The notes under the pieces: generated by a model
Told to the model about the DNA's origin: nothing
Databases searched by the model: none
What the model saw: the letters and a program-made list of their open reading frames with translations, nothing else
Shown here: one piece after another, positions 1 through 64,000 of the stretch
How the letters are laid out: each line of letters opens with the position of its first letter
Numbering within the stretch: the stretch's first letter is position 1
Position numbers and translations under genes: made by a program
Source of the DNA: Woeseia sp.
GTDB lineage: Bacteria > Pseudomonadota > Gammaproteobacteria > Steroidobacterales > Woeseiaceae
NCBI GenBank assembly: GCA_021773015.1
Contig: JAJFKW010000004.1
Coordinates: 434,001 to 498,000, forward strand
Direction: 5' to 3'
Length of the DNA: 64,000 bases

Positions 1-1
1 G

Positions 2-631
2 TCATGTGCAATTGGACCCGTCAGCGGCAAATTCCGACAACACATTAATACCTGCCTTAGCAAGCAACTCAGACGTCTCGTAAATAGGCAAACCCATCAC
101 ACCGCTATAACTGCCGGATATCGAATTCACAAACATGCCGCCTAGACCTTGGATCGCATAAGCTCCCGCCTTGTCATGCGGCTCTCCAGTTTGCCAGTAG
201 CTGGCTACCTCGTCCCGACCGATGTCGCGAAATTGCACGCTAGTGATAGAAAGCGCGTGCCATATTGCCGCATTCTTTACGACAGACACCGCGGTCAAAA
301 CTTGATGGGAACGGCCCGAAAGCGCTGTCAGCATAGCGCGCGCGTGATCTGCATTTGTGGGCTTGCCCAGTATTTGACCCTCCATGCAGACCGTCGTGTC
401 AGACCCAATCGTCACACAATCCGGGCTAGCCGCCCGCGCCCCAGTTTGTGCCTTTTCTGCCGCCAATCTTTGTACCATGGTCTCTGCCGACTCCCCGGCC
501 CGCGGCGTTTCATCAATATCCACGCCAGCGGCTGTAAATGTCAGTCCAAGCCCTTTCAATAATGCGACGCGTCGTGGCGACGCAGACGCCAGATGAATCC
601 TGCCCGCGTATTTTTTTGATAAATCAGTCAC
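2..631 (-). CDS. maf: Maf family nucleoside triphosphate pyrophosphatase (YhdE type)
   Basis: House-cleaning pyrophosphatase that hydrolyses dTTP/UTP and modified relatives to monophosphates in the cytoplasm. The N-terminal SASPRR loop (residues 16-21), the GSDT motif with the likely catalytic Asp78, and the GEPxDKAGAYxIQG block seen in the YhdE branch are all present. The 209-residue length fits the family. I chose the GTG at 629-631, which overlaps the rlmH stop and gives the usual N-terminus; an upstream in-frame start at 706 would add 25 residues read inside rlmH. It is the last gene of the holA-nadD-rsfS-rlmH-maf run and is probably translationally coupled to rlmH. The stop lies two bases inside the window, so the gene is complete. 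Confidence 0.93.
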   Translation of the reverse strand: MTDLSKKYAGRIHLASASPRRVALLKGLGLTFTAAGVDIDETPRAGESAETMVQRLAAEKAQTGARAASPDCVTIGSDTTVCMEGQILGKPTNADHARAMLTALSGRSHQVLTAVSVVKNAAIWHALSITSVQFRDIGRDEVASYWQTGEPHDKAGAYAIQGLGGMFVNSISGSYSGVMGLPIYETSELLAKAGINVLSEFAADGSNCT

Positions 632-1094
632 GATGATAAGGATGGCTTTGGCCAATGCTCCAGGCCCGATATAGCTGTTCAGCAAAAAACACCCTCGCCA
701 ATCCATGTGGCAACGTCATCGCTGACAACGACAAACAGAAATCGGCCCTGGCAAAGCATTCTTCACTAACACCGTCAGCGCCGCCCATAACGAAACAAAG
801 ATCTCGACCAAGCGCCAGCCAACCGTCAAGTTTGGCCGCAAATTGCCGACTAGATGCCGCGGTACCGCGCTCGTCGAGTAATACAAAGCACTCCGATGTG
901 CTGACACTTGCAAGGATTTTGCCGGCCTCCGCCGCAACCGCTGTCGCCACGCCGTCTCGTTTGTTTCTTCGTGCAGCCGACAGGCAGTCGAGTCTAAACT
1001 TCCAATGTCTCGGTAGACGACCAATGTAATCGTCGAACGCACTATCGACCCAACTTGGCTGCCGCTCACCGATCGCCAACATCCGAATATGCAT
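624..1094 (-). CDS. rlmH: 23S rRNA (pseudouridine1915-N3)-methyltransferase RlmH
   Basis: SPOUT-class methyltransferase that methylates pseudouridine 1915 in helix 69 of 23S rRNA using S-adenosylmethionine. The 156-residue protein shows the SAM-binding FVMGGADGVSEE segment and the invariant C-terminal HPYHRD, which contributes the catalytic/SAM pocket. Length matches E. coli RlmH (155). It lies 54 bp after rsfS, the classic partner gene, and its stop codon overlaps the maf GTG start, so the two are likely co-translated. Confidence 0.96.
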   Translation of the reverse strand: MHIRMLAIGERQPSWVDSAFDDYIGRLPRHWKFRLDCLSAARRNKRDGVATAVAAEAGKILASVSTSECFVLLDERGTAASSRQFAAKLDGWLALGRDLCFVMGGADGVSEECFARADFCLSLSAMTLPHGLARVFFAEQLYRAWSIGQSHPYHRD

Positions 1095-1148
1095 GCTAAC
1101 AGCCCGTCAATTTTCGACGGAGACGTACCAGAGTCGTTACCAATGGCG

Positions 1149-1505
1149 TCACTGGTGATCTGTCGCGGCGATCTCGGTGACGGGCGACAACGACCAAAGC
1201 TTCTCCAAATTGTAGAATTCTCGAACTCTGGGCAACATGACATGCACCAGCACGTCTTGCAGATCCAAAAGAACCCACTCACTGCCGTCGGTGCCTTCAA
1301 TTCCACTCGGTTTGTGGCCTGACTCCCGTGACTTATCGGCAACCGTATCGGCGAGCGCCTTAACATGGCGATTCGAGGTACCGCTGGCCACGATCATGTA
1401 GTCGGTCACGGATGTCAGTTTTCTGACGTCGAGGATCACTATATCGAGCGCTTTTACGTCTTCCAAGACATCAATCACAAGCTTACTAAGACTGTCACTA
1501 TTCAT
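1149..1505 (-). CDS. rsfS: Ribosome silencing factor RsfS
   Basis: Binds ribosomal protein L14 (rplN lies at 63.3 kb in this same window) and blocks subunit joining when nutrients run out. The 118-residue protein has the family core: a DVRKLTSVTDYMIVASGTS strand region followed by SNRHVKALADTV, and the GxxPxGIEG and SEWVLLDLQDVLVHV segments. It follows nadD by 59 bp and precedes rlmH, exactly as in most gammaproteobacteria, so it is probably expressed from the holA/nadD transcript. The ATG at 1505 is the only reasonable start. Confidence 0.95.
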   Translation of the reverse strand: MNSDSLSKLVIDVLEDVKALDIVILDVRKLTSVTDYMIVASGTSNRHVKALADTVADKSRESGHKPSGIEGTDGSEWVLLDLQDVLVHVMLPRVREFYNLEKLWSLSPVTEIAATDHQ

Positions 1506-1564
1506 TCATATACCTGATTTGTATAAATCCAATTCGCATCGTACCCATTTCGCCGGACTGCCGA

Positions 1565-2221
1565 TTATTTGCGCGGCTTGTCAGTGCCAGCATAGCAACC
1601 GCTCTGATTGATAACCTCACGAACCGCGTTGGGCGTCAAAAACCTTGGGTCTCTGCCACCGGCAACAAGATCACGGATGTCGGTGGAAGATATTTCAAGT
1701 TGCGTTACATCGTGTATGACTATCTTGCCCGCCAGCGATTCATGAAGATCGTTAATTCGATGGGTGCCACGCTCAGTCAACAATTCGCCTAGCGGCCCCA
1801 TATCTGGTGCTCGCCACCCGGGTCGATGCGCCACAACGACATGCGCGAGCTCAAGAATCTCACGCCATTGCCGCCAACGGGTTAAACCGAGAAACGCATC
1901 CATACCGACAATCAAACCAAGCGGGCGTTCCGGGTAATCTGCCCGCAATGTGCTCAGGGTGTCCACGGAGTAGGATGGGCCCTGGCGTTTGAGCTCACGG
2001 TCATCCACCACAAATCCTGCTTGCCCTGCTGTCGCAACTTGCACCATTTGCAGTCGTAATTCGGCGTCGGCGAAGGTCTGGCCACGATGCGGTGGGTCGC
2101 CGCACGGCATGAATCGAACTTCGTCGAATCGAAGCGCCTGAAGCAATTCAAATGCGGTTCGAAGATGGCCGTAGTGAATGGGGTCGAATGTGCCACCAAA
2201 CACACCTATTGAATTCATCAA
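1565..2221 (-). CDS. nadD: Nicotinate-nucleotide adenylyltransferase
   Basis: Transfers AMP from ATP to nicotinate mononucleotide to make deamido-NAD in the NAD pathway. The nucleotidyltransferase signature GGTFDPIHYGHL (residues 9-20, with the HxGH motif) and the C-terminal ISSTDIRDLV motif are intact. At 218 residues it is normal for NadD. Two ATGs (2219-2221 and 2216-2218) are possible and differ by one residue. It lies 32 bp after holA, the standard order. Confidence 0.95.
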   Translation of the reverse strand: MMNSIGVFGGTFDPIHYGHLRTAFELLQALRFDEVRFMPCGDPPHRGQTFADAELRLQMVQVATAGQAGFVVDDRELKRQGPSYSVDTLSTLRADYPERPLGLIVGMDAFLGLTRWRQWREILELAHVVVAHRPGWRAPDMGPLGELLTERGTHRINDLHESLAGKIVIHDVTQLEISSTDIRDLVAGGRDPRFLTPNAVREVINQSGCYAGTDKPRK

Positions 2222-2253
2222 ATGCCTCTCTTACTCATGATCGTGAATATCGA

Positions 2254-3273
2254 CTACGCAGCACGCGCTGGCCCCAAAGCAAGCGCCAGCACGATTTCCA
2301 CCAGCAATTGCCAAGGGTCGCCCGCACTCTGCCCTTTCGCAGTCGCGTCGGCCTGCCGAGTCAATTGCAACAAACTAAACAATTTCGCGGCACTATGACG
2401 GCCAATACAGGCACGGACGGTGCTTTGCCGATTGCTCCAGACCCGCGCCTGCTGCATTGCGCTACCGAGGTCCATTCCGTTTTGCACACTGTCAGCCAGC
2501 GCCGCCAACGTTCGCAACTCGCGCGTCAATGCCCAAACAACTATAACTGGCTCGGTCCCTTCCATACGAACACCGCTCAAAATGCGCGCCGCACGTTTTG
2601 CGTCGCCGGCAATCGCCGCGTCCACAAGTTTAAATACATCGAAGCGGCTGCTGTCGGCAACGGCCATATCGACATCGCTGGCGGTTACTGCGCCTTCGCC
2701 CAGAAGCAGACGTAACTTTTCAATTTCCTGTTGTGCGGCCAGAAGATTCCCCTCCACCCGATCTGCAATCATTTGCACGGCATCCCTGTCCGCTCGCAGA
2801 CCCACATTGCGCATACGCGCGACGATCCAGCCTGGAAGCTCGCGTGGCCCAATCGGCCAAACCTGCACATGCGTGCCCGAAGACTCTAGCGCTTTCGCCC
2901 ATTTTGATGCAGCAGTATTTCTGTCAAGCTTCGGTGTCGTGACCAGTAACACTAAGTCGTCGCCCAAGCGATCAAGCATTTCAACAATCGCCGCGCCGCC
3001 CTGACGGCCCGGCTTACCCGTCGGAAGTTGCAGTTCGAGCAATCGTCTCTCGGCAAACAAAGAAAGATTGCCCGCACTAGCCGAGAACTCTGCCCAATCG
3101 AACTTCGGCACGGCCACAAATAGTTCGCGCGATGCGAAACCGTCAGAGCGCGCGCGTGCGCGGACGGCGTCGACAGCTTCCTGCACGAGCAAAGGCTCGT
3201 CGCCAGAAATCAGGTAGCAAGATGACAGGGTTTTTCCGAGGGAATTCGGTAACTGATTCGCTGAAATTTTCAC
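2254..3273 (-). CDS. holA: DNA polymerase III delta subunit
   Basis: Subunit of the clamp loader that opens the beta sliding clamp. The 339-residue protein begins with the typical MKISANQLPNSL and YLISGDEPLLVQEAVDAVR region, has the AAA+-like fold without a working nucleotide site as usual in delta, and an alpha-helical C-terminal collar domain. Length equals that of E. coli HolA (343). In E. coli it directly follows lptE; here 6.4 kb of other genes come between (see findings). Confidence 0.94.
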   Translation of the reverse strand: MKISANQLPNSLGKTLSSCYLISGDEPLLVQEAVDAVRARARSDGFASRELFVAVPKFDWAEFSASAGNLSLFAERRLLELQLPTGKPGRQGGAAIVEMLDRLGDDLVLLVTTPKLDRNTAASKWAKALESSGTHVQVWPIGPRELPGWIVARMRNVGLRADRDAVQMIADRVEGNLLAAQQEIEKLRLLLGEGAVTASDVDMAVADSSRFDVFKLVDAAIAGDAKRAARILSGVRMEGTEPVIVVWALTRELRTLAALADSVQNGMDLGSAMQQARVWSNRQSTVRACIGRHSAAKLFSLLQLTRQADATAKGQSAGDPWQLLVEIVLALALGPARAA

Positions 3274-3351
3274 ACAGAGTCGGGCATATCAAGAATTATC
3301 GGATGATACATGGGCTATGCGAAGGTGCACGCGTTCACACTCCAAATCGCC

Positions 3352-3618
3352 CTAGGGGCTGGCTGATTTTAACTGCGCCAACGTCACTGCTTCGCCAGCC
3401 ATTAGCACCGGAATACCGTCATTCACAGGGTACAAGGTCTTGCCATCATCTGTCACCAGCGCCTCATGGAGCTCGCTGGATAGCGCATGGCCGTCATGAT
3501 TCTGCAATTCGCCGGCGGAAATTGCTTTATTAACCTGACCGAGGGTCTCACGATCGGCGACGGATAAGCCCTTGTGACTGACTGGGCAGCACAATATCGA
3601 TAGCAGTCGTTTATCCAT
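3352..3618 (-). CDS. Trm112-like / UPF0434 (YcaR-like) small protein
   Basis: An 88-residue protein of the Trm112/UPF0434 family, small beta-rich proteins that in eukaryotes and archaea activate methyltransferases; the bacterial role is unclear. It begins MDKRLLSILCCPVSHKGL and ends its core with YPVNDGIPVLM, both typical. The usual CPxC zinc knuckle reads CPVS, so the second cysteine is replaced by serine, which also occurs in a branch of the family. It also carries an insert of about 30 residues between the two motifs compared with 60-residue YcaR. It lies 78 bp upstream of holA and is divergent from the MerC-like gene. Confidence 0.8.
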   Translation of the reverse strand: MDKRLLSILCCPVSHKGLSVADRETLGQVNKAISAGELQNHDGHALSSELHEALVTDDGKTLYPVNDGIPVLMAGEAVTLAQLKSASP

Positions 3619-3667
3619 TATCTAATGCGATCCCTTTTATTTTCAGGAGCTTGCACTCAAAACTGTT

Positions 3668-3684
3668 ATGTTATACCATTTTAT
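3668..3684. promoter_or_regulatory. Possible Zur-box-like element upstream of the MerC-like gene
   Basis: The sequence contains ATGTTATA, which equals the left half of the gammaproteobacterial Zur box (ATGTTATAnTATAACAT), but the right half matches at only about four of eight positions. It lies 45 bp upstream of the MerC-like start in the 110-bp divergent region. Seen: one perfect half-site. Inferred: zinc-responsive control. Confidence 0.3.
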
Positions 3685-3728
3685 TTCAGGCGAACACCAC
3701 CCGCCGTACAGCATAGCTACATAGCACC

Positions 3729-4151
3729 ATGTATAGAAGCAATGATAATAAAACCGACCTATATGATAGAGCAGCGATAGCGCTCTCAGGCCTGTGTCTG
3801 CTGCACTGCCTGGCATTGCCGGTTGCCCTTTTGTTGTTGCCGGTGTTCGACCAGATTGTCGACGAACATTTTCATTTACAGATGCTGGTTATCGTCATAC
3901 CCATTAGCAGCATCGCACTGTTCTTCGGTTTCCGGCGCCACCGCCGGACATCCATTCTTTTGGCCGGTGCGGCCGGAATTGCGATCCTTATTTTTGGTGC
4001 AACCTGGGCACATGCGGAGATTGGTACTGTGGCGGATCGTCTGGCGACGTTGACCGGTTCTTTGGTTCTTGCGGCAACCCACTTCCGCAATAGCCGTATT
4101 GCGCGTAGACATCGTATCGCTGTTGGTGCAGAGGCCAAAGCCACGATCTAG
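3729..4151 (+). CDS. MerC domain membrane protein
   Basis: A 140-residue inner-membrane protein of the MerC family. After a short charged N-terminus it has the family hallmark SGLCLLHCLALPVALLLLP (about residues 20-38), with a Cys-x3-Cys pair (CLLHC) in the first membrane helix, then about three further hydrophobic segments (roughly 50-65, 77-95, 100-116). Classical MerC imports mercuric ions, but no other mer gene (merR, merT, merP, merA) is near. Stand-alone MerC-like proteins are often found in zinc-related settings, which fits the possible Zur half-site upstream. Function in metal handling is inferred only. It is one of two plus-strand genes inside the lptE-holA block. Confidence 0.8.
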   Translation: MYRSNDNKTDLYDRAAIALSGLCLLHCLALPVALLLLPVFDQIVDEHFHLQMLVIVIPISSIALFFGFRRHRRTSILLAGAAGIAILIFGATWAHAEIGTVADRLATLTGSLVLAATHFRNSRIARRHRIAVGAEAKATI

Positions 4152-4472
4152 GCAGCCCACGCTTTGTCCGGCCTAGTCAAAGCTCAAGTCCGGCGAAAGA
4201 CTAACGTAGTTGTCCTTGAAAAAGTCCTTATTGTTCGCAGGCGTCGTTGCGCTGCGCCTTCCGATGCTCAATTACCCGACTGTAAACTCAGCGTCGGCTT
4301 CTCACTCGTCTCGCTTGTAGGCAAAAATGCCGTTTTTCAAAAATGACGTAGGAAAAACGCCGTCAACTATTGTCAGTTTTTCCTGCTATTCGATTCTTGA
4401 GCTGGAAAATATTTTGTCCCAAACCCAAGCTTTTCATTATTTTTCAATTTCTCTGATGTTATTTAGGGCCGA
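4152..4472. other. Non-coding gap between convergent genes
   Basis: This 321-bp stretch separates the 3' ends of the MerC-like gene and the last gene of the cysS operon. The right half is AT-rich. There is an imperfect inverted repeat near 4328-4363 built from CGTTTTTC and GAAAAACG arms, which might form a weak hairpin, but it lacks the GC stem and U-tract of a good terminator. No convincing gene, tRNA or promoter was seen. Confidence 0.5.
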
Positions 4473-5522
4473 CTAACGTAGCAATTCCGCAAGGTCCACA
4501 CGACTATGTCGGGACACTAATTCCTCAACCAACGGACGATCGCTGCTAGCGGGTCGAAATTGCGGATTCTCATAAAGGCAGCGCGATAAGAGCTTCATCG
4601 CTTTGAGATCCTTTTCTTCAAGCAGCAGTTGGTGCAGAAAATCTTGCGCAAAAAACAGCGCGGCATCGTTGCTATTCCCCGCTTTATCCCACTTCAGCAT
4701 CTCGTTAAAAAACCAATCCTGAATTTCATCGCTACGGCCGTGGTCGTCGATGAACTGGCGGATGTGCTGCAACGCGCCTTCGCGGTTACCACGTGTTGCG
4801 AATCCATACGCGTGAGTCGCCGCGTTTTCACGTTCTTTGATTTCAACGATATTTGACTCGTCCTCAGTTGGGGCCGCTGGCAACGGAATACTGACATCGT
4901 CCTTCAAGCGGCTCGCAAATGTGATCGCGCCTACAACGCTGTAGGCGACATATAATTGGTAAAGCCCAAATAGTCGCAACGGTCCGTCCGATACACCGGC
5001 GCCGGCAAGTTCGATGTATGCCCATTGCAGCAATCCAATTAGCAGAATCATCACTATGTAATTGGCAAGCGTTTTTCGGATGAAATGGTACAGCGCAATC
5101 GGATTAATACTCTGCAGCGTCGATCGCGTGATGGCGAGTACACCGACACAAGCAGGGAATACAAGAGAGAATACCAAAGCCGTCGCTTGCGCCGTACCGG
5201 GTCCAAACTTCTGCTGCACCAGAATGGTAGACCAGGTGCCTATTGCAACCAGCACCAATGGAAACATCGTCCAGAAATTGCCGACGAACCCCATATGCTC
5301 AGCGTCGAAAACCGGCGCGTCATGGCCAGCAGCTCGTTCTTGCGTAATGGCCATCAAGTATCTTGTCAATGGTGTTATTGAGACAATGAGAATGCCGAGT
5401 CCAAATAACCCGAAAGCTAGCGCAAGCGTCAATAGTAGCCAGGTGATAATCATCGACAGCGCGACGCCCACATTTATCAACGGGAAAGCAAGTTCCCGTA
5501 ACCAATCAGCTGGCTTAATCAT
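4473..5522 (-). CDS. Uncharacterised multi-pass membrane protein
   Basis: A 349-residue protein of unknown function. It starts [11 protein letters not shown]; this ATG overlaps the yidD stop by 8 bp, which supports translational coupling. A longer reading back to 5645 would run through yidD and is unlikely. Residues 15-60 hold two long hydrophobic segments, followed by a loop and four more membrane helices up to about residue 230, with the last near [20 protein letters not shown]. The C-terminal third (about 245-349) is soluble and helical, with repeat-like content ([18 protein letters not shown]) suggestive of TPR-like helices. It is the last gene of the cysS-sufE-yidD operon. I do not recognise the family. 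Confidence 0.75.
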
Positions 5523-5778
5523 CCTGTTTTGGCGCCGGGACTGGGTCGTAGCCGCTGCCTCCCCAAGGGTGACAACGGCCAATGCGCCTTGCTGCGTACC
5601 AGCTGCCGCGCAGTAACCCATAATTCTGCAATGCCTCCCTGGCATACGCCGAACAACTCGGTTCGAAGCGGCAATTCAATCCAAGAAAGGGCGAGATCGC
5701 TGTCTGGTAGATCCATATCAGACCCAAAAGTGGCGTCGCCAGCCATTGACTTAGCGTCCGGTGCGCGCCTTCTGTCAC
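5515..5778 (-). CDS. yidD: Membrane protein insertion efficiency factor YidD
   Basis: Small membrane-associated protein that assists YidC-dependent insertion of inner-membrane proteins. The 87-residue sequence has the family core: an amphipathic N-terminal helix ([14 protein letters not shown]), then [16 protein letters not shown] and [15 protein letters not shown] with the three conserved cysteines. It uses a GTG start overlapping the sufE stop in a GTGA. In most bacteria yidD sits between rnpA and yidC; here it has moved behind sufE. Confidence 0.92.
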
Positions 5779-6197
5779 GCCGCCTCCACAGCTGCTCTTG
5801 CATGTTCGGAAATTGCCTTCAACATGGCGGATAACCCATTGGATCGAGTCGCGCTCAAATGTTGCTCGAGCTGCAACGCTGAAACAAAATTTGGCGTTGT
5901 CGATAAAATTTCTGCCGGCTTACGATTAGAATAGACTCTCATTAGTAGCGCGATGAGTCCGGAAACAATTGCAGCATCACTAATTGCCTGAAATCGAATT
6001 CGATCACCGCAATGCTCAGCCGTAAACCAAACCTGCGACTGGCAGCCACGAATCTTATTCGCATCAACCCGATCGCTCTCATCAAATTTCGGCAGCTGGC
6101 GTCCAAGATCAATGATGTATTGATAGCGGTCCATCCAATTATCAAAAAACTGGAATTCTTCTACCAATTCTTGTTGGGCTTGTTCGATTTCGTTCAC
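5775..6197 (-). CDS. sufE: Cysteine desulfuration protein SufE
   Basis: Sulfur acceptor that takes persulfide from a SufS-type cysteine desulfurase for Fe-S cluster assembly. The active cysteine lies in the conserved RGCQSQVW motif (Cys52). The 140-residue length is standard (E. coli 138). The usual partner SufS and the rest of a suf operon are not in this window. It follows cysS by 12 bp and overlaps yidD by 4 bp, so cysS, sufE, yidD and the membrane protein behind them form one operon; the only common theme visible is cysteine use. Confidence 0.93.
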
Positions 6198-6209
6198 TTT
6201 ATTCCGTCA

Positions 6210-7589
6210 CTAATTAGCGCGTCGCCAGGTTGTCCCGCTGGGACCGTCTTCGATTATGATTCCGGCAGATTGCAGTTCATCGCGCTTGGCATCCGCTATA
6301 GCAAAATCTTTCGCCGCTCGCGCTGCATTGCGTTCGTCAATCAATCGCCGAATATTGTCTGCTGACAAATCGCTGCCAGTATTGCCGCTAAACCAAACCT
6401 CCGCATCTCCTTGTGCAATGCCCATCAAAGCTGCGGAGGCGAGCAAGGTTGCAGCATGTGCCATTCGTTGGCCAGTCTCGTCCGTTTTGTTCAGTTGACG
6501 CACCAGGTTGAACAGCTCCGATAGCGCTTTGGGTGTATTGAGATCATCCTCCAGTGCCGCTAGCACCGCGCTCGCGGGTTCAGCAGATTCACGTACATCC
6601 GCAACAAGCTGAATATTGCGCAGCGCGCCATATATACGGTCCAACATCTTGCGCGAAGACTCAAGGAGATCATCAGACCAGTCCAACGGTTGCCGATAAT
6701 GCGCGCTAAGGAGCGCAAGACGAATGACTTCCCCGGGAATCGTCTTAACCAAATCGTGCACCAGCAATACATTGCCCAACGACTTTGACATTTTCGTGCT
6801 ATCCATGCTGAGAAAGCCATTGTGGAGCCAGTGGCGCGCGAATACTTCGCCACCGTGGGCACATGTACTCTGTGCCAATTCGTTTTCATGGTGAGGAAAC
6901 ACCAGGTCCTGACCACCAGCGTGAATATCGATCGTCCGGCCAAGATGTTTTTCAGACATCGCGGAGCATTCAATATGCCAGCCTGGCCGGCCCCTGCCCC
7001 ACGGCGACGTCCATCCAGGAAGTTCCGGCGTAGACGGCTTCCACAATACAAAATCTTGTGGTGCACGCTTGTAGGGTGCGACCTCCACGCGCGCACCAGC
7101 AATTAATTCACGCACATCGCGTTTGGATAATTGGCCATAGCGGTCGAATGCTGCGACATCGAAGAGCACGTGGCCGTCGGCGGCGTAGGCAAAACCATCG
7201 GCGACTAGCTTTTCGATCATCTCGATCATTTCGGCGATGTGTTCGGTTGCCCGCGGCTGAATATCTGGCGGCAACACACCGAGCGCACCCATGTCGTCGT
7301 TGTACGCTTTGATGAAACGAGCCGTGATTTCATCAATGGGCTTACCGGTTTCGACAGACGCCGCGTTTATCTTATCGTCGACGTCGGTAATATTGCGCGC
7401 AAAGATCACCTCATAACGCCGTCGCAGCAAACCTGCCAATACATCGAAAACAACGGCAGGCCGCGCATTGCCGATGTGGGCATAGTTGTAGACGGTCGGG
7501 CCACATAGATACATTGTGACCCGGCCGGCCTGTAATGGCTCAAAAACCACCTTACGGCGCTGCAGAGTATCGTGAAGATAAATCGTCAT
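6210..7589 (-). CDS. cysS: Cysteinyl-tRNA synthetase
   Basis: Class I aminoacyl-tRNA synthetase charging tRNA-Cys. The [16 protein letters not shown] region (Cys29 is a zinc ligand and HIGN at 38-41 is the HIGH signature) and KMSKSLGN (about 267-274) are intact, as are the other zinc-site segments HIECSAMS and HHENE. Length 459 equals E. coli CysS (461). It is the first gene of its operon, followed by sufE after 12 bp, and is divergent from hisI with a 148-bp shared upstream region. Confidence 0.97.
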
Positions 7590-7688
7590 TGTTGGCGAGC
7601 GCCGCGGCGCGAAGCCTCCCTATCGAAAGTCAATTGTTTAGCAACACGTAATCATAACAATATGTCGCCGCGATCTGCGCAACTGACA

Positions 7689-7694
7689 TATAAT
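7689..7694 (+). promoter_or_regulatory. Possible -10 box upstream of hisI
   Basis: A perfect TATAAT lies 44 bp upstream of the hisI ATG. No good TTGACA-like -35 is found 16-18 bp before it, so this is only a candidate sigma-70 -10 element. Confidence 0.3.
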
Positions 7695-7737
7695 CGGCCG
7701 CCAAAGTGATCGGCAAAACCTCAATTTCGGGAACCCT

Positions 7738-8235
7738 ATGTCAAATCAGACGGTGCGATTTCAGGCACGAAAAAACATTGAGCAGGTGGAGGAAGGTATC
7801 GATCTTGCTCCGAAATTTGACGAAAGTGGACTCATCACCGTAGTCACAACAGATGCGTCGTCCGGAGAATTGCTGATGCAAGGCTATATGAATAAAGAGG
7901 CGCTGAGCAAAACCGTAACCAGTGGAGAAGCGCACTATTTCAGCCGCAGCCGCCAAGTTCTTTGGCATAAAGGGGCCACCAGCGGCCTAACTCAGAAAGT
8001 CTCGGAATTACTCATCGACGATGATCAGGACTGCGTCTGGCTAAAAGTTGAAGTCAGCGGTGGTGCCAGTTGTCACGTTGGATATCGTTCGTGTTTTTAC
8101 CGTCGCGTACCGGTGGCCAATGAATTCACGTCGAAGCAAGAGAATGCCGCCATCGCGCTCGAATTTACGGACACCGAAAAGGTGTTTGATCCGAAAATGG
8201 TATACGGCGACGCTCCAAACCCAACGGTATTGTAA
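7738..8235 (+). CDS. hisI: Phosphoribosyl-AMP cyclohydrolase (stand-alone HisI)
   Basis: Catalyses the third step of histidine synthesis, opening the adenine ring of phosphoribosyl-AMP. The core from about residue 26 to 125 carries the family motifs: [12 protein letters not shown], the THYFSRSR-like [19 protein letters not shown], and the zinc-binding region [10 protein letters not shown] ... [12 protein letters not shown] with three cysteines. At 165 residues it is longer than minimal HisI (about 110-130), with extra residues at both ends, and has no fused HisE domain. No other his gene is near. Stand-alone second copies of hisI (hisI2) exist in some bacteria, often linked to zinc stress; whether this is the only copy cannot be told from the window. 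Confidence 0.9.
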
Positions 8236-8277
8236 CGTCGTTTGGATACTAAGCGATTAGAGCGGTGCCGGTCTTTT

Positions 8278-8976
8278 TCAATATCGCCCAGCAGATTTCG
8301 GGCGACGTCCCTGGCGTTGTTTTGCGACCGCTGGTTGCGGTTCTTTGAATGCCAGTGCACGCGCCTGATAGGTGTATTCGATAGTGCCTGCAAGCCATAA
8401 GTAGTAGCCAACCAATTCAATCAACTCTTCGGTGGCCAGCGTCACGACTCTCTGATATTGGTCACCGAGCAGCGCTTCCCAAAGCGGCTCGTGACCAATC
8501 ATCCTCGCAAACGTGAATAACACTAAACAACCGGCAAACAGCAATGCAATGCCCGGTGATGGCCAGGTTCTAAGCCAAGCAATCTTAAAGCGTCGCCAAT
8601 GACGGTAAATGTAAGCGATCAATAATGCGGCTGCGATCGCCACAATAACTTGCCATACATTGTCGGCGATGTTGTTGTCCAGAAAATAGTCTAATTCTCG
8701 CACGGCAAATATGCCTGCCAGGCCACCAAACAGAATAGAGATCGGTCGCTGCGAATAGCAATTGACGGTCACCCACGTAAAAAGCGCGGCACACACCGCG
8801 AGAATCGCTACCTGAGTCCATTCAATGACTGAATATTCGCTGGTACCCAAGGTATCGCTTGCATTGACGAACACGTGGAGCTTGAGTGAGCCGGGCGCGG
8901 CAATTTCAATTTGAGTCAGCATCCAGGTTAGCAATGCAAATCCCAAAAAATATAAGGCGTAACGAATCAGTGCCAT
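8278..8976 (-). CDS. Uncharacterised multi-pass membrane protein
   Basis: A 232-residue protein with about six hydrophobic segments: residues 5-24, 54-72, 80-92, 105-122, 143-160 and 185-200. A notable stretch between helices is ATEELIELVGYYLWLAGTIEY, and the C-terminus is a basic tail (KQRQGRRPKSAGRY). I do not recognise the family. It is convergent with hisI and lies downstream of the HExxH protein and lptE, inside the block separating lptE from holA. Confidence 0.7.
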   Translation of the reverse strand: MALIRYALYFLGFALLTWMLTQIEIAAPGSLKLHVFVNASDTLGTSEYSVIEWTQVAILAVCAALFTWVTVNCYSQRPISILFGGLAGIFAVRELDYFLDNNIADNVWQVIVAIAAALLIAYIYRHWRRFKIAWLRTWPSPGIALLFAGCLVLFTFARMIGHEPLWEALLGDQYQRVVTLATEELIELVGYYLWLAGTIEYTYQARALAFKEPQPAVAKQRQGRRPKSAGRY

Positions 8977-9106
8977 GCCGTAAGGTCCGCATCGAACGGT
9001 CGATTACTATAATTCACGAGACACCGACACTGCCAGTAGCTGGAGCAAATTTGTAATGGAATTTGCTATTTGTTGGCGATATTTACGACTGATTTGGTCC
9101 GCTGAC

Positions 9107-9619
9107 TCACGTTCTTAGCGCAAAAGTTGGCCTTGAATCGTGATCGATAATCGCAAAATCGATTAGCCACTCTCTAGCATCGTCCGCATCTTCTTTAAAC
9201 CAACGCGTAGTGTTTCCTAATCGAAAGCTGTAGCTCCAGGCATCCATGTCCCGAATGACGCGCGAACTACTCGCACCTTGCAAGAATTCCGCGAGCAAAA
9301 TCTGTAGATAACAGACTGCCGCCTCTTCCACATCGTCACTTCCGGCGTTTCCGTGAAGATTTCTACGCATACTTTCGGACATACATATTATGTGGCAAGT
9401 CTCATGCAGGAATGAATGGACCGGCGTGTCTTGTCGCACAAACACTGTGGTGCCGACAATTCCCGCTTCTGGTGCGCCCCAATAACTGCCGTTGATTTCA
9501 GCACCATCCTGTAACCAAAGAATGCTAAGTCCGTATTGAAGCAATAGCGCAACAACGGCGTCTGCTGGCAAATCTTGCATACGCAAAACATCGCCTTGAT
9601 CGGTCGGCCCGGTTGCCAA
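9107..9619 (-). CDS. Uncharacterised protein with HExxH motif, possible zinc peptidase
   Basis: A 170-residue protein, no signal peptide or membrane segment. Residues 72-76 read HETCH, in a hydrophobic context (VHSFLHETCHIICM), matching the zinc-peptidase HExxH motif; a downstream helix DDVEEAAVCYLQILLAEF (about 96-113) offers Glu98 or Glu99 as a third ligand at gluzincin-like spacing. The pattern is reminiscent of the M78/ImmA-type layout, but the overall sequence is not one I can name. It begins 14 bp after lptE; the start may be a TTG at 9619 or an ATG 13 codons later (MQDLPAD). Peptidase activity is inferred from the motif only. Confidence 0.6.
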   Translation of the reverse strand: MATGPTDQGDVLRMQDLPADAVVALLLQYGLSILWLQDGAEINGSYWGAPEAGIVGTTVFVRQDTPVHSFLHETCHIICMSESMRRNLHGNAGSDDVEEAAVCYLQILLAEFLQGASSSRVIRDMDAWSYSFRLGNTTRWFKEDADDAREWLIDFAIIDHDSRPTFALRT

Positions 9620-9633
9620 AAAAATAATCTCGC

Positions 9634-10161
9634 TTACAGCGCCGTCAACTGAATCATCACTACCCTAACAAGATCCTCGACGATGGCATCGCGCAGCAAT
9701 TGCTCTTCCCGTGACTTCCCGAGCACTTCAGTCTCATCCCATGTGTAGTCACGAACCTGGGTTTGAGTACGTGGTTCCATCAACATCACTTGACCGCTTT
9801 GTAGCGAGTAACTAACAATATAGTAGACCTCGTACTCTCGCGGCACGTTGCGAGCCGAAACCGCGAGCACCCGCTGATCTGTTTCGTCACTCAATATCGA
9901 AAACACCGCAGTAGCATCAGTTGGAGATTCGACCAAGTCGACACCAACAATCTGAAACTGATCTCGAAGACGCTGATAGAACGGGCTGTGACGATCATCG
10001 GCAGCCAAGTAAGTCTTTTGCATGGCGAGCGGGACGTCGGCCGCACCACGAATTTGAAAACCGCACGCAGCTACCGTTACCAACAGGAACACAACACCTA
10101 GCGAATTAGTTACTGATCTATATTGTTGCTTTGCCAATGTCTCGCTGCCCTTTTTATTCAA
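9634..10161 (-). CDS. lptE: LPS assembly lipoprotein LptE
   Basis: Outer-membrane lipoprotein that plugs LptD and helps deliver lipopolysaccharide to the cell surface. The signal peptide ends in the lipobox-like VTVAACGFQIRG, where GFxLRG after the cysteine is typical of LptE. The rest is the expected small alpha/beta domain with SREEQLLRDAIVEDLVRVVMIQL at the C-terminus. It follows leuS after 12 bp, the classic order. The start could be the TTG at 10161 or a TTG at 10137 (MAKQQYRS), which has a better-placed purine-rich stretch. Confidence 0.88.
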   Translation of the reverse strand: MNKKGSETLAKQQYRSVTNSLGVVFLLVTVAACGFQIRGAADVPLAMQKTYLAADDRHSPFYQRLRDQFQIVGVDLVESPTDATAVFSILSDETDQRVLAVSARNVPREYEVYYIVSYSLQSGQVMLMEPRTQTQVRDYTWDETEVLGKSREEQLLRDAIVEDLVRVVMIQLTAL

Positions 10162-10173
10162 ACAATTATTTGT

Positions 10174-12633
<2,460 letters not shown>

Positions 12634-12733
12634 CTATTCCGTCATTACTGCGCCATAAAGCACGCTAGCTTAACTCATGCATCGACCGATGCAGAACACA
12701 AATTCTCTGCCAGATCGCCTGGCTGGACGCAAT

Positions 12734-14254
12734 TTAGGTCTGCCGAGTGCGCCACGCATGGGTGATCAGGAGCAACAAACAGAACGAAATTACCGGCCAG
12801 TTGCCAAAGCGAGCGAACGGCGTAAGACCGCCTTGCGGCGTGACATTTCGCGTCATACTCACGAATTCGAATTGTGGGCCTGATTCTAAGATTTCGCCGG
12901 TTGGCCCGATGAACGCACTGATGCCGTCGTTTGTAGAGCGGACCACGGGCCTACTAACCTCTAAAGCACGCATGCGCGCTATTTCCAAATGCTGGTGTGG
13001 CGCTATGGAATCTCCGAACCAGGCATCGTTGCTCACATTGATAAGAATCCCGGCATCTGGCAAAGCGTGTAGCTGTAGCGCGGCGAAGGCATCCTCGTAG
13101 CAGATAGCAATTGCAAGCTTCGTGCCTTGCGTCGTTATCAATGGCGCTTGTCGAGCCTTTCCCGCTTGTAGATCTGAATTCGGCAAGCTCAGCATGCGCA
13201 TCCAAGAGCGAACAAAATCGGGTACTGGGAAGTACTCGCCAAAAGGAACCAAGTGTTGCTTTCGATAGACTTGGCGACCGTTGCCGCCAAGTTTCAGCAC
13301 GCTATTGAAAATTTCAAATTCGCCCGAGCCGCGTTCCAGGATGCCCAATAGTAGCGTTTGTTGTCGCGCGCTTACCGTAGATTCTATTTGCTGCAGATAA
13401 CCTTCGACTTGGTCAATCACCGCTGGCAACGCGACTTCTGGCCAGACGATAAGGTCGCTCTCGGAGTTTGCCGATAACGAAGAACGATAGAGTTGCAATG
13501 TTTCAACTCGTTGCTGCGCCAGCCATTTCTGATCTTGCGGCACCCCGCCCTGCACGATAGTCGTAAGCAATGGCGTGCCTGCCTCATGGCTCCAACTAAG
13601 CTGCAACAGCAAGGCACCCACTATCCACGGCGCGAACGCTATAGATACTAACAATAGCCTTTTTTGCGTATCTCGCAGCAACGCGACGAACATCGCCGCT
13701 ACGCTTACCAACAACGCCAACGACACGCCGTACACACCGAAAATCGGCGCAAAACCCGAAAGCGGTGAATCTATCTGAGCGTAACCCAAGGTCATCCAGG
13801 GAAAGCCGCTAAGCAGCCACCCGCGAAACCACTCTGCCGACACCCAAACTGCCGGCGCAACATACAGCAATCGATATGGCTGGCGAGCGACCAGTTTTGT
13901 TGCCGTCCACGCCCCCACCCCATAGTAGAGACTCATCAATATGACTAGGCAAACCATTACCAACAGGGCAACGGGGAGTGGTGCTTTGCCAATGACAAAT
14001 ACTGAATGGTACAGCCAATAGGTACCTGTCAAGAAAAGACCTGCGCCATACCAGAGGCCCTGCCAGATAGCTGTGCGAGGCGACATGGTCAGCCAGGACA
14101 ACAACACTGGCATTAACACGATGGGTGTTAGCCAGAACCACGCTACGGGCGCGAAGGACAGTGTCGTTGCGCACCCCAGGAGAAAAAAAACCACGCCTGC
14201 GGCGCGCGGACGCCGCTCCAGAATCACTGCCAGCCGCTTATGCTCAATCAACAC
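12734..14254 (-). CDS. lnt: Apolipoprotein N-acyltransferase
   Basis: Inner-membrane enzyme adding the third acyl chain to lipoproteins. The N-terminal half has about seven membrane helices, followed by a periplasmic nitrilase-like domain with the expected catalytic triad residues: Glu in VWPEVALPA, Lys in YRKQHLVPFGEYFP and Cys in AIAICYEDAF. A final membrane helix is near the C-terminus. Length 506 matches the family (E. coli 512). It sits 18 bp after corC, the usual operon order, upstream of leuS. Confidence 0.96.
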   Translation of the reverse strand: MLIEHKRLAVILERRPRAAGVVFFLLGCATTLSFAPVAWFWLTPIVLMPVLLSWLTMSPRTAIWQGLWYGAGLFLTGTYWLYHSVFVIGKAPLPVALLVMVCLVILMSLYYGVGAWTATKLVARQPYRLLYVAPAVWVSAEWFRGWLLSGFPWMTLGYAQIDSPLSGFAPIFGVYGVSLALLVSVAAMFVALLRDTQKRLLLVSIAFAPWIVGALLLQLSWSHEAGTPLLTTIVQGGVPQDQKWLAQQRVETLQLYRSSLSANSESDLIVWPEVALPAVIDQVEGYLQQIESTVSARQQTLLLGILERGSGEFEIFNSVLKLGGNGRQVYRKQHLVPFGEYFPVPDFVRSWMRMLSLPNSDLQAGKARQAPLITTQGTKLAIAICYEDAFAALQLHALPDAGILINVSNDAWFGDSIAPHQHLEIARMRALEVSRPVVRSTNDGISAFIGPTGEILESGPQFEFVSMTRNVTPQGGLTPFARFGNWPVISFCLLLLITHAWRTRQT

Positions 14255-14272
14255 GGGTGCGGCGCTGGCTGA

Positions 14273-15139
14273 TCATTCAGACGGTTCGGTGGAATCCCGC
14301 TGTACCAATAGTGTGTCAATTCTGCGTCGATCTGCCTTGGTAACGCTGAAGTCGAAGCCCTCAAAATTCACACGCTCGCCGCGCCGCGGCAACCGGCCAA
14401 GTTCATGCATGACCAAACCGCCGATGGTGTCATAGTCATCGTCCTGAAATTCGCAATCGAAATGGTCATTGAAGTCGTCAATTCGAGTTAGTGCACGTAC
14501 CGCGTAAGTTTCTTTACCGTCGCGATCCGCTTCCATGCGAATAAAGGCGTCTTCTTCTTGATCGTGTTCATCGTCGATCTCGCCGACTATCTCTTCCAGA
14601 ACATCCTCAATGGTCAATAAGCCTGCTACGCCACCATACTCGTCGACGACAATTGCCATGTGATTGTGCGAATCTCGAAACTCCTTCAGCAGTGTATTCA
14701 GGCGTTTGGACTCCGGAATGACCGCGGCGGGCCGCAAGAATTTTTTGATTTGCAACTCGTTGCCGTTTGCGTCACCGAAATGTCGCAGCAAATCCTTTGC
14801 AAGCAGAATGCCGAGCACTTCGTCCCGGTCTTCGCCGATAACGGGGAATCTTGAGTGACCCGACTCAACGATAACCTTTAGCATCGCTTCAACGCTTTGG
14901 TCGGATTCAATGACGACCATTTGAGAACGTGGAATCATGACTTCGCGCACCTGCGTCTCAGCCACTTCAAGCACACCGGTCAGCATGTCTTGTTCCTGCG
15001 GATCAAAGACGCTTTCTGCTTGTTGCAGCAGGTCCTGTATTTCTTCGCGGCTCCAGGGTTCGCCTTTGATGGCGCGCACGACGCGTTTGAATACGCCGGT
15101 CTGCCCGGAGCCGGAGGTACTTGGAGGTTTATCGTTCAT
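14273..15139 (-). CDS. corC: CorC/YbeX family CBS-domain protein
   Basis: Cytosolic protein with paired CBS domains (about residues 70-190: EVMIPRSQMVV and DEYGGVAGLLTIEDVLEEIVGEI) and a C-terminal CorC/HlyC domain (TIGGLVMHELGRLPRRGE). Linked to magnesium/cobalt efflux and, as YbeX, to ribosome maturation. It has no DUF21 membrane domain, as usual for CorC proper. Length 288 is standard. It lies between ybeY and lnt in the conserved miaB-phoH-ybeY-corC-lnt order. Confidence 0.94.
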   Translation of the reverse strand: MNDKPPSTSGSGQTGVFKRVVRAIKGEPWSREEIQDLLQQAESVFDPQEQDMLTGVLEVAETQVREVMIPRSQMVVIESDQSVEAMLKVIVESGHSRFPVIGEDRDEVLGILLAKDLLRHFGDANGNELQIKKFLRPAAVIPESKRLNTLLKEFRDSHNHMAIVVDEYGGVAGLLTIEDVLEEIVGEIDDEHDQEEDAFIRMEADRDGKETYAVRALTRIDDFNDHFDCEFQDDDYDTIGGLVMHELGRLPRRGERVNFEGFDFSVTKADRRRIDTLLVQRDSTEPSE

Positions 15140-15174
15140 TTGCGAGTTCTGTCATGTTCCTATATGCCCTATCG

Positions 15175-15678
15175 TCAAGACCTTTGGTTGCTCGAAAGCG
15201 TATTTTGTTCCGCATAGGGGTTGTTAATATTAAATGATTGTAGCGCTCTCAATTCTAATAATTCCATCGCTTCTGCATCGCTAGCGTACTCGTGATCATA
15301 GCCAAGCAAATGTAATGTGCCGTGTACGATCATGTGAGCCCAATGGTCGTACACCGATTTTCTCTGTTCTTTCGCTTCTCGTTCAATAACCTGCACGCAA
15401 CACACGATGTCGCCAAGCGGTTGCGACTCGAATTCAGGCAAACCTGCAGGCCGCTCCGCCGGAAAACTCAATACGTTGGTCGGCTTATCGATGCCGCGGT
15501 ATTGATTATTTAGCGCCCGGCTTTCACGATCATCGACAAATCTTACGGCGAGTTCGACGTCGTCTAGGCCGAACTCACCGGCTGCTTGCAGCGTATGCAT
15601 GACCCAGTGCTGAACATCGTCGACATTCGGAATTCCATGTAATCCGCTAACGTTTTCCAAATCAATATTAAGATTCAT
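15175..15678 (-). CDS. ybeY: Endoribonuclease YbeY
   Basis: Zinc-dependent single-strand RNase involved in 16S rRNA 3' maturation and ribosome quality control. The metal site HGTLHLLGYDHE (three histidines in HxxxHxxGxDH) is intact at about residues 113-124, with the upstream TNVLSFPAE and LGDIVCC motifs. Length 167 is slightly above E. coli (155). It follows phoH by 44 bp. Confidence 0.95.
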   Translation of the reverse strand: MNLNIDLENVSGLHGIPNVDDVQHWVMHTLQAAGEFGLDDVELAVRFVDDRESRALNNQYRGIDKPTNVLSFPAERPAGLPEFESQPLGDIVCCVQVIEREAKEQRKSVYDHWAHMIVHGTLHLLGYDHEYASDAEAMELLELRALQSFNINNPYAEQNTLSSNQRS

Positions 15679-15722
15679 TGGCCCATAGTCATGCGTTGCC
15701 GCGCAAATTGCGTGCAGGATAA

Positions 15723-16712
15723 CTAACTATCGTCTTTCCCATCAGCTTCGTAGGCCTCGACAATTCGTTGCACAAGTTCGTGCCGAACGACGTCTTTGGG
15801 TTGAAAATAAGTGAACGATATTCCACGAACATTAGACAAAATTTGAATTGCATTCTTTAGGCCCGACTGTTGCCCAGAGGGCAAGTCAATTTGCGTTATG
15901 TCGCCGGTGACTACCGCCCGCGAACCGAAGCCAATTCGGGTAAGAAACATTTTCATCTGCGCAACACTGGTATTTTGTGCCTCATCAAGAATCACGAATG
16001 AATCGTTTAGCGATCGGCCACGCATGAACGCCAGCGGCGCAACCTCGATGACATTTCGCTCGATTAGTTTGGCAACTTGCTCCGCCCCCAACATGTCGTA
16101 AAGCGCGTCGTACATGGGACGTAGATAGGGATCCACTTTTTGCGACAAATCGCCAGGTAAAAAGCCTAGCCTTTCGCCAGCCTCGACAGCTGGCCGGACC
16201 AAGACAATACGTCTAACCTGCTCCGATTCGAGCGCATCAATCGCGCTAGCCACTGCCAGGTAGGTTTTACCCGTTCCCGCCGGCCCAATACCAAAAGACA
16301 GATCGTGCTCGCGAATACTCTTCAAATACAAGCGTTGATTGCTGCCACGCGGACGCACCAACTTTCGTCGCGTTTGGATTTCGACCAACTCCTCGTCGGT
16401 GGCCGCTGCGGCAGCCTCGTCCCGAGCGTCAGCTTCGTCCATCACAGATTCTTGCAGCGCGATGTGCACTCGCTCAGGATCAAGGCTCTCACGGCCAGCA
16501 AGCCTAAATAACGAGCGTAGGACATTGCTGCCAATTTGCGCAGCGCCCGGCATTCCAGTTACACGAAACTGGTTGCCGCGGCTGGCAATCTGAATATTCA
16601 GTCGGCGTTCAATTTGTCGCAAGTGTTCGTCGAACTGTCCGCACAGGTTGGCGAGACGGCTGTTATCGGCGGGCTCCAGGACGATATCCTGGGATATTTC
16701 TACGGCGTTCAA
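15723..16712 (-). CDS. phoH: PhoH-like ATPase (YbeZ)
   Basis: PhoH-family ATPase that partners YbeY in ribosome maturation. Residues 140-150 hold Walker A (GPAGTGKTYLA), followed by RPAVEAGERLGFLPG and a Walker B region FVILDEAQNTS. The N-terminal part resembles a KH-like domain as in YbeZ. Length 329 is within range (E. coli YbeZ 346). It lies 51 bp after miaB. Confidence 0.94.
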   Translation of the reverse strand: MNAVEISQDIVLEPADNSRLANLCGQFDEHLRQIERRLNIQIASRGNQFRVTGMPGAAQIGSNVLRSLFRLAGRESLDPERVHIALQESVMDEADARDEAAAAATDEELVEIQTRRKLVRPRGSNQRLYLKSIREHDLSFGIGPAGTGKTYLAVASAIDALESEQVRRIVLVRPAVEAGERLGFLPGDLSQKVDPYLRPMYDALYDMLGAEQVAKLIERNVIEVAPLAFMRGRSLNDSFVILDEAQNTSVAQMKMFLTRIGFGSRAVVTGDITQIDLPSGQQSGLKNAIQILSNVRGISFTYFQPKDVVRHELVQRIVEAYEADGKDDS

Positions 16713-16763
16713 GGGTGGGTAGTCGAACCTCTCTAATTTGGCGTTAAACCTTGTGCGCTAGGG

Positions 16764-18122
16764 CTACATTGACAAGACTACATCGATATTTGACGAGTTG
16801 CGAGCGATTCGGCCGCGCAATGAGTTCGGCAACGCTTCCGTTATTTCGACCTCGACAAACTGGCCAATTAGCGAAGCATCTCCATCAAAATTTACCCAGC
16901 GCATATTCTCTGTTCGACCGGAGACCTGCCGAGCAGATTTTTTTGAGGTTTTTTCTACCAGTACTTGTTGGCGACTACCGACCATCGCCTCGCTAATCGC
17001 CATAGCTTGTTGGCTGATACGCGCCTGCAGAATCGCCAGGCGCCGCTTTTTCACATCCATTGGCGTGTCGTCGGCAAATGAGGCGGCAGGCGTGCCGGGC
17101 CGCGCGCTATAGACGAAACTGAAAGATTGGTCGAATCCGACATCCGCAATGAGTTTCATAGTGGCATCAAAATCGCTATCGGTTTCGCCGGGAAAGCCGA
17201 CAATAAAATCCGACGAAAGTGAAATATCCGGTCGAACCACACGCAACTTGCGAATTTTTTGCTTGTACTCCAGCGCCGTGTGGCCGCGTTTCATTCTTGC
17301 GAGTATCCGATCAGAACCATTTTGCACCGGCAAGTGAAGGTAATTAGCCAATTGCGGAACTTCCGCATACGCTTGAATGAGGCTGTCAGTGAACTCCATC
17401 GGATGCGATGTGGTGAAGCGGATCCGTTCTACACCGTCGACCGCGGCTACATAGTAAATCAGCGTCGCCAGATCGGCGATTTGCCCGTCATGCATCGGAC
17501 CCAAGTACGCATTCACGTTTTGGCCCAACAAATTAATTTCCCGCACGCCCTGCTGAGCGAGTCGCACAATTTCGGCAATGACGTCGTCCAACGGGCGGCT
17601 TATTTCCTCACCGCGCGTGTAAGGCACCACGCAAAACGTGCAATATTTGCTGCAGCCTTCCATGATCGACACAAATGCTGTTGGGCCGTCCGCTCTCGGC
17701 TCCGGCAGGCGATCGAATTTTTCGATCTCCGGGAACGAGATATCAACGACGGGCAGGCCTTTGGCACGCACTTCATCCACCATCTCTGGCAAACGATGTA
17801 GAGTCTGTGGACCGAAAACCATATCAACATAGGGCGCCCTTTTACTGATGCCGACGCCTTCCTGGCTCGCGACACAGCCACCCACGCCGATCATCACACC
17901 CGGCTTCTTGCTTTTCCACTGACGCCAACGACCAAGTTCGGAAAACACTTTCTCCTGAGCCTTTTCGCGAATGGAGCAAGTATTGACCAGTAGCAGATCG
18001 GCATCGCCAGGTTGGTCCGTCAATTCATAGCCGTGCGACGCGCGCAAAACGTCCGCCATCTTTTGCGAGTCGTACTCGTTCATTTGGCAGCCAAACGTTT
18101 TTATGTAGAGCTTGTTATCCAT
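16764..18122 (-). CDS. miaB: tRNA-2-methylthio-N6-isopentenyladenosine synthase MiaB
   Basis: Radical SAM methylthiotransferase modifying A37 of tRNAs. The N-terminal UPF0004 domain begins [15 protein letters not shown] with its three cluster cysteines; the radical SAM CxxxCxxC motif reads [15 protein letters not shown] at about 157-171; a TRAM domain ends the protein ([16 protein letters not shown]). Length 452 is typical (E. coli 474). It heads the miaB-phoH-ybeY-corC-lnt run and lies 43 bp after ssb. Confidence 0.97.
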
Positions 18123-18165
18123 AGGTCTTTAGTCCACACCGTTACATTGGGTGGGCGCAGCGCAA

Positions 18166-18603
18166 CTAGAACGGTATGTCGTCATCAAAATCGTCGCTCG
18201 AACCCTGCGGTGGCGGGCTCGGCGGTGGACCGTCATTGCGTGCTGGCGCACCTCCACCGCTACCACCGCGTCCGCCGAGCATCTGCATCTCGTCAGCGAT
18301 GACTTCGGTTGTGTAGCGGTCGTGACCATCTTTGTCCTGCCACTTTCGAGTACGCAGTTTACCTTCTATATAAACCTGAGATCCCTTACGCAGATACTCG
18401 GCAGAAATTTCCGCCAACCGGCCGAACATCGCAACCTTGTGCCATTCTGTTCGATCCTTTTGCTCACCCGTCTGCTTGTCCTTCCAGGATTCGTTGGTCG
18501 CAACCGTCATATTGGTCACTGCAGAGCCGCTAGGCATGTAACGGGTATCCGGGTCTTGGCCCAGGTTCCCTACGATAATTACTTTATTTATTCCACGGGC
18601 CAT
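18166..18603 (-). CDS. ssb: Single-stranded DNA-binding protein
   Basis: Coats single-stranded DNA in replication, recombination and repair. The N-terminal OB fold (residues 1-110, with [17 protein letters not shown]) is followed by a glycine/proline-rich linker and the acidic tail DDFDDDIPF, which recruits partner proteins. Length 145 is slightly short of E. coli SSB (178) owing to a shorter linker. It lies 124 bp downstream of the MFS gene, as in many gammaproteobacteria where uvrA, an MFS gene and ssb are grouped. Confidence 0.97.
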
Positions 18604-18726
18604 TCGGCGGTCCCCTGTAACTAATTGATATTATTGACCTCTTGACAGACTGACCTGTTTAGAGGGGCACCTATTGTAGTGCCATAAATCGTTTTTACCA
18701 GTACGAATTTTAGTGCTTTTGAAGGA

Positions 18727-19938
18727 TTATGAGCGCGCTGGGAAAAACACGTGCGCCGCAAGCCACAGACCGGCGCTTACTGCCGCAAAAACAAACACGT
18801 GTTGAGCGGCACCATCGGTCATCAGCAGCCCACTAATGATACCCCCAGCAAACGCACCGAGAAACTGCGCGCTCGAGAAAAGACCCATTGCCGCGCCCCG
18901 CTCGGTATGCTCCACCAGCATCGAAAGCCTGGCCGGCAAGCCCGCTTCCAGAAAATTAAATCCAGCAAAAAATAATGCTAGTGCGCTGGCAACAACCAGC
19001 GCCGACGGCGGCAGGAAAATGATCAGCAACATACCGGCCAACAGCAGCAACAGTGCGCCGCTAAACACCCATGGTTTGCCACGACGTTCGTCGGCAATGA
19101 TCAACGGTACCGTACCTAAAAGCGAAACGCACAAAGCGGAAACGTAAACTTTCCAGTGCGAATTCAAGGGCATATTGAGTTCGTTTCTGAGCAGTAGCGG
19201 CAGTGCGACGAACAACGAAGTCATCATCGCATGCAGTACAAAAATATATGCGTCCAGCCTAAGCAGCGCCGGCTGAAAAGCTGGCCGCAGGCTCCGTTTT
19301 TCGCCTGCCGCTCGCGATACTGTCGTTTCCGGGACCCGTGTCAACAACAACCCGGCAACAATTGCGACCAATGCGGCGAGCCAAAAAAGCGCACGCACGC
19401 CGCTTGCCGCGGCAATCAGCGGTCCAAGTATTAACGCCAACAAGAAAGCGCTACCAATGCCAATGCCGAGGACCGCCATGGAGCGTGTCCGAACTTCCGG
19501 CCGCGTCGAATCTGCCAGCAAAGCCGATAGCGTAGCCGAAACGGCGCCTGCTCCTTGCAAGAATCGGCCGGCAATCATCCAGTAAATGCTGTCACTATAT
19601 GCGGCAACGAGGCTCCCTGCGGCAAATATGCAGAGCCCAAGCCAGACCACATTACGTCGGCCAATACGATCCGATAGGGCGCCAAATGGTAGCTGTAATG
19701 CCGCCTGTGTTAGGCCGTAAGCACCGACCGCAAGGCCGATTAAATACGGCGTAGCACCATCCAGATCGGCCGCATAAATCGCCAGCACGGGCAGCAATGC
19801 AAACAATCCGAACATACGCAGCATCGCAACCAGCGCAATAATGGAGACTGCCCGTCGTTCCCTAGCCAGCATTGGCTCAAGTATTTTCTGTGGTTTGCTA
19901 CGCATCGATAAAATTTCAAGTTTCCTGTCAACACCCAT
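18727..19938 (-). CDS. MFS transporter (YajR-like)
   Basis: Twelve-helix major facilitator of 403 residues. The family loop motif between helices 2 and 3 reads GALSDRIGRRNV (about residues 86-97), and the helix 4 region GRFLQGAGAVSATLSALLAD matches drug/proton antiporter-type MFS proteins. The pair of this gene with ssb, divergent from uvrA, is seen in Pseudomonas and other gammaproteobacteria. The substrate is unknown. The start is uncertain: ATG at 19938 gives a charged cytoplasmic N-terminus of about 30 residues, and later ATGs (MRSKPQ, MLARER) are possible. Confidence 0.88.
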   Translation of the reverse strand: MGVDRKLEILSMRSKPQKILEPMLARERRAVSIIALVAMLRMFGLFALLPVLAIYAADLDGATPYLIGLAVGAYGLTQAALQLPFGALSDRIGRRNVVWLGLCIFAAGSLVAAYSDSIYWMIAGRFLQGAGAVSATLSALLADSTRPEVRTRSMAVLGIGIGSAFLLALILGPLIAAASGVRALFWLAALVAIVAGLLLTRVPETTVSRAAGEKRSLRPAFQPALLRLDAYIFVLHAMMTSLFVALPLLLRNELNMPLNSHWKVYVSALCVSLLGTVPLIIADERRGKPWVFSGALLLLLAGMLLIIFLPPSALVVASALALFFAGFNFLEAGLPARLSMLVEHTERGAAMGLFSSAQFLGAFAGGIISGLLMTDGAAQHVFVFAAVSAGLWLAAHVFFPARS

Positions 19939-20462
19939 TATTGCCGTTGTCGAGTCACTTATTCGTCACAATGGCGAGCCAGGCGTCGCTGCAAGTCAGT
20001 CGATCAAATTGGGCTCTAAATCCGCTGGCTGATGGCGGCGCCGTATATTGACCCGTTGCGAAATATAATGCCATCTGAAAATGCAGTTGGTGGTATCGTA
20101 ATGGGTTGCTCCTTCGGCCTCGTTCGCGACAAATTTGCACGAACAGGAAACGCGGGCGCCGCATATGAGTCACATCGAATGGGTGGGCTGTACGGCTGAT
20201 CTGCCGTTGTAGCAAACTTCTGCGGCTATGCTGCCAATATTTGAAACGAATTTTGTAAAATTGAAAACCATCTCTATTGACCTACAGATAACAAGCAGAA
20301 GCCGTGCTCGTCAGATCCCGAATACCGACGTTGTGGGGAAATGCGCGACTCACCCTGACGTGCTGTTTCGTTCGATCATACGGTCGTTCAAGCGTTCAAT
20401 TGGTTGCAACTACTTGTTCTCATTGCACGCTGAATATATTGCGATTACGCTGTGACTACGCC
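19939..20462. other. Divergent intergenic region between MFS gene and uvrA
   Basis: This 524-bp region must hold the promoters of both the MFS-ssb side and uvrA. I looked for a LexA box of the CTGT-N8-ACAG type, as known upstream of uvrA and ssb in E. coli, and saw no convincing match. An uninterrupted reading frame extends uvrA upstream to 20304 but its sequence does not resemble UvrA. No RNA gene was recognised. Confidence 0.5.
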
Positions 20463-23312
20463 GTGATTACGTCCATCGAAATCCGCGGCGCGCGGACCCA
20501 CAACCTGCGCGATGTCAACTTGACGCTGCCTCGCGACAAGTTGATCGTATTTACCGGACTTTCGGGGTCTGGTAAATCTTCGCTCGCCTTTGACACGATA
20601 TATGCGGAGGGTCAGCGTCGCTACGTCGAGTCACTTTCTGCTTACGCGCGACAGTTTTTGTCGATGATGGAGAAGCCGGACGTTGACCATATCGACGGTC
20701 TGTCGCCTGCTATTTCGATTGAGCAAAAGTCAACATCGCATAATCCGCGATCAACGGTAGGCACGGTTACCGAGATTTATGATTATCTGCGACTCCTCTT
20801 CGCGCGCGCGGGAATACCGACGTGCCCAGACCACGGCACCACCCTGGAAGCGCAAACGGTAAGCCAAATGGTGGATCAGGTCGCGGCGATTGAAATGGGC
20901 TCTCGGCTTATGCTGCTGGCGCCGGTTATTGACAATCGCAAAGGCGAGCACGTGCAGCTTATGCAAGATTTGCAGGCGCAAGGTTTTATTCGCGCGCGCA
21001 TTAACGGCGAGGTATATGAGCTTGACGATCCGCCGACGCTGGATCTTCGCAAGAAACACACAATCGAAGCTGTCGTTGATCGATTCAAGATCAAGCCAGA
21101 CATGAAATTACGCCTTGCGGAATCCTTCGAGACCGCGTTGCGCCTCGCCGATGGGGTCGCGCGAATCGCATTCATGGAAGATCGGGACGCGAAGGAAATT
21201 GTTTTTTCCGATCGCTTTGCGTGCAATATTTGTGGCTATAGTTTGACCGAACTTGAACCGCGCCTGTTTTCCTTCAACAATCCCAGCGGCGCTTGCGCCG
21301 GATGCGACGGACTTGGCGTCAAACAGTTTTTCGATCCCGAGCGGGTCGTCGTCAATTCTGATCTTTCCCTTGCCGGCGGAGCGATTCGCGGCTGGGATCG
21401 TAAAACGACCTACTACTTCCAAATGATCCAAAGTCTAGCCGCGCACTACAAATTTGATATTGAGACACCATTCTGCGAATTGTCGGAAGAACAGCAGAAT
21501 ATTGTTTTGCAAGGTAGTGGCAAAGAGAAAATTGAATTTCGTTACGACAACTCTCGCGGTATGCAAGTTAAACAGAAGCACCGATTCGAGGGCGTCATAC
21601 CCAATTTGCAACGACGTTACCGTGAGACAGAATCATCAGCAGTTCGCGAGGAACTGTCGCGCTTTCTGAACAGCCAGGTATGTCCAGAGTGCTCTGGGAC
21701 GAGGCTCAATCGCTCTGCCAGAAATGTCTTCGTTGCAGATCACGCATTACCGCAAATCAGCGATATGTCGGTCGGCAATGCACGAGCGTTCTTTGCAGCG
21801 TTACACCTGGATGGTTGGCGTGCGACGATTGCAGACAAAATTGTTAAGGAAATTGGTGCTCGTCTAGGATTCCTAAGCGATGTCGGTCTCGACTATCTAT
21901 CGCTTAACCGTAGCGCGGAAACATTATCCGGTGGTGAGGCGCAACGTATTCGCCTTGCCAGCCAGATCGGTTCCGGTCTGGTCGGCGTGATGTACATCTT
22001 GGATGAGCCATCAATCGGGTTACATCAACGCGACAACAAGCGGCTGCTCAATACACTGATTCATTTGCGGGATATTGGCAACACGGTGATCATTGTCGAG
22101 CACGACGAAGAGGCAATCCTTGCCGCTGATTACGTCGTCGATTTGGGACCGGGCGCTGGCGTACATGGTGGCGAGATCGTAGCCGAGGGCTCACCAGCGG
22201 CGATTCAGGCGAGTTCCAAATCGTTAACCGGACAATATTTATCTGGAAGGCGCGCCATTGCCGTGCCGGATAGCAGAACATCGCAGGACAAGAAGCGACA
22301 ACTCGTCATCAAAGGCGCGCGCGGTAACAATCTGAAGGGCGTCAACGCATCAATCCCCGTTGGCTTGATGACCTGTATTACGGGCGTATCGGGCTCCGGA
22401 AAATCGACGCTAGTCAACGACACCTTATACAAAGCGGTCGCCGACAAGCTGAATCGGAGCAATCGAAATCCGGCGCCACATGACGATATCTCGGGCATGG
22501 ATCTAGTCGATCGCGTTATCGACATCAGTCAGAGCCCGATAGGTCGCACGCCGCGATCCAATCCAGCAACCTATAGCGGCTTATTCACACCCATTCGTGA
22601 ATTGTTCGCCGGCACCCAGGAAGCGCGTTCGCGCGGCTATATGCCTGGCCGCTTCAGCTTCAACGTCAAGGGTGGCAGATGTGAGGCCTGCCAAGGTGAC
22701 GGCGTAATCAAAGTTGAAATGCATTTTTTGCCGGATGTATACGTCCCATGTGATGTTTGCCGTGGCAAGCGTTATAACCGTGAGACATTGGAAATACGCT
22801 ACAAGGGTAAGAACATTACCGAAGTTCTTGAAATGACCGTCGAGGATGCGTTTGATTACTTCCGCAATGTCCCAGTCATAGCAAAGAAACTACAAACCCT
22901 GCTGGACGTCGGCCTCTCATACATTCGACTTGGCCAGAATGCGACAACACTATCCGGCGGTGAAGCGCAGCGCGTCAAACTTGCTAAAGAATTATCGAAA
23001 AGAGATACCGGCAGCACGTTATACATCCTTGACGAGCCGACCACCGGTTTGCATTTCCATGACATCCAGCAGTTATTGGTTGTTTTGCATCGGCTACGCG
23101 ATAAAGGAAATACTGTCGTGGTCATCGAACACAATCTTGACGTCATCAAAACGGCAGATTGGCTTATCGACCTAGGTCCGGAGGGCGGCGATGGCGGTGG
23201 TGAAATTATTGCGACGGGCACTCCAGAAAACGTTGCGGCTAACGCAGCATCATTTACCGGTCAGTATCTGAAACCGCTGCTGAATGGCGTACGAGAAAAA
23301 CGCAGCGCTTAG
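20463..23312 (+). CDS. uvrA: UvrABC excinuclease subunit A
   Basis: Damage-recognition ATPase of nucleotide excision repair. I chose the GTG at 20463, which gives the standard N-terminus ([19 protein letters not shown]) and 949 residues (E. coli 940). Two ABC modules are visible: Walker [10 protein letters not shown] near residue 32 and GVSGSGKST near 645, with signatures [12 protein letters not shown] and [12 protein letters not shown]. Zinc-finger cysteines are present in CNICGYS ... CAGCDGLG and in CEACQGDG ... CDVCRGKRY. It is divergent from the MFS gene and its 3' end overlaps the convergent ATP-grasp gene by 4 bp. Confidence 0.97.
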
Positions 23313-24184
23313 GTCGTTACAAATTCGTCAAATGCGGATGCAAAGCGGGCGGCCGATCCGGGCTGCATGCGCAAATAAAGCGATGGCTCGATTAATTCCA
23401 GCTCCATCACCATGATGACGCCATCGACGTCGCGCACGAAATCACAGCGCGCATAAAGCGGTGACGGCCGCACCAAATTCAACGTTTTTCGTGCTGCCGC
23501 TTTGAACGGCTCTGGTGGATCCAGCAATGAAAGTTGCGCCCCATGTTCTTCTTGAACTCGAAAATCTCCGCTCTTCGGAACTTTTCGAATCGCGTGACTG
23601 TATTCGCCGCCAATGTAAAACAATGATAACTCGCCGTCGCTAGTGATTGACGAAATATATCTCTGCACGATAAGCGGGCGATCTTCAAATACCTCACGCA
23701 ATTCCTCGTGTACCGACGTGGAAGTGCCACGACTTAACAAGTACGTATTACTCGCATTCGTGCTGACTACGGGTTTGACGATAATTTGCTCACAGCCCAG
23801 CTGATCGCACAATTCGTCAATGTTTTGCTCATTAAAGTCTTCGAACCAGAAGCTTGGCACGATATCGACGCCGCCAGATTGCAAATCGCGCAGATAGGTC
23901 TTCGCAATATTCCAGCGAACGGTTTCCAAGGCATTGACTAGCTGTGCTCCAGATCGGTCAATTTGCTCGAGGATACTCAGGAAGAGATTTGCATCCTCCG
24001 GATAGTCCCAAGGTGTGCAGATGTACACAGCCTCAAAATGATTCCAATCAACATCGGCACGCCGCCATGGGATGGATTCCACGCTCCATCCCAACTCGCG
24101 CAGGTGCGGAATCGCAAGATCGGCATCGATATACCAGCCTTCTGTGCTTTCCATCGTTAGGAACGCACATCGTCGTTCGCTCAA
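23309..24184 (-). CDS. ATP-grasp family protein of unknown substrate
   Basis: A protein of about 291 residues whose N-terminus ([12 protein letters not shown], then two-part [11 protein letters not shown]) and later segments resemble the ATP-grasp group related to RimK and glutathione synthetase. ATP-grasp features include [26 protein letters not shown], a [21 protein letters not shown] loop and the terminal metal-binding [10 protein letters not shown] ... [12 protein letters not shown]. Such enzymes join a carboxylate to an amine using ATP; the substrates cannot be told. The TTG at 24182-24184 has an AGGTGG Shine-Dalgarno 7 bp upstream; a GTG at 24247 gives 21 extra residues without a ribosome site. 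Convergent with uvrA, 4 bp overlap. Confidence 0.82.
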
Positions 24185-24306
24185 GAACACTCCACCTATT
24201 GTCGCTTGGACACCACATATATCGTAACGCCCGACTGGGTCGTTCACGCATTAGGCCGATCATACGGTTAATCAGCGAAAGTGAGAAGCGAATAACCCAA
24301 ACCGTC

Positions 24307-25134
24307 CTATGCAGCTATTTCGTAGCTCGGCACAAGCCTCGCAAAAACATGTTCGGCAAATATTGGGTCAATTACTCTTGCCATAGTTGTTGGGCCCATG
24401 TGGTCCGCACCTTCGATAACAACTTCTTCAACGTTCGGCAACACGCTCGAAAGCACCGAAATAACTTTTCTGGCGGTAGCTCTGGTTTCTGTCCCACAGA
24501 TTAGGCGCACGGGAATACCCAAAGCGGCAAAGTCTTCTGCAACGACCTTCGCCGACAGGATCGCGTCAAACTCTGCAACAACCTTTGGCATTAGACGCGC
24601 AAAGCGACGCTTTCTCTTTAGCGGTAGACGCGCCCAAATGCCTTCGCCAGACCAATATTCGATAAATCGTTTTGCAGCAAACCATCGTCCGATAGGTGAC
24701 GTGACGTTTTCATTGACGTAACGGCTAATCTGCAGAATCTCTTGCGCTTCCGGTGACGATAAACCATTGGCGAACAGCAACAGGAATTGTGCCGGTTCGT
24801 AAAGCGTCAGGCTGGCAACGCGTTCCGGGTACGCTAAAGCAAACTGCAACGCGGTGGCAGCACCATAAGAATGGCCGATGAGGTGCAAAGGGCCGCCAAC
24901 TTTGCCGGTTTGCGATTGAATTTGGCGTACGACGTTATCTACCTCTTGGGTGAATCCGAAGCGCCCGTTTTTTTTGTAGGTGCCCGCCTCGCCATAGCCG
25001 ACTAGATCCGGCGTTATCGTCCGTACACGACCGTCCAGCAACTTTCGAAGCGAATTCCACTGCCCTTTCGAGCTTGCGCTGGCGTGCAAGCAAACGGCGA
25101 GCGGCTGGTTGTTTTGGATGTCTGACGCGTTCAT
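24307..25134 (-). CDS. Alpha/beta hydrolase
   Basis: A 275-residue alpha/beta-fold hydrolase. The nucleophile elbow is GHSYGAATAL (Ser near residue 90), the acid lies in the RLICGTETRAT region and the catalytic His in EGADHMGPTT near the C-terminus; the oxyanion region is LAVCLHASASSKGQW. The ATG at 25134 has a strong AGGAGT Shine-Dalgarno 8 bp upstream, so the longer reading to 25296 is rejected. It probably acts on a small ester or similar substrate. It lies 305 bp downstream of a CadC-type regulator gene, which may or may not control it. Confidence 0.88.
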   Translation of the reverse strand: MNASDIQNNQPLAVCLHASASSKGQWNSLRKLLDGRVRTITPDLVGYGEAGTYKKNGRFGFTQEVDNVVRQIQSQTGKVGGPLHLIGHSYGAATALQFALAYPERVASLTLYEPAQFLLLFANGLSSPEAQEILQISRYVNENVTSPIGRWFAAKRFIEYWSGEGIWARLPLKRKRRFARLMPKVVAEFDAILSAKVVAEDFAALGIPVRLICGTETRATARKVISVLSSVLPNVEEVVIEGADHMGPTTMARVIDPIFAEHVFARLVPSYEIAA

Positions 25135-25439
25135 CGTGATACTCCTGATCGTTGGCCCGGGCAATGCCCTTGTTGTTGATGACGAGTATCCAGATGTGCC
25201 TGCAAGGTGTCCTGACGGACCGGTGACCGATGTCTGACGATTCAATGACCGTTGTATTTGATACCATCTGTGCTGGTATTTATAATACAAAAACAAATAC
25301 TTACAGTTTTCCGAGCCATCAATGACCGGCGCGCAGAATGGCGAGTAAATACTGGCTGTCGGCGTGAATTCTGGCCACTTATGGCCAACGGTGTAGCGAT
25401 GGCGCGCAGCCGAAGGCAGATAGCGGTGACGAATACCGC
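25135..25439. promoter_or_regulatory. Upstream region of the hydrolase gene with palindrome
   Basis: The 305-bp gap lies between the 3' end of the regulator gene and the hydrolase start. At 25276-25288 there is an AT-rich palindrome, GTATT-nnn-AATAC, on which a minus-strand TATAAT-like element overlaps. This is a plausible operator/promoter for the hydrolase, perhaps for the neighbouring winged-helix regulator. Only the palindrome is seen; the rest is inference. Confidence 0.3.
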
Positions 25440-27488
25440 CTATTTGAGCGTTGGCAAGCCCACTTTTGCCAACAAAGCGCCAAACCGTGGGTCGTCGTAG
25501 ATTGGCTCAAAACTAGCCGATGACAGCAGCTCTGCCAGACCTGGATCGCCCTTGGCAAATGCTCTATCGAGCCAATCGAATGCGGAATCTGGCTGTCGCC
25601 ACTGAGCAAAAACCTCAGCAATCTGAAAGGTAGCACCGTCGGCGTCGATTGCGATCAACCGGTCCAGCGCCGTGCGCGCCTGCTCCGTTCGCCCAAGGTG
25701 ATGGTATGCAATAGCGGATATGGACAGTCGAAGATACTCGTATTCCTCGTCGGCGATTCGACTCAGCACTTCCGCGTACGACTGATTGCGTAAATTCCAT
25801 AACGACTCGAGCCAGGGTAGATCGCCGTTTTCTGGAAACTGCTCGTGCATCTGGTCCAGGACCTCGCGAGCAGCGGGTAGTGCATTCACTCTAATCAGGC
25901 GAATCGCAAGCGATGCGTTAGCACCGGCGGACAATGGGTCGAGGTCCCTCGCAATGGTCGCCTCCAGGACGGCATCTTCAAACTCGCCAATTTTGCTGAG
26001 GAAGCGCCCATACGCCGAATGCGCCTCCGCGTTTCCCGGATGTAGTGCCATGGCCTTCTCGAATGTCTTGCGCGCCTGCTCAAATTGCCAATAGTGGCGG
26101 TGCTGTATCTCGGCGAGTTGCACGTAGGCCTCCGAATACTCGCTGTCAATCGACAATGCCTGGCGAATGAGCGCAACAGCTTCGTTGAATGATAACTCTC
26201 GCGGGATCGAACCCATTGTGGCGCGCTGAAACTTGGTATTGGCAAGACCTAACAACGCTTCTTTGTAAAGCGGGTCGATCTGCAGGGCAGATTCGAATAA
26301 GGCGGATGCACGCGCCAGACTGTCGGCATTACGGAGCCCGCGTTGATGCACTGCTTTTAGAAAAAACTCGTACGCTCTTGGATCTTGCTGCCGTCGATGG
26401 ACGTTGGCAAGCTGACTCGCGAATGCGGTCTCAAGCTGTTCCACGCAGGAGCGCGCTATATCGTCTTGAATTTCGAAAATATCGCCAAATTCTCGATTGT
26501 AGGTTTGCGACCAAAGGACTGATCCATCAACTGTACTGACCAGGCGCGCGGTAATTCGTAGCATCTCGGCCGAACGCTGAACGGAGCCCTCAACGACGTT
26601 GGCCACGTTCAGCTGTACGCCTATTTCCGAATGTGGTGTATTGGTACCGCGAAACTTCGACGCTGATGCACGACCGATTATTTTTAGCCCATTTACGCCT
26701 GCCAAAGCCTGCGACAGCGTCTCCGTCATGCCATCGGGAAACCAATCAAACGATTCATCGGCGGTTAGATTTTCGAATGGCAATACGACTATCGAATTCG
26801 CGTCAATGGACTGTTCGAGGGCAGGTACACTTTCGGCACGCCATAACCCCAAAGCCGCAAGCCCAACGCCGAAAATCATACTCCATACCAATGGTCGCCA
26901 GTGGAGCCGCTCGGCCATTGAGATATTGGTGCCGACTGACGTTGCTTGGCCGTCCCCAGCGACTTTTTCAACCTCTGCATCGAATCGATAGCCGTGTGAA
27001 TGAACTGTCTTAATCAATTCGACACTAATACCGTTGTCACGAAAAATACTCCGCGCACGTTTCACGGACTGCGTTAGCGAACCCTCCGTCACTACAACGG
27101 ATGGCCAAACTTTCTCAAACAACTCATCCTTGCCGACTGCCCGCCCGCGCTCCCGCACCAGGTATTCAACAAGATCGAATACCCGCGGTTGCATCTCCAC
27201 TGGCCGACCTTCGAAACGAATTTCGCGACCAACTGGGTCAAGAACACAATTTTCAAACCGATAGACCTGCGTAGCGCTGTCATCAGCGGCAACGTTTGGA
27301 AACGGCCGGAACAGTGCGTAAGTCAGATATGCGGCCACTGGCAGCGCGGCCATGAACAGATTGTAGGGCCAGTTCGCAGTACTTGACGATGTCGCGAGTA
27401 TGCCGCCGAGAATTAACGCTAATACTAGAATCGCGCCCGCAACGAATTGCGCCGCACTCCACGTCTTCAGGTCGCTAAGCAACTTCAT
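25440..27488 (-). CDS. Membrane-anchored winged-helix regulator with TolB-like and TPR domains
   Basis: A 682-residue protein of the CadC/ToxR-like one-component class. Two membrane helices (about 15-33 and 42-60) come first, then an OmpR/CadC winged-helix DNA-binding domain (about 76-172, ending TVHSHGYRFDAEV), a third membrane helix (about 199-217), a TolB/FlgO-like domain (about 231-355, beginning SIVVLPFENLTADES), and a long TPR region to the C-terminus. The odd number of helices puts the DNA-binding domain in the cytoplasm and the TolB-TPR part in the periplasm, as in CadC. The two extra N-terminal helices are unusual. Its ATG shares one base with the stop of the lipase-like gene, so they are coupled. 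Confidence 0.85.
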   Translation of the reverse strand: MKLLSDLKTWSAAQFVAGAILVLALILGGILATSSSTANWPYNLFMAALPVAAYLTYALFRPFPNVAADDSATQVYRFENCVLDPVGREIRFEGRPVEMQPRVFDLVEYLVRERGRAVGKDELFEKVWPSVVVTEGSLTQSVKRARSIFRDNGISVELIKTVHSHGYRFDAEVEKVAGDGQATSVGTNISMAERLHWRPLVWSMIFGVGLAALGLWRAESVPALEQSIDANSIVVLPFENLTADESFDWFPDGMTETLSQALAGVNGLKIIGRASASKFRGTNTPHSEIGVQLNVANVVEGSVQRSAEMLRITARLVSTVDGSVLWSQTYNREFGDIFEIQDDIARSCVEQLETAFASQLANVHRRQQDPRAYEFFLKAVHQRGLRNADSLARASALFESALQIDPLYKEALLGLANTKFQRATMGSIPRELSFNEAVALIRQALSIDSEYSEAYVQLAEIQHRHYWQFEQARKTFEKAMALHPGNAEAHSAYGRFLSKIGEFEDAVLEATIARDLDPLSAGANASLAIRLIRVNALPAAREVLDQMHEQFPENGDLPWLESLWNLRNQSYAEVLSRIADEEYEYLRLSISAIAYHHLGRTEQARTALDRLIAIDADGATFQIAEVFAQWRQPDSAFDWLDRAFAKGDPGLAELLSSASFEPIYDDPRFGALLAKVGLPTLK

Positions 27489-28219
27489 CAGATCGCAAGA
27501 CGACCGAAGTGCAAGAAATTCTTGACCATACCGATGACCTGTTCGTTTTTCATTATGAACGCGTGGCTGACCTTAACCAGCGCAAAATCGGACATGCCCG
27601 CTAGCTTGGTATCTTCGACCGATACTTTTCCGTCGTCCGGATTTGTCAAAATCGCAGAGGTTATCGGATCTATCGTCTGACTTCCCGCAATCACAGCGAA
27701 TTCGAAATCTGGCGCCTTGAGTGACAGCGGTACGCTTTCCCGCCCTTTGCCTAACTGTTTGCCCGCAGGACCATTGATAATTTCAAATCCGGGCAGGATT
27801 CGCATCTTGTCTGCGGCGATGCTGCCTTTGTTCGGCGGGCCCAACATCACGACCCGACCCAGCCGTTCAATCGGCTGGTTTGCCAGATACTGGCGGACAA
27901 GAATTCCCCCTAGCGAGTGCGTGACGAAATGTACGCTGCCGGTGGCCCCCAACGTTGCACAATTCTGCAATCCTGCATCGATAGCCAGCGGCGCCAATGT
28001 TTCGATGGGATATTCCCTGGAAGGGTAAGACTCGTTGGCGACCCGATAGCCGTCGGACTCCAGCGCTAACTGCATTTTTTTCATAGAGGATGACGTGCGC
28101 GCCAACCCGTGCAACAAGATAACGCAATCCGGCGGGGACACGGGTGGCCAAGCGCGGAGTTCGCCCACCGGTAGCAGCGCAGACATCAGCACAAGCCATA
28201 TTGCGAGTTTTGAAATCAC
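27488..28219 (-). CDS. Exported lipase-like alpha/beta hydrolase
   Basis: A 243-residue protein with an N-terminal signal peptide (about 1-23, ending ELRAWP). The mature part starts VILLHGLARTSSSM, typical of the PGAP1/LipA-like branch, with the nucleophile elbow VTHSLGGILVRQYL and the GPPNKGS segment; the catalytic Asp and His are likely in NPDDGKVSVED and KVSHAFIM. This fits a periplasmic or secreted esterase/lipase. It overlaps the upstream acetyltransferase gene by 4 bp and the downstream regulator by 1 bp (TGATG), so the three form one operon. Confidence 0.85.
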   Translation of the reverse strand: MISKLAIWLVLMSALLPVGELRAWPPVSPPDCVILLHGLARTSSSMKKMQLALESDGYRVANESYPSREYPIETLAPLAIDAGLQNCATLGATGSVHFVTHSLGGILVRQYLANQPIERLGRVVMLGPPNKGSIAADKMRILPGFEIINGPAGKQLGKGRESVPLSLKAPDFEFAVIAGSQTIDPITSAILTNPDDGKVSVEDTKLAGMSDFALVKVSHAFIMKNEQVIGMVKNFLHFGRLAI

Positions 28220-28737
28220 TTAATTGCCAACGCCATCACCAACCGTTTCGTCATGTTCAGCCCGTCCTCTTTCTCTTCGGCAAGCATGCCGCGCAGTTCA
28301 ACGCCAACTTCCTTGTCCGCGACCTCCGCGAAACCAAGTTTCGCATACAGTGGTGCATTCCAGCTCAAGTGTCGAAAGGTGACCAGCGTCAATTTGTCAA
28401 AGTCAGCGTTTTTGGCCCAATCGATCACTGCGGCGATCAACCTAACACCGTTTCCACGGCGAGCGTGATCCGGCAGCACGGCAACCTCGTCAAGATGCGC
28501 ATTGCCGTCGACAACCGCCGCCATAGCATATCCAACCGGTTTCTGGTGTGGTCCCAAAGCGACCCACATCAATCCGCATTGTTGCGCTGCCTGAAGTCGT
28601 TCCCTATCCGTTACCAAGTAGCGAATCTCCGCTGGAAGGTCCTCTTCGGGAAATATGCTTGCAGCAGCCTGCTCGATTGCCGGAATTGCCGTAACGTGTG
28701 CGGGCTTGGCCAATGCTATCGAATATTCAGTCACCAA
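28216..28737 (-). CDS. GNAT family N-acetyltransferase
   Basis: A 173-residue GNAT enzyme. The acetyl-CoA loop is VAVLPDHARRGNGVRLI (about residues 88-104), preceded by the strand VDGNAHLDEVAVL and followed by FRHLSWNAPLYAKLGFAEV, the usual motif B. Acceptor unknown. It is the first gene of a three-gene operon with the lipase-like protein and the membrane regulator, overlapping the lipase gene by 4 bp. Confidence 0.87.
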   Translation of the reverse strand: MVTEYSIALAKPAHVTAIPAIEQAAASIFPEEDLPAEIRYLVTDRERLQAAQQCGLMWVALGPHQKPVGYAMAAVVDGNAHLDEVAVLPDHARRGNGVRLIAAVIDWAKNADFDKLTLVTFRHLSWNAPLYAKLGFAEVADKEVGVELRGMLAEEKEDGLNMTKRLVMALAIK

Positions 28738-28762
28738 AGCCTACTCAATGATGCGCTGCACG

Positions 28763-28969
28763 CTAGTAATGCGGCGGCCGCTCATCTGCAGGATCACCGG
28801 CCGCGCTACTATCTGCTAGCGAACGCAGACGCGCAACCAAGGACTCGCACAGCGCTCCCAATCTGATTAGCTGAGATTGTTGATCAGAGAGTGCCGTATT
28901 TAGGTCGGCCAGCATTTGATCCTGATGCGCCAGCTTGCTTTCAATGTCTACGAGTCGATCTTCATCCAC
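28763..28969 (-). CDS. slyX: SlyX protein
   Basis: A 68-residue coiled-coil protein of unknown function. It has the typical heptad-rich sequence DIESKLAHQDQMLADLN and the conserved C-terminal PPHY. Length matches E. coli SlyX (72). It is divergent from uup with a 96-bp gap. Confidence 0.88.
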   Translation of the reverse strand: MDEDRLVDIESKLAHQDQMLADLNTALSDQQSQLIRLGALCESLVARLRSLADSSAAGDPADERPPHY

Positions 28970-29065
28970 GCCGTTGTCCCACCAATGTTTACCAATGCGC
29001 AGACAGTAAGAGTAGCAACGTCATTGTGCAATACCAGAATAACTCCGTGTATGCTTGGCGCCGCC

Positions 29066-30973
29066 ATGACACTACTGCGATTTGAAGCAATTTCTCTTGA
29101 TTTCGGCGACCAGCGAATCCTCGTTGAAGCTGACCTCGCGATTGAACCGGGCGAGCGCATCTGTTTGATCGGTCGCAACGGCGCTGGCAAGTCCACGACA
29201 CTGAAATTGATTACTGGAGAGATCGAGGCAGATCGCGGCGAAATTGTTCGCAAAACGGGCCTGGTCGTCAGCCAGCTGGCTCAAGCGATTCCAAATGCCA
29301 TGGAACAGCATGTACACGAAGTTGTGCGTTCTGGCCTGGCTGGCGTCGAAAAACTGCTGCACGAATACCAACACTTATCTCAGCTCGATCTCGATGCTGG
29401 CGGCCTTCGTGAACTCGAGAAACTGCACAGGCAGATTGATGCGCATGGCGGTTGGCATATCGAGCAACGCGTTGAGGCGACGATTTCGGATCTTAATTTA
29501 CCCGCCGACAAACTAATGAGTCAGCTATCGGGCGGTTGGCGCCGGCGAGTGGCGCTGGCCAAAGCGCTGGTAAGGAAACCAGACTTGCTACTGCTGGATG
29601 AACCGACCAACCATCTCGACATCGTAACTATCAAGTGGCTTGAGAGCGTCATTTACTCATACGCAGGGGCCGTTCTGTTCATCACGCATGATCGCGCGTT
29701 CTTACAAAATCTTGCGACACGAATTGTCGAAATTGATCGCGGCAAGATCACTAGTTGGCCTGGAGATTTCAAAAACTTTCTGCGCCGCAAAGAAAAAGCC
29801 TTGGAGGACGAAGCTTCCGAAAACTCACGTTTTGACAAGAAACTGGAGCAAGAGGAGATCTGGATTCGTCAAGGTATCAAAGCCAGGAGAACTCGTAACG
29901 AAGGTCGTGCCAGAGCGCTGGTCGCGATGCGCCAGGAGCGCGCGAAGCGGATTAATCACACACCGGGCGCGAGAATGCATATCGAAGAGGCCGAACAATC
30001 TGGCCGCAAAGTCATTCGCGCTCGCAACGTCAACTACCGCTTTGACGATGCACCGCTGATCGATGACTTTTCGATCAAAATCATGCGCGGCGACAGAATC
30101 GGCATCTTAGGTAACAACGGCGTTGGCAAAACAACGTTACTGCGCTTGCTGCTTGGCGATCTTGAACCCCAGTCAGGCACCATAAAGCATGGTACGAATT
30201 TGGAAGTCGGCTATTTCGATCAGATGCGCGAATCCCTGGATCTCGAAAAATCCGTTGCCGAAAACGTCGGTGATGGCCGTACCTACGTTAAGCTCAATGG
30301 CAAGGATCGGCACATTATCGGATATTTGAAAGGCTTCCTATTTAGCCCGAAACGGTCTCTGACCCCGGTGAAGTCGCTGTCCGGCGGCGAGCGCAATAGA
30401 ATCATCCTGGCAAAACTCTTTACGAATGCCGCCAATCTTCTGGTGCTTGACGAACCGACCAACGATTTGGATATGGAAACGCTTGAAGTCCTGGAAGACA
30501 AACTGACGAATTACAACGGCACACTTATCGTTGTGAGTCATGATCGTGAGTTTTTGGACAACGTCGTAACCAGCACCGTGGTATTTGAAGATGGCGGCAA
30601 GATACGCGAATACGTTGGCGGCTATAGCGACTGGCTGCGGCAGGGTCATGCACTTACGGACGTAGATAATCCCAGTAGCACAAATGCGGAATCTGTAAAC
30701 GCAGCGGATCGCAAAAACCCGAAACCCAAGAAACTTGGCTATAAAGAGGCGAAGGAACTCGAACAATTGCCGGCAGCGATTGAATCGATTGAGGCAGCCA
30801 TAACGGCACTGCAGCAACGCATTGCGGCAACAGAGTTTTATGCTGGCGATGCCGAGGAGGTCCGCGGTGTATTGCAGCAGTTACAGGATCGAGAACAATC
30901 TCTGGAGAAGTCAGTAGAACGCTGGGCCGATTTAGAACAGCGACAACAGCAATACGAGGCACATCGAAAATAG
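29066..30973 (+). CDS. uup: ABC-F ATPase Uup
   Basis: Soluble ABC-F protein with two ATPase domains, implicated in ribosome function and in limiting transposon excision. Walker A motifs GRNGAGKST and GNNGVGKTT, signatures LSGGWRRRVALAK and LSGGERNRIILAK, and DEPTNHLDI/DEPTNDLDM are intact. The C-terminal coiled coil of about 75 residues (LGYKEAKELEQLP onward) with basic and acidic residues is the Uup-specific DNA-binding domain, which separates it from EttA and YheS. I chose ATG 29066 (MTLLRFEAISLDFG), giving 635 residues, the same length as E. coli Uup; upstream codons to 28916 overlap slyX and do not match. Confidence 0.93.
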   Translation: MTLLRFEAISLDFGDQRILVEADLAIEPGERICLIGRNGAGKSTTLKLITGEIEADRGEIVRKTGLVVSQLAQAIPNAMEQHVHEVVRSGLAGVEKLLHEYQHLSQLDLDAGGLRELEKLHRQIDAHGGWHIEQRVEATISDLNLPADKLMSQLSGGWRRRVALAKALVRKPDLLLLDEPTNHLDIVTIKWLESVIYSYAGAVLFITHDRAFLQNLATRIVEIDRGKITSWPGDFKNFLRRKEKALEDEASENSRFDKKLEQEEIWIRQGIKARRTRNEGRARALVAMRQERAKRINHTPGARMHIEEAEQSGRKVIRARNVNYRFDDAPLIDDFSIKIMRGDRIGILGNNGVGKTTLLRLLLGDLEPQSGTIKHGTNLEVGYFDQMRESLDLEKSVAENVGDGRTYVKLNGKDRHIIGYLKGFLFSPKRSLTPVKSLSGGERNRIILAKLFTNAANLLVLDEPTNDLDMETLEVLEDKLTNYNGTLIVVSHDREFLDNVVTSTVVFEDGGKIREYVGGYSDWLRQGHALTDVDNPSSTNAESVNAADRKNPKPKKLGYKEAKELEQLPAAIESIEAAITALQQRIAATEFYAGDAEEVRGVLQQLQDREQSLEKSVERWADLEQRQQQYEAHRK

Positions 30974-31132
30974 CTGTGATAGCCGGGACCTGATCTGACA
31001 GGCGTTTTCGCTTTGAATAGAATCTAACGACCGGTTTGCGTTCTAAAGCAGACAATGAGTTGATAAGATCAAAACAGGCCGCGAATGACGCATTGTAGCC
31101 GACCATACACGCATCAGTAGAAACTCCAAGAT

Positions 31133-31561
31133 ATGGGCCTTCTCGCAGATCTATTCGTCGCTCGGCCCGCTGACGCAGTTGAGTACTAATGACTTGCTCA
31201 CAATCGAACAGCTCTCGTCGAACGTTACCACCCTGCCGAATACCGAGATCTCAGGGCACTGGAGTTCGGATCCTTTTGGGCGCTACTGGCTAGTGAAGAA
31301 TGGGAGTATGAGAAGCACAAACTAGCCGAGATACACTTCGGGAATGACCGGGAAACTTGGCTCATGGAGTTTCCAGTTCAATTCGTAGGACCCCTTGCTG
31401 CAATTGACGAAAGCAAGTTGTCTAGAATCGCCGCACAATGGGCGAGTACAGAAGAACTTCGTCTGCGCGGCGGAGACGATGTTTTGCAAATGCTGGTCGA
31501 CGTTCGTCGTCTAGCGGTCCAATCGAGAAGTTCTAGCGAACCCATGTTTCTCCGGGGGTAA
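31133..31561 (+). pseudogene. Disrupted gene for a 140-residue uncharacterised protein
   Basis: The frame from ATG 31133 reads MGLLADLFVARPADAVEY and then meets two adjacent stops, TAA (31187-31189) and TGA (31190-31192). The same frame then runs open from ALVERYHPAEYRDLRALEF through EEWEYEKHKLAEIHFG and WLMEFPVQFVGPLAAID to a stop at 31559. The downstream part is clearly protein-like (EELRLRGGDDVLQML). Between, the +1 frame reads LSTNDLLTIEQLSS, so two compensating indels may also explain the break. The start and middle resemble a family of about 145-residue proteins beginning MG-(I/L)-x-DLFV, from memory only. A start further downstream could give a shortened protein. Confidence 0.65.
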
Positions 31562-31611
31562 CTATAGAATTGCACAACCGTCTCCTCGTAGCCGCTTGCC
31601 GCTCGAGAATT

Positions 31612-31650
31612 GGGCCAGACCGCACTTTCCTGAGAACTCCGGTCTGACCC
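31612..31650. repeat. Inverted repeat with GGTCTGACCC arm
   Basis: Left arm GGGCCAGACCG (31612-31622) and right arm CGGTCTGACCC (31640-31650) are inverted with one mismatch and a 17-nt loop. It lies between the disrupted gene and the next acetyltransferase gene. The GGTCTGACC core is common in small repeated palindromes of gammaproteobacteria, but I see only this one clear copy in the window. Confidence 0.5.
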
Positions 31651-31675
31651 CTGTTTCGCTGTTATGGAATCATTC

Positions 31676-32173
31676 CTACGTAGCCGAATTCACGAGATCT
31701 TGACCGTCACGCACCATGTAGTGACAAATCTCTCGCATCGGCGTGTCTTCTGGATATTCCACGCACTTGAAATTCAGCCGTTCGTATAATCGAAAGGCAG
31801 TTTCATTGTCTTTGCGGACGAACAGCGAAAATTCGTCTCGGTTCAATTTCTTTGCGCCTTCTTCACACAACGCTGCAATGAGCCGTTTGCCAATTCCCTG
31901 ACCACGAAAATCCGGTCCGACCGCTAGGCGCGCCAAATGAACGCGGTCCAACCGTTCATAAAGCTGTCCGAAGGCCAACGTTTGTTCCTGATCATTGCGC
32001 AAAACGTAACTCGCCATTGACGGCCAGCAACAATCCGCAAAAAAACTTTTCTGAGTAAACGGAAATCGGAACGCCGGCCCACCCCATAGCGCGAGACTAT
32101 CGGCATCGGGAAACCAGCTCATGATATGCGCTAAGTTCGTCTCAGTAGCAACATCAAGAAAGTTCGAAGACAA
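31676..32173 (-). CDS. GNAT family N-acetyltransferase
   Basis: A GNAT enzyme with the acetyl-CoA loop RLAVGPDFRGQGIGKRLIAAL and motif B ETAFRLYERLNFKCVEYP. The N-terminal region AHIMSWFPDADSLALWGG is a known pattern in one GNAT branch. An open frame upstream to 32221 would start inside the terminator of the cold-shock gene, so I reject it; TTG 32173 or ATG 32122 (MSWFPDAD) are possible, and TTG keeps the first beta strand. Neither has a good Shine-Dalgarno. Acceptor unknown. Confidence 0.8.
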   Translation of the reverse strand: MSSNFLDVATETNLAHIMSWFPDADSLALWGGPAFRFPFTQKSFFADCCWPSMASYVLRNDQEQTLAFGQLYERLDRVHLARLAVGPDFRGQGIGKRLIAALCEEGAKKLNRDEFSLFVRKDNETAFRLYERLNFKCVEYPEDTPMREICHYMVRDGQDLVNSAT

Positions 32174-32192
32174 GTTTGCGTACCGCGATAAC

Positions 32193-32231
32193 AAAAAAAC
32201 CCGAAGCACGCACATTGGCACACTTCGGGTT
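32193..32231 (-). terminator. Intrinsic terminator after the cold-shock gene
   Basis: On the minus strand AACCCGAAG (32223-32231) pairs with CTTCGGGTT (32198-32206) around a 16-nt loop and runs into a T-tract at 32193-32199. It lies 57 bp past the cold-shock gene stop. Confidence 0.88.
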
Positions 32232-32287
32232 CTTAGTCATAACTTACGCGACCATGCTAGGGAGCGCGCTCCCAGCAGCGGTCTACG

Positions 32288-32497
32288 CTAAGCTGGCAAT
32301 ACGTTTTCGGCTTGTGGGCCTTTTTCGCCTTGCGTGACGCTCATGCTGACCTTCTGGCCCTCATGTAGAGTTTTTCGACCGTCACCACTGATTGCACTGT
32401 AGTGAACAAAAACATCCTTGCCGCCGTCGCGCTCAATAAATCCGAATCCCTTCTCATCATTGAACCATTTAACGGTTCCTTCAACTTGCTCTGACAT
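32288..32497 (-). CDS. Cold-shock family RNA-binding protein
   Basis: A 69-residue single cold-shock domain. RNP1 is KGFGFIERD and RNP2 is DVFVHYSAI; these aromatic residues bind single-stranded RNA/DNA. It ends AENVLPA. Such proteins melt RNA structure in cold or general stress. The 264-bp upstream region is long, as for cspA-type leaders, but I cannot show a cold-responsive structure. A clear terminator follows. Which paralogue (cspA, C, D, E) cannot be told. Confidence 0.94.
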
Positions 32498-32704
32498 AAT
32501 CTTTATTGCCTATATTACTGCCGGTCGTTCCGACATCGTGAATGCCGCATTTGCGGCGTAAAATTTTCTCTGTCGGATAAAAAAACCAACGCTAAGCGTT
32601 GCGTTTCGTGCCGGGCAGATCTAACGAGATCGCAATGGTACGCCAGTCGCAGCATACTGCAACCACTGACCACCAAAAAATACTAGAAAAAACACGTCAA
32701 TTCC

Positions 32705-32718
32705 GGTCATATTTGACC
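32705..32718. promoter_or_regulatory. Palindrome GGTCA-n4-TGACC upstream of the cold-shock gene
   Basis: A perfect 14-bp inverted repeat, GGTCATATTTGACC, lies 208 bp upstream of the cold-shock ATG. A TTGACG (-35-like) follows closely on the minus strand, so this could be an operator overlapping the promoter. The binding protein is unknown. Confidence 0.35.
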
Positions 32719-32761
32719 CGAAAACACCACTATACGGGCGTTTCAGCGCATTAGACCATTT

Positions 32762-33175
32762 TCAGGTCTCGGCAGACTGTGCCTTAAGATAGTCTAACCA
32801 GGGCGCGAAATAACGCGATTCCCAGCCCCCACTGACGCCCTGAAAGTCGCTCTCTGGTACGTCCAAATGGACCAAATCGATGCGCCCCTCACCGGCATCG
32901 GCTTCTTCCGTGAACGAAATGATCAAAGTTGAGTCTGCATCGTCCTCAGCGAAATTTACCGAGCGCCAGGATTGGACAATCAGGCGTGGCCGCACGACCT
33001 GCAGCATAGTCCCCAACAATAGACCACCAAACGCTTCAAAAGACGAACCCGGTTCGTCGCTAACCTTCGCCGCAGCACCGGTGAAAGCGGCGTGAACCTC
33101 AGGATCCATATACATATCGAAAAGAGACGCCGCAGACGCCGGCAATACGACGGTCTTGTATATCGTGCTTCGCAT
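32762..33175 (-). CDS. SRPBCC (START-like / AHSA1) family protein
   Basis: A 137-residue protein of the SRPBCC ligand-binding fold. Typical segments are LPASAASLFDMYMDPEVHAAFTG near the N-terminus, PRLIVQSWRSVNF in the middle and the ending GVSGGWESRYFAPWLDYLKA, like AHSA1-domain proteins. These bind hydrophobic ligands or assist other proteins; the role here is unknown. It lies 58 bp downstream of the TerB-like gene on the same strand. Confidence 0.82.
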   Translation of the reverse strand: MRSTIYKTVVLPASAASLFDMYMDPEVHAAFTGAAAKVSDEPGSSFEAFGGLLLGTMLQVVRPRLIVQSWRSVNFAEDDADSTLIISFTEEADAGEGRIDLVHLDVPESDFQGVSGGWESRYFAPWLDYLKAQSAET

Positions 33176-33233
33176 GTGATCCCCCTAGCGGTTGCTGAAT
33201 GCCCTGCGCTATTACATCACAGAAATCGCTCGA

Positions 33234-33698
33234 TCACGCCTGTCGCTCATTGAAGTACCGATCAAAGGCGCTGTGCATCGATTCCGGTGAAATGTCGATT
33301 ATGTCAGTCACGCTGGACAGCATGTCCATTTCTACAGCATCTTGACTGCCGTCCGCGGCCACAACCTTCAAAACCATGACCGCGACGTCCTCTTTGTCTG
33401 CAGACGTTAACACTGTACTGAGGTCTTTAAGCAAGCTCGATAAATCCGGGTTTTCCGCCAAATTCGTCATGGCACGCGTCAGAAGCTCCAATGACTCGGA
33501 ACTCTTAAGTTGAAAATGTTGGCCGACAAGTTGCAACATCTTTTCTGTTTCCGCGTTTGAGATGTGACCATCGCATTTCGCGACCGAGACCAACAAAGCG
33601 GCCACTAGAAATTGCGAATCGTAGACCTCAGTCTCGTTGCTCGTCTCGATAATGAGCTGTGCGCCCTCAAATCGGGGTTCGATGATCTTATCTTCCAT
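33234..33698 (-). CDS. TerB-like domain protein
   Basis: A 154-residue helical protein with a TerB/DjlA-N-type domain: FLVAALLVSVAKCDGHISNAETEKML near residues 30-55 and a second repeat MVLKVVAADGSQDAVEMDML near 105-125. These acidic D-G motifs may bind metal. The family is linked to tellurite resistance and envelope stress, but no ter operon is present. It is next to the DUF1801 gene (41 bp upstream). Confidence 0.75.
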   Translation of the reverse strand: MEDKIIEPRFEGAQLIIETSNETEVYDSQFLVAALLVSVAKCDGHISNAETEKMLQLVGQHFQLKSSESLELLTRAMTNLAENPDLSSLLKDLSTVLTSADKEDVAVMVLKVVAADGSQDAVEMDMLSSVTDIIDISPESMHSAFDRYFNERQA

Positions 33699-33739
33699 AG
33701 TGGTATCGCCCGCTAGTATTGATTTGTTCGTGCAAGTGA

Positions 33740-34162
33740 TCAGTCGGTCGGATATTTCTTGCGCATCACTTTGACCGATTCTTCGATCAATTTGTGCAAC
33801 GTTGCCCTATCAATATCGGCAATATGTTTGACGTACAAACATGACTTTCCTGTTTTGTGGGGGCCCAGTTTTTTCATCAACGGCTGAAACTTGCTAAAAC
33901 CCGGCATTATATAAATGGTCAGATTTTTCGCTCGTGGCGAAAACCCACAGAGAAAGAACTGCCCATCCCTTCCACTTTCATATTTGTAGTCGTAAGTTCC
34001 GAAGCCGACAATACTGCTTCCCCACATACGCGCGTTCTTGCCTGTCGCCGCCCGCATCATTTTTGCCACCGTATTACAGTCCGCACGCATTGCTGGATCT
34101 TTGATGCTGCGCAAGAAACCGGTAACGCTTGCCCGTGTTTTCTTGGTTTTGTTTTCCGCCAT
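33740..34162 (-). CDS. DUF1801 domain protein
   Basis: A protein of 140 residues from ATG 34162 (MAENKTKKTR). The DUF1801 core includes GFLRSIKDPAMRADCNTVAKMM, MWGSSIVGFGTYDYKY, FLCGFSPRAKNLTIYIMPGF, GKSCLYVKHIADID and the terminal VKVMRKKYP. The fold resembles YdhG-like proteins; function unknown. A TTG at 34222 would add 20 residues. It lies 66 bp downstream of upp. Confidence 0.88.
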   Translation of the reverse strand: MAENKTKKTRASVTGFLRSIKDPAMRADCNTVAKMMRAATGKNARMWGSSIVGFGTYDYKYESGRDGQFFLCGFSPRAKNLTIYIMPGFSKFQPLMKKLGPHKTGKSCLYVKHIADIDRATLHKLIEESVKVMRKKYPTD

Positions 34163-34228
34163 GTCGCCGGTGTCTCCGTGCCTGTTGCTTAAGTCGCCTG
34201 TTCCGGTAGCACAGAACGCCAAGTAGCC

Positions 34229-34849
34229 TTAGCGCGTTCCGAACAACCTATCTCCCGCATCGCCGAGTCCCGGTACAATATATTTTCGCTCGTTCAACTT
34301 CTCATCAATGCTCGCGGTATAAATTTTGACGTCCGGATGAGCATCTTCAACAGTCTTAATACCCTCCGGGCAGGTCACAATACAGACGACCACAATATTT
34401 GCGGCACCATGCTCCTTTAAGAGCTCAATTGCGGCTGCCGTGGAGCCGCCGGTCGCCAGCATTGGGTCGATGACAATACAAAGACCGCCTTTCGTCTGCT
34501 CTGGTAATTTTTGGTAATAGGCGACAGGCTCTTTGGTTACCTCATCACGGTACATACCGACAAATCCCACCCGCGCTGTGGGTAGGAGGTCAAGAATACC
34601 TTCAAGCATGCCAACGCCCGCACGAAGGATAGGTACCACCACCAATTCCTCTGCGATTTTGTGGCAAGCGGCCTCTGCAACGGGCGTTTGCACCGTCACT
34701 TCTTTGACGCGCACAGATTTTAAGGCTTCATAGCAAACAAACATCGTAATTTCTGTGGCTAGTTCGCGAAACTTCTTGTATCCAGTGTCCTCATCACGAA
34801 TGAGCGCAAGCTTGTGCTGAACGCAGGGGTGCCTTACTTCTTCATGCAT
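34229..34849 (-). CDS. upp: Uracil phosphoribosyltransferase
   Basis: Salvages uracil to UMP using PRPP. The PRPP-binding loop is VIDPMLATGGSTAAAI (about 128-143), preceded by VPILRAGVGMLEGIL; the uracil-binding C-terminal GLGDAGDRLFGT is intact. Length 206 equals E. coli Upp (208). The usual neighbour uraA is absent from this window. Confidence 0.97.
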   Translation of the reverse strand: MHEEVRHPCVQHKLALIRDEDTGYKKFRELATEITMFVCYEALKSVRVKEVTVQTPVAEAACHKIAEELVVVPILRAGVGMLEGILDLLPTARVGFVGMYRDEVTKEPVAYYQKLPEQTKGGLCIVIDPMLATGGSTAAAIELLKEHGAANIVVVCIVTCPEGIKTVEDAHPDVKIYTASIDEKLNERKYIVPGLGDAGDRLFGTR

Positions 34850-34993
34850 TGTTTGTCCTTTGCGTGATGTCTCGCAACGCCGCCGGAATCAGCGCAGCGA
34901 GCTATAGAGTAATGGGTTGCCAATGATACCCCCAATAAGCGTAACCCTCACGGAAAGGCGAAACAACCTTGCACAACAGATCGGTGGCCCACT

Positions 34994-35461
34994 CTACGAC
35001 TGAACCTCAGTGACGATTTCGCAGCTCACCGAATTTGCGATAAAGCACTGGTCGTGGGACTGATGGTGCATTTTCTCCACCTGCCGTTCCGTCGGCATTC
35101 GCGTTCCCGAATAAATTGCGCGTGGCCGCAGCGTAACCCGAATGACCGCAATTCGACCACGATCATTTTTCCCCATGACCGCACGCGCTTCATCAATGTA
35201 TTCGTCGACCACATATCCGCGTTTGGCGGCAATTGCGAGAAAAAACAGCATATGACAACTAGAAAGTGACGCGACAAATGCCTCTTCCGGGTCGACGTTC
35301 TCGGCCACGGAATTTGGCAATGGCACAACCGCTGGAGACGCTGACGCGGCAACGACCGCGCCACCATCAAAATGCCAAAGATGCGCGCGACTATAATTGT
35401 TACCGGTGAAGTCCTGAGCGCCGCGCTGCCAGCTTACCGTCGCAGTATGTGTCGACATCAA
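34994..35461 (-). CDS. OsmC family peroxiredoxin-like protein
   Basis: A 155-residue OsmC/Ohr-fold protein. The first reactive cysteine is in LSSCHMLFFLAIAAKRGY (about 69-86) and the second in SHDQCFIANSV near the C-terminus, so the two-cysteine peroxidase site is complete. Such proteins reduce organic hydroperoxides. The start may be either of two adjacent ATGs (35461 or 35458). It follows a cupin gene by 25 bp, and with the GNAT and small protein genes before it makes a likely four-gene operon. Confidence 0.87.
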   Translation of the reverse strand: MMSTHTATVSWQRGAQDFTGNNYSRAHLWHFDGGAVVAASASPAVVPLPNSVAENVDPEEAFVASLSSCHMLFFLAIAAKRGYVVDEYIDEARAVMGKNDRGRIAVIRVTLRPRAIYSGTRMPTERQVEKMHHQSHDQCFIANSVSCEIVTEVQS

Positions 35462-35486
35462 TGCGCTACCTCAATCAGTTAACCAA

Positions 35487-35876
35487 TTATCTCGGCGATT
35501 CCGCGTTTTCCGTGTCTTGACCGGGCGTTACAAATATCATCTGCGTCTCGTAATGCACCCGGCCAGTGTGCCAGGTGCCTTTTGGCACAATCACAAATTC
35601 GCCAGGCTCGCTCAGCCGAAATGACTGATCACGCTTGTCCGTGCGCAAGATCATATCAATATCGCCGGATATCAATGTCACAATTTCATCGCCATGCGGG
35701 TGAATTTCCCAGCTAGGCCAATCTTCAGAAAATTGAAATGCGGCGACCAGCGTGTGCCCAACAAAATTATTGTAGTGCGCGTCTAAATCCAACCATATTG
35801 TGTCGGTCACCGGCAGTGCATCCGCCGTCAAATCCGGCTTTACAACAACGAATGTCGAATTCAGATTTGCAGTCAT
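35487..35876 (-). CDS. Cupin domain protein
   Basis: A 129-residue single-domain cupin. Motif 1 is WEIHPHGDEIVTLISGDIDMIL (two His and a Glu as metal ligands) and motif 2 is PGEFVIVPKGTWHTGRV with the last His. Substrate unknown. Its ATG overlaps the upstream acetyltransferase stop by 4 bp, which implies co-translation. Confidence 0.88.
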   Translation of the reverse strand: MTANLNSTFVVVKPDLTADALPVTDTIWLDLDAHYNNFVGHTLVAAFQFSEDWPSWEIHPHGDEIVTLISGDIDMILRTDKRDQSFRLSEPGEFVIVPKGTWHTGRVHYETQMIFVTPGQDTENAESPR

Positions 35877-36370
35877 TTGTCGCTCCTCTGCGGCCGAGCC
35901 GCTTCAATGGAGATTTCAAGCAATGGCAAAAATCGGCCAGCAATGCTTTCCGATTCGCGCTGACCTACTCGGATTGCACCGAGCGCCGAATAGAATGCAT
36001 CGGCATATGGGTCGCTTTGAATTAATATGCGCAGAACTCTTCGCGCCTGCACACGGTTCGTGGCATGCGCCATCAATGCCCTTCCGATGCCAGTACCAAA
36101 GTGCTCCGGGTCGACGAACAGTGCCTCCAACTCAGCGAAATCTGCCGCCCCAAATTCGAGGGCGTAGAACCCAAGAATTTCTTCTTTGTCGCGATATGCC
36201 CAGAACTCAAAGTCGGAAGATTCTATAGTGCTCGCCCGGTAGGTTAATTCATTGCGACAGGCCCTCATGAAATCATCCGAATATCCCCAAGATGCCTTGG
36301 ACCGAAAGGCGATCTCAGATATCGACTGCGCATCAGTCGCGGTGACGGACTTGATACAATCCTCAGCCAT
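35873..36370 (-). CDS. GNAT family N-acetyltransferase
   Basis: A protein of about 165 residues with the GNAT layout: KSVTATDAQSISEIAF, then FELEALFVDPEHFGTGIGRALMAHA-like loop (AELEALFVDPEHFG TGIGRALM) and DPYADAFYSALGAIRVG. Two ATGs (36376 and 36370) overlap the stop of the gene before it; a TTG at 36397 gives a longer form. It is coupled to the cupin gene by a 4-bp overlap. Acceptor unknown. Confidence 0.85.
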   Translation of the reverse strand: MAEDCIKSVTATDAQSISEIAFRSKASWGYSDDFMRACRNELTYRASTIESSDFEFWAYRDKEEILGFYALEFGAADFAELEALFVDPEHFGTGIGRALMAHATNRVQARRVLRILIQSDPYADAFYSALGAIRVGQRESESIAGRFLPLLEISIEAARPQRSDK

Positions 36371-36659
36371 CAGCATCCGGGTAAAAAAAGCTGGCAACTA
36401 TCGTATCGGTTACTGGGCTGCACAGACCGCCCCCGCTTACGGAGCGTTTAAGTTGCCGATCGCGTGGCTCGAATTGAGACTGTCCCGAAAAAATCGCATA
36501 TGCAAAATCCTGTAGCTCAGATTTCGAACACTCGACATCACGCAACGCCGATTCGACTTGGACTTTTGAATATTGAGACCTAATACCGAATTTTTCACGT
36601 AATTGTAGCCGCAACTCATCTCGAAAAAACGCCAGTGACTTCACGCTATTTGAAATCAC
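36363..36659 (-). CDS. Small uncharacterised protein
   Basis: A 98-residue hydrophilic protein starting with a GTG (36659). The middle part LREKFGIRSQYSKVQVESAL ... DFAYAIFSG resembles short proteins of the DUF6559 type that I recall from other gammaproteobacteria, but this is weak. Its stop overlaps the start of the following acetyltransferase, which supports a real gene. Function unknown. Confidence 0.5.
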   Translation of the reverse strand: MISNSVKSLAFFRDELRLQLREKFGIRSQYSKVQVESALRDVECSKSELQDFAYAIFSGQSQFEPRDRQLKRSVSGGGLCSPVTDTIVASFFYPDADG

Positions 36660-36700
36660 TACAAAATGTCCTCATTTCGGCGCATAACTAAACATGCTCG

Positions 36701-37174
36701 TCAGTCTTGCCCATCACCAATTTTGTCGAGCTGTACATTTTCTTTGATTACAATTTTCTCCGCAGCTTTTAACTTTTTGAAGACCACTTCCTTCTCGTCT
36801 TCAGAAATGGTCTTGTAACCGCGTAAGTACGGCCAGCCGTAGCCCCACCGAAAACGCATCGGTAACCACGGCGTGCCACCAACGCGAACGCCCGCCAACA
36901 TCAATTTAGCGATACTCGGTTCGCCAACTTGCGCAACACATAATTCAAGCGCTCTATCGACATTCTTCCGTTGCTCTGCGGTACCGCCTAACCAATACGC
37001 TAGATCATGTATTACACAACACTCGCGCCATAAGCGTTTTTGTTGAAATGTCCCATCGGGGAAGGAACTACAACCATCCGAGGTAAAATCCTTGAGTTCA
37101 TCGGCAAAAGTCGGCTGCGAGCAGATAAACATCACCACGAGCATCAAGATTCGCCATTGGAGCAATTTCTTCAT
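36701..37174 (-). CDS. Exported phospholipase A2-like protein
   Basis: A 157-residue protein with a signal peptide (about 1-24, ending PTFA). The mature region has FTSDGCSSFPDGT followed by RECCVIHDLAYW, where Cys52, Cys53, His56 and Asp57 match the CCxxHD core of secreted phospholipase A2 enzymes; a serine-rich calcium loop is not obvious. The C-terminal half (WLPMRFRWGYGWPYLRGY) differs from classical enzymes. It may be a periplasmic phospholipase or a fold relative that has lost activity. Confidence 0.7.
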   Translation of the reverse strand: MKKLLQWRILMLVVMFICSQPTFADELKDFTSDGCSSFPDGTFQQKRLWRECCVIHDLAYWLGGTAEQRKNVDRALELCVAQVGEPSIAKLMLAGVRVGGTPWLPMRFRWGYGWPYLRGYKTISEDEKEVVFKKLKAAEKIVIKENVQLDKIGDGQD

Positions 37175-37231
37175 CTAATTATCCAACCACCCATACAAAA
37201 AAACCGACCCCATATATCGGCGCCCGTCTGC

Positions 37232-37813
37232 TTACATTGTTGTGTAAGGTCCATGCTGATAGTACTTCGGCTTAGAATCCAGCCGCACGTGTAGCCATGA
37301 CACTCCCAATCCCGACGTACTTAACCATAGCGGCCGATCACAAATGTTGGTCAGTACAGTGCGGCCAAGCGTACGCCAAAAATCTTGTGCCCGCGCGGCA
37401 GTAGCATTGCGAACGAAGGTCGCTAGATGTGCACAACTTTGGGCATCGTCTCCAGCACAGGGTGTGACTAGCACGGCATTGCGCCCTAGGTTCTCGAATA
37501 CCGCTGTTAGCGCCGGTGTCGCGCTACTAAATTGCTGCTCAAAGGTAATCGAATCTGCTCGCGTTTTCGCAAGTTCCGGCGCATCAATTGTTACAAATTG
37601 CGCCTGTTGGGAAATACTGGCGTTTGTGAGTGACGGGTGTTCCCAGAAAAATGCCGGGAATTCTGATGCGGCAAGCAGGTCTGTATACCAGTTGGCAAAG
37701 CTCAAATCGTCAGAAAGCGCGAGAAACAAGTCTTGGAATGAAATTGGCCCATTGTTGTCTTTCAGCACGTAACGCCGGCCGTTAGCGATCGATGTTGAAT
37801 CCGCTTGCCACAT
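37232..37813 (-). CDS. DUF6940-like uncharacterised protein
   Basis: A 193-residue soluble protein. Conserved-looking segments are ISFQDLFLALSDDLSFANWY, EFPAFFWEHPSLT and the C-terminal WLSTSGLGVSWLHVRLDSKPKYY. I believe this is the family catalogued as DUF6940, found in varied bacteria; its function is not known. It lies 14 bp downstream of a Cys-rich exported protein gene. Confidence 0.7.
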   Translation of the reverse strand: MWQADSTSIANGRRYVLKDNNGPISFQDLFLALSDDLSFANWYTDLLAASEFPAFFWEHPSLTNASISQQAQFVTIDAPELAKTRADSITFEQQFSSATPALTAVFENLGRNAVLVTPCAGDDAQSCAHLATFVRNATAARAQDFWRTLGRTVLTNICDRPLWLSTSGLGVSWLHVRLDSKPKYYQHGPYTTM

Positions 37814-37827
37814 AAGCAGCGCCTACT

Positions 37828-38340
37828 CTACGGGCCTAACCCAAGGTGTTCCAGCGTATCTTCCGACAGACCTTCACCAGATTCTAATGTCACGATACAC
37901 TGATTTTGCCGGCATCGCGCACGTCGCGTCATTTCACCGGTTGGGCAATCGTAATACACGCGATATTCGCACTCGGCGTGATATCGGCGAAACTCGCGAC
38001 GTAGATTCGAAATTTTCGAGCGCGCAACTGAAGTTAAACACTGAATGGGATAACCGTAATCGAAAATCGTGCAATCGTTATCCGTGCGGCACGATTGCGA
38101 TGCTTGAACGATTTCAACCAGTTCCGACTCTACCGTCGCGCAGTCCGAGCCCGGCTGCTCCGGTAGCAGAGGAATTTCAGTGCTTGTGGACGTTGCAGCT
38201 GCATACTGGCTTTCGTTGACACCTTGACGAGCGCTGGGATCACTCCCAGCGACCGATACCTGCAGATAATGTGCTGCTGCCCAAAGCGCAAATGCCGCAA
38301 CCGTAGCGAGCAGTGCTGTGGCTAGTGGCAGTTTGTTCAT
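37828..38340 (-). CDS. Membrane-anchored or exported Cys-rich protein
   Basis: A 170-residue protein with an N-terminal hydrophobic helix (about 5-24, LATALLATVAAFALWAAAHY) that acts as a signal anchor or signal peptide. The rest is periplasmic and has eight cysteines (GSDCATVE, QSCRTDNDCTIFDYGYPIQC, ECEYRVYYDCP, RCRQNQC), likely in disulfides. I do not recognise the family. Confidence 0.65.
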   Translation of the reverse strand: MNKLPLATALLATVAAFALWAAAHYLQVSVAGSDPSARQGVNESQYAAATSTSTEIPLLPEQPGSDCATVESELVEIVQASQSCRTDNDCTIFDYGYPIQCLTSVARSKISNLRREFRRYHAECEYRVYYDCPTGEMTRRARCRQNQCIVTLESGEGLSEDTLEHLGLGP

Positions 38341-38411
38341 AAACTGATCTCACTACTTTCTGCCGATGGCCTGTGAATCGCCAGACTATCGGCAGGCGAC
38401 TACGTCCGATT

Positions 38412-39200
38412 TCACTTGCCATGCCGGATAAGCCGCACAATTGGATAATAAATCAACGAGTACACCATCGTCAGCGACACCATAACAAATCCGCCCTCTG
38501 TTACGCTCAAGAACAGCACGCGACCATAGGCATGAATTTCGCCTTGTGCAACATGAAGCCAGTGCCAAATCAGCATGACGGGTACTGACAGCAAGAGCGC
38601 GGAACACCAAAAATACCGTTCTCCCTGCCGCGGCACCGGGGGCAACGGCGTCGCCACCGGCTGACGTTTGTACCAAAACCAAAAGAGCACGACCAGAAGT
38701 GGCAAGCCGATTAGTGAGCTTCCATGCTGCAGCACCGAGTAGCCACGAATTTCGATGCCAGCCACGGTCAGCCAAACCGACCTCAACGGTGCGATCATCT
38801 CCACACCCCACGCACCGCGGTGGGTAAATGCGTCCCAGACAATATGACTGAACGCGCCGCCCATAACTGCATTCGACATGCGCGAGATAACACGGAGCCC
38901 GAACAAGTCAGCGGGTGTGGTTCGAGTTGTCAGTCGCTCTCGCACACCCTTGGGCAATAGATCGTAAAGTGGCCGCCATAGAAACAGCCAAAATATTATT
39001 GTCAAAGCAAGGCCCAAAGGCAGGCAGGCGAGCACAACCCCCGAAAAAGAATGTGTCGTGGCATAGTTTGGCCCATACGAAAAGAACAACGGCCAATCGG
39101 GTACCATGCAACCAATAAGCAGCGCCGGCGTCACGCCGCGCGTCGACCAAACCCGTGCCACCGGAACGCCTGCCAACACGTGCGTCAGCGTAAATGGCAT
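38412..39200 (-). CDS. DUF4184 family membrane protein
   Basis: A 262-residue membrane protein. It begins MPFTLTHVLAGVPVARVW and has GCMVPDWPLFF and GAFSHIVWDAFTHRG, the histidine/aspartate motifs of the DUF4184 family, related to YdjM-type metal-dependent membrane hydrolases. About six hydrophobic segments follow. Function unknown. Confidence 0.85.
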   Translation of the reverse strand: MPFTLTHVLAGVPVARVWSTRGVTPALLIGCMVPDWPLFFSYGPNYATTHSFSGVVLACLPLGLALTIIFWLFLWRPLYDLLPKGVRERLTTRTTPADLFGLRVISRMSNAVMGGAFSHIVWDAFTHRGAWGVEMIAPLRSVWLTVAGIEIRGYSVLQHGSSLIGLPLLVVLFWFWYKRQPVATPLPPVPRQGERYFWCSALLLSVPVMLIWHWLHVAQGEIHAYGRVLFLSVTEGGFVMVSLTMVYSLIYYPIVRLIRHGK

Positions 39201-39262
39201 CCGACTAACTCACGAACTCTGTTCGCTATTCAATGCTGCGTCAGCAAAGGGTACATCTCGCA

Positions 39263-39739
39263 TTACCGCAACGCATCGTCATCGAACGGCTTTATGTAAC
39301 GCAATAACTCGCCGTCGTATCCTGCGCGCTCATAGATTGCGCGAGCACGCTCATTGCGTGCGAACACATGTAACGACATAGATCGCGCGCCGTGTTCACG
39401 TGCGCTTGACTCTGCTGCAGCGAGCAATGCACCGCCGACGCCGCAACCTTCGGCCTCTGCAGCTACCACAAGCACCTCCAGATGTGCGCTTGGCGAATGA
39501 CTAAGTAGTTCTTCACGCAACGTCACCATGGTCATGCCGAGTACATTGCCGTCATCATCTTTTGCAACATTGACCAGGCAGTGTGGGCTGTCTCCACGCG
39601 TCCACTCAAGCAATAATTCGTAGTCGCCTTCCCAAAGGTGCTTTGGATTTCTCCTATCAGGCACCGAAAACGATGCCAGCCGCGGAAAAAGTGCCGCAAG
39701 GGAATCGATATCGGAATATTCTGCTAACGATATATACAT
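39263..39739 (-). CDS. GNAT family N-acetyltransferase
   Basis: A 158-residue GNAT enzyme: LEVLVVAAEAEGCGVGGALLAAAESSA is the acetyl-CoA loop and RNERARAIYERAGYDGEL is motif B. Acceptor unknown. It lies 11 bp after trpS and so is probably on the trpS transcript. Confidence 0.87.
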   Translation of the reverse strand: MYISLAEYSDIDSLAALFPRLASFSVPDRRNPKHLWEGDYELLLEWTRGDSPHCLVNVAKDDDGNVLGMTMVTLREELLSHSPSAHLEVLVVAAEAEGCGVGGALLAAAESSAREHGARSMSLHVFARNERARAIYERAGYDGELLRYIKPFDDDALR

Positions 39740-39750
39740 AGAATTATTAC

Positions 39751-40761
39751 TTAGCGTAGCGTTCGAATTCCGACCGCATGGCGAATCTCGTTCAAATAAG
39801 GAACGGAAATTTTCCGCGCTTTTTCGGCGCCTCGTAGTAATTCTGCTTCGACAATGGATGGGTCATCCATTAGGCGAAGATACTCCTCGCGAGCCGGTTT
39901 TATTTGTTCGTTTATGTACTCGAATAACAGCTGCTTCATCTCACCCCACGCTATTCCGTCTGCGTATTTTTTAGCGATCTCTGCAGATTCCTCGGTAGTT
40001 GCAAACGCCTGATAAATTTGAAAGAGCATAGAGCCGTCAGGATCTTTTGGTTCGCCGGGTTCCTGGCTATTTGTTTTGATTTTCATGATGAGCTTGCGCA
40101 AACGTTTTTCATCGGCGAAAAGCGGAATCGTGTTGTCGTAACTCTTGCTCATTTTCCGGCCATCAAGCCCAGGTAGAACTGCCGTGTTGTCGTCGATAAC
40201 AGACTCGGGAATCGTCAGCAGATTCCCATAGTGATGATTAAAACGTTGCGCGATGTCGCGCGTCATTTCCACGTGCTGCTTTTGATCCCGGCCAACCGGT
40301 ACCTTAGTTGACCGGAACATCAATATGTCCGCAGCCATCAATATTGGGTAACTGTAGAGCGCCATGTTGATGCCCTTGTCGGGGTCTTTACTACCGCTAT
40401 CTTCATTAGCCTGCACAACGGCTTTATAGGAATGCGCTCGATTCATCAAGCCCTTCGCGGTCATGCTGGTCAGAATCCAGGTAAGTTGCGGAATTTCCGG
40501 TATGTCCGATTGCCGGTAAAAAACGGCGTTATCGGTGTCTAGACCCAACGCCATCCACGCGGCGGCAATTTCCAGAGTCGAACGGTTAATGCGATCGGGA
40601 TCTTCAGCCTTAGCGAGCGCATGAAAATCCGCGAGGAAATAGAAATTTTCTTTGGCGGGATCGCGGCTAGCCTCGATGCCTGGTCGAATCGCGCCGACAT
40701 AATTGCCGATATGTGGCGTGCCGGTGGTTGTGATTCCCGTCAGGAAAACATCCTTAGTCAT
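39751..40761 (-). CDS. trpS: Tryptophanyl-tRNA synthetase
   Basis: Class I synthetase charging tRNA-Trp. The HIGH-type motif is TTGTPHIGNYVGAIRP (about 11-26) and the KMSKS motif is GRKMSKSYDNTIPLF (about 196-210). Length 336 matches E. coli (334). A GNAT gene follows after 11 bp. Confidence 0.97.
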   Translation of the reverse strand: MTKDVFLTGITTTGTPHIGNYVGAIRPGIEASRDPAKENFYFLADFHALAKAEDPDRINRSTLEIAAAWMALGLDTDNAVFYRQSDIPEIPQLTWILTSMTAKGLMNRAHSYKAVVQANEDSGSKDPDKGINMALYSYPILMAADILMFRSTKVPVGRDQKQHVEMTRDIAQRFNHHYGNLLTIPESVIDDNTAVLPGLDGRKMSKSYDNTIPLFADEKRLRKLIMKIKTNSQEPGEPKDPDGSMLFQIYQAFATTEESAEIAKKYADGIAWGEMKQLLFEYINEQIKPAREEYLRLMDDPSIVEAELLRGAEKARKISVPYLNEIRHAVGIRTLR

Positions 40762-40795
40762 AATATACTTGCCATTGTTGCCTGATTATCCTCTG

Positions 40796-42511
40796 CTAGT
40801 AGCCTGCAGCCTGACCGTCTTTACGCGACTCAGAGGCACCATAGTAAACGCCTTGCTGCGAATCCCAGCGAATTGCTTGATAGCCTCCATAGCCGCCATC
40901 CGTTTGCCCATAGTCCACTGCATGTCCCATTTTCTTCAACGCGTCTACTGTCGATTGGCTGAAGCCGCTCTCCAAATGTACGATCCCACCGTCTAACATC
41001 ACCTCGTCAGTCGGTTGCGACGAACCGCTATGGCGAATCCGTGCCGCGTCGCCCGCTTCCTGCAAATTCAACTTAAAGTCGATCAGATTGACCACAATTT
41101 GTGCATGGCCCTGCGGCTGCATTGCGCCACCCATCAGCCCGAAACTGACCAATGGCTCACCGTCTTGCATGATAAATGCCGGAATAATCGTGTGGAACGG
41201 CCGCTTACCTGGCTCAACGACATTAGCGTGACCTTCCTGCAAACTAAATAGCTCGCCGCGGTCTTGTAAAATAAACCCGAGGTCGCCAGGCGTCATGCCA
41301 GACCCCATGCCGCGAAAATTGCTTTGAATTAGTGACACCATATTGCCATCGCTGTCGGCAACCGTCAGATATATGGTATCGCCGTCTTCGAGCAGCGTAT
41401 TGCCAGCAGGATAATTCTTTGCCGCAGTTTTATCGTCGATCAACATCCTTCTTTTGGCGGCATAGCCCTTGGAAATTAGCGTATCGACTGGCACGTCAAC
41501 AAACTCCATGTCGGCGTAAAACTTGGCGCGATCTTCAAAAGCGAGTTTCTTGGCCTCAACGAATGTGTGGACATACTGCGCGCTATCGGGTCCCATCGCC
41601 GCGATATCGTAACTTTCAAGAATGTTCAATATTTGCAGTGCGGCTATGCCCTGGCCATTTGGCGGTAGTTCGTAAATATCGTAGCCTCGGTAGTTCGTTG
41701 CAACAGGCTGTACCCACTCAGAACGATGCGCCGCAAGATCCGAGTATTCGAGCAGACCGCCGCGCTCTTGCATATACGAGTCAATTTTTTGGGCAATCGC
41801 ACCGGAGTAGAACGCATCTCGACCGCCTTCTGCGATCGTCTCGTAAGTCGCCGCCAAGCGCGGATTCGAAAATACCTCACCCTTGCGCGGCGTCCGGCCG
41901 TTTGGCATGAAGGTCTCCGCAAACCCCGGGTACTCTGCCAGATTTTCGGCATTGCGCTCCCAAGCATCCGCGATCACCTCTGAAACGGGAAAACCTTTTT
42001 CAGCGTACGCGATAGCTGGCGCCAATATTTCGGACATCGGTAAGCGCCCGTAGCGATTGTGTAACTCGAACCAGCCATCTACAGCACCCGGTACGCTGAC
42101 AGGTAACGGCCCGCGTGGCGGCAACTTGCTAACACCATTGTCGCGCAGATACTGCAAAGTGAGCCGTTGCGGTGAACGACCGGATGCGTTCAATCCCGTT
42201 AACTCTTTACCGTCAGCATCCCAGACTATGGCAAACAGATCGCCACCGATGCCACAGCCTGTCGGCTCCATCAACCCCAACGTCGCGTTCGCCGCAATAG
42301 CAGCATCTACCGCGCTGCCACCAGCCTTCAATATATCGAGCGCAACCTGGGTCGCCAGCGGTTGACTGGTTGCCGCCATACCGCTAGACGCGATCACCTC
42401 GGACCGTGACGCAAATGATTTGCCCGTGACTCGGTCAAATCCACCTGCGGTGACGCTCACGCTAGTCATGATCAAAATAGCGGAGTAGGCCGCTTTGCTT
42501 AGTCGATTCAT
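40796..42511 (-). CDS. ggt: Gamma-glutamyltransferase
   Basis: Periplasmic or secreted enzyme cleaving the gamma-glutamyl bond of glutathione. From ATG 42511, with GGAG 7 bp upstream, the protein has 571 residues and begins with a signal peptide (about 1-22, ending VTAGG). The self-cleavage nucleophile is likely Thr379 in DGDTIYLTVAD, giving a 193-residue small subunit; the SLIQSNFRGMGSG and FGLMGGAMQPQGH segments put it in the YwrD-like branch. It is divergent from pepQ across 150 bp. Confidence 0.92.
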   Translation of the reverse strand: MNRLSKAAYSAILIMTSVSVTAGGFDRVTGKSFASRSEVIASSGMAATSQPLATQVALDILKAGGSAVDAAIAANATLGLMEPTGCGIGGDLFAIVWDADGKELTGLNASGRSPQRLTLQYLRDNGVSKLPPRGPLPVSVPGAVDGWFELHNRYGRLPMSEILAPAIAYAEKGFPVSEVIADAWERNAENLAEYPGFAETFMPNGRTPRKGEVFSNPRLAATYETIAEGGRDAFYSGAIAQKIDSYMQERGGLLEYSDLAAHRSEWVQPVATNYRGYDIYELPPNGQGIAALQILNILESYDIAAMGPDSAQYVHTFVEAKKLAFEDRAKFYADMEFVDVPVDTLISKGYAAKRRMLIDDKTAAKNYPAGNTLLEDGDTIYLTVADSDGNMVSLIQSNFRGMGSGMTPGDLGFILQDRGELFSLQEGHANVVEPGKRPFHTIIPAFIMQDGEPLVSFGLMGGAMQPQGHAQIVVNLIDFKLNLQEAGDAARIRHSGSSQPTDEVMLDGGIVHLESGFSQSTVDALKKMGHAVDYGQTDGGYGGYQAIRWDSQQGVYYGASESRKDGQAAGY

Positions 42512-42661
42512 GCATATCTCCGCGCCACTCTGCAAAACGTTAAATGATGCACAGTTTGCCACGGGATTGAAACTCCGTTGCGCCGCAATTAATTACTCAA
42601 CAAGTCAATCTGCTAGCCAAGGAACATCCCATCTCGCGATTCACAGTCATACAGGGTTATC

Positions 42662-44020
42662 ATGCGCTGCATGACTACAAGCATTTTTATCGATGATACG
42701 GCGCTAGCCACCCATTACGCCGCCCATATTACTGCGCTGCACAAGCGTCATGACTTGGCCTTGGAAGCTGCCGGGGCAGGCCATGCCATTATTTTTTCCG
42801 GCGCGCCAATACCGGTATTTCTTGACGACTATTATTACTCGTTCAAGGCAAACCCGCATTTCGTCAGCTGGTTACCGCTAATTAAGCTGCCATATAGTTA
42901 TCTCATTTATACGCCAGGAGAAAAAACCGTATTGGTGTATTACCAGGAGCAAGACTATTGGCACAGCCCACCAGAGGACCCGCAAGGTTATTGGACGCCG
43001 TATTTCGACATACGTGTTATTCGCGAACCCGGGCAGGCGGCGCAATTTATTCCAGAGGCCCGAGAAAAATGTATTTTTATTGGCGAACTCCAAGATCCTT
43101 CGCCAGCAATGGGAATAGAGAGAGTCAACCCAAATACGGCCATGAACATTCTGCACTATGGGCGTGGCGTCAAAAGCGACTATGAGATCGAGTGCATGCG
43201 TCAAGCGTCAATGCGGGCTGCAGTCGGCCACGTGGCTGCTGAAAAAGCGTTTCGCGCAGGGAAATCCGAATTTGATATTCATATGTCATATTGCGCAACG
43301 GTTGGTCACGACGAGACGGAGTTGCCGTACGGCAGCATCGTTGGGGTCAACCAAAATGGCGCCGTGTTGCACTATCAGCATCGCGCGATTCAACCTGCGC
43401 CCAAGCCATTATCGTTGCTGATTGACGCCGGCGCACAGATTCACCGTTATGCATCGGACATCACAAGAACCTACGCATTTGCGGAAGGCGAATTTGCTGA
43501 CCTTATTAGCGCGTTCGAAGCACTACAGCTTGGCCTAGTTGCGGAGGTCAGTGCCGGTGTTGACTACGCTGATCTGCACCTATTGACACACCGGAAGATT
43601 GCAAAGTTCTTGAAAGATCACGACATCGCGACTGGCAGCGAGGACGCGCTTGTCGATGAGGGCGTAACTGCCGCATTTTTCCCTCATGGACTTGGTCATT
43701 TGTTGGGCGTCCAAGTACACGACGTTGGTGGATTCATGGCAGACAGCACCGGCAAAATTATTGAGCGACCGAGTGACCACGCAACCCTGAGACTGACGAG
43801 ACCGCTACAAACAAATATGGTCTTAACGATAGAGCCCGGTCTGTATATTATTGATTTGCTGCTTCAGAAAATGACGGGGTTAGCCGGCGATAAATTAATC
43901 AATCACAGTGTGGTGGACCACTTGCGGCCCTACGGCGGCATTCGAATCGAGGATAACGTGCGCATCACAGATAGTGGTTGCGAAAACCTTACCCGCGATG
44001 CGTTCGCCAAATTGCTGTGA
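42662..44020 (+). CDS. pepQ: Xaa-Pro dipeptidase
   Basis: M24-family dinuclear metallopeptidase that splits dipeptides ending in proline; in some bacteria it also acts on organophosphates. Metal ligands are visible: Asp in LLIDAGAQIHRYASDITRTY, His in PHGLGHLLGVQVHD, Glu in TIEPGLYI and Glu in GGIRIEDNVR. Length 452 is close to E. coli PepQ (443). The ATG at 42662 has an AGGG 5 bp upstream; ATG 42671 is also possible. It is divergent from ggt and convergent with the pterin dehydratase gene. Confidence 0.95.
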   Translation: MRCMTTSIFIDDTALATHYAAHITALHKRHDLALEAAGAGHAIIFSGAPIPVFLDDYYYSFKANPHFVSWLPLIKLPYSYLIYTPGEKTVLVYYQEQDYWHSPPEDPQGYWTPYFDIRVIREPGQAAQFIPEAREKCIFIGELQDPSPAMGIERVNPNTAMNILHYGRGVKSDYEIECMRQASMRAAVGHVAAEKAFRAGKSEFDIHMSYCATVGHDETELPYGSIVGVNQNGAVLHYQHRAIQPAPKPLSLLIDAGAQIHRYASDITRTYAFAEGEFADLISAFEALQLGLVAEVSAGVDYADLHLLTHRKIAKFLKDHDIATGSEDALVDEGVTAAFFPHGLGHLLGVQVHDVGGFMADSTGKIIERPSDHATLRLTRPLQTNMVLTIEPGLYIIDLLLQKMTGLAGDKLINHSVVDHLRPYGGIRIEDNVRITDSGCENLTRDAFAKLL

Positions 44021-44035
44021 CGGCGCTGTAGTGGT

Positions 44036-44335
44036 CTAACGCTGCAACGCGTCCGACACAGCATCCATTTTCTTCGCGAGTAAGAAATCCAGCTCGGTGA
44101 TGCCGTCGGCGCTGTGCGTAACGAGCTGAACTACGACCTTGCTGTAGACGTTGCACCATTCTGGGTGGTGATTCATCTTTTCAGCCTCGATTGCCGCACT
44201 TGCCATGAATCCGAACGCCTGCACAAAATTGGCAAACTTAAATTCCCGGCGTAATTTTCCTTCTTCAAAGTGCCAGTCTGGAATATCCGCCATGTTCTTG
44301 TGGATGTCCGCGTCGCTAAGTTTGTCCGGCATCAT
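44036..44335 (-). CDS. Pterin-4a-carbinolamine dehydratase
   Basis: A 99-residue enzyme that recycles the pterin cofactor by dehydrating 4a-hydroxytetrahydrobiopterin. The active-site motif is EKMNHHPEWCNVYSKV with the two histidines and Trp, followed by THSADGITELDF. No phenylalanine hydroxylase gene is near, so it may act on another pterin or in molybdopterin-related functions. It lies 51 bp downstream of the DUF3291 gene. Confidence 0.93.
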   Translation of the reverse strand: MMPDKLSDADIHKNMADIPDWHFEEGKLRREFKFANFVQAFGFMASAAIEAEKMNHHPEWCNVYSKVVVQLVTHSADGITELDFLLAKKMDAVSDALQR

Positions 44336-44386
44336 TTTTCCATATTGCTAGTGGTAATCCTCTTCTGCTCAGCAGCTATAGCGAGG

Positions 44387-44839
44387 CTACGACTTCATTG
44401 GCATGTCATAGGTCGAACGAAAGGTGAAGGCCTCCTCCGTCGGACCGGCTTCTGTAAGGCAATCCAGCCGGTGTTTCGCCTCGGCTACGGTTGGTATCTG
44501 ACCTTCCCGTTGCCACCACAATACCATCGATGGTGACCCTTGTGGGATGAACCAATCTGCACGTTGCCGCAGTATATTCACGTGGTCACTTTGGTATACA
44601 TAGTATTTCAGGTCCTCCAACGACGACCAAAGTGACATATTGAACAGCAACTTGTCATTTCCAAATGCGGCCCTCGCCTCGGCATCGTTGTCATCGCTGA
44701 TGTAACGCCAAACAAATCCCTGCGCCGAATCAGCCAACGCGTTGATGCGGTCCAAGTTACCGACGAATTCGGAAAACCTTTCGTCATCCTCCCCGTATTT
44801 TGCAACCGCAATATTCACTTGCGCCAAATGAAAGCTCAT
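44387..44839 (-). CDS. DUF3291 family protein
   Basis: A 150-residue protein of the DUF3291 family, a ferredoxin-like alpha-beta barrel fold related to antibiotic biosynthesis monooxygenases. Conserved parts are FHLAQVNIAVAKYG, AQGFVWRYISDD, NMSLWSSLEDLKYYVY and MVLWWQREGQIPTVAEAKHRLD. Function unknown. It overlaps the SDR gene by 4 bp and is probably co-translated with it. Confidence 0.87.
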   Translation of the reverse strand: MSFHLAQVNIAVAKYGEDDERFSEFVGNLDRINALADSAQGFVWRYISDDNDAEARAAFGNDKLLFNMSLWSSLEDLKYYVYQSDHVNILRQRADWFIPQGSPSMVLWWQREGQIPTVAEAKHRLDCLTEAGPTEEAFTFRSTYDMPMKS

Positions 44840-45681
44840 CCGTTCTCCTCTCGCGCTATAGCGGCCATTTCGGCTTTCAGCTTCCGTTTGATGCTACGAC
44901 CGCGTTTGTCCAACAGCGGCTGAAGTTTCCTGCCCAACCATGGAAACAGGTAGGACAAAGTTGTCAGTGCGCCACTAATCGGCGGCATCGATCTCTCACG
45001 TTTATCATTCGCACACAATTGCAGTATTTCATTGGCCACATCGTCGGCGGAACTCATCGGTTGCGAAAAGGTAATATCCGCGACCGCATCGATATTCGCC
45101 ATAATGAAGCCAGTGTCAATCGGGCCCGGCGATACAGCCGCTAATTTGATATCGCTGCCGCGCAGTTCCTCTGCGAGAGCAAAAGTAAATGCGCGCAGGC
45201 CGAACTTGCTTGCAGAATAGGCGGCAGCTCCTTTGATCGGTGCGCGGCCTGCGAGCGACGCGACATTAATTATTGCAGCGCCATCTTTAGCGCGCCGCAA
45301 ATATGGCAGCGCCAGCCGACACAGGACAATCGGCGCCTTGAGGTTTATGTCAATCATCCTGCCTAAATCGTCGGCAGATACGCTTTCTACCGAACCCCTT
45401 TCGTGAAATCCCGCATTGTTAACTAATACGTCGACGGCACCGTACTCGAATTCGGCCTTCTTGAATAAATTCAGACAAGCGTCTGTATCCGCAACGTCCA
45501 TCGCGACAATTTGAACATCCGTTATCGATCGCAGCTCGTCGGCAAGTTTTTCGAGATTCTTTTTGGTACGAGCAGCTAATACTAGCTTCGCGCCAGCTTG
45601 CGCGAACTTTCTTGCGGCCGCCGCACCAACGCCCTCTGAGCCACCCGTTACAATGACAACTTTATCTTTGAAATTATTCAT
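44836..45681 (-). CDS. Short-chain dehydrogenase/reductase
   Basis: A 281-residue SDR. The NAD(P)-binding motif is TGGSEGVGAAAARKF (about 13-27), NNAG is at about 90, and the catalytic Ser, Tyr and Lys are in INVASLAG and YSASKFG. An extra C-terminal basic tail (KRGRSIKRKLKAE) after a hydrophobic LSYLFPWLGRKL could hold it at the membrane. Substrate unknown. Confidence 0.9.
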   Translation of the reverse strand: MNNFKDKVVIVTGGSEGVGAAAARKFAQAGAKLVLAARTKKNLEKLADELRSITDVQIVAMDVADTDACLNLFKKAEFEYGAVDVLVNNAGFHERGSVESVSADDLGRMIDINLKAPIVLCRLALPYLRRAKDGAAIINVASLAGRAPIKGAAAYSASKFGLRAFTFALAEELRGSDIKLAAVSPGPIDTGFIMANIDAVADITFSQPMSSADDVANEILQLCANDKRERSMPPISGALTTLSYLFPWLGRKLQPLLDKRGRSIKRKLKAEMAAIAREENG

Positions 45682-45737
45682 TGTCGAAGTCTAGCAGCAC
45701 TTGTTCGAATTTCTCAGGAGAACAAAGCGTCAGCACG

Positions 45738-45759
45738 AAAAAGGCCCCTGATGGGGCCT
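45738..45759 (-). terminator. Intrinsic terminator
   Basis: AGGCCCC (45742-45748) and GGGGCCT (45753-45759) form a perfect 7-bp GC stem with a TGAT loop; on the minus strand a T-tract (45738-45742) follows. It ends the 90-residue gene upstream at 45801-46073. Confidence 0.88.
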
Positions 45760-45800
45760 GTTTCTTGCGTCATTTCGGCCTTCATAACCGCCAACCGGTA

Positions 45801-46073
45801 TTAGAATCCGAGGTAGCCGCGCATTTTTCGCCACCAACTAGACTCCCAACCGTAGACTTCAAGTTGTTCTGGATCTAAGTCCGTCTCAGGCATGCTTGTC
45901 GACGCAACAATTTCTTCGTTAGCTGCATCCTCTGGCCGCAATTGCATTCCGGATTTCCTGCGCTCGCCAGCCGTGTTAAGACCATCGACCGCAAGGCTCA
46001 AGTATGGCAGTACTTTGTCATCGACAATGTCGTCGAGAAATACCGCGTCCGGGTCAAAGGAGTCCTTCGACAA
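45801..46073 (-). CDS. Small uncharacterised acidic protein
   Basis: A 90-residue acidic protein with a TTG start at 46073 (MSKDSFDPDAVFLDD). It has no signal peptide or membrane helix. The end is EVYGWESSWWRKMRGYLGF, with aromatic residues. A terminator directly follows the stop, which supports a real transcription unit. Family not recognised. Confidence 0.5.
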   Translation of the reverse strand: MSKDSFDPDAVFLDDIVDDKVLPYLSLAVDGLNTAGERRKSGMQLRPEDAANEEIVASTSMPETDLDPEQLEVYGWESSWWRKMRGYLGF

Positions 46074-46388
46074 AATAACGCATTCGCTGAATGATTGTTC
46101 TTTGCTAATGATACTGCCCCGATGTCACGGTAACGACACTTTAGAACGTTCGATCAAGTTTCGCTGTGAGAGGGCTCACAAGACTCGGAATCTGCAAAAT
46201 TCCTCTGCAATTTCCGATAGTTAGGAGTGTTATCGGCAGGCGCAGGCCACGCGTCTGGGTGATCGATTGAAGCAAGTGATAGGCGTAGACGGATTTATGT
46301 AAAGCGGGATACTACTAAATACTGACGGCCATAACGCCATCGGGTTTTCCTTGCCGCCATTTTATCGCGTTTCTCGATGGAACGACCC
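46074..46388. other. Non-coding region upstream of the small acidic protein gene
   Basis: This 315-bp stretch lies between the start of the 90-residue gene and the end of the cupin gene at 46389. It should hold the promoter of the former. I saw no RNA gene, clear terminator hairpin or repeated element in it. Confidence 0.45.
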
Positions 46389-46865
46389 CTAGTACTTCAA
46401 ACCATTTTTATGTGTGAATTCCCAATGTCCGGTAACGACGAATTCTGCAGCAATATCATCGTTCGGATAATCGACCTTATCGTCAGGCGTGCGATCGCCG
46501 ATTTCCAGGAATCGTAAAACTTCGTTGCTACGATTAACTAATTGATGTGCTATCCCATTGCCCGCTCGAAAGCCAATGCAGTCTCCACGCACCATAGTAT
46601 ATTCCGCATCGCCACAAATTACAGTGGCCTCTCCATCCACGACATAAATAAACTCGTCTTGTCGTGTGTGTCGATGTAACAAAGCTGAAGTTCCGCCAGG
46701 CTGTAACTCTGTCAAGTTGACTCCAAAATTGCGTAGATCAAAGTGATCGCCGAGCTTTCGCTTGGAACGGCCTTCCATTAGCCTCGCGAACGGCTCCGGG
46801 TAGGCCGAATTCTTCCCTTGCGGTGCAATTTCCGACGCAATAGTAGGCTTAATCACATTCCACAT
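46389..46865 (-). CDS. Cupin domain protein
   Basis: A 158-residue cupin. Metal-binding motif 1 is ALLHRHTRQDEFIYVVDGEATVICG and motif 2 is GDCIGFRAGNGIAHQLVN. The N-terminal part, ending PFARLMEGRSKRKLGDHF, and the C-terminal WEFTHKNG are typical of the cupin group often found near sugar-related enzymes. Substrate unknown. Confidence 0.87.
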   Translation of the reverse strand: MWNVIKPTIASEIAPQGKNSAYPEPFARLMEGRSKRKLGDHFDLRNFGVNLTELQPGGTSALLHRHTRQDEFIYVVDGEATVICGDAEYTMVRGDCIGFRAGNGIAHQLVNRSNEVLRFLEIGDRTPDDKVDYPNDDIAAEFVVTGHWEFTHKNGLKY

Positions 46866-46924
46866 TGCTTTTTTTTCACTTACAGTACTCCAGAGTCAGG
46901 ATCGTGAATATTCTGTTGGAAGTA

Positions 46925-47383
46925 TTAAGTATCGTTCGTCGTACGTCGCAACAGAATTTCTGCCAGCCGGTCCATATCGTCGAATCCGGTTATTCGAATA
47001 GGCTGGCGGTTGTTGATCTTGATATCAATTTGCTGAATGCTTGACCAGCGCTTTATTGGCACGACCTCAACAATGTCGGCAAATTGTACATCGATAAGGC
47101 CGACTTCCGAATGCCACGTTAACATCTTGTCCTGCAGCGTCAACGAAACGCATTCGGCCTGTTCATTGCTTCTTTTTGACGCATACCAGCCGAGCGCCGA
47201 GACTATGCCCGCGCACGCAACGCCAATTCCGCTGGTTAAGATCAAGTGTAATGGTTGCGTCTTGCTCGGATCAAGGCCGATCGCCACCGAGAAAGGTACG
47301 ATCACAACAACAGGCAAAATAGCCCCCGCGCGCCTCTGCCACACACTTACTTTCTTGAGAACAAAAACTTCGTCCGTAACCAT
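46925..47383 (-). CDS. Uncharacterised membrane protein with PH-like domain
   Basis: A 152-residue protein with two membrane helices (about 18-36 and 47-66) and a soluble C-terminal part of beta character (VSLTLQDKMLTWHSEVGLIDVQFADIVEV) like bacterial PH domains. Function unknown. Confidence 0.55.
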   Translation of the reverse strand: MVTDEVFVLKKVSVWQRRAGAILPVVVIVPFSVAIGLDPSKTQPLHLILTSGIGVACAGIVSALGWYASKRSNEQAECVSLTLQDKMLTWHSEVGLIDVQFADIVEVVPIKRWSSIQQIDIKINNRQPIRITGFDDMDRLAEILLRRTTNDT

Positions 47384-47501
47384 TATCGATTCACCAGATA
47401 GCAGACGGATGGCTCAAGTATCAAATACATTCTCACAACACGCTAGCAAATCTAAACGCATATTCCCGTTGAAATGTGGTCTCTCGACGCTCTTGATTCG
47501 A

Positions 47502-47885
47502 TTATTCAAACGGTGATGTATCAACGATTACTGTGAGATCACCAGATGTCCATACAATTTCGGCGCGTTCGCCGACTTTCTGTGTGAACGAAAGGATTGG
47601 AGTATTTAGCTGACGCCAGCGATTCGACGCTCGTTCGAAAATGCCGAGTTCCAGTATGTATTTATCCGCTAGCGATTCCATAACCCGAAGTTCAATTTTG
47701 TAGTCATCGAGATCGAATGGAATCAGCCGTGATTGCCCGATCTCCGAGCGGAAGTTCGCGTCGAAACGCTGCTCCGCCGACTTGAGCGTAACAGCGAAAG
47801 ACACGGACTCAACCGCCAAAGACATGGGCGCTGACAAACACCACAGCGTAAACGCGCTAACATAATGCGTCCATTTGTGAATCAA
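47502..47885 (-). CDS. Exported uncharacterised protein
   Basis: A 127-residue protein starting with a TTG (47885) and having a signal peptide (about 1-24, ending SLAVES). The mature part is beta-rich (FAVTLKSAEQRFDANF and LPILSFTQKVGERAEIVW). No family recognised. It is on the same strand and 50 bp downstream of a lipoprotein gene. Confidence 0.55.
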   Translation of the reverse strand: MIHKWTHYVSAFTLWCLSAPMSLAVESVSFAVTLKSAEQRFDANFRSEIGQSRLIPFDLDDYKIELRVMESLADKYILELGIFERASNRWRQLNTPILSFTQKVGERAEIVWTSGDLTVIVDTSPFE

Positions 47886-47935
47886 AACGTTGCACCAGCA
47901 ATTTTGCCCACTTTGATCATTGCATCAGCCTTAAT

Positions 47936-48283
47936 TTAGTTGGTTTTCAAATCGCAAGTTTTCGGCGGCCCGCCACCGCAAACACACACGACGTCCGGCG
48001 GGCAATAGCAGCGCCCGGAACTATATTCGCATGCTGGGTCTGCATTACATTCCGTCGCACCATGCACAGCTTGCTTGAACCCTGTTTCGCACCGATTGCG
48101 CGCGCGCCGGCACTGATATTCGCCGCTGTCCTCGAACGCCACCAGCGTATGTGTTGCCGACTCCAGACATTCTTGCTCTAACAATGTAGTGCACGCCGAC
48201 AGAAAGAAAGCCGTACTGAAACAGGTAAACATCGTCAACTTCACGAATATCATTCTCGCGTCTTGAATCTTTCGTCTAATCAA
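47936..48283 (-). CDS. Cys-rich lipoprotein
   Basis: A 115-residue protein with a lipobox FFLSACTT (Cys about residue 31) and about 14 cysteines in the mature part (CEYSSGRCYCPPDVVCVCGGGP is a CCxx-like knot). The start may be the TTG at 48283, which has AGGA 7 bp upstream and overlaps the previous stop, or an ATG at 48253. It could be a small disulfide-bonded periplasmic lipoprotein. Family not recognised. Confidence 0.6.
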   Translation of the reverse strand: MIRRKIQDARMIFVKLTMFTCFSTAFFLSACTTLLEQECLESATHTLVAFEDSGEYQCRRARNRCETGFKQAVHGATECNADPACEYSSGRCYCPPDVVCVCGGGPPKTCDLKTN

Positions 48284-48653
48284 CTACGCTTCCTAACACG
48301 AATATGGGTAGATAGCTGGCAAAGAACACTGCGCCCAACATAAGAAATGCCACGCCCAGTCCTGCGGTTACTGTCACTAAGCGTTGTTGATTGGCGGGAC
48401 TCCATACCCGCCGATTTCTTAGAATCCCTATCCACGGTACGACCGCAATTAGCGACAAAACGCCGAAATATTGGTAGGTCGAGAATACGATCCGCGATAG
48501 TAACGGCAGCTCCGCGCCAAAACCCTTGAATAGATCCACAAATGCACTCGCTGCAAATATGATTGCAATGTATATCGCCGCCGTTGCCAACACCATCACG
48601 GTTGACCAAATTAATACAGATCGACTTACCTGTGCTGACAGGTTGTCGTTCAT
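48276..48653 (-). CDS. Uncharacterised small membrane protein
   Basis: A 125-residue protein with about three membrane helices (about 15-37, 56-75, 99-118). Between helices it has a GFGAELPLLSRI stretch like that of GspF-type secretion proteins, but the rest does not match. ATG 48653 follows the stop of the preceding gene; a longer frame to 48737 lies inside it. Its end overlaps the lipoprotein start. Confidence 0.55.
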   Translation of the reverse strand: MNDNLSAQVSRSVLIWSTVMVLATAAIYIAIIFAASAFVDLFKGFGAELPLLSRIVFSTYQYFGVLSLIAVVPWIGILRNRRVWSPANQQRLVTVTAGLGVAFLMLGAVFFASYLPIFVLGSVVD

Positions 48654-48666
48654 CCTACACTTGCGC

Positions 48667-49179
48667 TCATGAACATCCTTCGATCCACTGTATGTGCGGC
48701 TCAAGTCCCACTCTGTATCGTTCAACGGTTTCGCCATTTGTCTCGAAAATCATGTCTATGCCGCTACCGAATTCAACTGTTAAATAGTGCCCTTCCGGGC
48801 CAGTATACGGATGTTCTGTAACCACGACTCGATTCGAATACGCATCGGACACCTCGGACTCCGTGCTCCCTACACCAACACCGGCTGCAGTCAAAACCCC
48901 CTTACCATCGATGTCTAGCCGAACAATACGCGCCTCGTAGAGCATAAAAAACACCTGGCCAATTTCGCCATTTGACGTAACGAAATGACATTCAAATTCG
49001 TCATTCGAGTCCTCGCCAATGCGTTTTAGTTCAACTCCGAAGGCCGCTGATGCTTCTTGCAATGTCATGCCAAGCCGCACACCCGCGTATCCGTCGCTGG
49101 TTACACGATCTTCACCGCCCACAGACAGTGTGTTGAAAGTGGCAAAAGAAAATATTATCGTTAGAAAGTGTAACGGCAT
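48667..49179 (-). CDS. Exported uncharacterised protein
   Basis: A 170-residue protein with a signal peptide (about 1-22). The mature part has a repeat-like pattern: a GVRLGMTLQEASAAFGV segment and later VGSTESEVSDAYSN, as in some lipoprotein-like SmpA/OmlA-type folds. It ends HIQWIEGCS. No firm family. Confidence 0.6.
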   Translation of the reverse strand: MPLHFLTIIFSFATFNTLSVGGEDRVTSDGYAGVRLGMTLQEASAAFGVELKRIGEDSNDEFECHFVTSNGEIGQVFFMLYEARIVRLDIDGKGVLTAAGVGVGSTESEVSDAYSNRVVVTEHPYTGPEGHYLTVEFGSGIDMIFETNGETVERYRVGLEPHIQWIEGCS

Positions 49180-49292
49180 TTCGATTTGTTAATAGAATTC
49201 TATTGATATCGATGAGTATCTGGTTTGCCTATGGCGAAATCAAATTTCGATGCAGATAGTTGCTTTGAGCATCCGGGATGCATCACGCGGCT

Positions 49293-49859
49293 TCAGAATG
49301 TTCTTTTAGGAAACGCCACCTGCCCGTCGCCAACCAGCAGCCATCCTGGTGACGTTCCGTCTGCATAAAGGACGCGGACCCACCATTCGGTGACTGGGAA
49401 TTCCTCTTGCGCTCCGAATGTCTCCACCTCAAATTCTAAGGGAACCAGACATACCTCCCCGTTGACTCTAGCAACACTAAGTCCCTCGCCCGAATACTGT
49501 AGATTTTCGACCTTTTCGCCTTCTTTGAATTGATACAAAGCCGCCGTATCGAAGAGACTTAAATTCGTCCTATCACATTGAATAGACAATTCTTTTGCTT
49601 GTTTTACAACGAGTATGACCGACTCGATTGTGCGGTATATCGACTCGTCAAATGGGACTTTCCAGCCATTCCGGTATGTAATGATCTTGCTCGGGGACGC
49701 CGACCTCGGCGATGTGTGAAGTCTCAACTCATCGGACTTTGCAACGAATGATGGCACGCCCTCACCCGGCCACATGTTCGTCTCGAATTCGTCTGCCGCC
49801 ACACAATTCGAAACAGCCAGGACGCTTCCAAATATCAAGCAAACTATCGTGTTAGGCAT
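49293..49859 (-). CDS. Exported uncharacterised protein
   Basis: A 188-residue protein beginning at ATG 49859 with a signal peptide (MPNTIVCLIFGSVLAVSNC, then AADEF). The rest is beta-rich with several aromatic residues (WKVPFDESIYRTIE, EWWVRVLYADGTSPGW), like SH3-type domains. A longer reading to 49949 overlaps the preceding gene's end and lacks a signal-peptide start. Confidence 0.6.
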   Translation of the reverse strand: MPNTIVCLIFGSVLAVSNCVAADEFETNMWPGEGVPSFVAKSDELRLHTSPRSASPSKIITYRNGWKVPFDESIYRTIESVILVVKQAKELSIQCDRTNLSLFDTAALYQFKEGEKVENLQYSGEGLSVARVNGEVCLVPLEFEVETFGAQEEFPVTEWWVRVLYADGTSPGWLLVGDGQVAFPKRTF

Positions 49860-49945
49860 TTTCTGTAAGATTGACGGCGGGGTAGAAATTCGCGTTGTGC
49901 CTTCGTGCCGAACCTCACCCTTCAGATGGGCGAAGATGGCCAAGC

Positions 49946-50800
49946 TCACTCACAATCCGCCAGTGGTGGTTGCGTGCGTGGAAAATCGGCTAAGTTCTCG
50001 GAATCGACAACCGGTTGTCCCAAATTCTCCGAACCGTCACCCTCGTATGCATTGCACACGAAGAAGTTCGATCGTCGGAAATAGAAATCCCAAGCCTCAT
50101 CGCGGCCCTGCGCATACGGCACTAACATCAGCTCTGTCAGTGATTCAATATTTCGCGCGAATCGCAACGGTCCAGCGTCGACAGGATCCAGCCCCATCTC
50201 GGCAGCAAGTCGTGCGGTAACTTCTTTCGCAATGCGGTGATTTGATGCGATCGGCACGGAAACCGGCCCACTAGCAGTCGATGGATCGTCAATGACGTTC
50301 GAACCTAACGTCAAAAATGCTTTGACGACCATCGCATCAGGGTTCCAGCCTTGTATCATTTCGGCACTCGACGTTTCGATCGTAATTTGCTCGTAGCCGT
50401 CGGCTGCATATGTCGCGGGCGGCCATGACATATCAATGAGTATCTTTCCCCTCAGATCGCCAATGCTTTGCACCACTGTTTCCATTGCTGGCCATGGCAA
50501 GGCGAGGAACACGATGTCTCCTTGTTGTGCTGCGTTTTTCTGAGTGTTTGCGGAGGCGCCGTTGCCAGTTCTCGCCACCAGATCGATAACCTTTTTGCTT
50601 GCCGGATTTCGCGATCCATAGACGATTTTGTATCCAAGTCCAGCTAATCGCGGTCCGAAAGAATCACCCATATCGCCCGTACCGAGTATGGCGATAATTT
50701 CATCGCCATGTGATTTGACCGGTGCATCTGCAGCGGCAATTCCGGCGCCGACAGGCAACGACAACAGCATTAGCAAAAACGATCTGATTAGTATTCCCAT
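49946..50800 (-). CDS. Exported NADP-binding oxidoreductase-like protein
   Basis: A 284-residue protein that starts with a signal peptide (about 1-25, MGILIRSFLLMLLSLP then AGIAAADA). The mature N-terminus is a Rossmann motif (IIAILGTGDMGDSFGPRLA) and a GSRNP segment, the pattern of F420:NADP oxidoreductase-like proteins, followed by GDIVFLALPWPAMETV and a GPVSVPIASNH segment. A GTG at 50809 or ATG at 50800 could start it; the latter has a GGTG 6 bp upstream. The combination of a signal peptide with this cytosolic type of fold is odd. Confidence 0.7.
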   Translation of the reverse strand: MGILIRSFLLMLLSLPVGAGIAAADAPVKSHGDEIIAILGTGDMGDSFGPRLAGLGYKIVYGSRNPASKKVIDLVARTGNGASANTQKNAAQQGDIVFLALPWPAMETVVQSIGDLRGKILIDMSWPPATYAADGYEQITIETSSAEMIQGWNPDAMVVKAFLTLGSNVIDDPSTASGPVSVPIASNHRIAKEVTARLAAEMGLDPVDAGPLRFARNIESLTELMLVPYAQGRDEAWDFYFRRSNFFVCNAYEGDGSENLGQPVVDSENLADFPRTQPPLADCE

Positions 50801-50937
50801 TGTTTTCACCGACTAAGAATGGTGCATTAGCGTGCTTAACACAGCGCTAATAGTTTGGAACGTTAGGTTCAGTATCCTGTGAGTGCATTGTGAATGCAAC
50901 AATCGGCGTTTACTGCGCGTCGTCCAACATAAACGGC

Positions 50938-51441
50938 TCAATCCAGGGGAATCGCCAACGACAAAAATATAGGCTCTGTGCCGGGGTTTCTATCGGAGAG
51001 TCCGCCATTCGACAAATGGAAAAGTTCCAGGCTGAAACGCCAATTACTTTTGAATAAAAAGCCAGCTTTGATACCGCTTCGAAACTCGGCCTTGCTGCCT
51101 AGGTCGATATTCTCACCATCGTCAAACAGCCCGATACCGAAACTCGGTGCTAACACCCAGTGCCGCCCAAAATAGAAGTCTTTCTCAAGCGCGGAAAACA
51201 CGAAGCTCGCGTCAGACGCTGAACGTGCACCGCCGACTATCGGACTAAGCTGCCATTTGCTGAATGGCCGAAACCGATACTCGACTTTGATGACTCCCGG
51301 ATCATCGAGATTTTGGTCGAATGCAGCGATGTGCCCAATCGCTACGCTGACATATCGAGGCTGGATATCCTGGGAGGCAACTTGCGCTGAAATCAATATA
51401 CCGAAACCAAGAATCGCAATTATTCTAGGTATAGATGACAT
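50938..51441 (-). CDS. PagL-like lipid A 3-O-deacylase
   Basis: A 167-residue protein with a signal peptide (about 1-22) and a small outer-membrane beta-barrel of eight predicted strands. The catalytic triad of PagL is visible near the C-terminus: His142, Ser144 and Glu156 in ELFHLSNGGLSDRNPGTE. PagL removes the 3-linked acyl chain of lipid A. It could adjust the outer membrane. Its neighbours are small exported proteins, not known lipid A genes. Confidence 0.83.
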   Translation of the reverse strand: MSSIPRIIAILGFGILISAQVASQDIQPRYVSVAIGHIAAFDQNLDDPGVIKVEYRFRPFSKWQLSPIVGGARSASDASFVFSALEKDFYFGRHWVLAPSFGIGLFDDGENIDLGSKAEFRSGIKAGFLFKSNWRFSLELFHLSNGGLSDRNPGTEPIFLSLAIPLD

Positions 51442-51453
51442 GATATTCGATAG

Positions 51454-51720
51454 CTACCTGGGATCTGACGCTGATATTTTTGAATCGTAGTATTTGTCGA
51501 CGACGCTCTCAAACATTTTTTCCTCTGCATTTTGCGGCGCCGTTTCGTTTCTAGTTCTGGTTAGGATAATTGACAGCGCGGCACCAACAACCGGCATAAG
51601 CCAGATGACAACGTAGTAGAAGATGTATTGCGATGTTCTGGGGAAACGGAATTGAGCGACGCGATGTGTTGCCCAGATGTTGAGCACTAGCAACATTAAT
51701 GAAAGGCTATAAGATTCCAC
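51454..51720 (-). CDS. Small uncharacterised membrane protein
   Basis: An 88-residue protein with a GTG start (51720) and GGAGT 9 bp before it. Two hydrophobic segments (about 4-17 and 31-53) flank a RVAQFRFPRTSQYIF loop; an acidic C-terminal tail follows. It precedes the PagL-like gene by 12 bp, so the two are likely co-transcribed. Function unknown. Confidence 0.55.
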   Translation of the reverse strand: MESYSLSLMLLVLNIWATHRVAQFRFPRTSQYIFYYVVIWLMPVVGAALSIILTRTRNETAPQNAEEKMFESVVDKYYDSKISASDPR

Positions 51721-51840
51721 GATTTTTTACTCCAGTAAGCAACTAGACGAACCCGGCATATATTTGACTTCATCAAGAATTACGATTCCAATTTCAATGT
51801 CTAAGCACGACAACCACAAGACCTCGTGAGACCACAATAA

Positions 51841-52092
51841 TCATAATTTGTCACCGGACAAATCACCAGTCGCCAGATAGCCAAGCCCGGCATCGGACAT
51901 TGGAAGCTGCGTTGCAATCCAACGGGCACGATGCGCAAGACTTGTCGGGACAACAATCATGAATTCGCCAACCAAACCGCCCTCAAGCCTCGTACCCTGA
52001 ACCACTGCGGGAATACCGGGCACCCAGTTTTCGCCTGTACACCCCAGCCGATGCTTCATTCTCGAAGGACCGAAAGTACTCCCATTGAGCAT
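51841..52092 (-). CDS. Small hypothetical protein (weak)
   Basis: An 83-residue frame (MLNGSTFGPSRMKHRLG) fills most of the 429-bp gap between 51720 and 52150. The same frame extends upstream, with no start, to a TAG near 52141 and reads protein-like (DDSIGRHIHMLNG), so it may be a fragment or a gene with an unusual start. Nothing is recognised, and the rest of the gap (51721-51840) shows nothing. Confidence 0.3.
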   Translation of the reverse strand: MLNGSTFGPSRMKHRLGCTGENWVPGIPAVVQGTRLEGGLVGEFMIVVPTSLAHRARWIATQLPMSDAGLGYLATGDLSGDKL

Positions 52093-52149
52093 GTGAATAT
52101 GACGTCCTATGGAATCGTCGATAACGCTATCCTGCCATTCCTAGGAAAA

Positions 52150-53211
52150 TCAATAGAAATTGCTTTCGCAGCAACGTGGATTCTCCAGCAACATTTTTTG
52201 CGCAAGATCCAGCACCTTGTCCATTTGATTCGGTTGCAGGCTACTCGTCAATTCGTCAAGGCGACCTTGGAAGACCGCCCTCAACAGGTCGCCATTAATG
52301 GGACCGTGCAGCTCAAGATCCTCCAGGTAAATGTGCGAATACAGATAAGTATACGCGGCAGACAACAGTTGATCGCTTGCTTCAAGTCCTTCACCGCTCT
52401 TGTATACGTTTGCTAGAACGCCAAGAGCTCCAAAACTGCCCAGCCGCCATGCGCGATCAAGACTTTGCGTAGCAGCTGCCGTTCCGCTTTGATAGCGATC
52501 GCCTAATACCACTAATGCGCCGACGTGGCTATTGGCCGCGGCTTTGCTTAGCCAGTCGAAATCGTTATCTCGTTCAGCCTCTGGAATATTCCAGCAGCCC
52601 TCCGCTTTCTGTCGCGCGCTTGCTTCCGCCTCCTCAAGATTCTCACCGTCCATCAGCACCCAAGCATATTCACCATTCCTGCCCGACGGCAGCCGTAGCG
52701 TTTCATACATCGTCGCAATCGATTCTTCCAGTTGTTCACGACTGGCGGGCGCACTCCACCTGCAGACCTCGAGTGCCCGCGCGATCAAATATTGCGCGTC
52801 AGCATCCCCAGCCTCCGCCAATGACTTGAAATGATTGTAGTTCAATAGCATTTCGTATGGGCTGATCAAATTCTGCACAGAAGATGCCCGAAAGTTGATC
52901 GCAACCGATCGTCCGTCACGAAAAAGGATTCGGGGGCTTTCCGCGGCCTGAACTTCGTCGGACGCCGGCATCGCCTCAGCAACCGGCACTCGTTTTGGCG
53001 CATCTTCCGTTTCTTCAGATATAGCAACAAGACGCTGACTTTCGCTTACTGGTATCGCCGGCTGACGTTCAATCAAGAGAGCAGCGACTGACGCGATTGC
53101 AATCGCAAACGCCGCGGCAATCACACGCAGATTTCGACGCACAACCCGGTAAATATTCTGCCCCCCCTTCGCGAAATATTCCACAGTCTTGTTACCGACT
53201 AGTGTAGACAT
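52150..53211 (-). CDS. Membrane-anchored helical repeat (Sel1-like) protein
   Basis: A 353-residue protein. One membrane helix (about 29-47) follows a basic N-terminus; the periplasmic part has Sel1/TPR-like repeats: FKSLAEAGDADAQYLIARALE, DFDWLSKAAANSHVGALVVLGDRYQSG and WRLGSFGALGVLANVYKSGEG. Such repeats bind other proteins. Near the C-terminus PRCCESNFY has paired cysteines. Its partner is unknown. The small exported gene at 53224 lies just upstream (12 bp). Confidence 0.7.
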   Translation of the reverse strand: MSTLVGNKTVEYFAKGGQNIYRVVRRNLRVIAAAFAIAIASVAALLIERQPAIPVSESQRLVAISEETEDAPKRVPVAEAMPASDEVQAAESPRILFRDGRSVAINFRASSVQNLISPYEMLLNYNHFKSLAEAGDADAQYLIARALEVCRWSAPASREQLEESIATMYETLRLPSGRNGEYAWVLMDGENLEEAEASARQKAEGCWNIPEAERDNDFDWLSKAAANSHVGALVVLGDRYQSGTAAATQSLDRAWRLGSFGALGVLANVYKSGEGLEASDQLLSAAYTYLYSHIYLEDLELHGPINGDLLRAVFQGRLDELTSSLQPNQMDKVLDLAQKMLLENPRCCESNFY

Positions 53212-53223
53212 GGATACTATCGA

Positions 53224-53529
53224 TCAGCTTTCTATTCTCTCTTCGAAATCCGACAGCAGTTGGATAATGTCAGAATCGTCCTGGTACTTTTCTTTCAACT
53301 TACGTAACTGCTCGTCAGTACCAACGCATGCTTCAGATATGCTTTTTAACAAGAATTCTGCTCTTTCACTATCGTACGGATCTTCTCCGCGAAAATGATC
53401 GCAAAGTTCACGCTGAACAAGAAACTCCTGGACATCGCGCGGGCTATCGGTGTTCTGCGAAGCTGCTGGCGCGGACACAAATAATAGGTAGGCTGCCAAA
53501 AGGCGTAATATCTGGGTGTCCTTTGACAT
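53224..53529 (-). CDS. Exported uncharacterised small protein
   Basis: A 101-residue protein from ATG 53529 with a signal peptide (about 1-23, LLAAYLLFVSAPAASQ) and a charged helical mature part (EKYQDDSDIIQLLSDFEERIES). It has two cysteines (RELCDHF and SEACVGT). It overlaps the DoxX-like gene region and is followed 12 bp later by the repeat protein gene. No family recognised. Confidence 0.55.
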   Translation of the reverse strand: MSKDTQILRLLAAYLLFVSAPAASQNTDSPRDVQEFLVQRELCDHFRGEDPYDSERAEFLLKSISEACVGTDEQLRKLKEKYQDDSDIIQLLSDFEERIES

Positions 53530-53533
53530 CAAT

Positions 53534-53899
53534 CTAAACACCACTTCGTCCATAATTCTCTGAGCTTCCAAATATCACGAGAATTGATACTGCAAACGGT
53601 ATCAGCGAGATAAGCGCGAATTTTGTATTGCCACCTAAGAAAATCGCTATGCTCGACACCAGAAGCGCAGCGCTGGCCAACACCGCGCCCGGCAATCGCG
53701 ATTTCTTCCACAATAAAAGAACCCCACCTGTCGACTGAATAATACCGAGTGCTGAAACAGCGAGGGGCGAGAATCCGATACTGTTGAGAAAGTCCAATTC
53801 CTGTGGCATTTGCAGAATTTTCGGAACCCCGGCGGCCACACTAAGCGCCGCCAAAATGTATATCAGCACGATGACAACGATCTTAAATTTGTGATTCAT
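53534..53899 (-). CDS. DoxX-like membrane protein
   Basis: A 121-residue protein with four membrane helices (about 5-24, 47-63, 70-85 and 93-110) and the DoxX-type GVPKILQMP and GIIQSTGGVLLLWKKSR motifs. Function of the family is not clear; some act with thiosulfate or cell-surface oxidation. It lies 4 bp upstream of the small exported gene. Confidence 0.75.
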   Translation of the reverse strand: MNHKFKIVVIVLIYILAALSVAAGVPKILQMPQELDFLNSIGFSPLAVSALGIIQSTGGVLLLWKKSRLPGAVLASAALLVSSIAIFLGGNTKFALISLIPFAVSILVIFGSSENYGRSGV

Positions 53900-54031
53900 T
53901 TAGATCCTCGGTGCGGTCAGTGGCGAAATTAGAGTTCGTCGCTCACCGGTATTTCCAGTTCTTAATTACAAAGAATTCTAGCGCATACATTGCCGAAGTC
54001 CTCGCAACTTATGGTGCGACAAAACATTCTA

Positions 54032-54481
54032 TCAACGCGGCTCGCGGTGCCGTTCCAATCGATGTTGCCTTACGAACACGATAAGAAAAACTGGAGCCAT
54101 CGAAACAAACATATTCCAGGGTTCCAGTTCAATTTCGTTACCACGGATCGCGTGTGTGACAACTGCAATCATGAGCAGAAATAGGTAGATTACAATATAG
54201 GTACGCACAGACGAATCTTCTTCGAAAAGCTCAACACTTGTTACTCTCTCGTTATCCAGTCCGCTCTTTAGACGTCCGGTTTGTCCGCTGAGAAAAACAA
54301 CCAGACAAACCGCGTAAAGGAGTAGCTCCATAATAAGCAGCCATACATCGCCATCTTTCTCATAGCCTCTTTGGATATAAGTTGCGACCAATCCTACGAC
54401 CAATAAAGTCAATGTCCTACTAATAAGACGACGATTGGCACTATTTACGCGATTCGGCATTGCGGTCAGATTGCGTGACAC
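54032..54481 (-). CDS. Uncharacterised membrane protein
   Basis: A 149-residue protein with four hydrophobic segments (about 21-37, 49-63, 93-110 and 124-139). It starts with a GTG (54481) or an ATG seven codons later. No motif is recognised. The gap behind it holds no gene up to the ribosomal operon terminator. Confidence 0.5.
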   Translation of the reverse strand: MSRNLTAMPNRVNSANRRLISRTLTLLVVGLVATYIQRGYEKDGDVWLLIMELLLYAVCLVVFLSGQTGRLKSGLDNERVTSVELFEEDSSVRTYIVIYLFLLMIAVVTHAIRGNEIELEPWNMFVSMAPVFLIVFVRQHRLERHREPR

Positions 54482-54704
54482 AAAGGAATTCTGCCAGATT
54501 TGCGAATATACATCAGTGAAACATCGACGTGACCATATTGGATGACTGGTTGCGGCGCCAACGTAATAATAGCTATGAAATCAAGGTGATAGGTACTATA
54601 TTTTCGGGCAGCACGTATTTGACGAGAGCACTGATCAGGGGCACACAAGGATGTCTTGATTGGGTGACGGCTAACACGGCAGCCCTTCACTATGTAATCG
54701 GACA

Positions 54705-54730
54705 CAAAAAAGCCGGGCAATGACCCGGCT
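54705..54730 (-). terminator. Intrinsic terminator of the alpha ribosomal operon
   Basis: AGCCGGG (54711-54717) and CCCGGCT (54724-54730) form a perfect 7-bp stem with a CAATGA loop, and a minus-strand T-tract follows (54705-54710). It lies 27 bp past the rplQ stop. Confidence 0.92.
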
Positions 54731-54757
54731 CTCGTTGTTGCTTAATGCGTTGCGCGG

Positions 54758-55141
54758 CTAGCTTTCCGCAGCCTCAGCCTCGATCGGACCGTCAACTAAC
54801 TGAACGATTGCCATCGGTGCCGCATCGCCTGGGCGTGGACCCATTTTCAAAATGCGAATATAACCACCCGGACGTTCCTTGAAACGAGGACCGAGATCCT
54901 TGAACAACTTACCAACCACTTCTTTGTCGCGTAGGCGGCTGAATGCGAGTCTTCGATTCGCAACGCCATCCTCTTTGGCCAACGTGATCAGCGGTTCAAC
55001 GACGCGGCGAAGCTCTTTCGCTTTCGGCACTGTTGTGCGAATCGTTTCATGTCGGAATAGCGACGCAGCCATATTGCGAAACATCGCTTTACGGTGTGAA
55101 CTATTACGTCCTAGTTTGCGGCCGGATTTTCTATGGCGCAT
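54758..55141 (-). CDS. rplQ: 50S ribosomal protein L17
   Basis: The 127-residue protein starts [20 protein letters not shown], typical of L17, and has the [21 protein letters not shown] segment. L17 is near the polypeptide exit tunnel. It is the last gene of the alpha operon, 18 bp after rpoA, followed by a terminator. Confidence 0.97.
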
Positions 55142-55159
55142 GTCAAATCTTCCTTCAAA

Positions 55160-56161
55160 TTAAATAGCGAGCTCGTGCTCTGGGCGCAAACTTGCAGGCG
55201 GCCAGTTGTCGAGGCGCATACCTAGTCCCAGGCCATGTCCTTCCAACACTTCCTTGATTTCAGTCAGAGACTTCTTGCCAAGGTTTGGTGTGCGAAGCAA
55301 CTCAACTTCCGTACGCTGTACGAGATCGCCGATGTACATAATGTTTTCAGCTTTCAAACAGTTTGCCGATCGGACCGTCAGTTCAAGTTCATCAACCGGT
55401 CGCAACAGGATCGGGTCAATCTGGCTTTCTGCCATCTGGCCCGCACCTTCTTCCTGCCCCTGCAGATCGACGAATACCGACAGCTGATCCTTCAAAATGC
55501 TACCGGCGCGGCGGATGGCTTCTTCCGGATCGATAGTGCCATTGGTTTCAATATCAATAATTAGCTTATCGAGGTCAGTTCGTTGTTCAACACGTGCCGC
55601 TTCAACGTCATATGTCACCCGATTCACTGGGCTAAATGATGCATCCAGCTGCAACCTGCCAATCGGCCCAGATTGCTCATCAAATGCAGGGCGTTGCGTT
55701 GCCGGACGATATCCGCGTCCGCGCTCGACCTTAAGCACCAGATTCAGTTCGCCCGCTTTGGTCAGATTTGCAATAACAATCTCTGGGTTCATGACTTCGA
55801 CGTCATGATCCAATTGAATGTCAGCACCCGTCACTGGACCTGGGCCTTTTTTCGAAATTCGAAGTTCGGCTGTGTCGCGCGTGTGCATACGAACCGCCAC
55901 TTGCTTTAGGTTCAGCAAGATATCGACGACGTCTTCCTGCACACCTTCCATACTCGTGTACTCGTGCAATACGCCTTCAATTTCTGCCTCAACAATAGCC
56001 GCACCCGGCATTGAAGACAAAAGGATCCGACGCAAGGCGTTGCCTAGCGTGTGTCCATAACCACGTTCGAAAGGCTCGATCGTAACTTTGGCGTGCAAAT
56101 CATTGACCGGTGCAACTTTTACGACACGCGGCTTCAGAAATTCGTTTACAGATTCCTGCAT
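55160..56161 (-). CDS. rpoA: RNA polymerase alpha subunit
   Basis: Alpha subunit of RNA polymerase, 333 residues (E. coli 329). The N-terminal domain (about 1-235) has [22 protein letters not shown] and [11 protein letters not shown]; the C-terminal domain (about 250-320), which contacts UP elements and activators, has [29 protein letters not shown]. It lies between rpsD and rplQ, as standard. Confidence 0.98.
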
Positions 56162-56179
56162 GGGTAAATACCCTCCTGA

Positions 56180-56800
56180 CTATTTCGAGTACAGCTCAAC
56201 GACGAGGTTTTCATTGATGTCGGGAAGAATGTCTTCTCGATCAGGCAATGCTTTCAAAACCCCAGCCATCTTCTTCGAATCAACATCAACCCACTCTGGC
56301 AAGCCAACCTGACCTGCAATTTCCAGCGCACTTTGAATACGAAGTTGTTTTTTTGCTTTTTCGCGAATGCCGACAGCGTCACCAGCACTCACCTGAACAG
56401 ACGGAATGTTCACTACCTTGCCATTGACCTCGATGCCTTTGTGGCTAACGAGTTGGCGAGCTTCGGCGCGTGTTGACGCAAAGCCCATGCGGTAGACAAC
56501 ATTGTCCAAACGACCCTCAAGCAAGCGCAACAGGTTTTCACCCGTTGAGCCTTTGAGCTGAGCAGCCTTCTTGTAGTAGTTACGGAACTGCCGTTCGAGC
56601 ACGCCGTACATACGACGTAATTTCTGTTTTTCACGAAGCTGCAGACCGTAGTCGGAAAGACGCGGTCGTCGCTGTCCGGCACCGCCAGGCGGTACGTCAA
56701 GCTTACACTTCGATTCGAGGGGCCGTACGCCACTCTTCAAAAACAGATCCGTGCCTTCGCGGCGGGACAGTTTACATTTTGGTCCTAGATATCTTGCCAT
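56180..56800 (-). CDS. rpsD: 30S ribosomal protein S4
   Basis: Primary 16S rRNA-binding protein of 206 residues, same as E. coli. The start [21 protein letters not shown] and the S4 domain ([31 protein letters not shown]) are clear. In E. coli it represses the alpha operon by binding its leader. It lies 18 bp before rpoA. Confidence 0.98.
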
Positions 56801-56810
56801 CGTCTATTCT

Positions 56811-57191
56811 CTATACACGGCGTTTTTTCGGCGGACGACAACCGTTATGAGGAATGGGTGTGACATCCTCAATGTTCTGAATACGGAAACCGAGAGCATT
56901 CAAAGCGCGCACGGCAGATTCTCTGCCGGGGCCTGGCCCACGAACTCGTACGTCCACGTTTTTGACACCAAATTCCTGTGCTGCTTTGCCCGCTTTTTCC
57001 GAAGCGACCTGAGCGGCAAATGGAGTCGACTTACGAGAACCACGGAAACCGCAGCCACCGGCAGTCGCCCATGAAAGCGCGTTACCTTGACGATCGGTGA
57101 TCGTGATAATCGTATTGTTAAAAGAAGCGTGTATGTGCGCAATTGCGTCAACTACGTGCTTCTTTACCTTTTTCTTTTTCGGTTCAGCCAA
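56811..57191 (-). CDS. rpsK: 30S ribosomal protein S11
   Basis: A 126-residue S11 with the core [29 protein letters not shown] and the ending [10 protein letters not shown]. The start is a TTG at 57189-57191 with an AGGAG 7 bp upstream, giving [11 protein letters not shown]; no in-frame ATG exists near. A TTG start on a ribosomal protein is unusual. It is preceded by the 117-bp duplicated leader and followed by rpsD. Confidence 0.95.
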
Positions 57192-57194
57192 GAT

Positions 57195-57428
57195 AGGCTC
57201 CTAAGTCTTTCATTTCGTTTGGCACGATGATCAAAACTGTCGTCACCGTGCGTTTCCTGCAAATTCTTCTCTGTCCGTTCGCGACCCGCAGTACATTATT
57301 ACTATCGCATCAGGATCCTATGTCTTTCATTTCGTTTAGCACGCTGATCAAAATTGTCGTCACCGTACATTTCTAGCAAATACTTCTACGTTCGTTCGAG
57401 ACCCGAAGTGCATTGCTGTTATCCAGTC
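57195..57428. repeat. 117-bp imperfect tandem duplication in the rpsM-rpsK gap
   Basis: Two imperfect direct copies lie head to tail, 57195-57311 and 57312-57428. Both contain ctttcatttcgttt, gatcaaaa-tgtcgtcacc and the rest in the same order, with mismatches throughout. The first (closest to rpsK) includes the AGGAG ribosome site of rpsK. In the minus direction, the second copy carries AGGATCCTGATG, an analogous ATG that stops after two codons. A gap here is normally under 50 bp. Confidence 0.85.
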
Positions 57429-57445
57429 CCGCTTCTGTGTGCCAC

Positions 57446-57802
57446 CTACCGCTTAATCGGCCGGCGCGGTCCTTTTCGTGTTCGCGCGTTGGTTCGTGTT
57501 CTTTGTCCCCGAACCGGTAGCCCGCGTCGGTGCCGGATACCGCGATAACAACCGAGATCCATCAATCGCTTGATGTTCATCGATATTTCGCGTCGCAGAT
57601 CGCCTTCGACTTCGAATTTAGCAACTGCTGATCGAAGATTAGCTACCTCCGGCTCTGCCAGATCTTTGACAACCGTTTCTGGTGCAACGCCGGCTTCACT
57701 ACAAATCTGCCGTGCGCGAGTTCGTCCAACACCGTAGATCGACGTCAATGCAATCACGACGTGCTTAGCCAACGGAATATTTATGCCTGATATACGTGCC
57801 AC
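57446..57802 (-). CDS. rpsM: 30S ribosomal protein S13
   Basis: The 118-residue protein (E. coli 118) starts [21 protein letters not shown] and ends [18 protein letters not shown]. It bridges the two subunits. It follows rpmJ by 17 bp and heads the alpha operon. Confidence 0.97.
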
Positions 57803-57819
57803 TTTTTTTATCCTTACCT

Positions 57820-57933
57820 TTAACCCTGACGCTGTTTATGTCTTGCGTCAGTGCAAATCACGCGCACAACACCTTTGCGACGAATAATTTTGCAATTTCT
57901 GCACATTTTTCTTACTGATGCTCTAACTTTCAT
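57820..57933 (-). CDS. rpmJ: 50S ribosomal protein L36
   Basis: A 37-residue protein starting [17 protein letters not shown] and ending RHKQRQG. It has the zinc-binding CxxC...C...H arrangement (Cys11, Cys14, Cys27, His32), so it is the C+ form. It lies between secY and rpsM. Confidence 0.95.
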
Positions 57934-57965
57934 GAGCTGTTCTCCACTATGCGCCGAGTCTTAAC

Positions 57966-59330
57966 TCAGCGAACTGAGCCTCCGCGCCCGTAATTACGCA
58001 GGTTGGCCTTTTGCATCATTCCCTCGTATTGATGGCTCATCGCATGAGCCTGCATTTGTGACATGAAATCCATCGTGACGACCACGAGGATTAACAGTGA
58101 CGTGCCACCGAAATTGATCGGAATGCTCGGATAGAACATACGGAACAATTCGGGTAACAAACAAACGCCTGTAATGTACAGCGCGCCCCAAAATGTCAGT
58201 CGCGTCAATACCTTATCGATATAGTCAGCGGTCTGCACACCTGGACGAATACCGGGAACAAATGCCCCGGATCGCTTCAAATTATCGGCGGTATCCTTCG
58301 AATTGAACATTAACGCCGTGTAGAAGAAGCAAAAGAAGATAATCATTGCTGCATACAGCAATACATAAATCGGCTGGCCCGGCCCAAGGTTCGCACCTAT
58401 GGTTTGCAACGCGCGTTGCACCATATTTGGATCCGTCGCCTGACCGCCGAAAAACTGCGCAACAGTCGCCGGGAATAACAAAATGCTAGATGCAAAAATT
58501 GGTGGAATCACACCGGACATATTAATTTTAAAAGGCAAATGCGTGCTTTGCGCGGCGTACATTTTGCGCCCCTGCTGACGTCTCGCATAGTTAACCGCGA
58601 TTCTGCGTTGAGCACGCTCCATATAAACCACGAAGACTACCGCGGCAATCGATCCGAGCAGCATCATTATCGCGGTGATCGGCGACATTGCGCCGTCACG
58701 TACCAACGAAGCCGAGCCCGCAACCGCTGCTGGCAAACCTGCGACAATGCCGGCCAGGATGATCATCGAAATGCCGTTTCCGATGCCTCGCTCGGTAATT
58801 TGTTCGCCTAACCACATCAGAAACATGGTTCCGGTAACCAGCGTGACACACGCAGGAAACATGAAGTCCAAACCAGGATTTACGACGACGCCCGGCTGCG
58901 ATTGTAACCATGACGCTGCGGCAACTGACTGCACCATTGATAACAAAACTGTGCCATAGCGTGTGTACTGGGTAATCTTGCGGCGACCAGACTCACCTTC
59001 TTTACGCAGTTGCTGCAGCGTTGGCACGATATGGCTCGCCATCTGCATGATAATGGACGACGAAATATAGGGCATGATGCCGAGAGCAAAAATACCGAAG
59101 CGCGACAGAGCGCCACCGGAAAACATGTTGAACAATGCCAACATATTTCCCGCTTGTTGTTCAAAAAATTGCGCCAACGCAGCCGGATCCACGCCCGGAA
59201 CAGGAATAAACGTTCCGGCACGGAACACAATCAACGCACCTACCAGGAATGCAATGCGGAGTTTTAACTCGCGCAATTTGCCGCCCTGAGGAGCGTTACC
59301 TGCCAAATTGTTGTTGGGCTTCTTTGCCAC
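57966..59330 (-). CDS. secY: Preprotein translocase subunit SecY
   Basis: Ten-helix core of the Sec translocon, 454 residues (E. coli 443). Typical sequences are [33 protein letters not shown] and, in the cytoplasmic loop, [36 protein letters not shown]. It is in the usual place between rplO and rpmJ. Confidence 0.98.
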
Positions 59331-59366
59331 TTTGATTCCTGTTAATAAACCGTATTCGACGACTAA

Positions 59367-59801
59367 TTATTGTTCGATGCTTCCGCCGGCCGCTTCTATA
59401 GCGATGCGAGCGCCCTTGGTGACCGCAAGGCCTTTGATCTTGACCGACTTTTCCAATTTCCCTGATAAAATCACTTTGACCTTGCTAACGTTTGCGGGCA
59501 CGAGGTGCGCTTTCTTCAAAACGTCCATATCAATGACATCTGCGGTCGGTAAGCTGAGTTCGTGCAAACGAAGTTCTGCCGTGTTTTTCGCCATTCGTGA
59601 CCGGAAACCCACTTTTGGCAGCCGACGTTGCAACGGCATTTGGCCGCCTTCAAAGCCGACCTTGTGATATCCGCCGGATCGCGCGTGCTGACCCTTTTGT
59701 CCACGACCGCTCGTCTTACCTTGCCCAGCAGAATGTCCGCGGCCAAGACGCTTGCCGTCTTTTTTCGCGCCTTTACCGGGCGATATTGAATTTAATCGCA
59801 T
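59367..59801 (-). CDS. rplO: 50S ribosomal protein L15
   Basis: 144 residues, same as E. coli. It starts [20 protein letters not shown] and has the glycine-rich [19 protein letters not shown] region. It follows rpmD by 1 bp and precedes secY. Confidence 0.97.
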
Positions 59802-59802
59802 C

Positions 59803-59991
59803 TTAGACTTCCTCTACCGAAACCAAATAAGACACTTTGTTGATCATGCCGCGATTCTCAGGCGTGTCGGCGACCGTCACGCTCTGACGTATCTTGCGTA
59901 GGCCTAAGCCCGCGACGCAAGCGCGATGTGTTTTCAGTCGACCATAACGACTTTTCAACAATGTCACTTTCAACTTCTTTGGCTCAGCCAT
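59803..59991 (-). CDS. rpmD: 50S ribosomal protein L30
   Basis: 62 residues starting [20 protein letters not shown], with the L30 core [22 protein letters not shown] chose ATG 59991; a longer frame to 60033 has no support. It lies between rpsE and rplO. Confidence 0.95.
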
Positions 59992-60063
59992 GCTCGTTAC
60001 TCTTTGATGCCCTACCGCTTTCGTAGGGTCCAATCTGTGATTCCTGTCAGCGCCAGCACAGTG

Positions 60064-60570
60064 CTAGGCGAGTATTTCCTTGATCTTCTTGCCGCGCTTC
60101 GCGGCGATAGCGCGCGGCGAATGAATCTGCTCTAGTGCGCCGATTGTTGCTCTAACAACGTTAATCGGGTTACGTGAGCCATAACTCTTCGCAAGCACGT
60201 TGCGCACGCCTGCACATTCGAAAACAGCGCGCATTGCGCCGCCCGCGATGATGCCGGTACCTTCTGACGCCGGCTGCATATATACGTAAGTCGCGCCATG
60301 TCGGCCTTTCTTTGCATACTGCAGCGTCTCGTTGGTCAAATTCACTTTGATCATGTTTTTGCGTGCTGACTGCATAGCCTTTTGGATCGCAATCGGCACT
60401 TCACGCGCTTTGCCGTACCCGAAACCTACCCGGCCTTTGCCGTCGCCAACCACCGTCAGCGCGGTGAAACCGAATTGTCGGCCACCCTTTACAACTTTCG
60501 CTACGCGGTTAACTGTAACCAGCTTCTCCAACAGGTCATCAGCACTTTGTGATTGTTCGTTTCTTGCCAT
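60064..60570 (-). CDS. rpsE: 30S ribosomal protein S5
   Basis: 168 residues (E. coli 167). The N-terminal double-stranded RNA-binding domain has [34 protein letters not shown], and the C-terminal part has [13 protein letters not shown]. It lies between rplR and rpmD. Confidence 0.97.
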
Positions 60571-60604
60571 TTTCTAGGGTCCTATGTCGCTATTCGACGG
60601 TCGG

Positions 60605-60964
60605 CTAAAACTTTAGTCCAGCTTCACGTGCCGCATCGGCCAAAGCCTTGACGCGACCGTGATAGCGAAATCCCGCACGATCAAATGCAACCGTATTAAT
60701 ACCAGCCGCCTTTGCCTTCTCCGCAATTCGGGCACCAACGATAGCAGCGGCTTCGACGTTGCCCGTACTCTTGGTGTTTTTACGTACATCTTTTTCGACC
60801 GTTGAGGCGGCAGCCAATACCGTGCCACCATCCGCCGCAATCACCTGCGCATATATATGCTGTGGTGTACGGTGAATGCTCAAGCGATTAACCGCCAACT
60901 CGCGAATTTTCGCTCGCGTTTTACGCGCGCGACGTAGTCGATTTTGTTTTTTATCCAGCTTCAT
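60605..60964 (-). CDS. rplR: 50S ribosomal protein L18
   Basis: 119 residues from ATG 60964 ([20 protein letters not shown]); a start five codons earlier (60979) is less likely. It ends [21 protein letters not shown], typical of L18, which binds 5S rRNA. It lies between rplF and rpsE. Confidence 0.96.
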
Positions 60965-61022
60965 AACTGTCTCTGTCAATGTCTCGACGGGAATATCTAA
61001 GGCATTGCCTTAGGCCCGAAAA

Positions 61023-61556
61023 CTATTTCTTCTTCGCTTCTTTCATGACAACACGCTCGTCCGCATAGCGAACACCCTTGCCTTTGTAGGGTTCTGGCGG
61101 ACGGAACGCACGAATTTCAGCGGCAACCTGACCAACCTTTTGCTTATCCGACCCTTTAACCAACACTTCGGTCTGGCTCGGTGTTTCGACGGTAATTCCT
61201 TCTGGCACCACATAAACAACCGGGTGCGAAAAGCCGAGCGTCAGGTTTAACTTTTTACCCTGAGCTGCAGCGCGATAACCGACGCCAACGAGTTGCAACT
61301 TTTTCTCAAAACCTTCCGACACGCCCTGCGCCATATTCGCAAGTAGCGCCCGTGTTGTTCCCGAAATAGCCGTTGCGAACCTCGATCCGGATCGCGCCTT
61401 TACGGTCAACGTATTTTCTTCCTGCGCCAATTCGACTTCAGAATTCAATTCCAAAGATAACGCACCCTTATCGCCCTTCAGCGTTACAGTTGCGCCGCTT
61501 TGACTGAATTCAACGCCTTTCGGCAACTCAATCGGTTCTTTTGCAATTCTTGACAT
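61023..61556 (-). CDS. rplF: 50S ribosomal protein L6
   Basis: 177 residues, same as E. coli. It starts [21 protein letters not shown] and has the C-terminal [21 protein letters not shown] signature of L6. It lies between rpsH and rplR. Confidence 0.97.
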
Positions 61557-61589
61557 CGTTGTATCTCGTTATGCTGGGGTTCTACTGCA

Positions 61590-61985
61590 TCAGGAAACGA
61601 CGCAGAGCACCTCACCACCAATCCCTTTTTCTCTAGCTTGCCGATCGCTCATCACACCAGCAGATGTAGAAACGATCGCAACACCCAATCCGCCTAGTAC
61701 TTTCGGCAGATCGTCATTGCCGCGATATACACGCAAGCCAGGTTTGCTGACTCGCTGAATACTCTCAATGACCGGCGTACCTTCGTAGTACTTCAATTCG
61801 ACGCTTAGGTCAGCCTTGGCACCGCTCGCTTCGGTGCTGTATCCCGTAATGTAGCCTTCGTCTTTTAGTACTTTGGCAACCGCGACCTTTGCAGTCGAAG
61901 AAGGCATCGTAACGCTGACCTTGCGCGCGCTTTGTCCATTTCGAATACGCGTCAACATGTCGGCGATTGGATCCGTCATACTCAT
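61590..61985 (-). CDS. rpsH: 30S ribosomal protein S8
   Basis: 131 residues (E. coli 130), starting [18 protein letters not shown] and ending with [20 protein letters not shown]. In E. coli S8 represses the spc operon by binding near rplE; no such structure was tested here. It lies between rpsN and rplF. Confidence 0.97.
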
Positions 61986-61998
61986 CGTTACTCTCCGT

Positions 61999-62304
61999 TT
62001 ACCAACTGGCCTTCGTCAATCCAGGAATTTCGCCGTTCATAGCAGCTTCTCTGAGTTTATTTCGGCCCAGGCCAAACTTTCGATAAACACCGTGTGGCCG
62101 CCCCGTTATCGCACAACGATTCCGCTGCCGAACTGGACTCGCATCTCTTGGCATTGAGTTCAGCTTCGCCTGTGCGGCAAGTCGATCTTCGTCAGACGTA
62201 TTAATGTTACGAATAATCACTTTTAACTCAGCACGTCTTACCGCGTATCTCTTTACCAGCTTAGCGCGCTTCTTTTCGCGCATTATCATCGATTTTTTGG
62301 CCAT
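61999..62304 (-). CDS. rpsN: 30S ribosomal protein S14 (zinc-independent form)
   Basis: 101 residues, starting [16 protein letters not shown] and ending [18 protein letters not shown]. It lacks the CxxC zinc pairs, so it is the long C- form. L36 in the same operon keeps its zinc site. It lies between rplE and rpsH. Confidence 0.96.
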
Positions 62305-62380
62305 GTAAATATTTGCTCGTTAGTAATTCTTTTGAACTTTTGTTGAGAATTGTCGCTGCAAACCTCAATTCGAAAATGTG

Positions 62381-62920
62381 TTATTTCTTAAATGGAAAGT
62401 TGAACGCCTCTAACAGCGCCCGGCCCTCATCTGCATTCTTAGCAGTTGTCGAAATCGTTATATCCATGCCACGAATTGCATCAATCTGGTCATAGTTGAT
62501 TTCAGGAAAAATTATCTGCTCCTGAACACCCATGCTGTAATTTCCCTGGCGATCAAATGACTTTGGATTGAGTCCGCGGAAATCGCGAATTCGCGGGATA
62601 GCAATATTAACCAGCCTATCCAAGAATTCGAACATACGCTCACGTCGCAGTGTGACCTTGCAGCCGATCGGATAACCGTCGCGAATCTTGAATCCTGCAA
62701 CGGATTTTCGTGCCAATGTTTTCTGACACTTCTGACCGGCGATTTTTTCCATATCCGCTACTGCGTGATCCAGAACCTTTTTGTCGGCTACCGCTTCACC
62801 AACGCCCATATTGAGCGTGATTTTGGTGATTTTCGGCACTTCCATTGTGTTCTTTACGCCCAGCTTCTTCTGGATCTGCGCATGCAACTCACTTGTGTAC
62901 AGTTCTTGTAGCCTTGCCAT
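62381..62920 (-). CDS. rplE: 50S ribosomal protein L5
   Basis: 179 residues, same as E. coli. It starts [21 protein letters not shown], with [16 protein letters not shown] and [21 protein letters not shown]. It binds 5S rRNA. It lies between rplX and rpsN. Confidence 0.97.
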
Positions 62921-62969
62921 TGTCTAACCCTAGTTCTCCAGGCATAAGCCCGGACACCTATTTCTAAAT

Positions 62970-63284
62970 TCAAATATCGACGACTTCGCCGCTCGGCCGG
63001 AAGACACGCTTTTTGCTGCCATCCTTCGCCACCTCAATCCCCACGCGCTCACCCTTTTTCGATTTAGGGTTGAACACCAAGACGTTAGAAATCGCGATTG
63101 GCATTGTCTTATCAATTATGCCGCCTGCAACACCCGCTTGTGGGTTCCCTTTTTGATGCTTCTTTGCGATGTTGACGCCCTCAACCAGTACCGCGTCTGA
63201 GAAAACGTTCAGCACGGTTCCGCGACGGCCTTTGTCTTTGCCCGTCGTCACAATCACTTCATCGCCTTTCTTAATCTTTTGCAT
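62970..63284 (-). CDS. rplX: 50S ribosomal protein L24
   Basis: 104 residues, same as E. coli. It starts MQKIKKGDEVIVTTGKDKG (the KOW motif) and has VEGVNIAKKHQKGNPQAG. It lies between rplN and rplE. Confidence 0.97.
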   Translation of the reverse strand: MQKIKKGDEVIVTTGKDKGRRGTVLNVFSDAVLVEGVNIAKKHQKGNPQAGVAGGIIDKTMPIAISNVLVFNPKSKKGERVGIEVAKDGSKKRVFRPSGEVVDI

Positions 63285-63308
63285 TTCTATATACCTGTGA
63301 CGCTTGCG

Positions 63309-63677
63309 CTATAGCACTTCCGGCGCCAGAGAAATAATCTTCATAAACTGGTTCGTTCGAAGTTCGCGTGTCACCGGGCCAAATATTCGAGTACCGATTG
63401 GCTCAAGTCTCGCATTCAATAAAACCGCCGCGTTACCATCAAATCTGATCAGCGACCCATCTTTACGGCGAACACCCTTACGAGTGCGGACGACGACGGC
63501 ATTGTAGACCTCGCCTTTCTTGACCTTGCCGCGCGGAATGGCATCTTTGACACTTACTTTTATGACATCGCCTACCGCCGCGTAGCGACGCTTTGAGCCG
63601 CCGAGTACCTTGATACACTGGACACGTCGGGCACCCGAGTTGTCCGCCGCATCAAGAACTGTCTGCATTTGAATCAT
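63309..63677 (-). CDS. rplN: 50S ribosomal protein L14
   Basis: 122 residues (E. coli 123), starting [20 protein letters not shown] with the L14 core and ending [12 protein letters not shown]. It is the binding partner of RsfS, encoded at 1.1-1.5 kb in this window. It lies between rpsQ and rplX. Confidence 0.97.
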
Positions 63678-63714
63678 GATTTGTATCCGTCAATCAAAAT
63701 CAATCGTCGTGGCG

Positions 63715-63978
63715 CTAGCTAGCGCCACGCTCGAGTACGTTAACTACCTGCCACGACTTATTTTTTGACATTGGCCGACATTCACTAATCGCAACACGAT
63801 CACCGGTTTTGCAGCCGTTGTTTTCGTCGTGTGCCAACACTTTACTCGTGCGGCGAATATATTTGCCGTATGTCGGGTGTTTGATCTGGCGTTCAATCGC
63901 TACTGATACCGTCTTGTCCATTTTGTTACTGACAACACGTCCGATTACTGTGCGTTGAGTTTTTGTTTCTTTGCTCAT
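63715..63978 (-). CDS. rpsQ: 30S ribosomal protein S17
   Basis: 87 residues (E. coli 84), starting [20 protein letters not shown] and with [12 protein letters not shown] and [20 protein letters not shown]. Its ATG overlaps the upstream rpmC stop by 4 bp, ATGA. Confidence 0.97.
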
Positions 63979-64000
63979 TTGCTTTCTTCCGCAGCTGCCG
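63975..64000 (-). CDS. rpmC: 50S ribosomal protein L29 (C-terminal end only)
   Basis: Only the last eight or so codons are in the window, reading AAAEESK and a TGA at 63975-63977 that overlaps the rpsQ ATG. The identity rests on position: L29 precedes S17 in every spc/S10 arrangement of this kind. The rest lies outside the window. Confidence 0.6.

Follow-up and report, generated by a model that had tools for sequence, protein, structure and literature searches.

In the window analyzed here, a 64,000-nucleotide stretch of a Woeseia genome, a minus-strand operon contains a gap of 254 bp between rpsM and rpsK (57192 to 57445) that is almost wholly made up of two 117-bp direct copies. Is this a leader of rpsK that was duplicated once, or a sequence with a wider role? 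The initial annotation had described the gap as two imperfect copies, and self-comparison with shuffled controls confirmed this. The copies (57195 to 57311 and 57312 to 57428, 117 nt each) align without gaps and with 23 mismatches, and the best ungapped self-match of the gap scores 73, whereas in 300 dinucleotide shuffles this score averaged 8.8 and never exceeded 14. An assembly duplicate is excluded by the identity of only 80%. The features of the region are given below in operon order.

57446 to 57802, minus strand: rpsM (S13), open reading frame
57312 to 57428, minus strand: copy A, 117-nt element on the rpsM side; the more diverged of the two (56% identity to the sister-genus element)
57375 to 57428, minus strand: 5' part of copy A, a relative of the 5' (P1) hairpin, ACTTCGGGTCTCGAA, from sequence comparison
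57339 to 57368, minus strand: 3' hairpin of copy A, GTACGGTGACGACAATTTTGATCAGCGTGC, fold z of -2.5
57313 to 57319, minus strand: AGGATCC in copy A, degenerate counterpart of AGGAGCC, read from the sequence
57195 to 57311, minus strand: copy B, adjoining rpsK; 117-nt element (61% identity to the sister-genus element)
57258 to 57311, minus strand: 5' part of copy B, P1, CGATAG...ACTGCGGGTCGCGAA, from sequence comparison
57222 to 57251, minus strand: 3' hairpin of copy B, GCACGGTGACGACAGTTTTGATCATCGTGC, fold z of -3.7
57196 to 57202, minus strand: AGGAGCC, presumed Shine-Dalgarno sequence of rpsK; the identical motif lies ahead of rpsK in sister-genus genomes
56811 to 57191, minus strand: rpsK (S11), open reading frame with a TTG start

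The duplication had been thought to include the translation-start region. The Shine-Dalgarno-like stretch was indeed copied, and AGGAGCC is present ahead of the rpsK TTG as described, as is AGGATCC at the corresponding place in the upstream copy. The start codon, however, lies outside the repeat and was not duplicated, since the copy ends at 57195 and the TTG begins at 57191, and since the two-codon ATG frame that had been assigned to the other copy (ATG-CGA-TAG, at about 57302 to 57310) falls within the first bases of the downstream copy. Divergence between the copies is uneven, with 5 of 55 sites differing in the 3' half and 18 of 62 in the 5' half (P = 0.0095). Where A and B differ, copy B carries the conserved form at 11 sites and copy A at 6, a difference that is not significant. 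A consensus scan of the gap found neither a promoter-like site nor a terminator-like site on the operon strand, and an internal promoter in the gap was rejected on that basis. Outside the gap, a perfect 15-nt inverted repeat links the rpsK and rpsM coding regions (56906 to 56920 and 57704 to 57718, 783 nt apart), possibly by chance.

Searches with the gap first matched sequences directly preceding rpsJ in relatives from other genera, and subsequently ones in the Woeseia genome itself, where the repeat unit is related to the tufA-rpsJ spacer. A covariance model, R1, was built from a 13-sequence alignment of rpsJ and rpsK spacers only. In the 4.84 Mb of the Woeseia genome it gave six strong matches, with the next match about 15 bits weaker. 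The six comprised the two rpsM-rpsK copies, the tufA-rpsJ spacer, the atpA-atpG spacer, which was found at an E value of 1e-6 and lay outside the training set, and two sites next to tuf genes at the ends of contig C5. Of these two, one is the tufB-tRNA-Trp spacer; the other, a truncated copy that immediately follows the second tuf gene, is most likely the tufA-rpsJ site cut by a contig break. The six matches therefore probably represent five copies at four junctions: tufA-rpsJ, tufB-tRNA-Trp-secE, rpsM-rpsK (two copies), and atpA-atpG. This copy number (about five copies, four sites) comes from covariance searches with a candidate filter, in which the model E values are rough and weak copies may be missed owing to the filter and the stricter settings used above 40 genomes.

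Plain DNA alignment within the genome gave the same relationships. Identity is 70% over 118 nt between the tuf and atpG spacers (E value of 6e-14), 67.5% over 114 nt between the rpsK and atpG spacers (E value of 2e-8), and 66% over 106 nt between the rpsK and tuf spacers (E value of 7e-8). Since the aligned lengths agree with the period of the repeat, the tandem unit is one element, and all strong matches to it are extragenic, in spacers. Because the element also occurs at tuf-rpsJ, tufB-tRNA, and ATP-synthase genes, it is a rare spacer element common to several operons that are expected to be heavily expressed rather than a one-off leader duplication. We are highly confident that the gap is a tandem pair of a two-hairpin intercistronic element of about 117 nt that is reused at four junctions. 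A recent neutral duplication without outside relatives is ruled out by the homologs at other loci and in other genera.

Several features of the neighboring spacers were also observed. The 3' flanks of tufA and tufB share 98% identity over 151 bp, and the assembly breaks there (loci L340/L363 and L142); given this identity, a tufA/tufB gene-conversion tract seems to pass the stop codon and traverse the element. The atpA-atpG spacer (L364, about 6980 to 7230) has a second hairpin upstream of the element, with AGAGCGCAGCGAAGCGAGCC in its loop region, and a similar motif occurs in the tufB spacers of genomes G016 and G020. The rpsJ-rplC spacer (L142, G000:C4:498001-503726) is 754 bp long here, with family quartiles of 465 to 604 bp, and includes a conserved block in which a repeated CGCAAATTGATCTTTAGTGC accompanies a TATAAT-like box of the operon strand. 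It seems that the S10 operon is divided downstream of rpsJ, rplC having a leader of its own.

The element consists of a 5' hairpin, GTGGARCGCGAY..GGTCGCGAA, and a 3' hairpin, GYRCGGTGACGACAGTTTTGATC.CCGTGC, followed by AAAC. This anatomy is clearest in G013 and G024, in which the 5' hairpin reads GTGGAGCGCGAT...GGTCGCGAA and the 3' hairpin is built around CGGTGACGACAGTTTTGATC, again followed by AAAC. The best-conserved part across copies at the four different junctions is GTGACGACAGTTTTGATC. The 3' part of most copies forms a hairpin, with fold z values of -2 to -6 in about half of them. It is strong in G024, at the rpsK site of G033, and in G017 (z of about -4 to -6) and weak or absent at the Woeseia atpG site, at the rpsJ site of G033, and in G021. 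When a whole copy or the whole gap was folded, its stability was no greater than that of shuffles. Compensating base changes had been proposed in the initial annotation as a check on function; in two alignments of the 3' hairpin, columnwise covariation exceeded that of slid controls but not that of shuffles. Both alignments were rigid, and because the register of the hairpin shifts between species, a rigid alignment is a poor test of covariation. In view of the variable hairpins and the covariation result, we limit the claim to a conserved sequence with hairpin potential and do not extend it to an RNA fold.

In several genera the 3' hairpin lies directly ahead of the Shine-Dalgarno sequences of rpsJ and rpsK, a location that would suit an autoregulatory leader in which S4, S10, L4, or another ribosomal protein binds the hairpin and blocks rpsK or rpsJ translation. 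Moreover, the window has no recognized alpha-operon S4 leader and its rpmJ-rpsM gap is only 17 bp, so a substitute site would be useful. We nevertheless regard such a leader as distinctly unlikely, because copies also precede atpG and tRNA-Trp, where no ribosomal protein feedback offers a simple explanation. A known Rfam leader was also rejected, since no ribosomal protein leader model gave a match, even at an E value of 10. The proposal that the duplicated leader is specific to rpsK, or is an S4 target, is not supported, given the same element at tufA-rpsJ, tufB-tRNA-Trp, and atpA-atpG in this genome and compensating base changes that do not exceed those of shuffled controls.

The family was sampled through about 100 genomes, mostly fragmented and most of them breaking at tuf. 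Its rpsM-rpsK gap has a median length of 64 bp and measures at least 60 bp in 32 of 61 clusters, the one studied here being the longest, and the rpsK-rpsD and rpsD-rpoA gaps stay at about 10 and 18 bp. The statement that the rpsM-rpsK gap is usually under 50 bp thus holds for most of the Gammaproteobacteria examined but not for this family. The element was found at tuf-rpsJ in the Woeseia genome (genus g1), in g3, in the sister genus g12, and in one g10 genome. At rpsM-rpsK it occurs in g1 and g12, in the latter as a single copy that is clear in G024, G033, and G041 and weak in G017 and G011. The tufB-tRNA-Trp element is present in g1 and g4, with weaker matches in g3 and g12; the g4 spacer, from G013, matched R1 at an E value of 6e-7 and was outside the training set. 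A second model, R2, extended by the sites newly found with R1, was run on 296 genomes of the order and gave no match beyond the family. Viral contigs encoding S11 yielded nothing. Matches under about 23 bits in G011, G053, G043, G012, and the Woeseia genome itself (C1:2357514) were inspected and taken as chance, and a weak tufB-tRNA-Trp match in G021 was kept as position consistent. The tRNA-Trp-secE spacer of G011 (L352:242-263, minus strand) holds a short match to the 3' hairpin that runs the opposite way, GGAGACGACAGTTTTCATCTCC, and may be an inverted copy.

The sister-genus counterpart of the rpsM-rpsK element shares both hairpins and AGGAGCC with it. Copy B is 61% identical to the G024 element (63.6% by blastn) and copy A 56%, whereas identity at the fourfold-degenerate sites of ten genes from this cluster is 41%, with 26% expected at saturation. 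The region ahead of rpsK therefore looks constrained, and the view that the duplication is old was upheld. In a tree of 17 concatenated proteins, the Woeseia genome adjoins the group of g12, g3, g2, g4, g7, and g5. On the evidence of the g12 counterpart, the fourfold-site comparison, and this tree, the element is old at the rpsM-rpsK junction and seems constrained there, and among the genomes sampled the tandem duplication is confined to this lineage. Absence of the duplication from close relatives had been named as a sign of neutrality; the duplication is indeed missing there, but the element itself is present. Copying of the rpsJ leader to rpsK, confined to this species, was rejected as the sole account, the sister genus having its own single-copy element with the rpsK-type AGGAGCC.

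Many relatives lack the element at the same junctions. The tuf-rpsJ spacer of G053 (g10, L143) contains it, and that of the close relative G023 (L200) has an unrelated hairpin instead, which suggests gain, loss, or replacement of spacer elements without obvious cost. This difference fits a serious rival reading, in which the element is a nonautonomous REP/ERIC-like repeat that inserts or duplicates in operon spacers without host function, and the tandem pair is a neutral duplication. Elsewhere in the family, the tuf-rpsJ, tufB-tRNA-Trp, rpsM-rpsK, and atpA-atpG spacers hold different hairpin repeats, some of them tandem, and significant direct repeats occur in 10 of about 123 such spacers, counting the one in this window. 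There is a REP-like array in the atpA-atpG spacer of G003, whose tuf and atpG spacers have a common repeat, and tandem units are found in the tufB-tRNA-Trp spacers of G012, G017, G023, G053, and G097. Furthermore, a REP-type hairpin replaces the P1 hairpin in G017 and G041, and we take the P1 hairpin itself to resemble REP heads (GTGG/GTAG plus a palindrome). Yet there are only about five copies, at four sites in 4.84 Mb, all of them in translation or ATP-synthase operons; the strict 5' (P1) pattern occurs twice in 107 genomes, at two element sites; and the orthologous rpsM-rpsK sequence is kept above the fourfold-site level. On balance we consider a repeat of this kind unlikely. That different lineages put their own repeats at the same junctions speaks for a role of the junction itself (or for biased insertion there) more than for a sequence-specific ribosomal protein site. 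Separately, two of the tandem tufB-tRNA-Trp spacers have weak relatives of the 3' hairpin in each unit, namely the three units of about 57 nt in G012 (L358) and the two units of about 85 nt with a REP-type hairpin in G017 (L343).

The explanation that we prefer, held tentatively and at slightly less than an even chance, is that the element acts as an mRNA hairpin that sets unequal expression of neighboring genes by protection or processing. The tuf, ribosomal protein, and ATP-synthase operons are expected to be very highly expressed. Judging from gene order, the element would be transcribed inside polycistronic mRNA, where its hairpins may mark a boundary, protecting the 3' end of the upstream message, acting as a processing point, or both. 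Upstream tuf, rpsM, and atpA and downstream rpsJ or tRNA, rpsK, and atpG would thereby be expressed at different levels, and the rpsK-side copy would later have been duplicated in tandem in this lineage. Intercistronic hairpins act in this way in malEFG and other operons of E. coli, where differential decay around them has been documented (PMC5927463). The protection or processing reading is favored by the out-of-training matches, the plain DNA alignments, the conservation at orthologous sites, the better-kept 3' half, the hairpins, the other hairpin repeats at the same junctions elsewhere in the family, and the scan that found no promoter-like or operon-strand terminator-like site. It is weakened by covariation not above that of shuffles, the ordinary whole-copy folds, the element-free relatives, and the G053/G023 pair.

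The conservation of GTGACGACAGTTTTGATC, the best-kept stretch in copies at four junctions, could also point to a regulon, in which one RNA-binding protein or small RNA recognizes the CGACAGTTTT hairpin and coregulates translation and ATP-synthase genes. This is very unlikely in our view, there being no candidate regulator, no nearby start codon at tufB-tRNA-Trp, and one tuf site that tufA/tufB gene conversion (98% over 151 bp) may simply have carried along. We give equally little credence to its broader form, a family-restricted regulon RNA through which a shared trans-acting factor would tune tuf/rpsJ, rpsK-rpsD-rpoA, and ATP synthase, the tandem copies changing the effect on rpsK. If it were true, energy and translation capacity would be coupled in these bacteria. 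Should the element instead set the ratio of neighboring genes, as in the protection or processing reading, it would offer a compact natural system in which to study how bacteria adjust stoichiometry within their most highly expressed operons. Ribosomal protein and ATP-synthase operons are textbook cases of conserved, compact gene order, and several of them here carry the same spacer element, kept at the same junctions across genera and doubled in one species. Even for a selfish repeat, restriction to four such junctions would be unusual and testable.

Among known systems, the ERIC/IRU sequences of enterobacteria share the intercistronic location and similar size of the element. They are about 120 bp long and dispersed in many copies, and to our knowledge their sequence is unrelated to that described here. 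The REP, BIME, and REPIN sequences of E. coli and Pseudomonas are short palindromic spacer units that form mRNA hairpins and can occur in tandem clusters, and the element resembles them in being extragenic and in having palindromic hairpins, of a strength that varies by copy. They differ in their high copy number per genome and their link to a RAYT transposase (PMC3116915), whereas the element has two nonidentical hairpins in fixed order and about five copies at four sites, a number on the basis of which an abundant REP was rejected. The alpha-operon S4 leader (Alpha_RBS) and other ribosomal protein leaders likewise place structured RNA near the start codons of ribosomal protein genes (PMC7247131). 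Unlike Alpha_RBS, the element precedes rpsK rather than rpsM, has no Rfam match, and is found before atpG and tRNA-Trp as well, so that it is not confined to the ribosomal protein operons of a ligand. The protective hairpins between malE and malF, for which an effect on decay has been demonstrated (PMC5927463), are similar in lying between genes of one operon. Here, too, the hairpin stands between codirectional genes, presumably cotranscribed given their order, and has no U-tract terminator or promoter signature; the corresponding effect on decay would be an extension from that case. What sets the element apart from the malE-malF hairpins is that one recognizable sequence is reused in four operons.
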